From NCBI RefSeq assembly GCF_003410055.1, contig NZ_QUZK01000037.1:1-64000 (forward strand): a stretch of DNA of 64,000 bases, written 5' to 3'. Below the pieces are notes generated by a model. That model was not told the origin of the DNA. It did no database searches and saw nothing but the letters and a program-made list of their open reading frames with translations. Below, one piece after another: positions 1 to 64,000 of this stretch (position 1 is the stretch's first letter; every line of letters begins with the position of its first letter). The DNA comes from Wenzhouxiangella sediminis (lineage in GTDB: Bacteria > Pseudomonadota > Gammaproteobacteria > Xanthomonadales > Wenzhouxiangellaceae). Position numbers and translations under genes: made by a program.

Positions 1-1587
1 CAGGCCGAAGCCGAGGCTGCTGCCGAAGCCGAACGCATGGCGGCCGAGGAAGAAGCACGCCGCCAGGCCGAAGCCGAGGCCGCCGGAGCTCAGGCTGCTG
101 CCGAAGCCGGGCAGATGGCGTCCGAGCAGGGAGGCATGCAGCAGGAGGCCGAATCGGAGGCCGCTGCCGAAGCCGAGCCCGAGCTTGCCGATGAAGCCAG
201 CGAAGAGATGGCGTCGGAAGCACCTGGTGAGGTGGTCGAGGCCGCGGAGGACCCGATCATCGCTCAGGCCGAAATGGACTTCATCATCCCGCGCACCGAG
301 GAGAACATTGCTCGCCTGGGCAATGACCTCACGCCCATGGGCTCGATCCGGGCCGGCAACGCCGAAGGCACGATCCCGGCCTGGGACGGCGGGCTGACCC
401 GGGAAGACTGGCCGGAAGGCTACCAGGTGGGTGACCGGCATCCGGATCCCTTTGCCGACGATGAGCCGCTGTTCACGATTACCGGCGAGAACTACCAGGA
501 ATACGCCGATCGCCTGTCGGCCGGCCAGATCGCCTTGTTCGAGCGCTACCCGGACACCTACTTCATGAAGGTGTACCCGACCCGTCGAAGCGCTTCCTTC
601 CCGGAGCGGATCTACGAGGCAACCATCGACAACGCCGCGACGGGCCGACTGGTGGCCGACGGTGAAGGCGTCGAGGATGTCTACGAGGGCTTCCCGTTCG
701 CGCTGCCGCAGAACGCCTATCACCTCATCTGGAACCACAAGCTCAAGTTCAAGGGCATCGGTGGGGCGCGCTACAACAATCAGGTCGTGCCGACGACCTC
801 CGGCGCCTTCCAGCTCATCAAGCTGCGCGAGGAACTGCTGGGCCTGTATTACCAGGAAGGCATGACCATCGAGGACACCGGCAATATCCTGCTCTACTTC
901 TTCCAGGAAGTGGAGTCGCCGGCACGACTGGCGGGCAACATCCTGCTGGTCCACGAAACCCTCAACCAGATTCGCCAGCCGCGCCAGGCCTGGATCTACA
1001 ACCCCGGTCAGCGCCGCGTGCGTCGCGCGCCGAACGTGGCCTACGACAACCCGGGCACGGCGTCTGACGGTCTTCGCACCAACGACATGACCGACATGTT
1101 CAACGGTGCCATGGACCGCTACAACTGGGAAATCGTCGGCAAGAAGGAGATGTACATCCCGTACAACTCCTACGGCGCCCACAGCGGAGACATCACGCCC
1201 GACGACCTGGTTCGCCCAGGGCACCTGAATCCCGAACACATGCGCTATGAACTGCACCGCGTCTGGATCGTGGATGCCACCCTCAAGGAGGGCACGCGCC
1301 ACATTCATCCGCGCCGTACGTTCTACCTGGACGAGGACAGCTACCAGATCGCCCTGACCGATCACTACGATCAGCAAGGCAACCTGTGGCGCGTGTCGGA
1401 AGCGCATACCATCAATTACTACGAGCTTCCGACCTACTGGTCGTCCATCCTGTCGCACATGGACCTGCAGTCAGGTCGCTACGTCGCGACCGGCCTGGAT
1501 AACCAGGACCCGGTTCCCAGCTTCAACGTGAAGCTCGACCCGAGCAACTACACGCCGCAGGCGCTGCGCGTTCGGGGTCGACGCTGA
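1..1587 (+). CDS. DUF1329 domain protein, 5' end outside window
   Basis: The reading frame is open from base 1, so the true start lies upstream; 528 residues are visible. About the first 90 residues are an Ala/Glu-rich, probably helical stretch built from repeated QAEAEA-like units. The rest matches the DUF1329 style: an envelope protein related to LolA/LolB-like lipoprotein or lipid carriers (family knowledge). Motifs such as NLTP-like NDLTPMGSIRAGN, PRQAWIYNPGQRRVRRAPN and the acidic DEDSYQIALTDHYD fit that family. It precedes a YCF48 protein and an MMPL transporter, a combination commonly seen with DUF1302/DUF1329 in gammaproteobacteria and thought to be an envelope export or lipid system. 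The substrate is unknown. The Ala/Glu-rich N-terminal region is unusual for DUF1329 proteins, which normally begin soon after a signal peptide. Confidence 0.85.
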   Translation, partial: QAEAEAAAEAERMAAEEEARRQAEAEAAGAQAAAEAGQMASEQGGMQQEAESEAAAEAEPELADEASEEMASEAPGEVVEAAEDPIIAQAEMDFIIPRTEENIARLGNDLTPMGSIRAGNAEGTIPAWDGGLTREDWPEGYQVGDRHPDPFADDEPLFTITGENYQEYADRLSAGQIALFERYPDTYFMKVYPTRRSASFPERIYEATIDNAATGRLVADGEGVEDVYEGFPFALPQNAYHLIWNHKLKFKGIGGARYNNQVVPTTSGAFQLIKLREELLGLYYQEGMTIEDTGNILLYFFQEVESPARLAGNILLVHETLNQIRQPRQAWIYNPGQRRVRRAPNVAYDNPGTASDGLRTNDMTDMFNGAMDRYNWEIVGKKEMYIPYNSYGAHSGDITPDDLVRPGHLNPEHMRYELHRVWIVDATLKEGTRHIHPRRTFYLDEDSYQIALTDHYDQQGNLWRVSEAHTINYYELPTYWSSILSHMDLQSGRYVATGLDNQDPVPSFNVKLDPSNYTPQALRVRGRR

Positions 1588-1613
1588 TTCGCGTCCAGTA
1601 ATGGCAATCCAGC

Positions 1614-1639
1614 AGGGCCGGCCTCTTGGCCGGCCCTTT
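1614..1639 (+). terminator. hairpin after DUF1329 gene
   Basis: A perfect 10-bp inverted repeat (AGGGCCGGCC / GGCCGGCCCT) with a TCTT loop is followed by only a short T run. It lies between the DUF1329 stop and the next start. It could be a partial terminator or attenuator rather than a full stop, because the following genes look co-regulated. Confidence 0.5.
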
Positions 1640-1657
1640 CGTCTCGGAGTTTCGTCC

Positions 1658-2722
1658 ATGAGTCTATTCAAGCAGTTTGCGCTGGCCCTGCTCCTTCTGC
1701 CGGTTCTGCTCCAAGCGCAGGAGATCGAACCCAGACCTGCCGAACGCGTACCCCTTGCCGACGAGTCCCTGATCCTCGACGTCACGCGCGCAGGAGAGCG
1801 CTATGTCGCAGTGGGCGCTCGCGGTCATGTTCTTTTGTCGAGCGACGGCAAGGAGTGGGAGCAGGCCGAGGAGGTTCCGGTCCGGGCCACCCTCACGCGC
1901 GTCGAATTCGTGGGCGGCAGGTTGTGGGCAGTCGGTCACGACACGACCATCATCCACAGCACGGATCTGGGACGGACCTGGACGCTCCAGCACTTCAAGC
2001 CGCTCTGGGACGGACCCATTTCCGAGCAGCCGCTGCTCGACGTGCATTTCTTCGACGCCAATCGCGGCCTGGCCGTGGGTGCCTATGGACTGATCATGCA
2101 GACCGACGACGCTGGTCGGTCGTGGACGGCCACACACATGAGCGAGGTGATGACCTCCGAGGCCATCGAGTGGGAACAGCCCGAGCCTGAAGAAGAGATG
2201 GACCAGGGCGAAGATCCCGGCGATCAGTTCTACGATGCCTCGCAGGACTTCGACCGAGGTTGCTACGAGTTCATGGAATGCCATCTCAATGCCATCCTCG
2301 CCCTGGACGACCGGCGGGTGATGATCGCAGCCGAGGGCGGCTACGGCTTCCGCAGCGAAGACGGCGGCCAGAGCTGGGAAAGCTTCCGCTTTCCCTATCC
2401 GGGCTCGATGTTCGGCCTCTTGCCGGCCACCGGCGGCGTGATGGCCTATGGCCTTCGCGGGCACGTCCAGATGACCAACGACTTCGGCGATACCTGGGAA
2501 GAGCTCGATACGGGCGTCAACGCGACCCTGCACGGTGGTGCAGTGAATCCGGACGGCTTCCCGATCCTGGTGGGAGCCGGCGCCACGGTACTGACCTACA
2601 ACCCGCACTCGGGTGCGTTCGAGGTTTCCCAGGACAGGTTGGGCAGCGACTACGCGTCCGTTGCTTTTGCCGAGGATGGCCAGATGATCCTGGCCGGAGA
2701 GGATGGACTGAAATATGAGTGA
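1658..2722 (+). CDS. YCF48/BNR-repeat periplasmic protein
   Basis: 354 residues starting at the ATG at 1658, preceded by GGAG. The N-terminus MSLFKQFALALLLLPVLLQAQ is a clear signal peptide; an in-frame upstream ATG at 1601 sits inside the terminator hairpin and is unlikely. Asp-box/BNR-type turns recur (GRTWTLQ, GRSWTAT, GQSWESF, GDTWEEL), indicating a YCF48-like beta-propeller, a fold used as an assembly or scaffold factor. A strongly acidic insert (PEPEEEMDQGEDPGDQ) interrupts the propeller near residue 170. Its last codons overlap the MMPL transporter start by 8 bp, implying translational coupling and a shared role. The precise function is unknown. Confidence 0.85.
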   Translation: MSLFKQFALALLLLPVLLQAQEIEPRPAERVPLADESLILDVTRAGERYVAVGARGHVLLSSDGKEWEQAEEVPVRATLTRVEFVGGRLWAVGHDTTIIHSTDLGRTWTLQHFKPLWDGPISEQPLLDVHFFDANRGLAVGAYGLIMQTDDAGRSWTATHMSEVMTSEAIEWEQPEPEEEMDQGEDPGDQFYDASQDFDRGCYEFMECHLNAILALDDRRVMIAAEGGYGFRSEDGGQSWESFRFPYPGSMFGLLPATGGVMAYGLRGHVQMTNDFGDTWEELDTGVNATLHGGAVNPDGFPILVGAGATVLTYNPHSGAFEVSQDRLGSDYASVAFAEDGQMILAGEDGLKYE

Positions 2723-5180
2723 TTCCAAGACAATGACCCGCCGAATCGCGGATGCCGTCTTCAGCGTCAGACCCCTGATTCTCCTCCTGTTCGTGCTCGG
2801 CACGGCTGCAATGGTCTACTACAGCCTGCAACTTCGTGTTGACGCGGGCTTCAAGAAGCAGTTGCCGCTCGAGCACGAGTACATGCAGACCTTCCTCGAC
2901 TACGAGGAGAACTTCGGTGGCGCCAACCGCGTCATGGTCGCTCTGATCGATCGCGACGGCGACATGTTCACGCCGGAGTTCTTCCGCGCATTCGAGGAGC
3001 TCAGCGAGGACGTGCTCTATGTGCCCGGCGTCGATCGCTCGACGGGCCGCTCGATCTTTACGCCGAACGTGCGCTTCGTCGAGGTCGTCGAGGACGGTTT
3101 CGCCGGCGGCAACGTCATTCCGGCCGATTTCTCGCCCACGCCGGAAATGCTCGAGACCGTGCGCTCGAACATCATCAAGTCCGGTGAGGTCGGGCGCCTG
3201 GTCGCCGAAGACTTCTCGGGCGCCATGGTCTGGGTCAACCTGATGGAGGAAAACCCCGAGACCGGCGAGAAACTCGATTACCAGCAAGTCGCCGCGGAAC
3301 TCGAGGAGATCCGGTCGAGGTTCGAGAACGAAGAACACGTAGTACGCATCATCGGTTTCGCCAAGATCGTCGGCGATGTGGCCGACGGGGCCCGCGGCGT
3401 GGTCATGTACTTCGGTGTCGCGTTCCTGATTACGGCCGTCATTCTGCTGCTCTACTCGCATTCGGTCTGGTTGACCGTACTGCCGTTGGTCTGCTCGGTC
3501 ACCGCGGTCGTCTGGCAGCTCGGCCTGCTGAGCCTGCTGGGCTTCGGCATCGACCCGATGAACATCCTCACGCCCTTCCTGATATTTGCCATCGGGGTCA
3601 GTCACGGTGTGCAGATGATCAGCGGCTGGAACGCCGAGAAGCTGTTCGGGGGGTATTCGCCCATCGGCCTGGTGCAGGAAGGCATTCCGCTCGAACAGAT
3701 CGAGCCCGTTTCGAGCCTGGAGGCTTCCAAGGCCGTGTTCGCCCGACTGCTGGCGCCGGGGGCCATCGCGCTGCTGAGCGACACCATCGGTTTCCTGACC
3801 ATCCTGCTGATCAATATCCAGATCATCCAGGAGCTGGCGATCACGGCCAGCATCGGCGTGGCCGTGATCATCCTGACCAACCTGGTCCTGCTGCCCGTGC
3901 TGCTGTCCTACGTCAAGTTGCGCAACGAGGAGAAGAAGCGCCAGAAGCAGTATGAGCACAGCCAGAAGCCCAGCATCATCTGGGACTTCATGGCCAAGTT
4001 CACGAATCGGGGCGTGGCCGTGGTTGCCGTGATCGTCGGTATCGCGCTTTTCGCCGGTGCCTGGGTCAAGTCCCAGGAAATGCAGATCGGCGATTCCGAG
4101 GCCGGCGTTCCCGAGCTTCGCGAAGACGCCCGCTACAACCGCGACGCGCGTGCCATCCAGGAGCGTTTCTCGCTGGGCACCGACGTGATCAGCGTCATCG
4201 CCCAGACCGAAGCCAGCGCCTGCATCGAATCGCACCAGATCATGGAAGCGATCGACCGCTTCGCCTGGCACATGCGCAACGTCGAGGGCGTCCAGCGCGT
4301 GATCACGCTGCCGATGATCGCCAAGCAGGTGAATGCCGGATGGAATGAAGGCAACCTGCGCTGGCAGATCCTGCCGCGCGACCGCTACGCCCTGGCGCTG
4401 ACCACGCAGAACATCCCGACCGACAGCGGTCTGCTCAACCGAGACTGCAGCGCCATGCCGGTGATGATCTTCACCGAGGATCACAAGGCCGAAACGATCG
4501 ACCGCGTGGTCGCGCGTGCCCACGAGCTGCAAGCAGAGATCCAGATCGAGGAACTCGGCTACCAGCCCGGCGGCGAAGCGGCTCACGGCAACTGGCCCGA
4601 GGAGGGCGATCATCCCCCGCTGGTGTTCAGGCTCGCAACCGGCAACGTGGGTGTCATGGCGGCGACGAACCAGGAAGTGGCCGCGGCGCAAACGCCGATG
4701 CTGCTCTACGTCTACAGCGCCATCGTCGTGCTCTGCCTGATTACCTTCCGCACCGTGCTCGGCACGCTGTGTATCGTGCTGCCGCTGGTGCTGGTCAGCT
4801 ACCTGGCGTACTCGCTGATGGCCTTCATGGGCATCGGCCTGAAGGTGAACACGCTGCCCGTCGTCGCCCTGGGCGTGGGCATCGGTGTCGACTACGGCAT
4901 CTACATCTTCAGCCGTATGAAGGGCTTCCTGGATGCCGGTGTGGGGCTGGACGACGCGTACTACCGCACGCTGCGCCTGACCGGCCGGGCCGTGTTCTAC
5001 ACCGCCGTGACCCTGGCGGTCGGCGTGGGCACCTGGCTGTTCTCGGACCTGCAGTTCCAGGCCGACATGGGCCTGTTGCTGGCCTTCATGTTCATCTTCA
5101 ACATGATCGGGGCGATGCTGCTGCTGCCGGCCCTGGCCCGCGTGCTGCTCGGCTGGCGCGAGGGCCGCAAGGCGGGCTGA
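2715..5180 (+). CDS. RND/MMPL family transporter
   Basis: 821 residues with two similar halves. Each half has a leading transmembrane helix (first about residues 18-38), a large periplasmic loop and a cluster of five helices (roughly 225-420 and 680-815), the usual MMPL/SSD-containing RND layout. GIDPMNILTPFLIFAIGVSHGVQM and GVGIGVDYGIYIFSRMKG are typical transmembrane-4-type and 10-type segments. It probably exports a hydrophobic or lipid-like compound across the inner membrane, working with the two upstream envelope proteins. The start at 2715 overlaps the YCF48 stop and follows GGAGAGGATGG. The substrate cannot be deduced. Confidence 0.9.
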   Translation: MSDSKTMTRRIADAVFSVRPLILLLFVLGTAAMVYYSLQLRVDAGFKKQLPLEHEYMQTFLDYEENFGGANRVMVALIDRDGDMFTPEFFRAFEELSEDVLYVPGVDRSTGRSIFTPNVRFVEVVEDGFAGGNVIPADFSPTPEMLETVRSNIIKSGEVGRLVAEDFSGAMVWVNLMEENPETGEKLDYQQVAAELEEIRSRFENEEHVVRIIGFAKIVGDVADGARGVVMYFGVAFLITAVILLLYSHSVWLTVLPLVCSVTAVVWQLGLLSLLGFGIDPMNILTPFLIFAIGVSHGVQMISGWNAEKLFGGYSPIGLVQEGIPLEQIEPVSSLEASKAVFARLLAPGAIALLSDTIGFLTILLINIQIIQELAITASIGVAVIILTNLVLLPVLLSYVKLRNEEKKRQKQYEHSQKPSIIWDFMAKFTNRGVAVVAVIVGIALFAGAWVKSQEMQIGDSEAGVPELREDARYNRDARAIQERFSLGTDVISVIAQTEASACIESHQIMEAIDRFAWHMRNVEGVQRVITLPMIAKQVNAGWNEGNLRWQILPRDRYALALTTQNIPTDSGLLNRDCSAMPVMIFTEDHKAETIDRVVARAHELQAEIQIEELGYQPGGEAAHGNWPEEGDHPPLVFRLATGNVGVMAATNQEVAAAQTPMLLYVYSAIVVLCLITFRTVLGTLCIVLPLVLVSYLAYSLMAFMGIGLKVNTLPVVALGVGIGVDYGIYIFSRMKGFLDAGVGLDDAYYRTLRLTGRAVFYTAVTLAVGVGTWLFSDLQFQADMGLLLAFMFIFNMIGAMLLLPALARVLLGWREGRKAG

Positions 5181-5189
5181 GGGTAGTCG

Positions 5190-5236
5190 GTGGTCTGTGG
5201 TCGGTAGTCAGTCTGTTACTACCGACCACGGACCAC
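5190..5236. repeat. intergenic hairpin repeat
   Basis: Two 19-nt arms (GTGGTCTGTGGTCGGTAGT and ACTACCGACCACGGACCAC) pair at 18 of 19 positions around a 9-nt loop. It fills the gap between the MMPL and Dph6-like genes. There is no T tract, so a REP-like dispersed element or an RNA processing structure is likelier than an intrinsic terminator. Confidence 0.7.
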
Positions 5237-5251
5237 GGACCGGCGCAGCCA

Positions 5252-5923
5252 ATGAGCAAGTCCATTCCCATCGTCGTCCTGTCCTCCGGCGGCAAGGACA
5301 GCATGTACCTGGTCGAGACACTGCGCCGTGATCCCGCCTGGCGGATCGAGGCCCTGGTCACCACCGTCAACGAGACCAATGGGCGCGTGGCGATGCACGG
5401 TACGCCGAAGGTCTTGCTGCAAGCCCAGGCCGAAGCACTTGGCCTGCCCCTGACCGTTGTCGGCCTGCCCGAAGCCTGCGACAACCGGGAATACGAGAAT
5501 CGACTGGCCAGGGCGCTGCGCCCTTTCAGAAGCCGCGGTGTCGAAACGATCGCCAGCGGTGACCTGTTTCTGGAAGATATCCGGCAATGGCGCGAGGCAA
5601 GCTTCCAGTGCATGGGCTGGCGAGTCGTGTTTCCCATCTGGGGCACACCCACCGACGAACTCGCCCGGCGACTCGTTCGCGAGCCATGGCGCGTCGTCGT
5701 CACGTGCATCGATACCCACGTCCTGCCGGAGCCCTTCCTGGGGGCGACGTTGGACGCGCGATTTCTCGATGCCCTGCCCGGGGGCGCGGACCCCTGCGGA
5801 GAGAACGGCGAGTTCCACAGCTTTGTCTGCAATGCACCCGGATTCAAGGCCGAAATCCCGCTTGCCAGGGGCGACACGGTGCTCGTTCACGATCGCTATC
5901 GGATGATTGACTTGCGCCACTAG
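5252..5923 (+). CDS. Dph6-like ATP pyrophosphatase (diphthine-ammonia ligase family)
   Basis: 223 residues from the ATG at 5252. The N-terminal PP-loop SSGGKDS (about residues 11-17) binds ATP and marks the alpha-hydrolase fold. ETIASGDLFLEDIRQWRE and the C-terminal GGADPCGENGEFHSFV are typical of the Dph6/MJ0570 family. In archaea and eukaryotes Dph6 amidates diphthine on EF-2; bacteria lack diphthamide, so the bacterial members act on an unknown substrate. It lies alone between the hairpin repeat and the SLC13 gene on the same strand, and the neighbours give no clue to its substrate. Family assignment is firm, reaction unknown. Confidence 0.85.
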   Translation: MSKSIPIVVLSSGGKDSMYLVETLRRDPAWRIEALVTTVNETNGRVAMHGTPKVLLQAQAEALGLPLTVVGLPEACDNREYENRLARALRPFRSRGVETIASGDLFLEDIRQWREASFQCMGWRVVFPIWGTPTDELARRLVREPWRVVVTCIDTHVLPEPFLGATLDARFLDALPGGADPCGENGEFHSFVCNAPGFKAEIPLARGDTVLVHDRYRMIDLRH

Positions 5924-5966
5924 TCTGGAGTCCAATCGGCTTTCCGTTGCGCCTGAGAGGTGTCGG

Positions 5967-7751
5967 ATGTCGTTCGAAGCCGTCGTCGTTCTCGTCGTTC
6001 TCCTGCTGGTGTTCGTCAGCTTTGTGCGCGAACGATTCGCGCCGGACGTGACTGCCATGCTGGGCGTGGCCGCCTTGCTGATCGCCGGCGTGATGCAGCC
6101 CACCGAATTTCTCGATGCGTTTTCCAACCCCGCGCCGATTACCGTTGGCGCCATGTTCATCCTGTCCGCGGCTCTGGAGCGAACTGGGATCATCGACAGC
6201 ATGGGTCGCATGGTCGCGCGACTGAGCGGAACCAGCTGGCTTCGTACCATGCTGGTCACGATGGTCAGCGTGATGGGGCTGAGCGCCTTCATCAACAACA
6301 CGCCGGTGGTAGTCATCATGATTCCGATTCTCCTGGCAGTCTCCAGGAGCAACGACCTCGCGGCGAGCAAGCTGCTCATTCCGTTGTCCTACGCCTCGAT
6401 TCTCGGCGGCACCTGTACGCTGATCGGAACGTCCACGAACCTCCTGGTGGACGGCGTGGGCCAGGAGCTGGGCATGGCGGGTTTCGGCATCTTCGAGATC
6501 ACCGGAGCCGGCCTGGTCATGGCGGGCGTGGGGATGAGCTTCCTGCTGCTGGCGGGAAAGTGGTTGCTGCCCGAGATCGGGGACGACAAGGGGCGACTGC
6601 GCGAGGCGCTCCGCGAGCGCCGCTTCGTCTCGGAACTGGTCGTCACCCCCGAGTCCGACTACGACGGGCGGACGCTTGCAAGTACGCGGCTGGTCAGGAC
6701 GCACGGTAACGTGGTGCTCGGCGTCAATCGGGACGACTTCGCGCTCCGCGAAGCGCCGGAGAAACTCATCCTGAGGCCGGGCGACCGGATCATCGTGGAG
6801 AGTACCCTCGACGAGCTCGTCACGCTGTCCCGACTGGAGGAGTTGTCCGCTCGCGACCGCGAGGCTCTATCTCCGACGGCAGACGAAGACAGCCTCGAGA
6901 TGGCCGAAGTGGTTCTCGGGGCGGACTCCTCCCTGATCAATCAACCGATCGACGAACTGGACCTGAGGGAGCGCCTCGGCGTGGACGTCATCGCCGTGCA
7001 CAGACCGCGCAAGATCAGGACGACGCACTTCGGAAAGATGCGGCTTCACGCCGGCGACACCCTGCTGCTCGGCGGCCTGGCCAGGGGGATCGAACGCGCC
7101 TACCGCGCTCGCGAATTCGCCGGCCTGACCTTGCCCAGGGTCAAGGGCTACAAGCGAGGCAAAGCATGGATCGCGGTCCTGGCCATGCTGTTGGTCATGC
7201 TGCTGGCGGCCCTGAACGTCATGCCCATCGTCGCGCTGGCCATCATCGCATCGGTGGCCGTTGTCGCCTCGGGGTGCCTGAGTTCGCGCGAAGCCTATCG
7301 CTCGGTGGAGTGGTCGCTCCTGGTACTGATTTTCGGCATGCTCGCGATCGGCGGCGCCATGCAGTCCAGCGGCGCGGCCGCCTTGATTGCGAACCAGGTT
7401 GCCGACCTTGCCGGCCCCCTGGGGCCACTGGGGATGCTCGCACTGATCTACCTGGTCACCTCGCTCATGACCGAGACCATGAGCAACAATGCAGCGGTCA
7501 TCCTGATCACGCCGATCGCCTATGGACTGGCCAGTTCACTCGGCTACGACCCGCGTCCTTTCGTCGTCGCGGTCATGTTCGCCGGCAGCGCCAGCTTCGC
7601 CACACCCATCGGTTATCAGACCAACACGCTCGTCTATCAGGCCTGCGGCTACCGTTTCATGGACTTCGTGCGCATCGGCGTGCCGATGAACTTGCTGATG
7701 TGGGCGACCGCGGTGCTGGTCATTCCCCTGTTCTGGCCGCTGGTTCCCTGA
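5967..7751 (+). CDS. SLC13/DASS-type permease with two TrkA-C domains
   Basis: 594 residues from the ATG at 5967, preceded by GAGAGG at 5955-5960; an in-frame upstream ATG at 5907 is disfavoured because it overlaps the previous gene. Two membrane halves carry the family signatures FINNTPVVVIMIPI and GGTCTLIGTSTNLLV in the first half, and TETMSNNAAVILITPIA and ASFATPIGYQTNTLVYQ in the second. They flank a cytoplasmic region (about 210-370) with two RCK_C/TrkA-C-like regulatory modules. It probably imports a divalent anion (dicarboxylate, sulfate or similar) with Na+ or H+. Its 3' end overlaps the convergent BtuF-like gene by 32 bp. Confidence 0.9.
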   Translation: MSFEAVVVLVVLLLVFVSFVRERFAPDVTAMLGVAALLIAGVMQPTEFLDAFSNPAPITVGAMFILSAALERTGIIDSMGRMVARLSGTSWLRTMLVTMVSVMGLSAFINNTPVVVIMIPILLAVSRSNDLAASKLLIPLSYASILGGTCTLIGTSTNLLVDGVGQELGMAGFGIFEITGAGLVMAGVGMSFLLLAGKWLLPEIGDDKGRLREALRERRFVSELVVTPESDYDGRTLASTRLVRTHGNVVLGVNRDDFALREAPEKLILRPGDRIIVESTLDELVTLSRLEELSARDREALSPTADEDSLEMAEVVLGADSSLINQPIDELDLRERLGVDVIAVHRPRKIRTTHFGKMRLHAGDTLLLGGLARGIERAYRAREFAGLTLPRVKGYKRGKAWIAVLAMLLVMLLAALNVMPIVALAIIASVAVVASGCLSSREAYRSVEWSLLVLIFGMLAIGGAMQSSGAAALIANQVADLAGPLGPLGMLALIYLVTSLMTETMSNNAAVILITPIAYGLASSLGYDPRPFVVAVMFAGSASFATPIGYQTNTLVYQACGYRFMDFVRIGVPMNLLMWATAVLVIPLFWPLVP

Positions 7752-8562
7752 CCGCCGTTTCCTCGACCAGGCGGCATACGAAGCGAATGCCATCGACGAT
7801 GCGCGGGGTGGGTCGTACCAGGCGTTCGGGGTCGACGGACTCGAGACGGGTACGCCCCTCTCGGACCATCCGGGTGTCGCGCCAGGTCGAAAGCGGGTCG
7901 GTGTCCGGATCGTTGATGCCGGCAATGATCAGATCGGGGGCTCGCGAGATGACCGCCTCACGGTCGATGGCGGCGGCTTCGACGTCGAGATCCTCGAAGG
8001 CGTTGCGCGTCCCGCAGGCCTCGAAAACCTCGGTGATCACGTGCGGCCGGCCCAGGGTGAAGAGCGGGCGGGCCGAGACCTGGTAGAAGATGGAGACTTC
8101 GCCATCTTCGCGATGGCGCTCGCGCAACGCGCGGAGTTCGCGGCGATAACTTTCGGCGGCCTCCTGCGCGCGCTCTTCCGTACCGAGCCGCCGGCCGATC
8201 CGTTCCAGGGCGTCGCCGATGTCGGATAGGCTCCGGGTCTCGACCCACAAGACCTCGATTCCCAGGGATTCCAGCCGGGCGGCCACCGCCTCGGGTGTCC
8301 CGCCCGTCCAGGCCAGGGCCAGGTCCGCATCGAGCCCGAGAATCGTCTCCAGGTCGAAGCGAAAGGCATCGCCGATCCGGGGCAGGGCGTTCGCCGCCTC
8401 GGGCCAGTCGCTGTAGGCCACGACACCCACCAGCCTGTCCCCCGCGCCCGCCGAGTAAGCCAACTCCGTCAAATGCGGCGCCAGACTCACGACGCGCAGC
8501 TTCTCTCCCGCAGGCTCACCCGCCCGGGCCAAGGGCAGCATGGCCAGAAGCAGCGCACACAT
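7720..8562 (-). CDS. BtuF-like cobalamin/metal-chelate-binding protein
   Basis: 280 residues from the ATG at 8562, giving MCALLLAMLPLARAG as a signal peptide with AGGGGTGG upstream. The frame extends further upstream, but that part runs through a palindromic repeat and is unlikely to be translated. RVVSLAPHLTELAYSAGAGDRLVGV and the DLETILGLDADLALAW block are typical of the BtuF/FhuD class of periplasmic binding proteins; the long helix of Arg/Glu-rich residues around 130-150 is the usual interdomain helix. It should deliver B12 or a related corrinoid to an inner-membrane ABC importer. A matching ATPase/permease pair lies at 35858-37904, far away. Confidence 0.85.
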   Translation of the reverse strand: MCALLLAMLPLARAGEPAGEKLRVVSLAPHLTELAYSAGAGDRLVGVVAYSDWPEAANALPRIGDAFRFDLETILGLDADLALAWTGGTPEAVAARLESLGIEVLWVETRSLSDIGDALERIGRRLGTEERAQEAAESYRRELRALRERHREDGEVSIFYQVSARPLFTLGRPHVITEVFEACGTRNAFEDLDVEAAAIDREAVISRAPDLIIAGINDPDTDPLSTWRDTRMVREGRTRLESVDPERLVRPTPRIVDGIRFVCRLVEETAVREPAARTGE

Positions 8563-8599
8563 CGCTAATGCCCACCCCTGAAACTGGCGTGAAGCGCCA

Positions 8600-8650
8600 T
8601 CCCGGACCTGATCCGGGACCTTCCCGATGAAACCTGAAACCCGAAACCTC
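8600..8650. repeat. palindrome plus GAAACC-type repeat
   Basis: A palindrome (TCCCGGA, 5-nt loop, TCCGGGA at 8600-8618) is followed by CCTGAAACCCGAAACC-type repeats. The latter is the complementary form of the TTTCAGG repeats near 12.6 and 35.7 kb. It lies between two minus-strand genes. Confidence 0.6.
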
Positions 8651-8656
8651 AAAACA

Positions 8657-10486
8657 CTAGATCTGATACGCATAGGCCAGCGTCAGCGTCAGCACAACCC
8701 ACAACACCAGCATCAAGGGCAACCCGACCCGCACGAAGTCGTTGAACTTGTAGCCGCCGGCGTTCATGACCAGCAGATTCGTCTGGTAGGCCATGGGCGT
8801 GGCGAAGCTCAGGTTCGAGCCGAACAGGACGGCCAGCACGAAGGGCTCGGCCGGCAGCATCAGCTGCTGGGCAAGGCTGATCGCAATGGGTGTTCCGATC
8901 ACCGCCGCGGCGTTGTTGGACACCACGTTGGTCAGCGCCGCCATGGACAGCATCAGCAGGCCCAGGATGGCCCAGGAGGGAATGCCGAAGCTCAGCGACA
9001 GAAAGATCTGCGCGATCCAGTCGGCGCCGCCGGTGCGCATCAGGGCTGCACCCATGGCCAGGGAGGCGACGATGATCATCACCACCTGGATCGACAGGGC
9101 GTTCATCGCTTCCTTCCAGTTGAGGCAGCGGGTGAGCAGCATGGCCAGCACGCCGGCCACCGCGCTGATGGCGATCGGCAGGATGCCGAACGCGGCGATC
9201 GCCACCACCAGCACCATGATGCCCAGCGCGATCGGCGCCTTGGAGGTCTTGGGCAGGTTGACCGAGCCGTCGAGCACCAGCAGGTCGCCGCCTTCCTTGA
9301 GCTGGTTCAGGCGTGAACTGGGCGACTGCACGAGCAACACGTCGCCGGAGCGAAGCACCGTGTTGTCCAGGCCGGTCGAGCGCGTCTGGTCCTCGCGGTT
9401 GTAGCGGTGCAGGGCCAGCAGCCTGAGCCCGTAGCGCGACAGCAGCCGGGCCTCGCTGATCCGCGAGCCCACCAGGCGGGACTGGGGCGTGACCGCGACT
9501 TCGGCAATTTTCTGGTCGCCGGGGCCGAGCGGATGGGCGTCATCGACTTCGACATCGCCGGAGAACAGCCGGCCGCCGAGCAGATGGGCATACTCGCGCA
9601 AGTTGTCTCGCGTGGCGGTAGTGGTGATGCGATCGCCGGCCTTGAGCGCCACGTCGGGCAGCGGCGTGACGAAGACGCCGGGGCCGCGCTGGATCTTTTC
9701 CACCTTCATGTTGCCGCCGGAGCGATCGATGGCTTCCGCCAGGGTCTTGCCGACGACCTCGCTGGATTTTCCCAGGCGGATCTGGGCGGTGTACAAGCGC
9801 TTGACCGTTGACTGCATCGGCGCCTGTCGTTCCGGGATCAAGCGAGGTGCGATCAGCCACAGGTAGAGAACGGACACGGTGCCCGCGATCGCCGCAGGCA
9901 CGATGAAATCGAACATTCGAAAGGGCGCCACGCCCATGTCGGCCGCCACGCTGACCACCAGCAGGTTGGTCGAGGTGCCGATGGTCGTCGACATGCCGCC
10001 GACGATGCTGATCAGGCCCACGGGCAGCAGCATGCCGGAAGGAGACTGTCCCGTTCGCATGGCTACGCCGATCAGGATCGGTAGCAACATCACGACGATC
10101 GGCGTGTTGTTGATGAATGCGCTCAATACGGCGCAGACCAGCAGCGTGGCCAGCATCGACAGGGCCGGCGCCTTGCGCCAGGAAATCGCCAGGCCGCGCC
10201 CGACCGGTTCGAGTGCGCCCGACCGGATCAGCCCGTGGCCGAGGATCATCAGCGAGCACACGGCGATCAGGGCCTGGTGGCCGAATCCGGCATAGAAATC
10301 GGTGGGGCTGAGCTCGCGCCCGTCCGGCCCGACGTAGGGAAAGACCTGGAAGCCGATGGTGAGTATGGCCAGCACGACCAGCGAGCTGGTCTCGAGCGGA
10401 ATCCGGTCGCGCGAGAACAGCACCAGGGCCAGCAGAACCAGCAGGAGCACGCCGAGTGCATGGTAGTTGGGGAGTGCGAGGCTCAT
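8657..10486 (-). CDS. SLC13-type permease with TrkA-C domains
   Basis: 609 residues. Signatures parallel those of the permease at 5967: FINNTPIVVMLLPI, GGMSTTIGTSTNLLVV, TNVVSNNAAAVIGTPIAI and LSFATPMAYQTNLLVMNAGGY. A cytoplasmic block around residues 205-395 contains two TrkA-C-like modules. It starts at ATG 10486 with MSLALPNYHALGVLLLVLLALVLF as first helix. It probably co-transports a divalent anion with Na+. The two permeases share architecture but are clearly divergent, so they are not a recent duplication. Confidence 0.9.
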   Translation of the reverse strand: MSLALPNYHALGVLLLVLLALVLFSRDRIPLETSSLVVLAILTIGFQVFPYVGPDGRELSPTDFYAGFGHQALIAVCSLMILGHGLIRSGALEPVGRGLAISWRKAPALSMLATLLVCAVLSAFINNTPIVVMLLPILIGVAMRTGQSPSGMLLPVGLISIVGGMSTTIGTSTNLLVVSVAADMGVAPFRMFDFIVPAAIAGTVSVLYLWLIAPRLIPERQAPMQSTVKRLYTAQIRLGKSSEVVGKTLAEAIDRSGGNMKVEKIQRGPGVFVTPLPDVALKAGDRITTTATRDNLREYAHLLGGRLFSGDVEVDDAHPLGPGDQKIAEVAVTPQSRLVGSRISEARLLSRYGLRLLALHRYNREDQTRSTGLDNTVLRSGDVLLVQSPSSRLNQLKEGGDLLVLDGSVNLPKTSKAPIALGIMVLVVAIAAFGILPIAISAVAGVLAMLLTRCLNWKEAMNALSIQVVMIIVASLAMGAALMRTGGADWIAQIFLSLSFGIPSWAILGLLMLSMAALTNVVSNNAAAVIGTPIAISLAQQLMLPAEPFVLAVLFGSNLSFATPMAYQTNLLVMNAGGYKFNDFVRVGLPLMLVLWVVLTLTLAYAYQI

Positions 10487-10523
10487 AGCTTGCCGATTTT
10501 ACGCACAAACGCCCGCCACGGCG

Positions 10524-12572
<2,049 letters not shown>

Positions 12573-12595
12573 GGGGGCATGGTAAGGGTTTCAGT

Positions 12596-12616
12596 GTTCA
12601 GGTTTCAGGTTTCAGG
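12596..12616. repeat. TTTCAGG tandem repeat
   Basis: Tandem copies of a TTTCAGG heptamer, followed by GGGTTCGGGGTTCGGG, lie in the gap between the divergent YyaL-type and TlpA-type genes. The same unit occurs at 35723-35749 and, in complement, near 8633-8650. Confidence 0.65.
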
Positions 12617-12688
12617 AAAGGAGGGTTCGGGGTTCGGGAAACCGCTGTGGTAGGTTTTCATCTGGATTGAGGGGTTTGGAGGTTTGTG

Positions 12689-13924
12689 ATGATTCCAGTG
12701 AGGGTTTGTGTAGCGATTCTGGTTGTGGTGTCGATGTCTCTTGCGATGGCCGGCTGGGCTGGTGATCGGCTGGAATTCGAGGCTTCGGAGCCGGAGTTGC
12801 TACCCGACCCGGATTGGGGGCCTTATTTGCTTTCCGAAGAAGGCTACGAGGATTTTGCTGAAGGCGCGCAAGGCCAAGACTACATGGTCACCCTCGACGC
12901 GTTTCCCGAAACGCCTAAGCCGTTGCTGGGCTATGGGTTCAACTTCGTCTACGGTGGGAAGAATCGCAGCTTTGCGGTCTTCGGTTCGGAAAGTGAAGGT
13001 TACACCCTGTATGCCGATGTGGACTCGGACGGCAGCCTTGCCGACGAGGCGGCTTGGTCACTCGATTCGAGCGAAGGGCGTTATGCCGTTGACTTCGAGA
13101 CGACCGATTCCGGACAGGCGGCCGGAAAGCCGGTGGCGTTTCCGATCCTTTCCCGTTTCGTGATATTCCCCGACGGGATTGATGACTCCGGGCGCCCGGC
13201 CGGCGTCTGGCATTCGGAAACGGTAAGGCGCGGCCGAGTCGTCGTGGATGGCTTGTCTGTTCCCTTCGAGTTGTACGGCCGAGCCGGTCGTTACGATTAC
13301 CCCAGTCAGACCATCTGGTTCGACCTCGATGCCGACGGCGAGGGCGGCGAGTCGCGTGAATCGCCCGAACTCTTTCGCAACCGCGATGGGTACGTCAACC
13401 TCGGTGAGCAAAGCTATGCCTTCAGCGTCGATCCTTTCGGGCGTCACCTGGAGTTGATTCCCGAAAGCGAAAGGCTTCCCGACCGCCAGGCTCTGAAAGA
13501 GGGGCACCCGGCGCCTGATTTCCAAACGACGACCATCGACGATCGTTCGATCCGGTTGGCTGATTACAAGGGGAAGGCTTTGCTGCTTTACTTCTGGGCA
13601 GACTGGTGTGGCCCCTGCCACAGTGAAGCGCCGAGGCTGGCCGAGATTGACAGCACCTGGAGCGACCGGGGGCTGCAGATCCTTGGCATCACGACCGACG
13701 AAGAAAGCACGATCGAAGCGTTCACGTCCGAACACGGCCAGTCCTGGCCGCAGATCAGCGAAGGTTTTGACGGGGCCGTGCATCGCGCCTATCGGGTCGC
13801 CGCCTACCCGACCAAGTACCTGGTCGATCCGCACGGGGATCTGCTCTGCGGCGAGCAGGGGCCGTCATTCTGGACGGAATGCTGGCCGAAGGCGGAAGCA
13901 GTCCTGCCGTCGGGCGCTGACTGA
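12689..13924 (+). CDS. secreted TlpA-like thioredoxin
   Basis: 411 residues from the ATG at 12689, with GGAGGT five bases before it; a GTG three bases earlier would be too close. MIPVRVCVAILVVVSMSLAMAGWA is a signal peptide. The first 270 residues form an acidic domain I do not recognise. The C-terminal part (about 273-410) is a TlpA/ResA/AhpC-like thioredoxin domain with WADWCGPCHSEAP holding the CGPC active site and a cis-Pro segment AAYPTKYLVD. It likely reduces disulfides of periplasmic proteins. GC content and codon use look slightly lower than the neighbours in the N-terminal domain. Confidence 0.85.
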   Translation: MIPVRVCVAILVVVSMSLAMAGWAGDRLEFEASEPELLPDPDWGPYLLSEEGYEDFAEGAQGQDYMVTLDAFPETPKPLLGYGFNFVYGGKNRSFAVFGSESEGYTLYADVDSDGSLADEAAWSLDSSEGRYAVDFETTDSGQAAGKPVAFPILSRFVIFPDGIDDSGRPAGVWHSETVRRGRVVVDGLSVPFELYGRAGRYDYPSQTIWFDLDADGEGGESRESPELFRNRDGYVNLGEQSYAFSVDPFGRHLELIPESERLPDRQALKEGHPAPDFQTTTIDDRSIRLADYKGKALLLYFWADWCGPCHSEAPRLAEIDSTWSDRGLQILGITTDEESTIEAFTSEHGQSWPQISEGFDGAVHRAYRVAAYPTKYLVDPHGDLLCGEQGPSFWTECWPKAEAVLPSGAD

Positions 13925-13989
13925 GCACCTGCAGCGCTTGCTGTTCGCGGTGCCGCGGATACTGCGGGCTCAATCCGGGAGCGCTCTTC

Positions 13990-13998
13990 TGCGATAAT
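13990..13998 (+). promoter_or_regulatory. extended -10 just upstream of lgt
   Basis: TG-C-GATAAT forms an extended -10 whose end is only 7 bases from the lgt ATG at 14006. No Shine-Dalgarno sequence is visible, so a nearly leaderless transcript is possible. No -35 is apparent. Confidence 0.4.
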
Positions 13999-14005
13999 CC
14001 GGTTC

Positions 14006-14860
14006 ATGAACCAGTCCGAATTCTATTTCCACCGCATCGATCCGGTGGCCGTCGAGATCGGCGGCTTTGCCATCTACTGGTACAGCCTGATGTATCTCGT
14101 GGCTTTCGGCGCCTTCTGGCTGCTGGGCCGGTACCGGGCGCAGCGCGATGACACGCCCCTGAAGCCCCACCAGGTCGGGGATTTCCTGTTCTGGGGGGTA
14201 ATCGGGGTCATCGTCGGCGGCCGGCTGGGCTACGTGCTGTTCTACGGCTTCGACCAGCTGATGGGCGACCCGCTGTTCCTTTTCCGGATTCGCGACGGCG
14301 GCATGAGTTTCCACGGCGGGCTGGTCGGCGTACTCGTGGCGATCTGGGCTTACGGGCGCCATCTCGGCTGCGGCTTTCTCCGCCTGGGCGATTTCACCGC
14401 CCCGCTGGTGCCGATCGGCCTGGCCGCCGGGCGCCTGGGTAATTTCATCGGCGGGGAGCTGTGGGGGCGGACCACGGACGTGTCCTGGGCGATGATCTTT
14501 CCGGAATCGATCCAGGCCGGCGGGAGAACGTCGCCCACGCTCTACCAGCAGTATCTCGGCGGCGCCCTCGACGAGTTCGCCCGTCACCCGTCCCAACTCT
14601 ACCAGGCCGCACTGGAGGGCCTGGCCCTGTTCGTGATCCTGTGGATCTACTCGGCCCGCCCGAGACCCACCGGCGCGGTCGGCGGCGCCTTCCTGGCCGG
14701 CTACGGTGTGTTCCGCTTCATCGCCGAGTTCTACCGCGAGCCCGATGCGCACCTGGGCTACGTCGCCCTCGACTGGATGACCATGGGGCAGATTCTCTCG
14801 CTGCCGATGTTCATCGCCGGCGTGGCCCTGATGGCCTGGGCCTATCGGAGCCGCGCATGA
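14006..14860 (+). CDS. lgt: prolipoprotein diacylglyceryl transferase
   Basis: 284 residues. Lgt transfers the diacylglyceryl group of phosphatidylglycerol to the lipobox cysteine of prolipoproteins in the inner membrane. The Lgt signature is complete ([13 protein letters not shown] at about residues 93-105, then [14 protein letters not shown] near 142-155), with seven predicted membrane helices and [14 protein letters not shown] near the end. The ATGA overlap with thyA shows a two-gene operon, an arrangement widespread in proteobacteria. The window's own lipoproteins, such as the cytochrome c at 53016, would be substrates. Confidence 0.97.
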
Positions 14861-15690
14861 ACAATTACCTCGACCTGCTTCGTCACGTGCGCGAGAACGG
14901 CACGCGCAAGGACGATCGCACCGGCACGGGGACGCTGAGCGTCTTCGGTCACCAGCTGCGCTTCGATCTCTCCGAAACCTTTCCGCTGGTGACCACCAAG
15001 AAGCTCCACCTGCGCTCGATCATCCACGAGCTGCTGTGGTTCCTTCGCGGCGACACCAACATCGGCTACCTGAAAGAGCACGGCGTGAAGATCTGGGACC
15101 AGTGGGCCGACGAGACCGGCAGCCTGGGCCCCATCTACGGTGCGCAGTGGCGATCGTGGCCGGCGCCGGACGGAAGAACGATCGACCAACTCGACGAAGT
15201 GGTCGAGCAGATCCGGCAACGGCCCGACTCTCGCCGGCACGTGGTGTCGGCCTGGAATCCGGCCGACCTGCCGGACGAGTCAGTCTCACCGCAGGAGAAC
15301 GTCCGCGCCGGGCGCATGGCCCTGGCCCCGTGTCACTGCCTTTTCCAGTTCCATGTTGCCGACGGGCGACTGAGCTGCCAGCTCTACCAGCGCTCGGCCG
15401 ATTGCTTCCTGGGTGTGCCCTTCAATATCGCCAGCTATTCGCTGCTGACCCTGATGGTGGCGCGCGTGACGGGCCTGGCGCCCGGCGAATTCATCCACAC
15501 CTTCGGCGATGCGCACATCTACCTCAACCATCTCGAGCAGGTCGACGAACAGCTTTCGAGAACGCCTTTCCCGGCGCCGCGCATGTACATCGACAACGAT
15601 CGCGGGCGACTGGGCGATTTCGTCTACCAGGACTTCAGGCTGGAAGGTTATCGCTCGCACCCGGCCATCCGGGCGCCGATCGCCGTGTAA
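14857..15690 (+). CDS. thyA: thymidylate synthase
   Basis: 277 residues from the ATG at 14857 that overlaps the lgt stop by 4 bp. ThyA makes dTMP from dUMP using 5,10-methylene-tetrahydrofolate. [15 protein letters not shown], the catalytic cysteine in [27 protein letters not shown] and [10 protein letters not shown] are all intact. The dihydrofolate it releases would be recycled by the DHFR encoded 1 kb downstream at 16653. A slightly long insert ([12 protein letters not shown]) lies before the catalytic region; otherwise the length is typical. Confidence 0.97.
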
Positions 15691-15713
15691 CGACGATCGG
15701 CGCCTTCGGGCGT

Positions 15714-16475
15714 TCAGGTGCCCGCGAAAGCGTCCGGCCCGTCGACATCCGAGAGTTTGCGGAATACGGCCAGGGCCGCACCCACGAACAGGGCCATCGA
15801 CACCCAGAGCCCGGAGAGGAAGCCGACGGTGCCTTGCGACCATGCTCCGGCGAAGTAGTCGATACCGGCCTCGGCGCCGGGCATGGGCGCGAAGCTCATT
15901 CCGTACATGGCCGTGTAGTGCATGCCGCAGACCGCAAGGCCCATCAGCAGCGGGCTGAGCAGACGCTTGACGCCGCGCCAGTGCACGATGATGCGCAGCG
16001 CGACCGTGGCCGCGACGACGGCAATCCCGATCGACAGCGCGATGATGGCATTGTCGTGGGTCATCGTCATGGGCATGCGCATGGCCGTCATGCCCAGATA
16101 GTGCATCGCGGCCACGCCGAGTCCGAAGACCACGCCCGCGGTCAGCCAGGCGACGATGCTGTCGCGCCAGCGATGGGCCACGAACAGTCCCATGCCGGAA
16201 AGCAGGATGGGCAAGCCCAGCGAGAGTAGGGTGGTACTCACATCGTAGGTGACCGGGCCTTCCATTCGGAAGGCGAGCATGCCGGTGAAATGCATGGCCC
16301 AGATGGCGCAGCCGCCGAAGATGATCGCGGCCAGCGACAGCCAGCCGAAGTTGATCCGCCCGTCGCGCTCGACGATGAAATCGGCGAGATAGAGACTGAT
16401 CAGGGCACCGATGACCGAAATGACATAGGACAGGCCGACCAGCGCCAGATCGTGGCTGGCGATGAATGCTTGCAT
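15714..16475 (-). CDS. MHYT-domain membrane sensor
   Basis: 253 residues, seven predicted membrane helices. MHFT (near residue 61), MHYL and MHYT motifs mark a complete MHYT domain, proposed to bind copper and sense O2, CO or NO. No effector domain (GGDEF, EAL or kinase) follows, so this is a stand-alone sensor or a partner of another protein. It is convergent with thyA and divergent from folA. Function inferred from the domain only. Confidence 0.88.
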   Translation of the reverse strand: MQAFIASHDLALVGLSYVISVIGALISLYLADFIVERDGRINFGWLSLAAIIFGGCAIWAMHFTGMLAFRMEGPVTYDVSTTLLSLGLPILLSGMGLFVAHRWRDSIVAWLTAGVVFGLGVAAMHYLGMTAMRMPMTMTHDNAIIALSIGIAVVAATVALRIIVHWRGVKRLLSPLLMGLAVCGMHYTAMYGMSFAPMPGAEAGIDYFAGAWSQGTVGFLSGLWVSMALFVGAALAVFRKLSDVDGPDAFAGT

Positions 16476-16652
16476 GGGTTTCCCCTTCCCTTGGCGTGTG
16501 ATTGATGCGGCCTATGCCGCTCGAGAGCCTCATAGTCGCGCATAGGCTTCGGTGTCCTGTGAATGCCGGCTCCGCGTTCGGTGATGCGGGCTGTCCCCGA
16601 GTCTTCTCGGGCGGGGCTAAGATGGTGGCGAGAACTTCAACGAGGACGAGGC

Positions 16653-17150
16653 GTGACGGAAATCACCCTGGTGGCCGCGATGGCCAGAAACCGCGTGATC
16701 GGCGACGAGGGCGGCATGCCCTGGCACTTGCCGGCCGATCTGAAACACTTCAAGGCGGTCACGATGGGCTGCCCCGTCGTGATGGGGCGGCGCACCTTCG
16801 AGTCGATCGGCAGGCCGCTGCCAGGGCGGACCAATATCGTGATCAGTCGCTCGCGACCCGAGTTGCCCGACGGTGTCGTGCTCGCTGGCGGGCTGGACGA
16901 AGCCATCGAGCGAGCCGGGGCACAACGGGTGATGGTCATCGGGGGCGGTCAGGTCTATCGCGAGGCACTCCGGCGCGCCGACCGGATGGAGTTGACCCTG
17001 ATCGATGCGGTGGTCACCGGTGACACCGTCTTTCCGGAATGGCCGGCCTCCGAATGGCGCCTGGCCGCGATGCAGGCCCGCCCGTCCGACGAGGCCAACG
17101 CCCACAACCTGGTGTTTGCGACCTTCGAGCGGGCCGCTTCGCGCGATTGA
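16653..17150 (+). CDS. folA: dihydrofolate reductase
   Basis: 165 residues from a GTG at 16653 (MTEITLVAAMARNRVIG); this gives the normal DHFR length and puts GAGG seven bases upstream. It reduces dihydrofolate to tetrahydrofolate with NADPH. Characteristic segments are GMPWHLPADLKHFK (substrate-binding acidic/Trp loop), VMGRRTFESIGRPLPGR and VIGGGQVYREAL (NADPH site). It sits near thyA, its metabolic partner, but is separated by the MHYT gene on the other strand. Confidence 0.96.
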   Translation: MTEITLVAAMARNRVIGDEGGMPWHLPADLKHFKAVTMGCPVVMGRRTFESIGRPLPGRTNIVISRSRPELPDGVVLAGGLDEAIERAGAQRVMVIGGGQVYREALRRADRMELTLIDAVVTGDTVFPEWPASEWRLAAMQARPSDEANAHNLVFATFERAASRD

Positions 17151-17193
17151 TTGATCCTGAAGGTACAATAGCGGGCCCGCCGAGGTATTACTG

Positions 17194-18117
17194 ATGGCAG
17201 CCGCTTTTCGTTCCAACGCCAACCTGGACCAGTACTGGCCGGACAAGCGCCGCGTCACGATCGTGGGCGCGGTCTGGAACCTGCTGCTGGCGATCGGCAA
17301 GATCGCCGCCGGTATCGTCGGTCACTCGCAGGCGCTGATCGTCGACGGCATTCATTCCCTGTCCGACATGGTCAGCGATGCGGTGGTGCTGGTGGCCGCA
17401 CGCTGGAGCGCGATCGAGGCCGATCACAACCACCCCTACGGTCACGGGCGGATCGAAACCGTCGCCACGGCCATCGTGGGCGTGCTCCTGCTGGCGGTGG
17501 CCATTGGCTTCATCGTCGATGCCGTGCTCAGGTTGCTCGATCCCGAGCGCCTGATGCAGCCCGGCTGGCTGGCCCTTTGGGCCGCCGCCGCCTCGGTCGG
17601 CATCAAGGAGATCCTGTTCTGGTACACGCGGCGGGTGGCGCGGCATTCGCGTTCGAACCTGATCATGGCCAATGCCTGGCACCACCGTTCCGACGCGCTT
17701 TCCTCGATCGTCGTCATCGCCGGCGTGATCGGCGCGATGGGCGGGTTCCTCTGGCTCGATGCCGTGGCGGCCATCCTGGTTGCCGGCACCGTGGCCGTCA
17801 TGGGCGGGCGTTTCGCCTTCGATTCCCTCGTCGAGTTGGTCGACACCGCCGTGCCGCCGCGGGAACAGAAGCAACTGGCGAAGATCATCCTGTCGGTCGA
17901 CGGCGTGCAGGACTTTCGCGATCTGCGCACGCGGCTGATGGGCGGCCAGATTTTCATGGACGTGTGCATCCTGCTCGATCCGCAACTGACGCTCGACGAG
18001 GCCAACCGCGTCGCCGCCATGGTGCGAACCCGGCTGTTGAGCGAATCGACCGAGGTCTTCGACGCCGTCGTCAGCGTCGCGCCCCTGCGCGCGCCCCGGA
18101 TGCGGCGCACGGCCTGA
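17194..18117 (+). CDS. cation diffusion facilitator (CDF) transporter
   Basis: 307 residues, six membrane helices and a C-terminal cytoplasmic ferredoxin-like domain (from about 210). The metal site signatures are HSLSDMVSD in helix 2 and WHHRSDALSS in helix 5 (HxxxD pattern), and DHNHPYGHGRIET is the conserved loop. It exports divalent metal (Zn, Fe, Co or similar) by proton antiport. TGATG joins its stop to apaH, so the two are probably co-transcribed, though no functional link is obvious. Metal specificity cannot be read with confidence. Confidence 0.93.
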   Translation: MAAAFRSNANLDQYWPDKRRVTIVGAVWNLLLAIGKIAAGIVGHSQALIVDGIHSLSDMVSDAVVLVAARWSAIEADHNHPYGHGRIETVATAIVGVLLLAVAIGFIVDAVLRLLDPERLMQPGWLALWAAAASVGIKEILFWYTRRVARHSRSNLIMANAWHHRSDALSSIVVIAGVIGAMGGFLWLDAVAAILVAGTVAVMGGRFAFDSLVELVDTAVPPREQKQLAKIILSVDGVQDFRDLRTRLMGGQIFMDVCILLDPQLTLDEANRVAAMVRTRLLSESTEVFDAVVSVAPLRAPRMRRTA

Positions 18118-18932
18118 TGGCGCGCACGATCTTCATCGGCGACCTGCAGGGTTGCTGCGCGCCTTTCGAGAAACTGCTGGACCGACTCCGCTTCGATCCC
18201 GCGACCGATCGTCTCCGCCTGGCCGGCGACCTGGTCAATCGCGGCGGCGAGTCGCTGGCCACGCTTCGCCTGGCGCACTCCCTGCGCGATGTCTCCACCA
18301 CGGTGCTCGGCAATCACGACCTGCACCTGCTGGCCTATGCGAGCGGGCAACTGGGAAAGTCCAACGACGAATTCGAGGCGATCCTGGACGACGAACGCGG
18401 CCCCGAACTGCTTGACTGGCTTCGAGCGTGCCCGTTGATCTGGTTCGACGAAGCATCCGGGCTGGCCATGGTCCATGCCGGTGTCGATCCGCGCTGGGGG
18501 CCGGCGCAGGCCCGTGAATGCGCGATCGAGGTCGAGCGCGCCCTGACCGAATCACCGTCGGAGTTCTTCGCCGGCATGTACGGCGACGAGCCGGACCGCT
18601 GGCAGCCCGACCTGCCCGAGATCGAGCGCTTGCGCACCATCACCAACGTGCTCACGCGCATGCGCTTTTGCAGCGCCGACGGCCGTCTGGACCTGGCCAC
18701 GAAGGGCGGCGCCGAAAGTGCCCCGCCGGGATTCGGGCCCTGGTTCCAGCATATGCACCCCGACTGGCGTGACTGGACGCTCGTGTTCGGCCACTGGTCG
18801 CAGCTGGGGCTCTATCAGGGCGACGGAGTGATCTGCCTGGACAGCGGCTGCGTCTGGGGCGGGTCGCTTTCGGCGCTGGTCGTCGAAGACGGTGGACGGC
18901 GCATAGAATCGGTCGACTGCGCCGGCGCTTGA
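18117..18932 (+). CDS. apaH: bis(5'-nucleosyl)-tetraphosphatase, symmetrical
   Basis: 271 residues from the ATG at 18117, which shares one base with the CDF stop. The metallophosphatase motifs GDLQGC, GDLVNRG and GNHD appear in order within the first 70 residues, followed by VHAGVDPRW and FGHWS. ApaH hydrolyses Ap4A to two ADP and also removes Np4-type caps from RNA; rppH at 37966 is the other decapping enzyme in this window. The usual neighbours apaG and ksgA are absent here. Confidence 0.96.
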   Translation: MARTIFIGDLQGCCAPFEKLLDRLRFDPATDRLRLAGDLVNRGGESLATLRLAHSLRDVSTTVLGNHDLHLLAYASGQLGKSNDEFEAILDDERGPELLDWLRACPLIWFDEASGLAMVHAGVDPRWGPAQARECAIEVERALTESPSEFFAGMYGDEPDRWQPDLPEIERLRTITNVLTRMRFCSADGRLDLATKGGAESAPPGFGPWFQHMHPDWRDWTLVFGHWSQLGLYQGDGVICLDSGCVWGGSLSALVVEDGGRRIESVDCAGA

Positions 18933-18942
18933 GACGGCCGAT

Positions 18943-19761
18943 TCAGCGCCCGGCCAGGGCCGCCAGTACCGGCGCCATCTCGGGCCGGCGCGACGTCCAG
19001 ATCTCGAAAGCCAATGCGGCCTGGCCGACCAGCATCCCCAGCCCGTCGTGCACCGGCAGCCCGTGCGCACCGCACCATCGTGAGAACGTCGCTTGGGCCG
19101 GGCCGTAGTTGAGGTCGTAGGCGACGGCGGAGTCTGCAAGCCAGTCGCGTTCGAGCGGTGGCAGGGCGTCGGCGTGGCCAGCGCTGGTTGACTGGATCAG
19201 CAGGTCGAAATCGCTCCCCGGGTCGGATTCGAACCCGGCGCCGTCGATCGTGCCGAGATGGGAGAACTTCTCGGCCAGTCGCTCGGCGCGGTCGGCGGTG
19301 CGATTGATCAGGTGAACACAGGCGGGCTCGCGCGCGAGCAGCGGCCCGAGAATGCCGGCCACCGCGCCGCCGGCGCCGACGATCAGGATGCGTCGTCCGG
19401 CCGGGTCGATGCCGAGGCGGTCGAAATCGAGCAGGAGGCCCGCACCGTCGGTGTTGTAACCGTGCCAGCCGTCATCGGCCAGGCGCAGCGTATTGACCGC
19501 GTGCGCCTGTCGGGCCGGGCGATCGATACGCGTACAAAGTTTCAGACCCGTCTGTTTGAGCGGAACGGTCAGGTTGGCACCGGTCCCGCCGCTGCCCCGG
19601 AAAGCGGCCAACCGATCCGGCAGTTCGTCGACACCCGATTCGATTGCTGAGTACTCGACGTCGATCCCGAGCTGCTCACCGAACAGGCGATGAATTCGCG
19701 GCGACAGGCTGTGCGCCACCGGCTGGCCGAAGACTGCCAGTCTTACTATCGGAGTGCTCAC
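18943..19761 (-). CDS. aroE: shikimate dehydrogenase (NADP+)
   Basis: 272 residues from a GTG at 19761 (VSTPIVRLAVFGQPVAHSLSP). The open frame continues upstream to an ATG, but that codon lies inside the repeat element, so the GTG giving the standard length is preferred. It converts 3-dehydroshikimate to shikimate. SLSPRIH, GANLTVPLKQ (catalytic Lys), NTDGAG and the NADP fold GAGGAVAGIL with NRTADRAE are present. It lies downstream of hemB on the same strand, separated by an inverted repeat. Confidence 0.95.
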   Translation of the reverse strand: MSTPIVRLAVFGQPVAHSLSPRIHRLFGEQLGIDVEYSAIESGVDELPDRLAAFRGSGGTGANLTVPLKQTGLKLCTRIDRPARQAHAVNTLRLADDGWHGYNTDGAGLLLDFDRLGIDPAGRRILIVGAGGAVAGILGPLLAREPACVHLINRTADRAERLAEKFSHLGTIDGAGFESDPGSDFDLLIQSTSAGHADALPPLERDWLADSAVAYDLNYGPAQATFSRWCGAHGLPVHDGLGMLVGQAALAFEIWTSRRPEMAPVLAALAGR

Positions 19762-19788
19762 AGGGCGTGAGGGAATGAAAAGAAAAAA

Positions 19789-19934
19789 TTGTCCACAGAT
19801 GAACACAGATGAACACAGATGAAATAAGGAAAAGCAAAGAGACCTGACTCATTTCCCTGGGCGAGTGCCTTCATCTTCGTTGCAGATTTTATTGTTTTCA
19901 AAATCAGTGTTTATCTGTGTTCATCTGTGGACAA
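19789..19934. repeat. large inverted repeat between hemB and aroE
   Basis: A 22-nt arm beginning TTGTCCACAGATGAACAC at 19789-19810 is repeated as a perfect inverted copy at 19913-19934, about 100 bases apart. The left arm also contains tandem GAACACAGAT decamers (19801-19820). The intervening DNA is AT-rich compared with the window. It could be a non-autonomous dispersed element or a long hairpin that ends hemB transcription. Confidence 0.8.
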
Positions 19935-19957
19935 ATAGATTTTAATGTTTTAGCGCT

Positions 19958-21150
<1,193 letters not shown>

Positions 21151-21198
21151 AAGAAGCCAATAAGCACGACCTCGACGCCGGGATGCTAATCTCAAGTC

Positions 21199-22101
21199 AT
21201 GCCAGCCTCCATCCGCATTCCCGAAATGCGCGCATCCGAGCCGGTCGACGTGCCGGCCGGTGACATTGCCCGGCTGGCCGGGTTCATCGACGCCCACGAT
21301 CGCCTTGCCGTGCTGACCGGCGCCGGCATCTCCACGCATTCGGGTATTCCCGCCTACCGCGACGGCAGCGGGCGCTGGCTGCAGCGCCGGCCCATTCTCT
21401 TCCAGGACTTCATGCGCTGCGAGCACACCCGCCGGCGCTACTGGGCGCGCAGCTACTTCGGCTGGCCGGTGATGGCGAAGGCCGCGGTCAACGCCGCGCA
21501 TGAGGCGCTGGTGGCGCTCGAGCGCGGCGGGCGGCTGGCGAAGGTGATCACCCAGAACGTCGACGGCCTGCACAGGCGCGCCGGGCAGGCGGGCCTGGTC
21601 GAACTGCACGGGCGCCTCGACCGCGTCCATTGCCTGGACTGCGGCACGGTCGGCTGCCGCGCGGAACTGCAGCGGCGGCTGGCCGAGCTCAACCGAAACT
21701 GGACCGCCGATGTGCAGGGCATCAACGCCGACGGCGACGCCCGGCTGGACGATTCCGACTGGCCGGGCTTTCGTGTGGCCGGCTGCCCGGCCTGCGGCGG
21801 CACGCTCAAACCGCAGGTCGTGTTCTTCGGCGAAACCGTGCCGCGTCAAACGCATGAAGCGGTCGGTGAGGCCTTGTCGCGGGCCACCGCGCTGCTGGTG
21901 GTGGGCAGTTCCCTGGTGGTCGGTTCGGCCTATCGCCTGGTGCGCGATGCCGCCGCTCGCGGTTTGCCCGTGGCGGCCGTCAATCGTGGCCGCACGCGGG
22001 CCGACGAGTTGCTGGCCTTCAAGGTCGACGCCGGTTGCGAGACGGCGCTGTCGGCGGCCGCCGATCTTTGCCTGGGGCGGGCTTCAGGCCGCGGTCGATA
22101 G
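21199..22101 (+). CDS. SIRT4-like (class II) NAD-dependent protein deacylase
   Basis: 300 residues. GAGISTHSGIPAYRDG, the catalytic TQNVDGLH and ELHGRLDRVHC are sirtuin hallmarks. The zinc site is two CxxC pairs (CLDC and CPAC) separated by 47 residues, much longer than the roughly 15-25 of typical bacterial CobB and like the long zinc loop of mitochondrial SIRT4. FFGETVP and GSSLVVGSAYRLV close the NAD fold. It removes acyl groups from lysine using NAD+. Its last 18 bases overlap the convergent dusB. Confidence 0.93.
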   Translation: MPASIRIPEMRASEPVDVPAGDIARLAGFIDAHDRLAVLTGAGISTHSGIPAYRDGSGRWLQRRPILFQDFMRCEHTRRRYWARSYFGWPVMAKAAVNAAHEALVALERGGRLAKVITQNVDGLHRRAGQAGLVELHGRLDRVHCLDCGTVGCRAELQRRLAELNRNWTADVQGINADGDARLDDSDWPGFRVAGCPACGGTLKPQVVFFGETVPRQTHEAVGEALSRATALLVVGSSLVVGSAYRLVRDAAARGLPVAAVNRGRTRADELLAFKVDAGCETALSAAADLCLGRASGRGR

Positions 22102-23121
22102 CCCCGGCGCGACGCCCGCGGCGAGCGCGTCGAAGTAGTCGCGCGTGAGATCGAGCTGTTGGCGCGCGGATTCGGCGCGGTTGACCACCTGGCGAAATCC
22201 GGCGTTCTCGGCGCGATCCCGCGCATACCAGCCCAGATGCTTGCGGGCGATGCGCACGCCGCGGTGCTCGCCGTAGAAGTCGTAGAGCGCCTCGAGATGG
22301 CCGAGCAGGATGTCGCGCACTTGCGCAACCGGCTTTTCGGGGAGGCGCTCACCGGTGGCCAGGAAGTGGGCGATCTCGCCGAAGATCCAGGGGCGCCCCT
22401 GGGCGGCGCGGCCGACCAGCAGGCCGGCGGCGCCCGTGATTCTGAGCACCTCGCGCGCCTTTTCCGGAGAGTCGATATCGCCGTTAGCCCACACCGGGAT
22501 GCGCCGCTCGGCGACGATTGCCGCGATGGTGTCGTATTCCGCGCGTCCCTGGTATTTCTGGTCGCGCGTGCGGCCGTGGATCGCGAGTGCGGCAATGCCG
22601 GACTCTTCGGCAATGCGGGCGATGGTCGGACCGTTGCGGTGTTCAGCGTCCCAGCCGGTGCGCGTCTTGAGGGTGACCGGCACGTCGACGGCGGCCACCA
22701 CCGCCTCGAGGATCCGCGCGACCAGGGCCTCGTCGCGCATCAGGGCCGAGCCGGCCCAGGCCTTGCAGACCTTCTTGGCCGGGCAGCCCATGTTGATGTC
22801 GATGATCTCGGCGCCGTGATCGACGTTGTATCGGGCCGCCTCGGCCATGCGTTCGGGCACGGTGCCGGCGATCTGCACGCTAACCGGGCCGGGTTCGCCG
22901 TCGTGGTCCATTCGTTCGCGGGATTTGCGCGTGTGCCACAGCGAGGGATCGGAGGTCGTCATCTCCGAGGTGGCCAGGCCGGCCCCGAGTTGGCGGCACA
23001 GCAGGCGGAACGGCTTGTCGGTGACGCCGGCCATGGGCGCCAGGCCGAGCGCGGGCGCGATCCGGTGACCGCCTATCGGGAGAGCGGCGCCGGTCGTCGA
23101 TGTGTCGTCAGCAAAGGCCAT
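22084..23121 (-). CDS. dusB: tRNA-dihydrouridine synthase B
   Basis: 345 residues. The flavoenzyme reduces a uridine of the tRNA D-loop. APMAGVTDKPFRLLC, DINMGCPAKKVCK with the catalytic cysteine, and RGVRIARKHLGWYA place it in the DusB/NifR3 group rather than DusA. In most gammaproteobacteria dusB is followed by fis in one operon; here the next gene is the convergent sirtuin, so the link is broken. The N-terminal 12 residues (AFADDTSTTGAA) are longer than usual. Confidence 0.94.
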   Translation of the reverse strand: MAFADDTSTTGAALPIGGHRIAPALGLAPMAGVTDKPFRLLCRQLGAGLATSEMTTSDPSLWHTRKSRERMDHDGEPGPVSVQIAGTVPERMAEAARYNVDHGAEIIDINMGCPAKKVCKAWAGSALMRDEALVARILEAVVAAVDVPVTLKTRTGWDAEHRNGPTIARIAEESGIAALAIHGRTRDQKYQGRAEYDTIAAIVAERRIPVWANGDIDSPEKAREVLRITGAAGLLVGRAAQGRPWIFGEIAHFLATGERLPEKPVAQVRDILLGHLEALYDFYGEHRGVRIARKHLGWYARDRAENAGFRQVVNRAESARQQLDLTRDYFDALAAGVAPGLSTAA

Positions 23122-23126
23122 GGCTC

Positions 23127-23132
23127 ATTGTA
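23127..23132 (-). promoter_or_regulatory. -10-like element at dusB start
   Basis: TACAAT on the minus strand ends only five bases before the dusB ATG, with no ribosome site between. If functional, the message would be leaderless or the true start lies further in. Confidence 0.3.
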
Positions 23133-23185
23133 GGATGCGCGATAGATTGATTTCACTTACCGGGTCGATCCCGGAAACCGAGCCT

Positions 23186-23599
23186 ATGAGCCCCGGACAG
23201 GAACGACGCCGCTTCCACCGATTTCCGTTCCACGCCGACTGCGAACTCGTGGACGACGAGGGTCGGCCGCGCGCCTGCGAATTGCTCGATCTGTCCATCA
23301 ACGGAGCGCTCGTCGAACTGGATCGTCCCGGCGACTTCGACTCGGCGCGTGCGGGCGACCTGACGCTGAAACTCCGCGGCCTGTCGGACGGCACCCGGGC
23401 GGAAATCGTCGTCGACGTGAAGGCGCTGAGGGTCGAGCAGCGCCGCGTGGCCTGCCGCTTCCTGCACATCGACCCGGACAGCTTCGAGAACCTCAAGGAC
23501 CTGATTGCCGCCAATCTCGGCGACCTGTCGATGCTCGACCGCGAACTGACCCAGCTCGACTACTGGCCCGGGTTGTCCATTTCACCCAGCGCGGCCTGA
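23186..23599 (+). CDS. PilZ-domain c-di-GMP-binding protein
   Basis: 137 residues from the ATG at 23186 (MSPGQERRRFHRFPF). The RxxxR element (RRFHR) near the start and the DLSINGA motif (D/NxSxxG) about 35 residues later are the c-di-GMP ligands of PilZ domains; both are intact. No second domain is visible, so it is probably a stand-alone receptor or adaptor. It is a potential target of the three diguanylate cyclases in the window, although there is no direct link. Its 3' end overlaps convergent engB by 40 bp. Confidence 0.88.
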   Translation: MSPGQERRRFHRFPFHADCELVDDEGRPRACELLDLSINGALVELDRPGDFDSARAGDLTLKLRGLSDGTRAEIVVDVKALRVEQRRVACRFLHIDPDSFENLKDLIAANLGDLSMLDRELTQLDYWPGLSISPSAA

Positions 23600-24201
23600 C
23601 GATCCCCGGGCAGAAGCCAGCCGGCCATCACGGCCTCGAGTTCCTCGACCCCCTGTCCGGTCACCGCAGAGAACAGCTGCACGCCGACGCTCTCGTCGAC
23701 CATCCTGCGAACCTTCATCAGGGCCTCCTTCTGCTTGCCGCGACCGAGCTTGTCGGCCTTGGTCAACACGAGGTGCAGCGGCAGGCCCCGGTCGGCCGCC
23801 CAGTTGGCCAGGTCGACGTCGCCCGGTTTGAGCGGATGGCGCACGTCCATGACGATCAGCAAGCCGGCCAGCGCCTCGCGCTTTTCGAGGTAGCCCTGGA
23901 TCAGTCCCTTCCAGTGTTTCTTGAGATCGCCGCCGACCCGGGCGAATCCGTAGCCGGGCAGGTCGACCAGGTGACGGGTCTCGTCGAGGCGAAAGAACAC
24001 CAGTTGCCGGGTCCGGCCGGGCGTTCGGCTGGTCCGGGCCAGTGATTTCTGCCCGCACAGGCGGTTGATGAGGCTCGACTTGCCGGCATTGGAGCGTCCG
24101 GCGATGGCGACTTCCGCGCCGATATCGGGCGGCAGCTGCGGTCGGTTGTGAACGCTGATCAGGTATTCGGCCCGCCTGAGCAGCGACTGGACGGATTCCA
24201 T
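23560..24201 (-). CDS. engB: ribosome biogenesis GTPase EngB (YihA/YsxC)
   Basis: 213 residues from the ATG at 24201 (MESVQSLLRRAEYLISV). An ATG 18 bases upstream is also in frame. G1 GRSNAGKSS, G2 area RTSRTPGRTR, G3 DLPGYG, G4 TKAD and the G5-like FSAVTG are in order. EngB assists assembly of the large ribosomal subunit. It is divergent from the cytochrome c4 gene, a neighbourhood conserved in pseudomonads and relatives. Confidence 0.96.
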   Translation of the reverse strand: MESVQSLLRRAEYLISVHNRPQLPPDIGAEVAIAGRSNAGKSSLINRLCGQKSLARTSRTPGRTRQLVFFRLDETRHLVDLPGYGFARVGGDLKKHWKGLIQGYLEKREALAGLLIVMDVRHPLKPGDVDLANWAADRGLPLHLVLTKADKLGRGKQKEALMKVRRMVDESVGVQLFSAVTGQGVEELEAVMAGWLLPGDRQAALGEMDNPGQ

Positions 24202-24278
24202 GGGGATTGGTGCTGGCACGGCAGAAGCTGAGAGGCGATAATATCAGGTTCAGACTTCCAATCAGGAGAAGGATCCAA

Positions 24279-24902
24279 ATGGCTCGATTCTTGGTGATGC
24301 TGCTTGCATCGGCGCCGCTGCTGGCCCAGGCCCAGGTTGTCGGCGACCCCGAAGCCGGCCAGGAGAAGGCGGCAGTTTGCGCCTCCTGTCACGGCATGGA
24401 CGGCAATTCACAGGTCAGCATCTGGCCCAAACTCGCCGAGCAGCATGCCGGTTACGCTGCGCGCCAGTCGCGGCTCATCCGGGAGCAGGAGCGGAACGTG
24501 CCGGAGATGTACCCCATCGTCGCCGACATGAGCGACCAGGACCTGGCCGACATCGCTGCCTACTACGAGCAGCAGGCCCTCAAGCCCGGCGTGGCCGACG
24601 AAGCCCTGGTCGATGCCGGTGAGGCGATCTACCAGGCGGGCAATCCCGAATCGGGTGTTCCGGCCTGTGCCGCCTGCCACGGCCCGTCCGGAAGCGGCAT
24701 CAAGGGTGCCTATTATCCGCGCCTGGGCGGCCAGCACGCCGACTACACGCAGAAGCGCCTGCAGGACTACCGCAACGGCGTGACCAGCGGCGAGGACGAC
24801 CCGTACAGCAAGATCATGGTGGCCGTCGCCGAGAACATGACCGACGAGGAAATCCAGGCGGTCAGCTCCTACATCGAGGGGCTGCACACGGCGCGCTGGT
24901 AA
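24279..24902 (+). CDS. cytochrome c4 (dihaem)
   Basis: 207 residues from the ATG at 24279, with AGGAGAAGG upstream. MARFLVMLLASAPLLAQAQ is a signal peptide. Two CXXCH haem sites, CASCHG and CAACHG, sit in two similar halves with distal Met candidates (the MYPIVADMSD and KIMVAVAENMTD segments). Cytochrome c4 carries electrons from the bc1 complex to terminal oxidases in the periplasm. The gene order engB / c4 / dsbA / endonuclease supports the call. Confidence 0.95.
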   Translation: MARFLVMLLASAPLLAQAQVVGDPEAGQEKAAVCASCHGMDGNSQVSIWPKLAEQHAGYAARQSRLIREQERNVPEMYPIVADMSDQDLADIAAYYEQQALKPGVADEALVDAGEAIYQAGNPESGVPACAACHGPSGSGIKGAYYPRLGGQHADYTQKRLQDYRNGVTSGEDDPYSKIMVAVAENMTDEEIQAVSSYIEGLHTARW

Positions 24903-24989
24903 GCTGGATCGACAAGGCCCATAGTGGAACTCGCTCGACCCGGGCGGGTCTGATTGGGCCATACAACCACTACAAACGCGGAGTACCCA

Positions 24990-25688
24990 ATGCGCAAGTA
25001 TCTGCACCTGATGGCAAGCGCGGTCGTGCTGTTTTCCGGCTCGCTGATGGCACAGGAGTTCCAGGAAGGGCAGCACTTCCAGAAGATCGGCAGCCCCGTC
25101 GCCACGCCCGACGACAAGGTGGTCGTGACCGACGGTTTCGCCTACCCCTGTGGCGCCTGCCGCCGCTTCCTGCCGTACGTCGGTTCCTGGGCGGAGAACA
25201 CGCCGGACTACGTCGAGGTCGAGCACCTGCCCATCGCGCTCCAGCCGGGCTGGGACCTGTTCGTCCGCGCCTACTACACGGCCCAGGTCATGGGCATCGC
25301 GGAGGAAACGCACGAGGCGATGTTCAAGGCGGTCCACGACGAGCGCCGTCAGTTCCGCAGCTTCGAGGACATCGCCGACTTCTATGCCGAGCACGGCGTG
25401 GAAGCCGAAAGCTTTCTCAACACCGCACAGTCCTTTGCCGTGGACGCTCGCATTCGACAGAATCGGAACGACGTGCGCACCTTCGGCATTCGCGGAACGC
25501 CGGCGGTCATCGTGCAGGGCAAGTGGCGGGTGAGCCCCAACGGCTTCAGCAGCTATGACGAGATGCTGGCCGCTGTCGACTATCTGGTCCAGCGCGAAGC
25601 CGAAGCCCTGGGCCTTGGACAGGACGCGGAGACCCCGGAAAGCGACGAAGCGGCTTCGTCCGAACAGGCTGAAGAAGCCTCCAGCTGA
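24990..25688 (+). CDS. dsbA: thiol:disulfide interchange protein DsbA-type
   Basis: 232 residues from the ATG at 24990; MRKYLHLMASAVVLFSGSLMAQ is a signal peptide. DsbA introduces disulfides into exported proteins. The thioredoxin fold with helical insert is seen, and the cis-Pro loop is GIRGTPAVIV. The redox motif reads CGAC (YPCGACRRF), not the usual CPHC or CVHC, which may lower its oxidising power. The C-terminus has an acidic tail of about 25 residues rich in Glu and Ser. It follows cytochrome c4 and is 5 bases from the next gene. Confidence 0.92.
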   Translation: MRKYLHLMASAVVLFSGSLMAQEFQEGQHFQKIGSPVATPDDKVVVTDGFAYPCGACRRFLPYVGSWAENTPDYVEVEHLPIALQPGWDLFVRAYYTAQVMGIAEETHEAMFKAVHDERRQFRSFEDIADFYAEHGVEAESFLNTAQSFAVDARIRQNRNDVRTFGIRGTPAVIVQGKWRVSPNGFSSYDEMLAAVDYLVQREAEALGLGQDAETPESDEAASSEQAEEASS

Positions 25689-25693
25689 TCGTC

Positions 25694-26509
25694 GTGGGCG
25701 GCGCCGGCCGGCAGTTGAAGCTGCTGAGCTACAACATCCAGGCCGGCACCTCGACCGGCCGCTATCGCGAGTACGTCACTCGCAGTTGGCGGCAGGTTCT
25801 GCCCAACAACCAGCGCGTCGCCAACCTCGACTCCATCGCCGAGCTGGTGCGCGACTACGACATCGTCGCGCTGCAGGAAGTCGACTGCGGGAGCCTGCGG
25901 TCGGGTTTCCTCAACCAGGCCAAGTACCTGGCGACGCACGCCCAGTTCCCCTGGTGGAGCCACCAGGGGAACCGCAAGGTCGGCATCGTGGCTCACGCCG
26001 GCAACGGCCTGCTCAGCCGAATCGAACCCAGCGAGATCGAGGAGCACCGCCTGCCCGGCGCGATCCCGGGGCGCGGCGCCATGGTGGTCCGTTTCGGCGC
26101 GGGCGAGAAGGCCCTGTGGCTGGTCGTGCTCCACCTGGCGCTGGGGCGCCGCGCGCGCGCACAGCAGCTCGATTACGTCGCTTCCCTGGTCCGCTCCTAT
26201 CCGCACGTGGTCGTGATGGGCGATTTCAACAGCGGGCCCGGTTCGCGCGAGGTGCGAAGCTTCTGTGACAAGGCAGGCCTGGTTCGTCCGGGCGAGCCGG
26301 TCCTGACCTTTCCCTCCTGGCAGCCGCAGCGCGCCATCGACCACATCCTGGTCTCCCCGAACATGCAAATCAGCGAACTGCGGGCGCTTCCGGTGACCTT
26401 TTCCGATCACCAGCCCCTGTCGATGACGGTGGATCTCGGCGACGACGTCGCCCTACCAGGCCATTCGGGCAGCGACCAGAATCAGTACCCCACCGAATAC
26501 TCGTCTTAA
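25694..26509 (+). CDS. endonuclease/exonuclease/phosphatase family protein
   Basis: 271 residues from a GTG at 25694, five bases after dsbA; no ATG precedes the conserved LLSYNIQAGT. The EEP fold is clear: SYNIQ, VALQEVDCG (catalytic Glu), LHLALGRRARAQQ, MGDFNSGPGS, and SDHQPL for the general base pair. Substrate may be nucleic acid, phospholipid or another phosphodiester. An orthologue commonly follows dsbA in gammaproteobacteria. It overlaps the convergent TauE gene by 57 bp. Confidence 0.9.
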   Translation: MGGAGRQLKLLSYNIQAGTSTGRYREYVTRSWRQVLPNNQRVANLDSIAELVRDYDIVALQEVDCGSLRSGFLNQAKYLATHAQFPWWSHQGNRKVGIVAHAGNGLLSRIEPSEIEEHRLPGAIPGRGAMVVRFGAGEKALWLVVLHLALGRRARAQQLDYVASLVRSYPHVVVMGDFNSGPGSREVRSFCDKAGLVRPGEPVLTFPSWQPQRAIDHILVSPNMQISELRALPVTFSDHQPLSMTVDLGDDVALPGHSGSDQNQYPTEYSS

Positions 26510-27238
26510 AGCGCCCGCCGGCAGGCGATGCGCCAGGGTCACGCCCAGGGGGGCGGCCAGCACGCCGCCCAGACCGATCGCGAATGTTCCCGGCAACCAG
26601 ACATGGCCGACGAGATGGCCTGGACCGGGCCCCGTCGGCGCCAGCGCGATGAAGACCACCGTGCCGGCCAGGGCGATCGGCCAGCCGCAGGCCGAAGCGT
26701 TGGCCACCGCCCGGACCATGTCATAGCCGTTTCGCGTCAGGTAGGGCACGTTGAAGGTGCCGCCGCCGATGCCCACGAGCGCCGACGCTGCGCCGATCAG
26801 CGGTCCCGCCAGCCACCACAGGCGCGGAAACGGTTCGCGCGCGGCGGGACGGGGCGTTTCGGCAAGCATCATGCGCACGCCGATGATCGCCGCGATGATG
26901 GCGAAAACGCGCGCCAGGGTCTCTCCCGAGACCAGGGTGGCCAGCAGGGCCCCCGCGGCCGCGCCAACGGCCACGCCGCTGCCGAGCCGGGAGATGGTCG
27001 GCCAGTCGACGGCGCCGCGTCTTGCATGGAACCAGACGGCACTGACGGCAGTCAGCAACATAGTGGAAAGCGATGTGGCCACGGCGACCGGGACGGCGAC
27101 GCTCTCGTCGACCGAGTGCGCGCTGAGCAGGGCGGTGACGGCGGGCACGATGACCAGCCCGCCGCCGATCCCGAGCAGTCCGGCGAGCGTGCCGGCCGCA
27201 AGGCCGATCAGCAACAGGAAAACCAGGGACAGGAGCAC
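26453..27238 (-). CDS. TauE/SafE (TSUP) family membrane transporter
   Basis: 261 residues from a GTG at 27238. Two repeats each start with a Gly-rich membrane motif: AGLLGIGGGLVIVPA near residue 20 and ALVGIGGGTFNVPYL near 150. About eight helices are predicted. Members export sulfite, sulfoacetate or other organosulfur anions; the substrate is not deducible here. Confidence 0.9.
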   Translation of the reverse strand: MLLSLVFLLLIGLAAGTLAGLLGIGGGLVIVPAVTALLSAHSVDESVAVPVAVATSLSTMLLTAVSAVWFHARRGAVDWPTISRLGSGVAVGAAAGALLATLVSGETLARVFAIIAAIIGVRMMLAETPRPAAREPFPRLWWLAGPLIGAASALVGIGGGTFNVPYLTRNGYDMVRAVANASACGWPIALAGTVVFIALAPTGPGPGHLVGHVWLPGTFAIGLGGVLAAPLGVTLAHRLPAGALRRVFGGVLILVAARMAW

Positions 27239-27293
27239 TTGTCAGGATGCCGGACTCGTTGCAGGATGACCGGAATGGTGGAGCGTTGAGGCG

Positions 27294-29231
27294 ATGAAAG
27301 CAAGCAGGCTCGTTGTGGTCACCGTATTCGCCCTGTTCGGGGCCATGCCGGCGCTGGCCGATCTCGAACAGCAGCGCGAAACCTTCCGGCAGGGCTGGCA
27401 GGCGGCCGAGCGCGGCGACCAGGCCGGCATGGTCCGGGCGATTGCCGCGTTGCCCGACTACGCCCTGACGCCGTATCTCCAGTTCGAACTGTTCCGGCAG
27501 CGCATCGACCGGGTGCCGGAAACGGTCATGACCCAGTTCCTCGCCCGCTATCGCGACTGGTCCTTCCACGACCAGCTCGAGCGCGCCTGGCTGCGCAGCC
27601 TGGGCGAACGCGAGGCTTTCGACCGGCTGCTGGCCCGCACGGGCGACAGCCGGGATATCGAGGTGCGCTGCCACGTGGCCCGCGCGAAGATCCGGCTCGG
27701 CCGCACCGACGGCCTCGTGCCCGAGGTTCGCGACCTGTGGCTGTCGGGCCGCTCCCGGCCCGACGCCTGCGACGAGGCTTTCGCCTGGTGGCGGCGCCAG
27801 GGCGAGCCCGACGCCGATACCGCCTGGCGGCGCTTCCGGCTGGCGCTGGATGCCGGCGAAACCGGCCTGGCACGCTACCTGCGCCGCTACCTCCCCGCCG
27901 ACGAGCGCGAATGGGCCGATCGCTGGATCGCCGTCGAACAGCGACCCCACGCAACGCTGCGGCAGGCGCGCCAGTGGCGCGACCTGGACTACGCCCGCCT
28001 GGTCATCCAGTGGGGGCTCGAGCGCCTGGCGCGCTCGGACTGGGAGGCTGCGTCCGAGTCCTGGCGTGTGCTTTCGCGGCACTTCGCCTGGAGCGATTCG
28101 CAGGCCGCGGCCGTCGAACGCGAGATCGCGCTGTTCCGCGCCGTGGCGCTGGACAAGGGCGCGATCGGGGCCATCGACGCCCTGCCCGAGGCGGTCCGGG
28201 ATCAGCAGATACTGGCCTGGCGCGCACGCGCCGCCATGTCGCAATCGAATTGGTCCGAGGTCCTTGCCAGCATCGAGGCCATGTCCCTGCGCGAGCAGGC
28301 GGATGCGCGCTGGCGCTACTGGCGGGGGCGAGCGCTGGCGGAACTGCAGCGCCCCGAAGCCATGCTGGCTTTCACCTCGCTGAGTACCGAAGCGCACTAT
28401 TACGGCTTTCTCGCCGCCAGTCGTCTCGGCCAGCCGCTGAGCCTGTGCGACGAGACGCTTCATTCCGACGACGCCATCCAGCGCCGCTTGCTGCGAGACG
28501 CGGAATTCGAGCGGGTGCTCGAGCTTTTCCACGCCGGCCTGCCCTGGCATGCCCGCAGCACCTGGCGGCACCTGTCGCGTCGCCTGATCGACCGCGAGAT
28601 CGAGCAGGCCGCGCTGATCGCGGCCGGCCGCGGTTGGCACCACCTTTCGATTGTCGCGCTCAACCAGGCCGGGCGTCGCCAGGCCTATCCCTGGCGTTTC
28701 CCCATGGCCGCCAAGGGCACGGTGCTCGCCGAGGCGAAGCGCTACGGTGTGGACCCGGCCCTGGCCTACGGCCTGATGCGGGCCGAATCGGCCATGCAGC
28801 CCGACGCGCGCTCGCACGCCGGGGCGTTGGGTCTCCTTCAGCTCATGCCCGGCACCGCGCAGGCGGTCGCCCGCCGCAACGGCTTGCGCTACAACGGCGC
28901 GGAGTCGTTGACCGATCCGGAGGTCAACGTGCCGCTGGGCATCGCCCACCTCGGCGAACTCCATCGCGATTTCGGCGGCAACTGGGTACGGGTGGCCGCT
29001 GCCTACAACGCCGGCGCCAACGCCGTCGAGCGCTGGGTCGATGAACGTCCCGACACCCCGCCGGACGTCTGGATCGAGACCCTGCCGTACTACGAGACGC
29101 GCGACTACGTTCCGAAGGTGCTGGCCTTCGCCACGATCTACGAATGGCAGCTGGAGCGCCGGCCGCAACTGCTTGCCGCCGAGATCAGGCCCGGTTCCGG
29201 CCCGGCGGCCGGCTTCGTGTGCCCGCCGTGA
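27294..29231 (+). CDS. slt: soluble lytic murein transglycosylase
   Basis: 645 residues, the length of Slt70. MKASRLVVVTVFALFGAMPALA is a signal peptide. The first 450 residues form the alpha-superhelical U and L domains with many Trp/Arg-rich helical pairs. The catalytic SLT domain (about 475-620) has GLMRAESAMQPDARS with the catalytic Glu, GALGLLQLMPGTA, and AAYNAGANAVERW. It cleaves peptidoglycan glycan strands to 1,6-anhydro-muropeptides in the periplasm. Confidence 0.95.
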   Translation: MKASRLVVVTVFALFGAMPALADLEQQRETFRQGWQAAERGDQAGMVRAIAALPDYALTPYLQFELFRQRIDRVPETVMTQFLARYRDWSFHDQLERAWLRSLGEREAFDRLLARTGDSRDIEVRCHVARAKIRLGRTDGLVPEVRDLWLSGRSRPDACDEAFAWWRRQGEPDADTAWRRFRLALDAGETGLARYLRRYLPADEREWADRWIAVEQRPHATLRQARQWRDLDYARLVIQWGLERLARSDWEAASESWRVLSRHFAWSDSQAAAVEREIALFRAVALDKGAIGAIDALPEAVRDQQILAWRARAAMSQSNWSEVLASIEAMSLREQADARWRYWRGRALAELQRPEAMLAFTSLSTEAHYYGFLAASRLGQPLSLCDETLHSDDAIQRRLLRDAEFERVLELFHAGLPWHARSTWRHLSRRLIDREIEQAALIAAGRGWHHLSIVALNQAGRRQAYPWRFPMAAKGTVLAEAKRYGVDPALAYGLMRAESAMQPDARSHAGALGLLQLMPGTAQAVARRNGLRYNGAESLTDPEVNVPLGIAHLGELHRDFGGNWVRVAAAYNAGANAVERWVDERPDTPPDVWIETLPYYETRDYVPKVLAFATIYEWQLERRPQLLAAEIRPGSGPAAGFVCPP

Positions 29232-29276
29232 CGGTCGACCGGTAGAATAGGAACGACACTCAAGGCCGGAGCGATC

Positions 29277-30233
29277 ATGAAGGTTCTGATTCTGGGCGGT
29301 TCGGGTTTCGTCGGCTCGCACCTGACGCGACGTCTGGCTCGGGAGGGACACGAGGTCAGCGTGGTCACACGCTACGCCCCGGGCTGCAAGCACCTGTGGG
29401 TGATTCCACAGGCGACGATTCGACAGTTCGATCCCTTCGACAGCGAGCGCCTGGTCGAGGAGCTGCGCGGGCACGACGTGGCCATCAATCTCGTCGGCAT
29501 CCTCAACGAACGCGGTTTTGGCGGCTCGGGTTTCCGGCGCGTGCACGTCGAGCTGGTCGAGAAACTCATCGAGGCCTGCGTCGAGGCCGGCGTGCCGCGA
29601 TTGATCCAGATGAGCGGGCTCAATGCCGGACGAGGTGAAAGCCACTACCTGCGCACGCGCGGCGAAGGCGAGGCCCGGGTGCGTTCGGCCGACCGCGAAG
29701 GTCGATTGGCCGGGACCATCCTGCGCGCTTCGACCATCTTCGGGTCCGACGACAGTTTTCTCAATCGCTTCGCCGGTCTACTGAAAATCAGCCCGGTCCT
29801 GCCGCTGGCCCGGCCGCAGGCGAAATTCGCCCCGGTGTTCATCGACGACGTGGTCGAGGCTTTCGTGCGCGTCCTCGCCGACGACGAAACGGCCGGCCAG
29901 ACATACGAACTCTGCGGCTCCGAGGAATGGACCCTGATCGGGATCGTGCGCTGGCTGCGCGACCAGCTCGAGCTCAGGCGGATCGTCATCGGCCTGCCCG
30001 ATTTCCTGGGCCGCCTGCAGGGCATGGTCTTCGATTTCGTGCCGGGCAAGCCGTTTTCCAGCGACAACTACAAGTCGCTCAAGATTGACAGTCTCTGCCA
30101 GAGCGACGGTTTCAAGGCGCTCGGGATTCGTCCCTGGGGCCTGGCCGAGCGGGCCACGAGCTGGCTGCGGCCGGTCGGCAAGCAGGCCCGCTACCAGCAG
30201 TTCCGCCGCCAGGCCCGGCGTGAGCGAACCTGA
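29277..30233 (+). CDS. NDUFA9-like NAD(P)-binding epimerase-family protein
   Basis: 318 residues. The N-terminal Rossmann motif [10 protein letters not shown] (residues 7-16) belongs to atypical SDR proteins. [24 protein letters not shown] has the lysine-less pattern seen in complex I NDUFA9-type proteins, and [18 protein letters not shown] is characteristic of that group. A redox or quinone-related role is often proposed; the reaction is unknown. It overlaps cca by 14 bp and follows slt, suggesting a slt-NDUFA9-cca operon. Confidence 0.88.
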
Positions 30234-31476
30234 CACGCGCCGGGATCCGGCCGCCGGGCTGGCCGTCTACCGCGTCGGCGGTGTGGTGCGGGACCGCCTG
30301 CTCGGACGGCCCGCTTCCGATGCCGATTATGTGGTCGTCGGTGCCACGCCGGAGGTCATGCGCGAGCGCGGCTTCCGGCCCGTGGGGCGCGACTTCCCCG
30401 TCTTCCTGCATCCGGAAACCGGCGAGGAGTACGCCCTCGCCCGCACCGAACGCAAGGCCGGCCGCGGTTACCACGGATTCGTGTTCCATACCGGGCCCGA
30501 GGTCAGCCTCGAGGACGATCTCGAACGGCGCGACCTGACCGTCAATGCCATGGCACAAGACGCCGAGGGCGAAATCGTCGACCCCTTCGGCGGCCGCCGC
30601 GACCTCGAAGCCCGCGTGCTTCGCCACGTGTCGCCTGCCTTCCGCGAGGACCCGGTGCGCATTCTCCGGCTGGCCCGCTTCCAGGCGCGGTTTCCCGATT
30701 TCAGTGTGGCCGAGGAAACGCGCGCCCTGTGCCGACGGATGGTGGAAGACGGCGAGGCCGACCACCTGGTGCCCGAGCGCGTCTGGCAGGAGCTGTCCTC
30801 GGCCCTGATGGAAGTGCGCCCCTCGAAATGCTTCGAGCTGCTGCACGACACCGGCGCCCTGGCGGTGATCCTGCCCGAGCTGGATCGCCTGTTCGGCGTA
30901 CCCCAGGTCGCCGAACACCACCCCGAAATCGACGCCGGCGTCCACACCCTGATGGTCGTCGACCAGGCCGCCCGCCTTGGCGGTTCGCTGCCGGCCCGCT
31001 TCGCCGCCCTGGTGCACGACCTGGGCAAGGGCCTGACGCCGGCCGACGAGCTGCCCCGGCACGTCGGCCACGAAAAGGCCGGGCTGCCGGCCATCCGCGC
31101 GGTCTGCGAGCGCCTGCGCGTGAGCGTGGAGTGCCGCGACATGGCCCTGCTGGTCGGCGAGCACCATCTCGTCGCCCATCGCGCGCTCGAGCTGAAACCG
31201 TCTACGGTAGTGCGCCTGTTCGAGCGCCTCGACGCCTTTCGCCGACCCGAACGCCTCGAGCCCTTCCTGCTGGCCTGCGAGGCCGATCGTCGCGGCCGAA
31301 CCGGGCGCGAGGGCGAGACCTACCCGCAGGCCGGATTCCTCAGGCGCGCCCATGCCCGGGCCGTCGGTGTCAGTGCCCGGCCCTTCGTCGAGCGCGGACT
31401 GAAAGGGCCTGCGGTCGCCGAGGCGATCCATGCCGAGCGTGTGAAGCGCGTCGCAGAACTGAAGGAAGTCGGCTGA
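30220..31476 (+). CDS. cca: multifunctional CCA tRNA nucleotidyltransferase
   Basis: 418 residues from a GTG at 30220 ([25 protein letters not shown]). The nucleotidyltransferase head has [23 protein letters not shown], with catalytic Asp in DADY, and [10 protein letters not shown]; the neck has [12 protein letters not shown]. The C-terminal HD domain (HDLGKG near residue 267, GEHH) gives the gammaproteobacterial bifunctional CCA/phosphohydrolase type. It adds or repairs the 3' CCA of tRNA. Its start lies inside the previous gene, a sign of translational coupling. Confidence 0.95.
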
Positions 31477-31586
31477 TTTTCCGCCATCGGGGGGCACCAT
31501 TCGCGCCGGACGTTGTCAATCCCCTGATCGGGCCCGAGGGATGATGCCCGGCCCTGACAAGAACGAATGACAGCGGAGAAACCGTC

Positions 31587-34500
31587 TTGCCCCTGACTCG
31601 ACTTGGCCTGAGCAACCCGGTGGCCGTGGCCGTGGGCTGCATTTTGCTGGTGATCTTCGGGCTGCTTAGCCTGTCGCGCCTGCCGGTGCAGATGACACCC
31701 AATATCGACCGGCCGACGATCTCGATTTCCACCGGCTGGCGCGCAGCCGCGCCGTCGGAGGTCGAGTCGGAGATCATCGAGCCGCAGGAAAACCAGCTTC
31801 GGGACGTGCCCGGCCTGCAGCGAATGACTGCCACGGCCAGCCAGGGACGCGGTTCGATCAGCCTGGAATTCGACGTCGGCGCCGATCTCAATCGCGCGCT
31901 GATCGAGGTGATCAACCGCCTCAACCAGGTGCCGCGTTATCCCGCCGATGTCACCGAGCCGACTGTGCGCGTCGGCTCCGACCAGTTCGGCGACACCGTG
32001 GCCTGGTTTGCCATCCGGCCGATGCCCGACAACAATCGGCCGATCATCGAGTACCAGGATTTCATCGACGAGATCGTCAAGGAGCGGCTCGAACGCCTTC
32101 CCGGCGTGTCCTCGGCCAATCCGCGCGGCGGCCGGCCCTTCGAGGTGCGTATCACCTTCGATCCCTACCAGGCAGCCGCGATTGGTGTCGACCTCACCCG
32201 CATCGGTCAACGCCTGGGGCAGAACAACGACGTTTCCGGCGGTTTCCAGGAAGTCGGTCGGCGGCAGTACACCCTGCGCTTTGCCGGCCAGTACGAGATC
32301 GCCGATCTCGAGGACCTGGTGCTCGACTGGCGAGAGGGCCGTCCCGTCTACCTGCGCGACGTGGCCCGAGTCGAGCGCGTCATGCGCGACTCTTCGGGCG
32401 TCATGACTCAGAACGGCGGCCCTTCGATCGCCATGAACGTCATTGCGGAGCCGGGCGTGAACGTGCTCGAGGTGATGGGTGATATCCAGACAACGATCGA
32501 GGAGCTCCGGCGTAGCCACCTGACGCCCGCGGGCCTGGATATCGAGCAGGTCAGCGACGACACCGTCTATATCCGCCAGTCGGTCGGCATGGTCGCGACC
32601 AACCTGATCGTGGGCATGAGCCTGGCCGTGCTCGTTCTGTGGTGGTTCTTCCGCAAGCTCCGGGCGACCATGATGGTCGCGCTGGCCATTCCGCTTTGCC
32701 TTTGCTTCGCCTTCCTGGTGCTCGACGGCGTCGGGCGCACCCTCAACGTCATTTCGCTCGCGGGCCTGGCCTTCGCCACCGGCATGGTGCTCGATGCCGC
32801 CATCGTGGTACTCGAGAACATCGTGCGCCAGCGCGAGCAGGGACGGGCCCCGCTGGAGGCCGCCGACCGCGGCACGGGCCAGGTCTGGGGCGCGCTGCTG
32901 GCCTCCACGGCTACCACCGTGGCGATCTTCCTGCCGGTCATCTTCCTGCAGGACGAGGCCGGTCAGCTGTTCGCCGACCTGGCGGTCGTGATTTCCGCGG
33001 CCATCGTCTGCTCCCTCCTGGTCGCCATCGTCGTGCTGCCCACGGCCAGCTATCGCCTGCTCGGCGATGCCAAGCTCGAGGATCGCCACGGCCACTGGTG
33101 GCAGAAGGCCAGTGATTTCGTCATGGCGTTGACCGACACCCCGCGCCGGCGCTGGGGCTGGATCGCCGGGCTGACCGTCGTGCCCCTGGTGATCGGTGCG
33201 CTGCTGGTGCCGCCGGCCGACTACCTGCCCGAGGGCAAGCGCAATTTCATCTTCGGCTTCCTGCAGACGCCTTCGGGCATGGGGCCCGACACCGCCGAGG
33301 AAGAACTGGTCAAGCCGCTCAACGAACGCCTCATCCCCTACATCCGGGGCGAGAAGGAGCCGGCCATCGCCAACACCTTCCTGGGCTTTTTCGGCACCGG
33401 TGCCTTCCTGGGCATGCGGGCTGCCGACGAGGCTGAGGTCGACGAGCTGCTGGCGGTGGTCAACAACGAGATTCTCACCGGCTTTCCCGACACATTCGGC
33501 CGCGCCAGCCGTTCGCCCATCTTCGGCGGACGGGGCAGTCGACAGATCGATATCGATCTGCAGGCCGCCGATGTCGAGGAGTTGCTCGGCGCCGGCCAGA
33601 CCGCGTTCGGCCTGATCCAGCAGAAGATGCCCGGCGCGAGCATTCGGCCGCAGCCCGGCCTCGAACTGGCCGAACCCGAGCTTCGCCTGCAGCCGGACGA
33701 CCGGCGCATCGCGGAGCTGGGCTGGACCCGCGGCGACGTGGCCACCCTGGTGCGTGCCTTCGGCAACGGCGCGTACCTGGGCGACTATTTCGACGGCGAC
33801 CGCCGGCTCGACGTGATCCTGCGCGGCGAAGAATGGGTCACGCCCGAAGAGCTGATGGGCATGCCCCTGGCGACACCTTCGGGTCGCATCGCGACCCTGG
33901 GCGAACTGGCCGACCTGGAGCGGACTGCCGGCCCCAACCAGATTCGCCGCGTCGACCGTCGGCGCACACTGTCGCTTCAGGTGACGCCGCCGTCGGGCAT
34001 GCCCATGGAGACTGCGCTGGCCTTCCTGCAGGAAGAAGTCGAGCCGGAGATTCGAAGTGCGCTGCCTCCGGATGGCGTCATCACTTACCGTGGGACGGCC
34101 GAGGCACTGGGCGAGACGCTTTCCAACCTGGCCGGCAGCTTCCTGCTGGCGATCGTGATCCTCTACCTGCTGATCTCGGCGCTGTTCCGATCGTTCAAGG
34201 ATTCGCTGCTGGTGCTCATGACCATCCCGATGGCCACCGTCGGCGGCATCGTTGCCCTGCGCGTTACGGGCTGGATCACCGGACAGGCCATGGACATGCT
34301 GACCATGATCGGCTTCGTCATCCTGCTCGGCCTGGTGGTCAACAACGCCATCCTGCTGGTCTACCGCGCCCGCGACGGTGAGCGAGAGGAAGGCCTGAGC
34401 CGGCGCGAGGCGGTCGAGACGGCCGTGCGCCTGCGCCTGCGGCCGATCCTGATGAGCACGACCACCAGCGTGTTCGGCATGCTGCCGCTGCTGGTCCTGC

Positions 34501-34655
34501 CCGGCGCGGGCACGGAGCTGTATCGCGGCCTGGCCGCGGTGATCGTCGGCGGCATGGCGGTGAGCACCCTGTTCACGCTGGTGCTGCTGCCCTCGCTGCT
34601 GAGAATGAATGAAGAAAAACAGAGCCGCGCCGCAGGCGAGGTGGTGCCGGCATGA
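31587..34655 (+). CDS. RND efflux permease
   Basis: 1022 residues from a TTG at 31587 with GGAG nine bases upstream; no ATG is available before the conserved first helix. Typical RND layout with twelve helices and two large periplasmic loops. The helix-4 motif reads GMVLDAAIVVLENI with a single Asp (LDAA), unlike the DD pair of AcrB-type drug pumps, and more like the VDAA of CusA-type permeases. Helix 10 reads GLVVNNAILLVYRARDGER. Substrate is unclear. The adaptor gene follows with an ATGA overlap and no outer-membrane channel gene is nearby. Confidence 0.92.
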   Translation: MPLTRLGLSNPVAVAVGCILLVIFGLLSLSRLPVQMTPNIDRPTISISTGWRAAAPSEVESEIIEPQENQLRDVPGLQRMTATASQGRGSISLEFDVGADLNRALIEVINRLNQVPRYPADVTEPTVRVGSDQFGDTVAWFAIRPMPDNNRPIIEYQDFIDEIVKERLERLPGVSSANPRGGRPFEVRITFDPYQAAAIGVDLTRIGQRLGQNNDVSGGFQEVGRRQYTLRFAGQYEIADLEDLVLDWREGRPVYLRDVARVERVMRDSSGVMTQNGGPSIAMNVIAEPGVNVLEVMGDIQTTIEELRRSHLTPAGLDIEQVSDDTVYIRQSVGMVATNLIVGMSLAVLVLWWFFRKLRATMMVALAIPLCLCFAFLVLDGVGRTLNVISLAGLAFATGMVLDAAIVVLENIVRQREQGRAPLEAADRGTGQVWGALLASTATTVAIFLPVIFLQDEAGQLFADLAVVISAAIVCSLLVAIVVLPTASYRLLGDAKLEDRHGHWWQKASDFVMALTDTPRRRWGWIAGLTVVPLVIGALLVPPADYLPEGKRNFIFGFLQTPSGMGPDTAEEELVKPLNERLIPYIRGEKEPAIANTFLGFFGTGAFLGMRAADEAEVDELLAVVNNEILTGFPDTFGRASRSPIFGGRGSRQIDIDLQAADVEELLGAGQTAFGLIQQKMPGASIRPQPGLELAEPELRLQPDDRRIAELGWTRGDVATLVRAFGNGAYLGDYFDGDRRLDVILRGEEWVTPEELMGMPLATPSGRIATLGELADLERTAGPNQIRRVDRRRTLSLQVTPPSGMPMETALAFLQEEVEPEIRSALPPDGVITYRGTAEALGETLSNLAGSFLLAIVILYLLISALFRSFKDSLLVLMTIPMATVGGIVALRVTGWITGQAMDMLTMIGFVILLGLVVNNAILLVYRARDGEREEGLSRREAVETAVRLRLRPILMSTTTSVFGMLPLLVLPGAGTELYRGLAAVIVGGMAVSTLFTLVLLPSLLRMNEEKQSRAAGEVVPA

Positions 34656-35713
34656 GAAACGGAATGACAAAGGGAATGGCAATGAATCGAACGATCTTGG
34701 CGCTCGCCGCCTTTGTGCTGGCCGTGCCGGCCTGGGCTCAGTTCGGCGGTGCGCCCACCGTGGAAGTGGCCGCAGCCGAGCAGCGCGAAATGGCGCCCAC
34801 CATGCAGGTGGCCGGTACCGTACTGTCGCGTTCGGACGCCAGTCTGTCGGCCGAAGTGGAAGGGCGGCTCGTGGAAGTGGCCGACGTCGGCAGCCGGGTG
34901 GCCGAGGGGGACGTGGTCGCGCGCATCGAGGACACCACGCTGCAGCTTCGCGTGGCCGAACTGGAAGCGGAAATCGCCCGCGGCGAGGCGCGCCTCGAGT
35001 TTCTCGACGCCGAGCTGGATCGGGTTCAGCGCCTGGCCGAGACCAACCTGGCGGCGGCCAGCCAGATCGACCAGACCCGATCGGAACGCGACATGGCGCA
35101 AAGCGACCTGGCCGTCGCGCGCGCCCGCCTGGCCCAGCTCCAGGACCAGATCGAGCGTACCCGCGTGCGCGCGCCGTTTCCGGGCGTGGTCGTTGAACGC
35201 GTGGCCCGGGCCGGCGAACGCGTCGGCATCGGCGCGCGGATCCTGCGCCTGGTCGATCCCGATCGGCTGGAGGTCGTCGCTCGCGCACCGCTGCGTTACT
35301 ACCGTTTCGTACAGCCCGGCGACGAACTCACCTTGAATGCCGAGGGCGAGGTTTTCGACGCGCCGCTGCGCACCGTCGTGAGCGTGGGCAACGAAGACCT
35401 TCACGTCTTCGAGCTGCGCCTGGATATCGAGCGGCCGCTGCCGGTGGGCCAGACCGCGCGGGTAACCATTCCCACCGCTGAGTTGCGCGAGGTGCTGGCC
35501 GTGCCGCGCGACGCGCTGGTGCTGCGCGGTTCCGGGACGGCCGTGTTCGTCATCGAGGAAGACGGCACGGCGCGGCGCGCGACTGTCTCGACCGGCATCG
35601 GTCAGGGCGACTGGATCGAGGTCGCCGGTCCGGTCCAGGCGGGGGATCGAATCGTCGTGCGCGGCAACGAGCGGCTGCGGGACGGGCAGGAGGTGGAGAT
35701 TCGGGGGACTTGA
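34652..35713 (+). CDS. RND periplasmic adaptor (membrane fusion protein)
   Basis: 353 residues from the ATG at 34652 that overlaps the permease stop; GAGGTGG precedes it. A second good start is at 34682 (MNRTILALAAF). A signal peptide ends near AWAQ. The lipoyl/biotinyl halves (about 60-90 and 165-195) flank a helical hairpin of alternating Glu/Arg residues; the C-terminal beta-barrel and membrane-proximal region follow. It bridges the permease and an outer-membrane channel. The permease-then-adaptor order is the reverse of most RND operons. Confidence 0.9.
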   Translation: MRNGMTKGMAMNRTILALAAFVLAVPAWAQFGGAPTVEVAAAEQREMAPTMQVAGTVLSRSDASLSAEVEGRLVEVADVGSRVAEGDVVARIEDTTLQLRVAELEAEIARGEARLEFLDAELDRVQRLAETNLAAASQIDQTRSERDMAQSDLAVARARLAQLQDQIERTRVRAPFPGVVVERVARAGERVGIGARILRLVDPDRLEVVARAPLRYYRFVQPGDELTLNAEGEVFDAPLRTVVSVGNEDLHVFELRLDIERPLPVGQTARVTIPTAELREVLAVPRDALVLRGSGTAVFVIEEDGTARRATVSTGIGQGDWIEVAGPVQAGDRIVVRGNERLRDGQEVEIRGT

Positions 35714-35722
35714 TCGAAACCA

Positions 35723-35771
35723 TTCAGGTTTCAGGTTTCAGGTTTCAGGATTTCCGGGTTCCGGGTTCGGG
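35723..35771. repeat. TTTCAGG and GGGTTC tandem repeats
   Basis: Nearly four tandem TTTCAGG heptamers at 35723-35749 are followed by a short TTCC spacer and GGGTTCC/GGGTTCGGG units. The same unit family occurs at 12596 and in complement near 8640. It fills the gap between convergent genes. Confidence 0.7.
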
Positions 35772-35857
35772 ATGACGCTTCGCTTTGCTTCGGGTCGATT
35801 CGCGTTTCCGGATCGTGGTCGGCGACCAGCAGGCAGCGCCGGCCGTCGCGTGGATGC

Positions 35858-36664
<807 letters not shown>

Positions 36665-36668
36665 TGCC

Positions 36669-36934
36669 AGTGTACCCCGTCACTCATTCTGTAACTTATA
36701 GCGAGTCGGAGAGCGTTTAGCTGCAAGGCCTGTCTCGCAGGGAATGGTGGTGCCATTTTCAAGAGACAGAACGCCGCAGATGAATGCTCTCCGGCTCGCC
36801 CTTCGGGAGCGTGCCTGAACCGACATTGCGGCGTTGCGCCCCTTGTAAAGGGCTTGCCATTCACTGCGGGTCGCGCCTTGCACTGTCGGCTCAGGCACGC
36901 TCTATAAGTTACACAATGAATGACGGGGTACACT
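36669..36934. mobile_element. MITE-like non-autonomous element
   Basis: 266 bp without a long open frame. The ends are imperfect terminal inverted repeats of about 33 bp beginning AGTGTACCCCGTCA, sharing CATT and GTAACTTATAG at matching positions. Inside, a second inverted repeat (GAGCGTGCCTGA... at about 36814-36831 and its complement at 36883-36903) suggests strong secondary structure. It sits between the ABC ATPase start and the permease stop. The right end supplies the first two bases of the permease TAG stop (complement of 36933-36935). No clear target duplication was found, and no transposase is present in the window. Confidence 0.75.
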
Positions 36935-37904
36935 AGCGAATCCGGGCCGCCCGGTAGAGCAGAAGCAGGAACAGCGGCACGCCGATCAGGGCGGTGAGCA
37001 CGCCCACCGGCAACTGGCGCGGGCCCAGCAGGCTGCGCGCGGCGGTGTCGGCCAGAACCAGGAAGCCGCCGCCGAACAGGGCCGAGGCGGGAAGCAGCAC
37101 CCGGTGGTCGGCGCCGACGAGCAGGCGCATCAGGTGCGGCACGATCAGGCCGACGAAGCCGATCGCCCCGGCCAGGGAGACGGCCAACGCGGTCAGCAGC
37201 GAGGCGATGACGTAGATCTCCCAGAAGCGCGTTCGCGCCGACTCGCCGAGCAGGGCGGCCTGAAGTTCGCCGCCGCTGAGCACGTTGAGGCTGCGTGCGC
37301 GCAGCCACAGCAGGCCCACGCCGGCGGCCAGCGGCAGCAGCCACCAGGCCGACAGGCTGGTATAGCTCAGATCGCCCATCAGCCAGTAGAGCATCGAGCG
37401 CAGGCTGGCGTCGGAACCGGTCGCCAGGATCAGAGAGATGACCGCGCCCCAGCCGGCGGCCACGACCACCCCGGTGAGCAGCACGCGGGTGGTGCTCCAG
37501 GGCCCGCGCCCGCGCGCCAGCACGAAAACGATGATCATGGTCAGCAGCGCGCCGCCGAAAGCCAGGACGGGAACCGGCAGGAAACTCAGGCCGAAGCTCA
37601 TGCCGATCAGCGCGAAGGCGGCCGCGCCGCCGGAGAGCCCGAGCACGTAGGGGTCGGCGAGCGGATTGCGCAGCAGGACCTGCATCAGGCAGCCCGCCTG
37701 TGCCAGCAGGGCACCGGTGACGAGAGCGGCGATCGCCCGGGGAATGCGCAGCTCGCCGATGACGCGCTGCATGGCCTCGTCGGCGGCAAACGGCCAGGCC
37801 CAGCCGCCGCTGCCCCAGCTGGCGGCCAGCAGCACGGCCGCCGGGGGCAGGAGCAGGAGACCGGCCCAGGCGATCAGCGTCTTCGTGACTGGTGCACTCG
37901 CCAT
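36933..37904 (-). CDS. FecCD/BtuC-type ABC permease
   Basis: 323 residues from the ATG at 37904 (MASAPVTKTLIAWAGLLL); the frame is open further upstream through rppH but that is not coding. About ten helices. LRIPRAIAALVTGALLAQAGCLMQVLLRNPLADPYVLG is the permease hallmark, with GGAAAFALIG and the cytoplasmic coupling loop near GELQAALLG. The C-terminal segment GFVGLIVPHLMRLLVGADHR is typical. It imports B12 or an iron chelate with the downstream ATPase. Its stop codon is formed at the MITE junction, so the natural C-terminus may differ. Confidence 0.93.
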   Translation of the reverse strand: MASAPVTKTLIAWAGLLLLPPAAVLLAASWGSGGWAWPFAADEAMQRVIGELRIPRAIAALVTGALLAQAGCLMQVLLRNPLADPYVLGLSGGAAAFALIGMSFGLSFLPVPVLAFGGALLTMIIVFVLARGRGPWSTTRVLLTGVVVAAGWGAVISLILATGSDASLRSMLYWLMGDLSYTSLSAWWLLPLAAGVGLLWLRARSLNVLSGGELQAALLGESARTRFWEIYVIASLLTALAVSLAGAIGFVGLIVPHLMRLLVGADHRVLLPASALFGGGFLVLADTAARSLLGPRQLPVGVLTALIGVPLFLLLLYRAARIR

Positions 37905-37927
37905 GAATTGATTACCATTCGAGACAG

Positions 37928-37954
37928 TTGAATCTTTCCGCGGCCCGGTATGAT
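37928..37954 (+). promoter_or_regulatory. candidate rppH promoter
   Basis: TTGAAT at 37928-37933 and TATGAT at 37949-37954, with a short 15-base spacer. The -10 ends 11 bases before the first rppH ATG, leaving almost no leader and no visible ribosome site. Confidence 0.35.
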
Positions 37955-37965
37955 AGCCGGCCGCG

Positions 37966-38469
37966 ATGACCATCACCATGATTGATCCGGACGGTTTCAG
38001 ACCGAATGTCGGGATCGTGCTGGCTCGGGAAGATGGGCGCGTTTTCTGGGCGCGTCGTGCCGGCAAGGATGGCTGGCAGTTCCCGCAGGGCGGCATGAAC
38101 ACCGACGAAACGCCCATCGAGGCCATGTACCGAGAACTCGGCGAGGAAACCGGGCTGACGCCCGACCACGTCGAAGTGCTCGGTCAAACGCCCGGATGGC
38201 TGCGCTATCGCCTGCCCAGGCGGTATCGGCGCCGCCATCAGAAGCCCGTGTGCGTCGGCCAGAAGCAGGTCTGGTTCCTGCTGCAGTTCCTGGCCGACGA
38301 CCACGCTTTCGACCTCGAGGCTGCCGACAAGCCGGAGTTCGACCGCTATCGCTGGGTCGATTTCTGGTATCCCGTGCGGCACGTGATTCCGTTCAAGCGA
38401 CGCGTGTACGTCCGCGCCTTGAAGCACCTGGAACCGATGCTGCATGGCGTCGAAAGGCGGAGCCGTTGA
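37966..38469 (+). CDS. rppH: RNA pyrophosphohydrolase
   Basis: 167 residues from the ATG at 37966; the in-frame ATG at 37978 gives [14 protein letters not shown], closest to the E. coli start. RppH removes pyrophosphate from the 5' end of mRNA and triggers decay. The Nudix box [23 protein letters not shown] is intact (GX5EX7REUXEEXGU), and [10 protein letters not shown] and [13 protein letters not shown] are family features. It is divergent from the permease gene. Confidence 0.95.
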
Positions 38470-38482
38470 TCGGGCTGCTGCG

Positions 38483-38553
38483 TCGAAAATTCGAAATACC
38501 AAGCACCAAGTGCCGAACAAGCCCGAATGTTCGAAATTCGAATGTTCGAAACG
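38483..38553. repeat. TTCGAAA-rich intergenic repeat
   Basis: AATTCGAAAT and GTTCGAAATTCGAATGTTCGAAA units are packed with dyad symmetry in the gap after rppH. It belongs to the same class of low-complexity intergenic inserts as those at 12.6, 21.0 and 35.7 kb. The rest of the gap (38470-38651) shows only the M28 gene ribosome site. Confidence 0.6.
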
Positions 38554-38651
38554 AAGTCCCGGCTTCGAGATCCGTTGGCCATCGACGCTGGTCCGCAGTC
38601 TTCGAAAGGCGGATGTCGGAGCCCTGATTGACCCGAAGGAGATTCGTAGAA

Positions 38652-40079
38652 ATGAGAACCACGCTTTGGCTGGCCGCTGGCCTGTTTCTGGCCGGGCCGC
38701 TGGCCGCCGAGCCCTATTCCGAGGAAGACCTGGCCATCGCGCGCGAGCTGCGCGAGTCGGCCCTGGCCGGTGACGGTGGCTACGAGATCGTCGCCGAGCT
38801 GACCACCGATATCGGGCCGCGCCTGGCCGGCAGCGAGGCCGACGCCAGGGCGGTCGAATGGGCCGTGGCCCTATTCGAGGAGATGGGTTTCGACCGTGTC
38901 TGGACCGAGCCGGCCACCTTCCCGACCTGGCATCGCGGGCTGGAGCGCACCGAAGTCGTCTCGCCTGCACACCACGAACTGGTCACCCTGGCGCTGGGCT
39001 TTTCGCCGGCCACACCCAAGGGCGGCATCGAGGCCGAAGTGGTGATGTTCGACGACCTGGCCGCGCTGGAAGCCGCCGATCCGGCCGAAGTGGCCGACCG
39101 CATCGTGTTCATCCGCAACCGCATGGAGCGTACGCGCACCGGAGCCGGCTACGGTCGGGCCGTGGGCGCACGTTCGGTAGGCAGCCGCGTGGCGGCCGAA
39201 AAGGGCGCCCTGGCGCTGGTCATCCGCTCGATCGGCACTTCGAACAATCGCTTTGCTCACACCGGCATGCAGCGTTTCGACTCCGACGTGCGCATGCTGC
39301 CGGCGGTTGCCATCTCGAACCCCGACGCCGACCTGCTCGAGCGCCTGATGGCCGGCGACGAGCCGGTGCGCATCCAGGTCGAAGTCGACGCCGAGACGGT
39401 CGAGGCGTATACCTCCCAGAACGTCTTCGCCGAGATCACCGGGTCTGAAATGCCCGAGGAGATCGTCGCCATCGGCGCCCATCTGGACTCCTGGGACGTG
39501 GGCACCGGCGCGATCGACGACGGCGCCGGCGTGGCCATCGTCACCGAGGCCGCGCGCCTGATCAAGGCACTCGATCGCCGCCCCGACCGCAGCATTCGCA
39601 TCATCCTGTTCGCGGCCGAGGAAATCGGACTGTGGGGTGGCCGCGCCTGGGCCAATGCCCGGGAAGACGAGATCGAGCGTTATCAGCTGGTGGCCGAATC
39701 CGACTTCGGTGCCGGCCGCATCTACGCGATCAGTGCGCGGGTGAAAGACGAGGCCTGGCCGGTCATTGCCGCCATCCAGGACGAGCTGGCCCCGCTGGGC
39801 ATCGAGATCGGAGACCGCGGTGGCAACGGCGGCCCCGACTTCTACCCGGCCGCCGCCCTGGGCGTGGCCGCCGTCGACCTGCGGCAGGACGGCACCGAGT
39901 ACTTCGATTACCACCATACGGTCAACGACACGCTCGACAAGATCGAACCCGACGCCCTGGCACAGAACGCCGCCGCCTACGCCGTGCTGGCCTGGCTGGG
40001 CGCACAGGCACCGATGGATTTCGGGTCGGGCGAAACGATTCTGGCCGAGGAGGCTCAGAGGGAAGCGTCGGCCGACTGA
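38652..40079 (+). CDS. secreted M28-family metallopeptidase
   Basis: 475 residues from the ATG at 38652, with AAGGAGA upstream; MRTTLWLAAGLFLAGPLAA is a signal peptide. The M28 zinc ligands are visible: GAHLDSWDVGTGAIDDGAG (His and bridging Asp), FAAEEIGLWGGRAW (EE pair), AESDFGAG and DYHHTVNDTLDKI (final His). The PA-like insert carries VRSIGTSNNRFAHTGM. It is probably an aminopeptidase or carboxypeptidase of the periplasm, related to plasma glutamate carboxypeptidase. It converges on the borosin-type locus. Confidence 0.92.
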   Translation: MRTTLWLAAGLFLAGPLAAEPYSEEDLAIARELRESALAGDGGYEIVAELTTDIGPRLAGSEADARAVEWAVALFEEMGFDRVWTEPATFPTWHRGLERTEVVSPAHHELVTLALGFSPATPKGGIEAEVVMFDDLAALEAADPAEVADRIVFIRNRMERTRTGAGYGRAVGARSVGSRVAAEKGALALVIRSIGTSNNRFAHTGMQRFDSDVRMLPAVAISNPDADLLERLMAGDEPVRIQVEVDAETVEAYTSQNVFAEITGSEMPEEIVAIGAHLDSWDVGTGAIDDGAGVAIVTEAARLIKALDRRPDRSIRIILFAAEEIGLWGGRAWANAREDEIERYQLVAESDFGAGRIYAISARVKDEAWPVIAAIQDELAPLGIEIGDRGGNGGPDFYPAAALGVAAVDLRQDGTEYFDYHHTVNDTLDKIEPDALAQNAAAYAVLAWLGAQAPMDFGSGETILAEEAQREASAD

Positions 40080-40088
40080 GCGGCCGGC

Positions 40089-40865
40089 TCAGTCCAGCGC
40101 CTCGATCGCCTGGGTCCAGTGTTCGTCGCGGTCGGCCTCGACCGCCGGCGGGATGACCAGTGTGGTGTATTCCTTGTAGCGCGCCGTCGGCAGGTCGGCC
40201 AGCGTCATTCGGTCAGCCCGAAAGGGCTCGATGGGAAGCTGTGCGGCCTCGTAGAGAATCACCGGCGTTTCCGGCCGATACCAGTGCGAGAGCTTGTCGA
40301 CCAGTAGCTGAAGCCGTTTGGGGTCGGGTTCGAAGCCGATGCAGGCCAGGTTGCCCGCAAGCGCCACCTGCCACAGCAGCACCAGCGCGGTCGGATCGAG
40401 CGAGTGCTTGTAGGCCAGAAAACGGGTCGCCTCGATGGACTGCACGCCCCGCTCGCCCGGATCGAGTCCCAGGTCGGCGTACAAGCAGGCTTCGGCCGAA
40501 ATGCCCGGTTCCATGCGCGCGGCCAGCCCCGCGGCGCGGACTTGCGCGATCGCGTCGTGCGGCACCTGGGCGAATACGCCGGGATGCCCGTAGAACACCG
40601 TGCAGACGCGCTTTCCGCCCGACACGGCTTCCATGATCGATGCCTTCATCGCCCGGTAGGTCTCGCGCCGGTCGGTGCGGTCGTCGTAGTAGTCGGTGAG
40701 GTCGACGGCGTCGGGGCGTCGGGTTGCGATCCAGTCGAAGGCGAGCGCGTCGGCCAGGACGAACACGGTGTCGGCGGCCTGGATCTCGCTGACGGCGCGT
40801 TCGGTGATGTGGCGACCCAGCTGGATGCCGCAGCCCACGACCACCAGTTGGCCTCCTTGCCGCAT
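40089..40865 (-). CDS. probable borosin-type peptide alpha-N-methyltransferase (TP-methylase fold)
   Basis: 258 residues. The fold is the SAM-dependent tetrapyrrole methylase type: N-terminal VVGCGIQLGRHITERA and LADALAF. The active-site region carries R66, Y70 and Y92 (RRETYRAM ... VFYGHPGVFAQ). From memory, these match the R72/Y76/Y98 spacing of the fungal borosin enzyme OphMA, and Y60 would match its Y66. EPGISAEACLYADLGLDPG and SIEATRFLAYKHSLDP are also typical of that enzyme group. No corrin or sirohaem genes are near. It starts three bases after the TPR-GGDEF gene and two genes after the candidate precursor, so it probably N-methylates backbone amides of that peptide in trans. A general TP-methylase of other function is the main alternative. 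Confidence 0.8.
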   Translation of the reverse strand: MRQGGQLVVVGCGIQLGRHITERAVSEIQAADTVFVLADALAFDWIATRRPDAVDLTDYYDDRTDRRETYRAMKASIMEAVSGGKRVCTVFYGHPGVFAQVPHDAIAQVRAAGLAARMEPGISAEACLYADLGLDPGERGVQSIEATRFLAYKHSLDPTALVLLWQVALAGNLACIGFEPDPKRLQLLVDKLSHWYRPETPVILYEAAQLPIEPFRADRMTLADLPTARYKEYTTLVIPPAVEADRDEHWTQAIEALD

Positions 40866-40868
40866 GGC

Positions 40869-42605
40869 TCAGCCGAAGCGCTCGGGCTCGGCGACGACCA
40901 CGCTGTTTCGCCCGCCGCCCTTGGCTTCGTAGAGGGCTTCGTCGGCGCGCTTGCGCAGGTCCTCCAGCGCTTCGTCCGGCGCCAGCTCGGCGACGCCGAA
41001 GCTCATCGTCAGTGGTTTTCCGTTGCCCCCGTACTGGATTTCGGCCAGGTCCTTGCGAACCTGCTCCAGTTGCTCGAGCACCGGCTCGAGCTGGCTGTCG
41101 GGCACGCAGACGGCGAACTCCTCGCCGCCGATTCGCCCCACGTGGCCGAGACCGGGGAAGTTCTCGCACAGGACGCGGGCGACCTGCCGCAGTGCCTTGT
41201 CGCCGGCGATGTGGCCGTGCTCGTCGTTGACCTGCTTGAAGTGATCGATGTCGCCCAGCGCCAGGACCAGCGGGTGGCCCCCTCGGCGGGATTCCTCGAC
41301 CAGCATGCGGGCGGTGTCGAAAAAGCGCGTGTGGTTGCTGACCCGGGTCAGGCCGTCCAGTTCGGAAAGTCGCCGGTAGTGCCGCCGCTCGCGCAGGACG
41401 TGAACCAGCAAGAGCACGAGAATCAGGAACAGGAACAGCGCAAACCCGGTCGCCATCCAGCGCACCCGTGCCTGTTGCCGGCGCGACTGCGCCTCCAGCT
41501 CGGCGACGCGCTTTTGCTCTCGCAGCAGCTCGAGCTCCTGCTCCTGGCGCTGCATGTCGAATTCGACCTCCAGAATGGCGAGCCGGCGAGTGCGGTCCTC
41601 GTCGATGAAGCGATCGCGGGCCTCGCTGTGCGCCACCATGTGGCGATAGGCTTCGGCGAATTCCTCGCGCTCGGCTTGTTGCTCGGCGACCAGCCGGTGC
41701 AGTTCTGACTTGCGGTGCCAGAGCTCTCGTTCGTCGGTGCGCTCGATCAGTTCCTCGGCCAGTTCGATTGCTTGCTTGCTCTCGCCACGTTCCGCAGCCA
41801 GCTGTGCCTGAAGGTGTTTCCCGGTCAGCACGCCGTCCGCCCAGCCGGCCTGACGAAGCCGCTCCAGTCCCCTGTCGGCCCAGCGTTGTGCCGCCGCCAG
41901 ATCGCCTTTTTCGAGAGCGAGGTGGCCCAGCTCCAGCTCGCTGGTGCCGGTATAGACCTGGTCGTTAACGTCCCGACAGAGCGACAGTGCGTTGCGTGCT
42001 GCGGCTCGCGCTTCCTCGTAGCGCTCGGCGTAACGATAGGCGACAGCGAGACGCTGCCCGGCCTGGCACTGCTGACTCGTGTCGCCGGACTGTCCGGCGA
42101 TTGCCATGGATTGTGTTGCGTAGTCGATCGCGCGTTCGTGGTCACCGACAATGCTGTGCACGAACCCGGCCAGGCTCAGAATACGGGATCTCTCGACGAG
42201 GTCGTCGCTTTCGCCGCTGAGTTCGAGCGCCGCCTTCAGTTGTGCAAAGCCCCATTCGTGTTGCCCGACATTGATTCCCAGATTGGCGGCGAGCCGGAGC
42301 GCTCGCAGCCGCTGATCGTCGCTGATCGGGTTCCCGAGCAGTTCCTTGATCTGGCCGATCGCCTTGCCGTAGTCGCCCTGCAATGCCAGATTTCGGATGT
42401 GAAGCAACCGAATCTCCACGCGCTGACGGGGTGTGGCCTCGTCAAGCCGCTTCATCAAGGCATCGATGGCCGGCTGTGAAGCGGGCACTGCCTCGGTCAC
42501 GCTGAGGTGGCGAGCTCGCTCGATCGCCTGGCCCAAGTCCTCGTCCTGGGCGAACGACGAACCGCCCAGCAACGTGAGCAGGAGCATTGCCGTGCGCAGC
42601 TTCAT
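40869..42605 (-). CDS. TPR-GGDEF diguanylate cyclase (borosin locus)
   Basis: 578 residues. A signal peptide (MKLRTAMLLLTLLGGSSFA), about seven TPR-like helical repeats in the periplasm (30-340), a coiled coil (EQELELLREQKRVAELEAQSR), one membrane helix (about 383-405) and a cytoplasmic GGDEF domain. The active site is GGEEF (GRIGGEEFAVC) with DIDHFKQVND for metal, so c-di-GMP synthesis is likely. No RxxD inhibitory site is present. It lies between the precursor gene (30-base gap) and the methyltransferase (3-base gap), so the three are most likely co-transcribed. Confidence 0.92.
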   Translation of the reverse strand: MKLRTAMLLLTLLGGSSFAQDEDLGQAIERARHLSVTEAVPASQPAIDALMKRLDEATPRQRVEIRLLHIRNLALQGDYGKAIGQIKELLGNPISDDQRLRALRLAANLGINVGQHEWGFAQLKAALELSGESDDLVERSRILSLAGFVHSIVGDHERAIDYATQSMAIAGQSGDTSQQCQAGQRLAVAYRYAERYEEARAAARNALSLCRDVNDQVYTGTSELELGHLALEKGDLAAAQRWADRGLERLRQAGWADGVLTGKHLQAQLAAERGESKQAIELAEELIERTDERELWHRKSELHRLVAEQQAEREEFAEAYRHMVAHSEARDRFIDEDRTRRLAILEVEFDMQRQEQELELLREQKRVAELEAQSRRQQARVRWMATGFALFLFLILVLLLVHVLRERRHYRRLSELDGLTRVSNHTRFFDTARMLVEESRRGGHPLVLALGDIDHFKQVNDEHGHIAGDKALRQVARVLCENFPGLGHVGRIGGEEFAVCVPDSQLEPVLEQLEQVRKDLAEIQYGGNGKPLTMSFGVAELAPDEALEDLRKRADEALYEAKGGGRNSVVVAEPERFG

Positions 42606-42635
42606 TCTGAGCGAAGGGGAGGCAAGTGACGCGAA

Positions 42636-42848
42636 TCAGTCGTGGGCGTGGATCGTGCTGTTGATGAGGTGCACGTCCCGCAGGCCGGACAGTCGACGCA
42701 CGGCGTCGACATCCTTGCGTTTCATGGCCTCCCGTGCCTCGTCGGGAATTCCCCGCTTCTCCATGACACCGTCCGGATCCTTTTCGTATTCCGCCGCCAG
42801 CTTGGCGTCGCTGCCGAGATCCTTGAGAAGTTGCTTCAGTGCTTCCAT
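42636..42848 (-). CDS. candidate borosin precursor peptide (short RiPP-like ORF)
   Basis: 70 residues from the ATG at 42848, chosen because AAGGGAGGTAAG sits seven bases before it; an ATG 24 bases upstream is disfavoured. The body (residues 1-53) is charged and helical with AAEYEKDPDGVMEKRGIPDE, resembling the LigA/Nif11-like helical leader of split borosin precursors. After LSG (53-55) comes a short hydrophobic and polar tail, LRDVHLINSTIHAHD, a plausible core with beta-branched residues near the end. Length and layout match the Shewanella SonA type as I recall it. No LigB-like dioxygenase is adjacent. Without a search this stays a strong inference. Confidence 0.78.
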   Translation of the reverse strand: MEALKQLLKDLGSDAKLAAEYEKDPDGVMEKRGIPDEAREAMKRKDVDAVRRLSGLRDVHLINSTIHAHD

Positions 42849-42874
42849 GGTCTTACCTCCCTTTAGGTTCATGC

Positions 42875-42880
42875 ATTCTA
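42875..42880 (-). promoter_or_regulatory. -10-like element of the precursor operon
   Basis: TAGAAT on the minus strand, 26 bases before the precursor ATG, leaves room for a short leader with a strong ribosome site. A 5-bp hairpin (CGCTC/GAGCG) lies in the spacer. The candidate -35 (TCGCAA) is poor. Confidence 0.4.
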
Positions 42881-42977
42881 ATCGCTCGCCGGAGCGTTTG
42901 CGATCGTCGGTAGAGTCGAGGGTTCGAGGAAGCGCATTCGGCGTGCGTCCGGGCCGGCAAGTCGGCCGCTTCCGAAC

Positions 42978-44762
42978 CTATTGCGCGTCGGCAAACACGA
43001 TTCGGTCGCGGCCGTCGTCCTTGGCTCGATAGAGGGCTTCATCCGCGCGCAACCTCAGCGAGGCGAGCGATTCCCCGGGCCGGGCGCGGGCCACGCCGAA
43101 GCTCATCGTCAGCGGCAGGTCGTCGCCCCCGTAGTCGATGCGGGCAAGAGCTTCTCGCCAGCGCTCGAGCAGTGCGTCGACGGCTTCCCGACCGACGTCG
43201 GGCAGGCAGGCGGCAAACTCCTCGCCCCCGACCCGGCCGAGCCGGGCGCCATCCGGGCATCGGCTGCGGAGTGCGCGGGCAACGCCCCTGAGCGCGCGAT
43301 CGCCCGCCATGTGTCCGAATCGATCGTTGACCCGCTTGAAGTGATCGATATCGCCGATGATCAGGGTCAGGGCATGCTCGTCGGTCTGCGCGTGCTTGAG
43401 CATTTCGGCGGCGGCCTGGAAGAACCGGGTGTGGTTGTCGATCCGGGTCAGGGAGTCGAGGCGCGAGAGCCGACGAAAGTGCTGCCGGCCGCGCAGGACG
43501 TGAGTGAGCACGAGGAGCAGCGCGATCAGCGCCAGTACGGCGGCGCCGGAGGCGAGCCAGCGTATTCGCCGGTCGGTGCTTCGGGACGCCGCTTTCAGTT
43601 CCGCCGCGCGGCGCTGCTCACGGAGCAGGGCGAGTTCTTGCTGCTGCGTTCGGGTATCGAACACGACCTGCAGATAGGCCAGCTGGCGCGCCCGGTTCTG
43701 ATCGAGCAGGCGTCGATGCGCGTCGAGACTTTGCTCCATGTGTTCCACGGCGTTGCGGAATTCACCGCGGGCGGCCGCTGCCCGCGCCAGCATTTCCCGC
43801 GCCTCGGCCACGTAGTCCCAGACTTCCTGATCCTGCAGGCGCGGCAGGGTGTCCTCGAGCAATTCGCGCATGCGATCAAGCCGGCCGGTTTCCTCGAGGA
43901 GTCGCGCCTTGTAGAGGCTTGCTTCGGCAAGTCCCGGGCCGTAGTCGGCGGCCTCGAGTCTTTCGAAGGCTTGAGCGAAAGCCGCCTTGGCGCGATCGTA
44001 CTCGCCGGCATGGCGCAACAGGTCGGCGAATCCGCTCTGGATGGTCCCGGTGAAAAGATCGTCGCCCGATTCAAGGCAGATCGAGACCGCCTCGCGGTAG
44101 TGTTCGAGCGCGGTCTCGTATTGGCCGGCCGACTTGTAGACGAAAGCGAGGCGGCCGTGAACGACGCAGCGGTCTCTCACCGTGCCGTGGGCGCGAGCGT
44201 TGTCGACGGACGCATGGCCGTACTCGATGGCCGTTTCGTGTTCGCCGACGAGCGCGTACAGATACGCGGCCAGGCTGAAAGGCGCGTAGATCTCCTCGTC
44301 GCCTTCGAGCCGGTCTCTCAGTTCCAGGCCGCGAATGATGTACTCGAAAGTTTCTTCCCACTTCCTCGCGATCATGGTCAGGTTGGCCGCGCGGCGGTAG
44401 GCGCGGGCGCGCTGGACTGCCCGCATCGGCCCGGCAAGCAGTTCCCGGAGCGTTGCCAGCCCGGACTCGATTTCGCCCGCCAGCGCCTGGTTTCGCGAGA
44501 CCAGCAGCCAGTAGTCGATTTTCTGGTCGCGCGTGGCCTGCGGCAAGTGTTGCGCCAGCTCGTCCAGCAACTCCTGCGATTCCTGCCAGGGGGCGGAGAC
44601 GTTGAGCTCGCGCGCCCGGTCGAGCTTCTCGCCGAATTGCTCGGTCGTCATTTCTTCTGCCCGGACTCCGACCAGGGCCAGGAGCGAGCAAAGGGCCGCT
44701 CCGGCAAGCAATCCGAAAGTCGTTGTGGCGCCGGTCGACTTCAAGGACGGCTTCCGCGGCAT
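42978..44762 (-). CDS. TPR-GGDEF diguanylate cyclase, paralogue upstream of precursor
   Basis: 594 residues from the ATG at 44762 (MPRKPSLKSTGATTTFGLLAGAAL), a signal peptide or signal anchor. The open frame extends upstream through non-coding sequence. TPR-like repeats span about 40-370; coiled coil QQQELALLREQRRAAELK, one membrane helix (about 400-420) and a GGDEF domain with GGEEF and DIDHFKRVND follow. It is clearly a paralogue of the 578-residue gene, for example LTRIDNHTRFF against LTRVSNHTRFF. No canonical RxxD. It precedes the precursor by 129 bases and may be part of the same operon. Confidence 0.92.
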   Translation of the reverse strand: MPRKPSLKSTGATTTFGLLAGAALCSLLALVGVRAEEMTTEQFGEKLDRARELNVSAPWQESQELLDELAQHLPQATRDQKIDYWLLVSRNQALAGEIESGLATLRELLAGPMRAVQRARAYRRAANLTMIARKWEETFEYIIRGLELRDRLEGDEEIYAPFSLAAYLYALVGEHETAIEYGHASVDNARAHGTVRDRCVVHGRLAFVYKSAGQYETALEHYREAVSICLESGDDLFTGTIQSGFADLLRHAGEYDRAKAAFAQAFERLEAADYGPGLAEASLYKARLLEETGRLDRMRELLEDTLPRLQDQEVWDYVAEAREMLARAAAARGEFRNAVEHMEQSLDAHRRLLDQNRARQLAYLQVVFDTRTQQQELALLREQRRAAELKAASRSTDRRIRWLASGAAVLALIALLLVLTHVLRGRQHFRRLSRLDSLTRIDNHTRFFQAAAEMLKHAQTDEHALTLIIGDIDHFKRVNDRFGHMAGDRALRGVARALRSRCPDGARLGRVGGEEFAACLPDVGREAVDALLERWREALARIDYGGDDLPLTMSFGVARARPGESLASLRLRADEALYRAKDDGRDRIVFADAQ

Positions 44763-44936
44763 CTGCCGGGTCGGTCGGCAGCGGGAATCCGCCGGTCTGT
44801 CGCTGCAGTTGGGTACACTGATCTCCTCGATCGATTCGAGCCGCGTCGCCGGTCGCTGCCGGCGAAGCCTTTGTCGATGATTGTACGCACCGCCGGTCGG
44901 CGCCGGCGAGTTGCTGATCCCACGGAGTCTCACTGC

Positions 44937-45311
44937 ATGCCGCGACTGCTGCTCAATCTCCGCAACGTTCCCGACGACGAGATCGAGGAAGTGCGTTCCC
45001 TGATGGAGCGGCACGGCATCGAGTGCTACGACACGCCGCCGGGGCCGTTCGGCATCACCGCCGGTGGTATCTGGCTGAAGGATCCCGGCGACTACGCTCG
45101 CGCCCGCGAGCTGATGGACGCCTACCAGGCCGAACGCGGCGATCTCGCCAGGGCGCGCTGGGAGGCGGCCCGCGAGAAGGGCGAGGCCGACACCCTGCTG
45201 TCGAGCGTGCGGCGGCATCCCCTCAAGACGCTGCTGATCGTCGCCGGCAGCCTGTTCGTGCTGATGGTGCTCTTCGCGCCGGTGGTCGTCTTCTTCCGGG
45301 CGGCTGGCTGA
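44937..45311 (+). CDS. DUF6164-like small membrane protein
   Basis: 124 residues from the ATG at 44937, with GGAG upstream. The N-terminal part (MPRLLLNLRNVPDDEIEEVRSLMERHGIECYDTPPG) has the feel of a signal-transducing or DUF2007-like ferredoxin fold; the family resemblance I recall is DUF6164. A C-terminal membrane helix (about 97-120) ends near the last residue. It is divergent from the TPR-GGDEF gene and convergent with recQ. Function unknown. Confidence 0.75.
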   Translation: MPRLLLNLRNVPDDEIEEVRSLMERHGIECYDTPPGPFGITAGGIWLKDPGDYARARELMDAYQAERGDLARARWEAAREKGEADTLLSSVRRHPLKTLLIVAGSLFVLMVLFAPVVVFFRAAG

Positions 45312-45322
45312 TCAGGCGATTC

Positions 45323-47146
<1,824 letters not shown>

Positions 47147-47246
47147 CGATAGAAGTTCCGGTCTGTGCTCATTTCGCTGACAGACTGCCACAAAGCGAAT
47201 CGGTGAGGGTCGGCAATTATGCCCGGATCGTCGTGCGAAATCGCCC

Positions 47247-48002
47247 CTATCGAAGGCGTTCCCGGGTGCCGATGCACTCGGTCAGTTGCTTTGCCCACAG
47301 CCGGTGGGCCCTTTCGTTGGGGTGGAAGCCGTCGCAACAGAACAGCCCGCCGGGGCTTTCGACGAAATCCATGGGGGCGTGGACGAGCGAATCGTCGGCA
47401 TCGGCGAACTGCGCGAGCACGGCGTCGAGCAGGCTCGCCCTCAGGCCCAGCATCGTGGCCAGCGGAACGGGCAGGGCGGGAAAGTGACGCATCGGCGGCA
47501 CGCCGGTGAAGACGATCCCGCCGGGGTCGAGGCGTTCGCGGATTGCCGACACGAGCCGGTCGAGTTCGTTGCGCCAGCGCCCCGAAGAAGACAGGGCCAG
47601 GCAGTCGTTGACGCCCAGCGCCACGATCACCCGGTCGACGCTGCCGGGATCGATTTGGCGCAGCAGCGTCTCGCGGGTGAAGCGCGCGGTGGCGCCGCTG
47701 CGGGCGGCCGTGTGCCACTCAACTCCGCGACCCGACCGATCGGCCAGAAGGGATGCCAGCCTGGGGACCACGCCCGCATCCTGGTCGTCCAGGCCGACCG
47801 CGGCCATCGGAGACTCTCCCAGGCCAACGATGCGCAGCGCCGGTTGCGAGCCGGGCAGGTTGCCCGAGCGCTCGCCGGGCGCTTCATCCAGGCGCGGGGT
47901 GCGGCGGCGTACGAGCCGGCCCTGCAGCCAGTAGACCGGGGCGCCGGCCAGGGCCAGCGCGTTTGCGGCCTCCAGGAAGGCCAGGCGGCTATTCGAGTCC
48001 AA
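47247..48002 (-). CDS. SGNH/GDSL-family hydrolase
   Basis: 251 residues. Block I is GLGESPMAAVG (catalytic Ser), block II-III has ALGVNDCLAL with the oxyanion Asn, and block V is DGFHPNERAH with the catalytic Asp/His pair. These mark a serine esterase or lipase of the SGNH superfamily. A hydrophobic N-terminus (LAFLEAANALALAGAPVYW) could anchor it in the membrane. It overlaps hemH by 14 bp and precedes recQ on the same strand. Substrate unknown. Confidence 0.85.
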   Translation of the reverse strand: MDSNSRLAFLEAANALALAGAPVYWLQGRLVRRRTPRLDEAPGERSGNLPGSQPALRIVGLGESPMAAVGLDDQDAGVVPRLASLLADRSGRGVEWHTAARSGATARFTRETLLRQIDPGSVDRVIVALGVNDCLALSSSGRWRNELDRLVSAIRERLDPGGIVFTGVPPMRHFPALPVPLATMLGLRASLLDAVLAQFADADDSLVHAPMDFVESPGGLFCCDGFHPNERAHRLWAKQLTECIGTRERLR

Positions 48003-49128
48003 GCCGCTCGGCCGCAGCCGCCGAACGCTCGACGCGCGCTTCGAGCTCCGACTGGCCGGCGTCGCGCCCGCCGGCGAACTCCGGCCAGCCCTGGCCGTGC
48101 TGGCGGCACAGCGCGCTGAGCACTTTCACATGTTCGGGCGAGTCGTTCAGGCAGGGGATGTATTTCAGCGATTCACCGCCGGCTTCGAGAAATTCGTCGC
48201 GGCCCTCCACGGCGATTTCGTCGAGCGTCTCCAGGCAGTCCACCGAGAACCCCGGGCAAACCACGTGCAGTTTTTTCACGCCCTGGTGGCCGAGTTCCTC
48301 TAGTGTCTGGTCGGTGTAGGGCTTGAGCCACTCGGCCCGGCCCAGGCGCGACTGAAAGGTGACCATCCATTCCCCGTCGGCCAGGCCGAGGCGTTCGGCG
48401 ATGTTGCGCGCGCTGGCCTGGCACTGGCAGTAGTAAGGGTCGCCGGCGAGCAGGTTTTTCTTCGGAATGCCGTGGAAGGAGAACAGCAGCTTGTCGGGCG
48501 CGCCGCGCTGCTTGCGAAAGCGGCGGATCGACTCGGTCACGGCCGAGAGCCAGTTCTCGTCGTGGTGGAAGTTGTTGATGAAGCGCACTTCGGGCAGCCA
48601 GCGCAGGCGCTGCAGGGAATTGGTGACCTGGTCGAAGACCGAGGCGGTGGTCGTGGCCGAGTACTGCGGATACATCGGCAGGATCAGCAGGCGCTGGATG
48701 TTCTCGCGCCTGAGCCGGTCGATGGCCGAATCGATGTCGGGCTGGCCGTAGGTCATCGCCAGCATGACCTTGACGCGCGGGAGGTCGGTCTGCAGTTCGG
48801 CCTCGAGCTTGTGGGCCAGGCTGCGGCTGTCGACCAGCAGGGGCGAGCCGTGCTCGGTCCACACCCGTGCGTAGGCTTCCGCCGACTTCGGCGAGCGGAA
48901 CGGCACGATGAAGCCGTTGAGGATGAACCACCAGATCGGTTTCGGCACCTCGATGACGCGCCGGTCGGACAGGAATTGACGCAGGTAGGGGCGAAGCGCC
49001 TTGGCGGTGGGCGCCTCGGGCGTGCCCAGGTTGACCATCAGGACCGCGGCGCGGGCTGCCTCGCGATGGGCGTTGACAGCGCGGGTGGCTTCGATCGTTT
49101 CGACGAGTTGTTCTCCGGGACCGGGCAT
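47989..49128 (-). CDS. hemH: ferrochelatase
   Basis: 379 residues from the ATG at 49128, with GGAGAG upstream; a longer open frame is non-coding. VLMVNLGTPEAPTAKALRPYL, the active His in FSFHGIPKKNLLAGDPYYCQC, RLGRAEWLKPYTD and VVCPGFSVDCLETLDEI are hallmarks. It inserts Fe2+ into protoporphyrin IX at the inner membrane. Four cysteines in the C-terminal half may suggest a [2Fe-2S] cluster, but this is uncertain. An extended N-terminus of about 20 residues precedes the conserved core. Confidence 0.94.
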   Translation of the reverse strand: MPGPGEQLVETIEATRAVNAHREAARAAVLMVNLGTPEAPTAKALRPYLRQFLSDRRVIEVPKPIWWFILNGFIVPFRSPKSAEAYARVWTEHGSPLLVDSRSLAHKLEAELQTDLPRVKVMLAMTYGQPDIDSAIDRLRRENIQRLLILPMYPQYSATTTASVFDQVTNSLQRLRWLPEVRFINNFHHDENWLSAVTESIRRFRKQRGAPDKLLFSFHGIPKKNLLAGDPYYCQCQASARNIAERLGLADGEWMVTFQSRLGRAEWLKPYTDQTLEELGHQGVKKLHVVCPGFSVDCLETLDEIAVEGRDEFLEAGGESLKYIPCLNDSPEHVKVLSALCRQHGQGWPEFAGGRDAGQSELEARVERSAAAAERLGLE

Positions 49129-49281
49129 TGAGCTCTCCGCGTTGCATCGATTGATCCTGAATTGTACTGAGCGGCGCGTGAGGACAGGGGGCAAAAATCG
49201 CTCGAGAACCGCTGGTGCTGGGGAGTTCTGGACAATTCTGCTATGATTGGTCACGTCGGAGTAAAAGGACAATAAAAAGTA

Positions 49282-50268
49282 ATGCGCGCTCGCACATCTC
49301 TTTGCTGGAGAAGTGTGTTTCTGGCTGTCTTCCTGGCAGCCAGTGCAATCGCGTGGGCGGGGCCACAGGCCTGGGTGATCAACTCGCGAGATCACGTATC
49401 GACCGACACGCGGGTGGGCGCCCTATGGTCGCTCGATCTGGAAACCGGCCGCGCGAGCCTTCAGGGCCGTTCTCGAATTCAGGAATACTTCTTCGTCGAG
49501 GGGATGGCCTTCCGAGACGAAGAGCGCCTTTACGGCGTCGACGACCAGACCAACACGCTGGTCCGGATCGGCACCGAGAGCGGTAACGCCATTGCCGTCG
49601 CCCAGACGCAAGGCAACCTCGGGCTCCCCTCGGGCAACCATGATTTCGGCGTCACGTTCACCTGCGACGGGCGCTTGCTGATCTCCACGGACTCGGTCTC
49701 CCTCGGAGTCGGGCTCTACGAGGCGAATCCCGAAACCGGTGAGCTCTCGCGTATCGGGAATACGGGTGCTCCCATCGTGGATATGGCCAGCGTCGGTGAG
49801 CAGGTATTCGGCATCGGACGGGGCATGGCGTCCGATGCTCAGCCGGCTTCGCCCAATCTATACCGTCTCGATGTCGAGACCGGCCGGGCCGAGTTGGTCG
49901 GTCCCCTCGGTGCCGAGGTGGATCTTTACAACAAGGCGGGTCTGGCCGCAGATGCCGACGGCACGCTCTGGGCCGTGACCGATCGACGCGATCCCGCTCG
50001 ATCGGACGATTCGATCGGCAGCCAGGTCTTGCGCATCGATCCATCGACGGGGCGTGCGGAGCGCGTGACCGAAACCAGGGCCGCCGACACAGGCGGTGAG
50101 TTGATCGGGATCGAGTCGCTGGCCATCGCACCGCCGGGGGCATGCGAACGCGGTGCGCCCACCGAGCCCTCCGCCATTCCCGTCATGTCACCCGCTGGGC
50201 TCTGGGCCATGCTGGTGCTCGTCTTCATCCTGGCCGTCGCTCCGCTTCGCCGACTCGGCGGGAACTGA
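49282..50268 (+). CDS. secreted beta-propeller-like protein, possible IPTL-CTERM tail
   Basis: 328 residues. A signal peptide (MRARTSLCWRSVFLAVFLAASAIAWA) is followed by repeats of the type GxLYxxDxxTGxxxxIG, resembling an DUF4394 or SMP-30-like propeller. The C-terminus is IPVMSPAGLWAMLVLVFILAVAPLRRLGG: a short I-P-x-x-S motif, one membrane helix and basic residues, close to the IPTL-CTERM sorting tail. This would be a surface or exported protein processed by a sorting enzyme. The match is a variant (VMS for TLS), so I keep it tentative. Confidence 0.7.
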   Translation: MRARTSLCWRSVFLAVFLAASAIAWAGPQAWVINSRDHVSTDTRVGALWSLDLETGRASLQGRSRIQEYFFVEGMAFRDEERLYGVDDQTNTLVRIGTESGNAIAVAQTQGNLGLPSGNHDFGVTFTCDGRLLISTDSVSLGVGLYEANPETGELSRIGNTGAPIVDMASVGEQVFGIGRGMASDAQPASPNLYRLDVETGRAELVGPLGAEVDLYNKAGLAADADGTLWAVTDRRDPARSDDSIGSQVLRIDPSTGRAERVTETRAADTGGELIGIESLAIAPPGACERGAPTEPSAIPVMSPAGLWAMLVLVFILAVAPLRRLGGN

Positions 50269-50327
50269 TAAACTGACGGTTTTCCCATCGGGCCGCTTCC
50301 TTAAGGCCCCGCACAGAGGTCTAGCAA

Positions 50328-50561
50328 ATGGGTATCGGCGGTATCAGTTGGCCCCAGATTCTGGTCGTCCTCGTCATCGTGCTGCTTATCTTCGGCACCA
50401 AGCGCATCCGCAACATCGGCAGCGATCTCGGCGGCGCCATCCGCGAATTCCGTAAGGGTGTCGGCGAAAACGACGACGAGTCCGGCGAGGACAAGCCGAA
50501 GGACAAATCCTCGACGCGCAGCGACAAGGAAGACGGATCGGCCTCCAGCCGGGAGAACTGA
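50328..50561 (+). CDS. tatA: Sec-independent translocase protein TatA
   Basis: 77 residues. One N-terminal membrane helix ([18 protein letters not shown]), the [23 protein letters not shown] amphipathic helix and a charged C-terminal tail. TatA forms the pore or weakened-membrane patch that passes folded proteins. AGAGG-like AGAGG precedes the ATG. The tail is rich in Asp, Glu and Lys, as common in halophiles. Confidence 0.95.
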
Positions 50562-50565
50562 GCGA

Positions 50566-50829
50566 GTGGGCGGCGTCGGCCTCAGCGAGCTGCTGCTGCT
50601 GGCTCTGATCACGCTGCTGGTCGTCGGACCGCAGCGCCTGCCTGAAGTGGCGCGCACCGTCGGCCACTGGACGCGCCATGCGCGCCAGGCCTGGGCCAGC
50701 CTCAAGTCCGAGTTCCAGGACGAGATGGATCGCGATCACAATCGCCGCATCCTGGAGGAAGAACAGTCCCGCAAGCAGTCCGAACCGAGCGGACAGGAAT
50801 CGCATGAGCGAAGAGACGACGCGGACTGA
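50566..50829 (+). CDS. tatB: Sec-independent translocase protein TatB
   Basis: 87 residues from a GTG at 50566, four bases after tatA. GLSELLLLALITLLVVGPQRLPEVARTVGHW has the membrane helix, the GPxRLP turn and the amphipathic helix typical of TatB. With TatC it forms the receptor for twin-arginine signal peptides. It overlaps tatC by 26 bases. It is short for a TatB (commonly 90-170 residues). Confidence 0.92.
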   Translation: MGGVGLSELLLLALITLLVVGPQRLPEVARTVGHWTRHARQAWASLKSEFQDEMDRDHNRRILEEEQSRKQSEPSGQESHERRDDAD

Positions 50830-51568
50830 TCCCGAGCTTTCCCTGATCGATCACCTGGTCGAGCTGCGCAGCCGCCTGCTGCGGGCCGTGGCCGCGATCG
50901 TTTTGGTGCTGCTCGTGCTGGCGCCGTTCGCGCGTCAGATCTACAGCGTGTTGGCCAAGCCGCTCGTGCGTCACCTGCCCGAGGGCGCCAGCATGATCGC
51001 CATCGACGTGGCCTCGCCCTTCCTGACGCCTTTCAAACTGGTCCTGATCCTGGCGATCCTGATCGCCATGCCGTTCGTTCTCTACCAGCTTTGGGCGTTC
51101 GTCGCGCCCGGTCTCTACCGCCACGAGCAGCGCCTGGCGCGCCCGCTTCTGGGCATGGCGGTGGGGCTGTTCTACGCTGGCTGCGCCTTCGCCTACTTCG
51201 TGGTGTTTCCGGTGGTGTTCGCCTTCTTCGCGTCCATGGCGCCCGAAGGCGTGGCGATGATGACCGACATCAACCGCTACCTCGACTTCGTCCTGACGCT
51301 GTTCATCGCCTTCGGACTGGCCTTCCAGGTGCCGGTGGCCACGATCATCCTCGTCGCGCTGGGGATCACCACGCCCGAAGCGCTCGGAAAAATGCGCGGC
51401 TACGTGATCGTGGGGGCGTTCACGGTAGCCATGCTGCTCACCCCGCCCGACATGATCTCCCAGACCCTCCTGGCGCTGCCGGTGCTGCTTCTCTACGAAC
51501 TGGGCATCATTGCTGCCCGGGTCATGGTGCGGCGTCCGGACGAATCGGACGATCAGGCCAACAGCTGA
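50804..51568 (+). CDS. tatC: Sec-independent translocase protein TatC
   Basis: 254 residues from the ATG at 50804. The first cytoplasmic segment LIDHLVELRSRLLRA, the loop SPFLTPFKL and FVAPGLYRHEQRLARP are TatC hallmarks, followed by six membrane helices and the conserved ALGKMRGYVIVGAFTVAMLLTPPD. TatC binds the RR signal peptide. The tatABC order and overlaps are canonical. It overlaps the convergent BPSS1780-type gene by 16 bp. Confidence 0.96.
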   Translation: MSEETTRTDPELSLIDHLVELRSRLLRAVAAIVLVLLVLAPFARQIYSVLAKPLVRHLPEGASMIAIDVASPFLTPFKLVLILAILIAMPFVLYQLWAFVAPGLYRHEQRLARPLLGMAVGLFYAGCAFAYFVVFPVVFAFFASMAPEGVAMMTDINRYLDFVLTLFIAFGLAFQVPVATIILVALGITTPEALGKMRGYVIVGAFTVAMLLTPPDMISQTLLALPVLLLYELGIIAARVMVRRPDESDDQANS

Positions 51569-52392
51569 TCGTCTTCGTCGTCGGACCCGCCGCTTCCGGG
51601 AGACCCGAACACGCTAGCGAAGGCCACCCACTGCGTGCCGGCCATCAGTACCTGTATGAGCATGGCCGTGAGCATGAACACGATCTGGGCGACCATCTGG
51701 CCGGCCGCTCCCAGGGCCAGGGTCAGCGGCACGGTGACGATGCCGAACATGAAACCCAGCGCGATCACCATGACGATGGCCGCGAGGCCGAAGCCGAGAA
51801 AGGCCGACCAGTTGGCCAGCACCGCACGCAGGCTGGCCGCGAGGGCGCCGGTCGTGCCGACGTCGTGAAACATGACCAGCGGTATGGCGAAGTACATCGC
51901 CGCCATCACCACGGCGAGTATGCCGATGGGCAGCAGCAGCAAGGGGCCGATGGAGAGCTGCTCGATCAGGCGGGCCATGGCTTCGGCGGACTCCTGCGCA
52001 GCAAGGATTTGCTCCGAGCTGACCTGGCTGCCCAGCCAGGAAGACAGGGCCAGCAGCGCCAGCAGGCTGCCGAGAATTCCGAAGACGCCCAGTGCCAGCA
52101 GGCGGTTGCGCAAGCCGGGTCGGGACCAGGCGGCGAAGAGCATGGTGGGTGCGGGCCGGCGGCCCGAGGAGATCTGCGCGAATGCCGCGATGGCGCCGGC
52201 GGTGAGCAGCGGCGTGATGAGCATCATCGCCAGCTGCCCGACGAGCGGGATAACGGCGATCATCGAAACCAGCAGCCACAGGGCGGCCAGGCCGGCAAGC
52301 GGCCCGAAGCTCGAGAAAAGCAGCTCGGCGGCCGCCGGCAGCCAGCGCAGACCGGCGGCGAAGCCGGGTTTGCGATAGTCCGGCGCACTCAT
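51553..52392 (-). CDS. BPSS1780-family membrane protein
   Basis: 279 residues from the ATG at 52392, which overlaps the LOG gene stop by 4 bp. At least five membrane helices; the N-terminal GFAAGLRWLPAAAELLFSSF and later MYFAIPLVMFHDVGTTGALAASLRAVLANW follow the BPSS1780 or DUF2189-like group as I recall it. An acidic tail (GGSDDEDDQLLA) ends the protein. Function unknown; probably co-expressed with the LOG gene. Confidence 0.75.
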   Translation of the reverse strand: MSAPDYRKPGFAAGLRWLPAAAELLFSSFGPLAGLAALWLLVSMIAVIPLVGQLAMMLITPLLTAGAIAAFAQISSGRRPAPTMLFAAWSRPGLRNRLLALGVFGILGSLLALLALSSWLGSQVSSEQILAAQESAEAMARLIEQLSIGPLLLLPIGILAVVMAAMYFAIPLVMFHDVGTTGALAASLRAVLANWSAFLGFGLAAIVMVIALGFMFGIVTVPLTLALGAAGQMVAQIVFMLTAMLIQVLMAGTQWVAFASVFGSPGSGGSDDEDDQLLA

Positions 52393-52988
52393 GTCGAACG
52401 ACGGACGGCGGCGGATTCCAGTGCGTCGTGGGCCGACCAGGCAACCGCTTCGCGCATGGCATCGATCGCGTCTTCCGGGTGCTCGACCGTTTGCCACATG
52501 TCCAGGTGCGTTCGATTCATGAAGCGCTCCGTCACGCTGTGAGCCAGGAAATCGAGAAGCCGGTCGTAGTAGCCCGTCGTATTGATCAGCACGATCGGGC
52601 CGAGAAACTGTCCCAGCCGTTTGAGCGTCATGGCCTCGAACAGTTCTTCGAAGGTGCCGCAGCCGCCGGGCAGGGCGATAACGGCATCCCCCTCCGCGAG
52701 CATGCGGGCCTTGCGTTCGCGCATGTCCGAAACCACTTCCAACTCGTGCAGGCCTTGATGTCCCTGCTCGACACGCGTGAGAAACTCGGGGATGATGCCG
52801 TGGACCTGCGCGCCCTCGGCAATCGCGCCGTCGGCCATCGCGCCCATCAGGCCGGTGCTGCCGCCGCCGTAGACGATGCGCAGGCCGGCCGCGCCGAGTG
52901 TCCGGCCGAGGCGCTCGGCCGCATCGATGTAGACGGCGTCCAGGGCCTGGCTGGAAGCGGCGTAGACCGTAACGCTTTTGATGGACAT
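52389..52988 (-). CDS. LOG-family nucleotide phosphoribohydrolase
   Basis: 199 residues from the ATG at 52988. GGGSTGLMGAMADGA and the signature LPGGCGTFEELFEAMT (PGGxGTxxE) mark the Rossmann-like LOG family. Plant members release cytokinin bases from riboside monophosphates; bacterial members act similarly on nucleoside monophosphates. It is divergent from the cytochrome c lipoprotein gene, 27 bases apart, so their promoters must overlap the coding regions. Confidence 0.9.
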   Translation of the reverse strand: MSIKSVTVYAASSQALDAVYIDAAERLGRTLGAAGLRIVYGGGSTGLMGAMADGAIAEGAQVHGIIPEFLTRVEQGHQGLHELEVVSDMRERKARMLAEGDAVIALPGGCGTFEELFEAMTLKRLGQFLGPIVLINTTGYYDRLLDFLAHSVTERFMNRTHLDMWQTVEHPEDAIDAMREAVAWSAHDALESAAVRRST

Positions 52989-53015
52989 GTACGAAACCGG
53001 TATCGAGGAAGATCG

Positions 53016-53495
53016 TTGACGAAGCGTCATTGTAAACAGTCGCTGATCGCCGCGCTGATGCTTGCAGGACTGCTGGCCGGCTGCGGCGGCGGGACCGACA
53101 CCGAAGGGCAGGCCGTTGAGGGCGAAGCGGCATTCGGCCGGCACTGCGCCGGCTGCCACGGCATGCAGGGGCAGGGCCGGCCGCCGGCCTTTCCCCCGCT
53201 GGCAGGCTCGGAGTGGCTTGCGTTGCCGCCCGAAGGCCTGACCGCGATCGTCCTGCTCGGCTTGCGCGGCGAGATCGAAGTGGCCGGCCAGGACTACGCC
53301 GGCTACATGCCGCCGATGCAGCACATCGACGACGAGCGCGTGGCCGAGATCGTGCGTTACATCAAGCGTCGCTGGTCGCAGGCCACGCCGGACTGGACGG
53401 CCGGCGATGTCGCTGCGCTGCGTGCCCGACTGGCCGACCGGCGAACTCCCGAAGGCCGCGCCGGCGTCGAACGAATTCTCCAGGAGTTGCAATGA
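53016..53495 (+). CDS. monohaem cytochrome c lipoprotein
   Basis: 159 residues from a TTG at 53016, with GAGGAAG just upstream. The lipobox LLAGC follows a short hydrophobic stretch, so Lgt would lipidate it. A single haem site CAGCHG with downstream YMPPMQHIDDERVAEIVRYIKRRW supplying the Met ligand. It is likely a small electron carrier on the periplasmic face. ATGA overlap with the rhomboid gene indicates an operon. Confidence 0.88.
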   Translation: MTKRHCKQSLIAALMLAGLLAGCGGGTDTEGQAVEGEAAFGRHCAGCHGMQGQGRPPAFPPLAGSEWLALPPEGLTAIVLLGLRGEIEVAGQDYAGYMPPMQHIDDERVAEIVRYIKRRWSQATPDWTAGDVAALRARLADRRTPEGRAGVERILQELQ

Positions 53496-54145
53496 ACCAG
53501 CCGTTCCCCTTCCAGCGCCAGAGCAATCCGCCGGTGTCCATGATCCTGCTCGGCGTCACGGTCGTGGCGTACTTCGTGCAGGTCAGCTCGATGAGCGAGG
53601 TGATCCGCCTGTTCGCGCTCTGGCCGCTGGGTACGCCCGAGCTCATTCGATTCGCGGACGGCAGCGCCATGTCCACCGGCTTCGCGCCCTGGCAGCTGAT
53701 CAGCTACGGTTTCCTGCACGGCGGCATCGGCCACCTGTTCTTCAACATGTTCGCGCTCTACATGTTCGGCCTGCCCGTCGAGCGCGTCTGGGGCGCGCGC
53801 CGCTTCCTCGTCTACTATTTCGTGTGCATGGCGGGCGCGGCCGTCATCCAGTTGGGTGTGGCCGCCGTCACCGGCGACATCTACCCCACGATCGGCGCCT
53901 CCGGGGCGGTGTTCGGGCTCTTGCTGGCCTATGGCCTGATGTTTCCCAACAGCACCATCATGCTGCTGATTCCGCCCATTCCCATGAAGGCGAAGTACTT
54001 CGTGATAGGTTACGGCCTGTTGACGCTGTTCATGGGCATGACCGGCACGATGGCCGGCGTCGCTCATTTCGCACACCTTGGCGGCATGCTCTTCGGATTC
54101 GGACTGATCCTCTACTGGGGCAGCCGACGAAGCCGGCGGCGATAG
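53492..54145 (+). CDS. rhomboid-family intramembrane serine protease
   Basis: 217 residues from the ATG at 53492. Six to seven helices. HGGIGHLFFNMFALYMFG gives the HxxxN element of helix 2, GASGAVFG the catalytic Ser of GxSG, and HFAHLGGMLFG the catalytic His. Rhomboids cleave membrane proteins within the bilayer. Its neighbours (a cytochrome c lipoprotein and a diguanylate cyclase) do not identify a substrate. Confidence 0.92.
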   Translation: MNQPFPFQRQSNPPVSMILLGVTVVAYFVQVSSMSEVIRLFALWPLGTPELIRFADGSAMSTGFAPWQLISYGFLHGGIGHLFFNMFALYMFGLPVERVWGARRFLVYYFVCMAGAAVIQLGVAAVTGDIYPTIGASGAVFGLLLAYGLMFPNSTIMLLIPPIPMKAKYFVIGYGLLTLFMGMTGTMAGVAHFAHLGGMLFGFGLILYWGSRRSRRR

Positions 54146-54157
54146 GAGTCTCGTTTG

Positions 54158-57121
54158 GTGGCAGGTGGATGGGCAGGGACATTCCGATCAATTGTCGCCA
54201 ATCCCGAATGGCGGCGATGCCTGGGCGCCCTGTTGCTGTTCGTGCTGGCCGGCCCGGCGCTCGGGCTCGATCCCGACCGGCTCACCTCCCAGTACGTTCA
54301 TGATCACTACGGCCGCGACGAGGGCCTGCCGCCCGGGGCGGTCTGGACGGCGCTGCAGTCGCGTGACGGCTATCTCTGGCTGGGAACCCAGAACGGGCTG
54401 GTGCGTTTCGACGGCATCGATGCGAAGGTTTTCACCACGGCCGATACGCCCGGGCTGGCCAACCACGACGTTCGTTCCCTGATCGAAGCCGACAACGGCG
54501 ACCTCTGGATCGGAACCTACGGCGGCGGCGCCGCCCGCTATCGCGACGGCAGCTTCGAGCCCTTCGGAACCGAACAGGGCCTGGCGCACCCGATTGTCTA
54601 CGACATCCACCAGGACGACGAGGGCGCTGTGTGGTTCGGCACGGCCGGCGGCGTGACCCGGCTCGGGCCCGACGGCGACGTTTCGACGCTGACCAGCGCC
54701 GACGGCCTGGCGCACGAGAGGGTCTTCGAGGTCTACCAGGACAGCAGCGGTGCCATGTGGTTCGCCAGCCTGGTTGCCGGTGTGACGCGCATGCGCGACG
54801 GGCGCATGACGACCTTCGGCAAGGCCACCGGGATGGTTTCCGACCAGGTCCATGCGGTCTACGAGGACAGCGCCGGCACGATCTGGATCGGCACCTACGA
54901 GGGCGGCTTCTACCGCATGGAAGCGTCCGGCCCGGTGCGCTACCCACTGCCCGAGGGTGTGGCCGGCAACGGCATCCAGAGCATCCTCGAGGACTCCGAC
55001 GGCAATCTCTGGCTGGGTACCTACAACAACGGCCTGATCCGCATACACGACGGCGAGGTCGCGCACTTCGGCAGCGGGGCGCTGGCCGAGGCCTTCGTGT
55101 TCGACATGACTGAGGATCGCGAAGGCAGTCTCTGGGTGGCGAGCCGCGAAGGCCTGCACCGCCTGGGCAACGGCAAGTTTCTGACCTTCGGCGAACCGGA
55201 GGGGCTGGCCGATGCCACATTCGTGGTGGCCGCCGACCCGTCCGACGGCTCGGTCTGGGCCGGCACGGAGGGGGCGGGCCTGTTCCGGCTGCAGGGCCGG
55301 GAAGTCGAGCGTTTCGGCGTGGACGACGGCCTGGCCAGCAACAACATCTCCGCGCTCGCCCCGGACGGCAGCGGCGGCGTCTGGGTGGGCAGCTTCGGCG
55401 GCGGCCTCAATCATCTTTCGGATGAAGGCATTCGCACCTGGACGCGCGAAGACGGGCTACCCAGTAACCACATCTTTGCGCTCCTGCTCGAAGACGATGG
55501 CGCACTGTGGGTGGCCGCGGACGGCGGCATCAGCCGCCTGGCCGACGGTCGGTTCAGAACCTGGACGCGCGAGGACGGCCTGCCCGATGCCCTGGTCCGA
55601 CAGATGCACATGGATGATGGCGGCAGGCTGTGGCTGGGCACCAATGGTGGCGGGTTGAGTCGCTTCGATGGGCAGCGCTTCGAGAATTTTGCCGGCCAGG
55701 CCGGGGTGCCCGGCAACATCATCTACGCTTTTCACGAGGATGCCGAAGGCAGTCTCTGGATCGGCTCGCGCGACAGCGGTCTGAGCCTCCATCGTGACGG
55801 CCGCTTCCATCATTTCTCGGTGGCCGACGGCCTGCCCCAGGCCTCGGTCTACGGCATCGCCGGCGACGAACAGGGCTATCTGTGGCTCAGCGGAGGCGGC
55901 GGGCTGGCGCGAGTCGCGCGCGATGACCTGCTGGCGATCGCCGACGGCGAGGATATCGAGCTGGATGCCCGCCTGTTCAACGAGTCGGACGGACTGCGCA
56001 ACGGTCAGTTCGCCGGCGGCTTCCAGCCCCCGGTGGCCACCGGACTTTCGGGCCATATCTGGTTTCCCGGGCTGGCGGGGCTGGTGCGCGTCGCTCCCGA
56101 GCGGCTGGGAATCAACCGTATCGAGCCCCCGGTCACTCTCGAGAGCGTGTCGGTCGACGGCCGCAGCCTGCCCGCCGGCGACCCGGTCCGGCTTCCGCCG
56201 GGTAGCGACAACCTCGAGGTGCACTACACGGCGCTGAGCCTGGTCGCGCCCCGGCAGGTTCGCTTTCGCTATCGACTGGAGGGCTACGACCAGCGCTGGC
56301 AGGACGTCGGCGGCCGCCGCACGGCCTACTACACCCGCCTGCCGCCGGGCGAGTACCGCTTCGAGGTCCGCGCCAGCAACAACGACGGGATCTGGTCGGA
56401 GCGCACGGCCGGCCTGACCGTCGTGCAGGAACCCTTTGCCTGGCAGACCACCTGGTTCCGCGTGCTGGCGATCTTCGCCTTCGGGCTGTTAGCCGTGCTG
56501 GTCTACCGGCTGAGTGTGCGGCAGTTCCGGGTTCGGGAGCAGCGTCTTTCCGGCCTGGTCCGCGAACGGACCGAACAGCTCGAGCAGGCGCTGGAAGCGG
56601 TCGAGCGCAGCTCGCGCATCGATGGGTTGACCGGCGTGGCCAACCGCGGCTATTTCGAGGAGCGCCTGGCCCGGGAGTGGGCCATCGCCCGGCGCGAGCA
56701 CGAGCCGCTGGGGCTCATCCTGGCCGATCTCGATCACTTCAAGCTGCTCAACGACAGCCGCGGCCACCAGGTCGGCGACGACTGCCTGCGCGGGGTCGCA
56801 GAGGCGCTGATGGCCGTCGTTCACCGGCCCGGCGACCTGGTGGCCCGCTACGGTGGCGAGGAGTTCGTGGTGCTGCTGCCGAGAACGGACATCGAGTCGT
56901 TGCGCGTCCTCGCCGAGCGGATGCGGCTCGGAGTGGAAGCCCTCGGGCTGCCGCACCCGGAAGGGGGCATCAACGGCCGCGTCACGATCAGCGTGGGCGC
57001 CGCCGCCGTGATTCCCGACGGGCAAGTCGAGCCCCGGGTGCTCGTCGAGCGGGCGGATCGCGCGCTCTACACGGCGAAGGACGCCGGCCGAAACCGGGTC
57101 AGCGTGGACGCCGGCAGCTGA
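54158..57121 (+). CDS. beta-propeller sensor diguanylate cyclase (Reg_prop, Y_Y_Y, GGDEF)
   Basis: 987 residues from a GTG at 54158; a TTG three bases earlier is possible, and TAGGAG precedes both. A signal peptide (LGALLLFVLAGPALG) is followed by about 14 repeats of the type GxLWIGTxxGGLxRxxDGxF, two seven-bladed propellers like those of hybrid two-component sensors. A Y_Y_Y domain (about 670-755), a membrane helix (about 770-790), a coiled coil and a GGDEF domain (about 825-985) complete it. GGEEF with DLDHFKLLND indicates an active cyclase, and RPGD five residues before gives an I-site for feedback inhibition. The propeller probably binds a polymer fragment or similar ligand. Confidence 0.93.
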   Translation: MAGGWAGTFRSIVANPEWRRCLGALLLFVLAGPALGLDPDRLTSQYVHDHYGRDEGLPPGAVWTALQSRDGYLWLGTQNGLVRFDGIDAKVFTTADTPGLANHDVRSLIEADNGDLWIGTYGGGAARYRDGSFEPFGTEQGLAHPIVYDIHQDDEGAVWFGTAGGVTRLGPDGDVSTLTSADGLAHERVFEVYQDSSGAMWFASLVAGVTRMRDGRMTTFGKATGMVSDQVHAVYEDSAGTIWIGTYEGGFYRMEASGPVRYPLPEGVAGNGIQSILEDSDGNLWLGTYNNGLIRIHDGEVAHFGSGALAEAFVFDMTEDREGSLWVASREGLHRLGNGKFLTFGEPEGLADATFVVAADPSDGSVWAGTEGAGLFRLQGREVERFGVDDGLASNNISALAPDGSGGVWVGSFGGGLNHLSDEGIRTWTREDGLPSNHIFALLLEDDGALWVAADGGISRLADGRFRTWTREDGLPDALVRQMHMDDGGRLWLGTNGGGLSRFDGQRFENFAGQAGVPGNIIYAFHEDAEGSLWIGSRDSGLSLHRDGRFHHFSVADGLPQASVYGIAGDEQGYLWLSGGGGLARVARDDLLAIADGEDIELDARLFNESDGLRNGQFAGGFQPPVATGLSGHIWFPGLAGLVRVAPERLGINRIEPPVTLESVSVDGRSLPAGDPVRLPPGSDNLEVHYTALSLVAPRQVRFRYRLEGYDQRWQDVGGRRTAYYTRLPPGEYRFEVRASNNDGIWSERTAGLTVVQEPFAWQTTWFRVLAIFAFGLLAVLVYRLSVRQFRVREQRLSGLVRERTEQLEQALEAVERSSRIDGLTGVANRGYFEERLAREWAIARREHEPLGLILADLDHFKLLNDSRGHQVGDDCLRGVAEALMAVVHRPGDLVARYGGEEFVVLLPRTDIESLRVLAERMRLGVEALGLPHPEGGINGRVTISVGAAAVIPDGQVEPRVLVERADRALYTAKDAGRNRVSVDAGS

Positions 57122-57207
57122 TTCCTTCACCGCTCTTTCACGGCCCGCGCCAGAAATTGCATTCCTGATTGCATGTTTGCTCCGGATTTTAGTTTCTACC
57201 CAAATCT

Positions 57208-57248
57208 TTAGCCACAAAGTAATTTTTTGCCATATAATTAGCCGCAAA
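57208..57248 (+). promoter_or_regulatory. ectR promoter with 30-bp spaced direct repeat
   Basis: TTAGCCACAAA (57208-57218) and TTAGCCGCAAA (57238-57248) are direct repeats exactly 30 bases apart, one upstream and one downstream of a consensus TATAAT at 57233-57238. The second copy overlaps the ectR ATG. The spacing, about three helical turns, fits a MarR-type operator for autorepression and control of the ectoine genes. Confidence 0.55.
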
Positions 57249-57808
57249 TGAGATCGAACGAACCCGAAAACACCGCTGCCAACGGCTCCCATCCGTCCCT
57301 GAAGACGGCGACGGACGGACCGCTGGTCAATGAACCCGACGACCCCCGCGTGATGGGCGTGGTGCGGAACTTCCGCGTGGCCGTGCGGGCCGTCCAGGCG
57401 CACTCGGCCTGGGTGGAACGCCAGTGCGGCCTCAGCGCGGCCCAGTTGTGGGCCCTGTGGGAAGTCGAGCGCAAGCCCGGCATGAGCGTCTCGGAAATTG
57501 CCCGGCGCCTGTCGATCAAGCCGGCGACCGCCAGCAACCTGCTCGACAAGGTCGAAGGCAAGAGCCTGTTGCGTCGTTCGCGCCAGGGTCCCGACCAGCG
57601 CGTGGTGCAGTTGTTCGTGACCGACGAAGGCGCCAAGTTGCTCGCCACGGCCCCGTTGCCGGCCCAGGGCGCGCTGCTCGATGCGCTCACGCGCCTGCGG
57701 GAAGCAGAACTCGACGAGCTCAGCCAGGGGCTGGAAGCCCTGGTCGACATCCTCCACACCAAGGACGAGGGGTCGGCCCTGTCGCCCATGCATCCTGGCA
57801 AGAGCTGA
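57248..57808 (+). CDS. ectR: MarR-family regulator of ectoine genes
   Basis: 186 residues from the ATG at 57248; the -10 ends nine bases upstream, so the message may be leaderless, and an alternative is an ATG about 100 bases in. The winged helix-turn-helix is at about 75-125 (SVSEIARRLSIKPATASNLLDKVE, then RRSRQGPDQRVVQLFVTDEG wing). It matches EctR, the MarR-type repressor of ectABC in halotolerant methylotrophs and others, in both size and position. It is followed by ask and ectABC on the same strand. Confidence 0.85.
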   Translation: MRSNEPENTAANGSHPSLKTATDGPLVNEPDDPRVMGVVRNFRVAVRAVQAHSAWVERQCGLSAAQLWALWEVERKPGMSVSEIARRLSIKPATASNLLDKVEGKSLLRRSRQGPDQRVVQLFVTDEGAKLLATAPLPAQGALLDALTRLREAELDELSQGLEALVDILHTKDEGSALSPMHPGKS

Positions 57809-57851
57809 AACAGAACAGACACTTACACTCAAATATAAAGACGTTGGAAAG

Positions 57852-59051
57852 ATGGATATCATCGTTCAAAAATATGGCGGATCCTCGCTCGCGGAAGACG
57901 GACAACTGCGGGCCGTGGCCCAACGCGTGGCTCGCTGCCGTGAAGAAGGCAAGGCCGTCGTGGTCGTGGTTTCGGCGCGCGGCAAGACCACCAGCCAGTT
58001 GCTGGCTCGAGCCGGCAAGCTGAACTCCAATCCGGAGCACCGCGAACTCGACATGCTGCTGGCCGCCGGTGAGCAGGCCTCGGCGTCGATGCTGAGCCTG
58101 GCGCTGCACGACCTGGGTCACGAAGCCGTTTCGCTGACCGGTCCCCAGGCCGGGGTCAAGACCTGTGACGCGCACATGAACGCGCGCATCAAGACGGTCG
58201 ATCCCGAGCGCATGCTCGAGACCCTCGAAGAGGGCAAGATCGTGGTCGTGGCCGGTTTCCAGGGCGAGAGCCCGGAAGGCGACATCACCACGCTGGGCCG
58301 CGGCGGCTCCGATACCACTGCCGTCGCCCTGGCCGCGGCGGTCGGCGCCGGGCGCTGCGAAATCTACTCCGACGTCGACGGCGTCTACACGGCCGACCCG
58401 CGCAAGGTGCCCGACGCCACGCGCCTGAGCATGATCAGCCTGGCCGAGATGAAGACCCTGGCGCATCACGGTGCCGGCGTGCTCAACGAGCGTGCCATCG
58501 ACTACGCCATCGAGCACGGCGTCACCATCGTCTGCCGCAAAGCGCACGGCGAGGGCGGTGAAACGATCGTCCGCGCCGAGCCGGGCCTCGGTCGCTCGCG
58601 CATCGTCGGCGTGGCCTGCCACGACGAGTTGCTGCAGGTCGAGTTCGACGAGTCGGCCGACCACGAAAACCTGCACGAGCGTCTCGACGACCTCGACATC
58701 TTCGTGCCGGAACTGGCCGAAGGCGAGTCGGGACGCTACCTGATCTCGATCGGCCAGCTTGCCGACGACGAAGGCCTGGCCAACTCGATCCGCGAGGAAT
58801 TCGAAAAGGGCGTGGTCGTGGGCGGCCCCATCGCAAGCGTTTCCGCCGTCGGCTACAAGGCCGGCAGTGAGGAAGGCGCCGAGGACATTGCGCGGAAAGA
58901 ACTCGAATCGGAAGGTATCGCCGTCCACGAGGTCATGCGCTTCGAACACGCTGTGACCTGCCTGATCGACTGCAATGCCGTCGAGCGCGCCATGCAGATC
59001 TTCCACGATCGATTCGAGATCACCGACACCGAGGTGGCCGATGTCGCCTGA
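57852..59051 (+). CDS. ask: aspartate kinase of the ectoine cluster
   Basis: 399 residues. VQKYGGSSLAE (N-terminal kinase motif), VSARGKTTSQLL, GFQGESPEGDITTLGRGGSDTTAVALAAAV and SDVDGVYTADPRKVPDA are the kinase hallmarks; the C-terminal 130 residues hold ACT-like domains. It phosphorylates aspartate, the first step toward the aspartate semialdehyde that EctB uses. Here it precedes ectA, overlapping its start by 11 bp, whereas Ask_Ect genes usually follow ectABC. Whether it is feedback-insensitive cannot be read by eye. Confidence 0.93.
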   Translation: MDIIVQKYGGSSLAEDGQLRAVAQRVARCREEGKAVVVVVSARGKTTSQLLARAGKLNSNPEHRELDMLLAAGEQASASMLSLALHDLGHEAVSLTGPQAGVKTCDAHMNARIKTVDPERMLETLEEGKIVVVAGFQGESPEGDITTLGRGGSDTTAVALAAAVGAGRCEIYSDVDGVYTADPRKVPDATRLSMISLAEMKTLAHHGAGVLNERAIDYAIEHGVTIVCRKAHGEGGETIVRAEPGLGRSRIVGVACHDELLQVEFDESADHENLHERLDDLDIFVPELAEGESGRYLISIGQLADDEGLANSIREEFEKGVVVGGPIASVSAVGYKAGSEEGAEDIARKELESEGIAVHEVMRFEHAVTCLIDCNAVERAMQIFHDRFEITDTEVADVA

Positions 59052-59547
59052 AGGCGCACAAGCCGTCGCTGAACCGGTGTTTCGCAAGGCGCGCCCCGAA
59101 GACGGGGCCCGCATGTACGAACTGGTCAAGGAGATGGGCGGTCTGGAACTGAACACCGCCTACTTCTATGTGCTTTTCTGCATCGACTTCGCCGACACCT
59201 GCGTGGTGGCCGAGGTCGAGGGCAAGCTGGCCGGCTTCGTGCTGGGACACCGCCCGCCCGAACGCCCGGACGCGGTATTCGTCTGGCAGGTGGGCGTGGC
59301 ACCGTTCATGCGCAAGCAGGGCATGGCTCGGCGCCTGCTCGAGGCATTCCTGGAGCAGAACCCGGATGCCCGCTGGCTCGAAGCGTCGGTGACGCCGAGC
59401 AACACGGCTTCGCGAAAGCTGTTTCGCTCGGTGGCACGAGACCACGGCGTGAACTGCGAGGTCGGCGACTTCATGCTGGCCGAGCACTTCCCCGACGGAC
59501 ACGAGCCGGAGGAACTGTTCCGCATCGGCCCGTTCGAAAAAAGCTGA
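59041..59547 (+). CDS. ectA: diaminobutyrate acetyltransferase
   Basis: 168 residues from the ATG at 59041. A GNAT fold: [27 protein letters not shown] is the EctA substrate region, and [21 protein letters not shown] the acetyl-CoA loop. It acetylates L-2,4-diaminobutyrate to N-gamma-acetyl-diaminobutyrate. The start lies inside ask, so translation is likely coupled. The C-terminus ends [11 protein letters not shown]; length is normal for the family. Confidence 0.95.
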
Positions 59548-59581
59548 ACCGAATTCAATCCGAAAGTTAGTGAGTAAAGAC

Positions 59582-60868
59582 ATGAGTCATCATCTTGAAA
59601 CCATCAATCGACTCGAATCGGAAGTGCGCTCTTACGTGCGCAACTTTCCGGCCGTGTTCACGCACTCGCGTGGCGCGCGCCTGATCGCCGAAGACGGTAC
59701 CGAGTACATCGACTTCTTCGCTGGTGCGGGCGTGCTCAACTATGGCCACAACAACCCGGACATCAAGGCTGCGCTGATGGATTACCTCGCCGAGGATCGC
59801 ATCGTGCACAGCCTGGACATGGCCAGTGCCGCACGGGCCGAGTTTCTCGAGCGCTTCGAGGAAGTCATCCTCAAGCCGCGCGGCATGGACTACAAGGTCC
59901 AGTTCCCGGGGCCGACGGGTACCAACGCCGTCGAAACTGCCCTGAAGCTGGCCCGCAAGGTCACCGGCCGCCAGAACGTGATTTCGTTCACCAACGGCTT
60001 CCACGGCATGACCCTGGGTTCGCTGTCGGTCACGGGTAACGCCATGAAGCGCGCCGGCGCCGGCGTACCGCTGTCCAATGCCTCACACATGCCGTTCGAC
60101 GGCTACCTCGAGCAGGGCAGCGACACCAGCCTGGAGCTGCTCGAGCACATATTCGACGATGAAGGCTCAGGCGTGGACAAGCCGGCCGCCGTCATTCTCG
60201 AGACCGTACAGGCCGAGGGTGGCGTGAACGTGGCACGCATGGAGTGGCTCAAGAAGCTCGCCGACATCTGCGAGGCGCATGACGTCCTGTTGATCGTTGA
60301 CGATATCCAGGTCGGTTGCGGCCGTACCGGTCCGTTCTTCAGTTTCGAGGCGGCCGGCATCAAGCCCGATATCATCTGCCTGTCGAAGTCGCTCAGCGGC
60401 TTTGGCCTTCCGTTCGCCGTCACGCTGTTCAAGCCCGAGCACGACCAGTGGTCGCCGGGCGAGCACAACGGCACGTTCCGCGGTCACAACCTCGCCTTCG
60501 TGACGGCCACCAAGGCGCTGGACTACTGGACCAACGACGAGCTGACCAAGGACGTCGAGCGCAAGACCGCCATCATCGAGTCGCGCCTGGGGGCGCTGGC
60601 CGAGCGCATTCCGGTCGAGGCCACCTTGCGCGGCCGCGGCTTCATCCAGGGCATCGCCTTCGACGACGTCGAGTTGGCCGGAAAGGCATCGGCCGAGTGC
60701 TTCAAGCTCGGCCTGGTGATCGAGACCGCCGGTATCGATGACCAGGTGCTCAAGCTGCTGCCGCCGCTGACCATCTCCGATGAAGACCTGGAGAAGGGTC
60801 TGAGTATCATCGAAGAAGCGGTGACCAAGGTAGCGAACGACGCTTCCCCGGACCGTAAGGTCGCCTGA
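59582..60868 (+). CDS. ectB: diaminobutyrate-2-oxoglutarate transaminase
   Basis: 428 residues from the ATG at 59582; a GTG at 59570 is an alternative. EctB transfers an amino group from glutamate to aspartate semialdehyde. [19 protein letters not shown] (EctB-specific), [16 protein letters not shown] (PLP phosphate region), [32 protein letters not shown] and the PLP lysine in [15 protein letters not shown] are intact. It follows ectA by 34 bases. A strong hairpin terminator lies directly downstream. Confidence 0.96.
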
Positions 60869-60928
60869 TCGAGCCTGGCTCGGGGCGGCCAGCGCCACTC
60901 CGGGTCTCAAGGGCTTCCGAAAACCGTA

Positions 60929-60963
60929 GTCGCGTCCGGGTCACCCGGCGCGACTTCTTTTTG
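60929..60963 (+). terminator. intrinsic terminator between ectB and ectC
   Basis: An 11-bp stem (GTCGCG-CCGGG, one bulged T, with CCCGGCGCGAC) around a TCA loop is followed by TTCTTTTTG. It is the best terminator-like structure in the window and lies 60 bases after ectB and 44 bases before ectC. Confidence 0.75.
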
Positions 60964-61006
60964 TGATCCACAACCCACCCGGGTTCCAATACCAGGAGAG
61001 ATCAGA

Positions 61007-61399
61007 ATGATCGTCAAGAAATTGCAGGACATCATCGGAACCGACGACGACGTCGACACCGAAGGCTGGAACAGCCGCCGCTTGCTGCTCAAGGACGCCG
61101 GCATGGGCTATTCGGTGCACGACACCGTCATCAAGGAAGGCGCCGAACTGCACATGCACTACAAGAATCATCTCGAAGCCGTCTACCTCATCGAGGGCAA
61201 GGGCGAGATCGAGACGGTCGAAGACGGCAAGGTCTACGACCTGGAGGCCTTCACCATCTACGCCCTGGACCAGCACGACAAGCACATCCTGCGCGCCAAC
61301 AAGGGCTCGCACATGCGCATGGTCTGCGTGTTCAACCCGCCGGTTTCCGGCCGCGAAGTCCACGGCGAAGACGGCGCCTATCCGGCCGACCTCGACTGA
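61007..61399 (+). CDS. ectC: ectoine synthase
   Basis: 130 residues, standard length. [40 protein letters not shown] is the EctC N-terminus; [21 protein letters not shown] and [11 protein letters not shown] form the cupin core with the metal-binding residues. It closes the ring of N-acetyl-diaminobutyrate to give ectoine. AGGAGAG precedes the ATG. It has its own leader after the terminator-like hairpin. No ectD hydroxylase gene follows. Confidence 0.97.
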
Positions 61400-61453
61400 G
61401 TCGAACCGGCATTGCCATGCCCGGTCCATGTTGCAAGAAATTGAGCATGGTAG

Positions 61454-61537
61454 TTCTCGCAACGGCGCAATGGCGCAAAGGTCGCAAAGGTTATTCCTTT
61501 TCCTAGCGCCCATTGCGCCTTCGCGCCATTGCGAGAA
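61454..61537. repeat. CGCAATGGCGC inverted repeat
   Basis: Left arm TTCTCGCAACGGCGCAATGG (61454-61473 and on) and right arm CATTGCGCC...CGCCATTGCGAGAA (61510-61537) are imperfect inverted copies with a ~27-base, AT-richer centre. The rest of the 173-base gap after ectC shows no coding. It may serve as a terminator of ectC or be a dispersed element. Confidence 0.7.
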
Positions 61538-61572
61538 ACTTTGCGGCCTCAGAGACTTTCTGAAGTGCTGCT

Positions 61573-62229
61573 CTAACCGGCCTTGCGGAAGGTCAGGTTG
61601 ATGCGCTGGGCGCCCATCAGCGGGTGTTCGCCTTCGGGCAGCGGCAGGATGCCGTGGTAGCGCAACCGGTCCGGGCCGCCCCAGACCAGCACGTCGCCGT
61701 GTTCGAGCAATAGCCGGTCCGGTTTGTCCTTGCGGCGGAAGCCACCCCAGAGAAACGTCGCCGGCAGGCCCAGCGAGAAGGACACCACCGGATGTGAATA
61801 GTCCTGCTCGTCCTTGTCCTGGTGCAGCGACAGCTTGGCGCCGGGACGATAGCGGTTGATCAGGCAGGCGTCCGGCCGGTAGCCGGGGAAACCGGCTTCT
61901 TCGGCCGCCTCGCCGGCCAGCTCCGAGAAGAGTTCGGGCATCGGTGGCCAGGGGCGGTCGCTGTCCGGATCGGTCTCGGTGTATCGATAGCCCTTGCGGT
62001 CGGTCATCCAGCCGAGATCCCCGCAAGAGGTCATCGATACCGACATCCGGTGCCCGCCCGGGGTCACGAGGTGGCGAAACGGCGCTTCGCGGTCGATGTC
62101 CCGGATAGCCTCGATGATGGCTTCGGCGTACTCATTCAGTCGGCCATGGAACAAGACCGCGCCCTCGGAGAATCGCTCGGCCGAACCCTCCGGCGCAGCG
62201 TTGTCAAAAAGTTGACCCGAGAAGGACAT
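61573..62229 (-). CDS. alkB: alpha-ketoglutarate-dependent DNA/RNA dealkylase
   Basis: 218 residues from the ATG at 62229; an in-frame ATG at 62241 is four codons longer. AlkB removes methyl adducts from 1-methyladenine and 3-methylcytosine. FRHLVTPGGHRMSVSMTSCGDLGW, DACLINRYRPGAKLSLHQDKDE (Fe ligands His and Asp), LLEHGDVLVWGGPDRLRYHGI (third His) and the RINLTFRKAG tail (2-oxoglutarate Arg) closely follow E. coli AlkB. Divergent from the serine hydrolase gene. Confidence 0.95.
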   Translation of the reverse strand: MSFSGQLFDNAAPEGSAERFSEGAVLFHGRLNEYAEAIIEAIRDIDREAPFRHLVTPGGHRMSVSMTSCGDLGWMTDRKGYRYTETDPDSDRPWPPMPELFSELAGEAAEEAGFPGYRPDACLINRYRPGAKLSLHQDKDEQDYSHPVVSFSLGLPATFLWGGFRRKDKPDRLLLEHGDVLVWGGPDRLRYHGILPLPEGEHPLMGAQRINLTFRKAG

Positions 62230-62239
62230 GCTTTGACTC

Positions 62240-63268
62240 ATGAATGACGACAGGCACGACTGCAAGCCGAACATCGCCCGGCTTGCCGCCGCAATTCTCA
62301 TTGTAGCGCTGTGCGCGGCCGCGCCGCTTCACGCCACTGCGTTCACGCCGGAGCAGCGGCGGGCCATCGTCGAACAGGCCGACGCGCTGCCGCGGCTCTA
62401 CAGCCTGCTGGTGCTCCACGAAGGCGAGCCGGTAATCGAGCATGTGCGGACCGGTCCGGACCTCGACTCTCCGGCCAGCCTCAAGTCCCTGTCCAAGACC
62501 ATCCTGTCGGCCCTGGCGGGCATCGCCATCGAACGCGGCATCGTCGAGGGGCCCGACCAGCCGCTGGTCGAATTGCTGGGCGATCGGGTGCCCCGGGCGG
62601 TCGACCCGCAGGTAGGCGAGATCACCCTGGGCCACGCGCTGGCGCTCCAGACCGGCCTGCGCAGCACCTCGGGGCGCTACTACGGCGCCTGGGTTCAGAG
62701 CGAGAACTGGGTCGCCCATGCCCTGACCCGGCCGATGGTCGACGAGCCCGGCGGCGAGATGATCTATTCGACCGGCTCGACGCACCTGGCCGGAGCCGCC
62801 CTGGTGGAAGCCAGTGGAAGCTCCCTGCTGAAGCTGGCCCGCGACTGGCTTGGCGAACCCCTCGACTTGCGCATTCCCGACTGGATGCGCGATCCCCAGG
62901 GCATTCACTTCGGCGGCAACCAGATGCGCATGAGCCCGCGCGCACTGGCCCGATTCGGCGAAGCCTACCGACTCGGCGGCACCGTAGACGGCAAACGGGT
63001 CGTTCCGGAATCCTGGATCGAGGCGTCCTGGACGCCGAGGGGGCGCTCGCCGTGGAGCAACGATCTCTACGGCTACGGCTGGTTCATCGACCGGCTCTCA
63101 GGCGTGAAGGCCTACTACGGGCGAGGCTATGGCGGCCAGGCGCTGTTCGTCGTCCCGGACGCGGCGCTGACCATCGTGGTGATCTCCGATCCCTCGCCGC
63201 CTTCTTACGGCGGGTATTTCGATCGCATCAAGCGGTTGGCGGCGAGTATTGTCGAGACGGCCGGGTAA
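62240..63268 (+). CDS. beta-lactamase-fold serine hydrolase
   Basis: 342 residues. A signal peptide (IARLAAAILIVALCAAAPLHA) precedes a class C-like fold: the SxxK motif is in SLKSLSKTILS, the second motif is Y-S-T (MIYSTGSTHLAG) rather than YxN, and GYGGQALFVVP is near the third motif. Probably an esterase or peptidase of the S12 family rather than a true beta-lactamase. The start codon ATG at 62240 is close to the alternative alkB start at 62241 on the other strand, where the CATG is shared. Confidence 0.85.
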   Translation: MNDDRHDCKPNIARLAAAILIVALCAAAPLHATAFTPEQRRAIVEQADALPRLYSLLVLHEGEPVIEHVRTGPDLDSPASLKSLSKTILSALAGIAIERGIVEGPDQPLVELLGDRVPRAVDPQVGEITLGHALALQTGLRSTSGRYYGAWVQSENWVAHALTRPMVDEPGGEMIYSTGSTHLAGAALVEASGSSLLKLARDWLGEPLDLRIPDWMRDPQGIHFGGNQMRMSPRALARFGEAYRLGGTVDGKRVVPESWIEASWTPRGRSPWSNDLYGYGWFIDRLSGVKAYYGRGYGGQALFVVPDAALTIVVISDPSPPSYGGYFDRIKRLAASIVETAG

Positions 63269-63283
63269 GGCCGCTGGCGCGGC

Positions 63284-64000
<717 letters not shown>

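Follow-up and report, generated by a model that had tools for sequence, protein, structure and literature searches.

The window analysed, a 64,000-nt stretch of Wenzhouxiangella sediminis DNA (contig 32 of a 3.5-Mb genome), carries on its minus strand three genes which follow each other, in the order of transcription, as precursor peptide, TPR-GGDEF sensor and methyltransferase. The precursor gene (42636..42848) encodes 70 amino acids. A Shine-Dalgarno sequence, GGGAGG (42856..42861), is found 7 nt ahead of its ATG at 42848, and for this reason the start is preferred over another at 42872 that would yield 78 amino acids. After a gap of 30 nt comes the gene for a membrane sensor, a predicted diguanylate cyclase (40869..42605, 578 aa), and only 3 nt separate it from the gene for a SonM-like, putative borosin alpha-N-methyltransferase (40089..40865, 258 aa). 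The initial annotation had described a 70-residue ORF, a TPR-GGDEF gene and an enzyme of TP-methylase fold on this strand, and all three are found where it placed them. The operon contains no export, protease or immunity genes, and a scan for promoter and terminator consensus sequences found nothing above expectation. At this locus, the nearest named relative is Wenzhouxiangella sp. 15190.

Directly upstream lies a second TPR-GGDEF gene (42978..44684, also on the minus strand, its exact start not fixed), a paralogue that is 42% identical to the operon sensor. With a dN/dS of 0.32 it evolves faster than the operon copy, and it is probably part of the neighbourhood, not of the core operon. An extra TPR-GGDEF gene is also present upstream of the precursor at L004, L054, L056, L183 and L184. 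At L056, this extra gene (L056:9032-10819) is nearer to the window's operon cyclase than is the copy flanked by L056's own precursor and enzyme, an arrangement suggesting that TPR-GGDEF paralogues swap places.

When the methyltransferase is searched against solved structures with phmmer, it matches SonM at an E-value of 7.5e-65 and the fungal OphMA at about 7e-38, while the first corrin-type match, a uroporphyrin-III methylase, is at 9e-4. The enzyme has neither a fused clasp nor a fused core, and its 258 residues compare with 263 for SonM. The motifs RRETY and YGHPGVF and the residues R66, Y70 and Y92, to which attention had already been drawn, are present. Beside them Y60 aligns with SonM Y58, so that all four SonM active-site residues (Y58, R67, Y71 and Y93, whose importance was shown by mutation) are kept as Y60, R66, Y70 and Y92. 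In an alignment of 118 related enzymes with SonM, the four are retained in 117, the window's included. The exception, L149, lacks all of them and serves as a negative control; though listed among the 118, it was dropped as a borosin enzyme.

The precursor (MEALKQLLKDLGSDAKLAAEYEKDPDGVMEKRGIPDEAREAMKRKDVDAVRRLSGLRDVHLINSTIHAHD) is laid out as a SonA-like borosin-binding-domain leader (residues ~1-55) followed by a C-terminal core (~56-70, LRDVHLINSTIHAHD). Residues 2-58 match the SonA structures (phmmer, E 5e-6), and the part of SonA matched is the one that forms the borosin-binding domain; the peptide is of the split-borosin precursor type, as had been proposed. A weak Pfam match to LigA had made a dioxygenase subunit another candidate, which was rejected because the match is explained by kinship: the borosin-binding domain is structurally akin to dioxygenase caps. 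Compared with Wenzhouxiangella sp. 15190, the peptide is 86% identical and has a dN/dS of 0.096, indicating strong purifying selection and lower than the values for the sensor (0.20) and the methyltransferase (0.18). Of the 42 enzymes in the window's clade, 41 have a homologue next to them, and at the remaining one (L107) the contig ends. From the low dN/dS and these homologues we infer that the 70-aa ORF is a real gene, and the conservation beside related enzymes on which the initial annotation turned is found. The 41 aligned precursors have the leader in common, most of them show the core pattern [T/S]N-[SHG]-x-[IV]-x-A-[YH]-[DE], and both leader and core are conserved across genera. By analogy with SonA, in which L63 and I65 are methylated, the methylated residues should fall within the candidate region LINSTIH. 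No relative of the peptide was detected in the viral contigs searched.

The sensor, whose gene sits between those of the discrete SonA-like precursor and the enzyme, consists of a signal peptide, a TPR solenoid, a long helix with a transmembrane segment, and a GGDEF domain (Pfam: GGDEF 1.8e-32, TPR_12 4.4e-10). Its AlphaFold model (mean pLDDT 86.5) displays the solenoid at residues 24-312 (41670..42536), the long helix at 316-414, and then the GGDEF domain, which covers residues 416-567 (40905..41360) and whose fold matches solved GGDEF domains. There is one transmembrane stretch in the sequence, ahead of the GGDEF domain; together with the signal peptide, it predicts a periplasmic location for the solenoid. 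The GG(D/E)EF motif is intact as GGEEF, the RxxD I-site is absent, and the protein is a predicted diguanylate cyclase. Along its entire length the TPR model aligns with the degron-binding TPR of APPBP2 (Z about 32) and, over residues 20-340, with peptide-bound Rap pheromone receptors (Z about 25). Since TPR solenoids resemble one another, the Rap match is to be taken as a lead only.

The surroundings of the enzyme family were surveyed at 118 methyltransferase genes, each with several kb on either side; they come from the family, order and class to which the window belongs and from the order of genome G742. In this non-random sample, made up of all the near relatives of the window enzyme with the others taken as a spread, 111 of the 118 enzymes have a same-strand sensor gene adjoining or fused to them. 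Most often the sensor is a TPR-GGDEF protein encoded upstream or downstream, and sometimes a TPR-histidine kinase. Twice the partner is a TPR protein with a signal peptide and neither GGDEF nor kinase domain (L187:6589-9036 and L218:6068-7246). One clade, made up of a locus on contig 16 of the window genome and eight relatives, has a 7TMR-DISM-GGDEF sensor with no TPR, and an amine oxidase gene stands between the sensor gene and those of precursor and enzyme. In four loci the cyclase motif is degenerate (L181, L182, L185 and L186, reading SCGAEF, TSGAEF, GAAEL and GAAEF), while TPR and operon are kept. Among the seven enzymes without a sensor, L107 and L009 sit at a contig end or close to one (less than 1 kb remains downstream of L009), L149 is the negative control, and L144, L145, L147 and L148 form a distant separate clade. 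The existence of this sensor-free clade shows that the method does not by itself produce the association, and its four enzymes are counted against a signalling explanation. The diguanylate cyclase is the usual partner of this enzyme family and no local oddity. It is indeed built into the operon, as the initial annotation stated, but it is not peculiar to this locus.

In the enzyme tree, a quick version with SH-aLRT support only, the window enzyme belongs to a 42-member clade (support 100) in which the sensor is upstream of the enzyme in every case that the contig shows. Inside this clade, a single branch (support 96) gathers 14 sensor-enzyme fusions, where TPR, transmembrane segment, GGDEF and methyltransferase form one frame of ~850 amino acids beside a precursor gene. 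The fusion occurs in Luteimonas kalidii and in 13 other genomes, and the fold model of one fusion contains the same domains within one chain. The window itself keeps GGDEF and methyltransferase in separate genes and so does not have the GGDEF-fused architecture seen in Luteimonas at L006:5210-7753 and in 13 other loci. Across the family, methyltransferase distances track those of the TPR more than those of the GGDEF domain (partial r 0.64 vs 0.17), but a column-matched control shrinks this gap to 0.49 vs 0.39, and the preference is for this reason not used as proof.

The founding system has the same components. When Shewanella was searched with SonM, one genome proved 100% identical in that protein and carried a sonA equal to the crystallised SonA. 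Directly past its sonA stop begins a TPR-TM-GGDEF gene of 596 aa, in which the GGEEF is intact and an RxxD site is present. The SonM/SonA system of Shewanella oneidensis (PMC8429565; PDB 7LTC) shares with the window a discrete methyltransferase of ~260 amino acids with the same four residues, a discrete precursor of ~70 amino acids with a borosin-binding domain and a short C-terminal core, and a TPR-TM-GGDEF gene in the operon. It differs in gene order (enzyme-precursor-sensor, against precursor-sensor-enzyme in the window), in its core (SYLVISHGNGD, against LINSTIHAHD) and in the RxxD inhibition site, present in the Shewanella sensor and absent from the window's. Sequence comparison supports a type IV split borosin whose genes are arranged in their own order. 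The paper in which split borosins were defined (PMC8429565) assigns them neither product nor function and states that their final product is not known; the words operon, regulat-, sensor and tetratricopeptide are absent from its main text.

Other known systems resemble the locus in part. OphMA has a homologous methyltransferase, but it is fungal and its core is fused to the enzyme, whereas the window's precursor and enzyme are separate and bacterial. The legend of the figure of borosin types (0-XI) in PMC11395268 names a GGDEF-containing architecture, which ties GGDEF to a borosin pathway, as in the window, and is probably the same as the fusions found in the order; in the window, sensor and enzyme are encoded separately, with 3 nt between their genes. 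Among the papers searched, that legend was the sole link between borosins and such sensors, and none contained both "borosin" and "diguanylate cyclase". In RcbB of Vibrio vulnificus, a TPR controls a GGDEF domain: the TPR represses and a partner protein de-represses, and at the cell pole RcbB works together with RcbA, a further TPR protein (PMC12282931). That paper mentions neither a methyltransferase nor a borosin, and it cites work from 2021 on diguanylate cyclases with a periplasmic TPR in Vibrio parahaemolyticus. The Rap/RRNPP receptors share with the window the TPR solenoid fold and a peptide gene adjoining the TPR gene. However, they are cytoplasmic, occur in Firmicutes and their phages, and bind unmodified peptides, whereas the window's sensor is membrane-bound with a predicted periplasmic TPR; the likeness is one of fold only, not of membership.

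The enzyme family, its active site, the precursor family, the operon, the conserved partnership and the fusions are established at the level of sequence, and a mechanism can be proposed. A SonM-like methyltransferase homodimer would bind the 70-aa peptide by its helical leader and use SAM to methylate backbone amides in the C-terminal core, with LINSTIH as the candidate region. Rather than being a product in its own right, the peptide would belong to a signalling unit together with the membrane protein encoded beside it. In that protein, the TPR solenoid would face the periplasm and the GGDEF domain would make c-di-GMP inside the cell. The peptide or its methylation state could then be read by the TPR, turning peptide maturation into a c-di-GMP signal. 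Backbone methylation of the peptide is very probable, and the functional coupling of peptide, enzyme and sensor is highly likely; both together can still be called likely. That the peptide is a ligand or regulator of the TPR sensor is put forward more tentatively, as a proposal that may well prove wrong. In its favour, the TPR stays constant while the output domain changes, is lost or degenerates, the conserved core is short, and export and protease genes are absent. Against it, a peptide made in the cytoplasm would have no evident route into the periplasm, as the operon has no export gene, the 7TMR-DISM clade has no TPR, and the co-evolution signal is weak under the matched control.

Several other explanations have to be weighed. 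Pfam labels the enzyme TP_methylase only, which would suit a corrin or other small-molecule TP-methylase next to an unrelated small ORF. This is extremely improbable and was rejected: the scores of the NCBIfam corrin models fall well short of the cut-offs, SonM is matched at 7.5e-65, the tree groups the enzyme with borosin enzymes, and both the active-site residues and a SonA-like peptide are present. The data support a borosin N-methyltransferase, not a corrin methylase, in line with the initial annotation. In complete genomes of this type there are 10-53 GGDEF domains, so a TPR-GGDEF gene might merely happen to lie beside borosin genes; with such numbers, however, about 3% or less would be expected on the same strand and this close. 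That 111 of the 118 enzymes have a same-strand sensor, with the gene order varying and with fusions in addition, leaves chance adjacency a negligible probability, and it was discarded.

Two further explanations accept the partnership and interpret it differently. The peptide could be an ordinary secreted borosin product, with a sensor that is merely its local regulator: the TPR would detect the state of the envelope or another ligand, and c-di-GMP or a phosphorelay would govern the synthesis of the methylated peptide. Regulators are common in RiPP operons, the sensor output is exchangeable between GGDEF and histidine kinase, and a second TPR-GGDEF gene stands in tandem upstream. However, the 14 fusions and the TPR-only partners point to a physical partnership more readily than to transcriptional control, the core, unlike that of a diversifying product, shows conservation between genera, and there are no export, protease or immunity genes; we consider this account rather unlikely, though it deserves to be kept in mind. 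The sensor could also be an intracellular client, its cytoplasmic part being bound by peptide and methyltransferase and its cyclase switched by the methylation state of the peptide, with no secretion. In the fusions the GGDEF domain has the enzyme on its cytoplasmic side, the operon has no exporter, and there is the reported precedent (Lee et al.) of a borosin fused to shikimate kinase, in which methylation reportedly lowers the kinase activity. But a switch specific to GGDEF cannot be the general rule, because that domain gives way to a histidine kinase, or disappears, where the TPR is kept, and this possibility is the less probable of the two, and clearly unlikely.

A sensor beside nearly all such enzymes, Shewanella's included, suggests that the peptides belong to a signalling system; within a signalling module built on a TPR sensor, the split-borosin class seems to supply the peptide arm. 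More speculatively, and with somewhat more doubt than confidence, the split borosins of Gammaproteobacteria, Shewanella prototype included, could be methylated peptides that act as signals to, or modulators of, co-encoded TPR sensors with an exchangeable output, which can be GGDEF, histidine kinase or absent. Backbone N-methylation has so far been known for toxins and drug-like cyclic peptides. If the proposal is true, this modification would be placed in bacterial signal transduction, and Gram-negative bacteria would have a peptide-TPR logic like that of RRNPP systems, based on a ribosomal peptide that is methylated. The near-constant partnership with TPR sensors, founding sonMA operon included, provides a lead to split-borosin function. 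It is this general partnership that is worth following. A GGDEF-bearing borosin architecture is already on record in the type legend of PMC11395268.

Variants of the arrangement are seen within the sample. The window's own genome has a second, different split-borosin pair on contig 16 (L070:5954-7140, also at L003), with a precursor ending in ...NKLQFIII; the pair is preceded by genes for a flavin amine oxidase and a 7TMR-DISM-GGDEF protein, and this four-gene set is kept in eight relatives. At three loci (L194, L197 and L217), a single sensor accompanies a tandem pair of borosin methyltransferase genes. In the order-wide clade B (L114-L133), precursors lie between enzyme and cyclase, and, unlike the window type, they have long acidic tails of D/E runs past the core. 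At L142:4291-10236, a TPR-histidine kinase-receiver protein and a TPR-GGDEF protein are encoded around one precursor and one enzyme.
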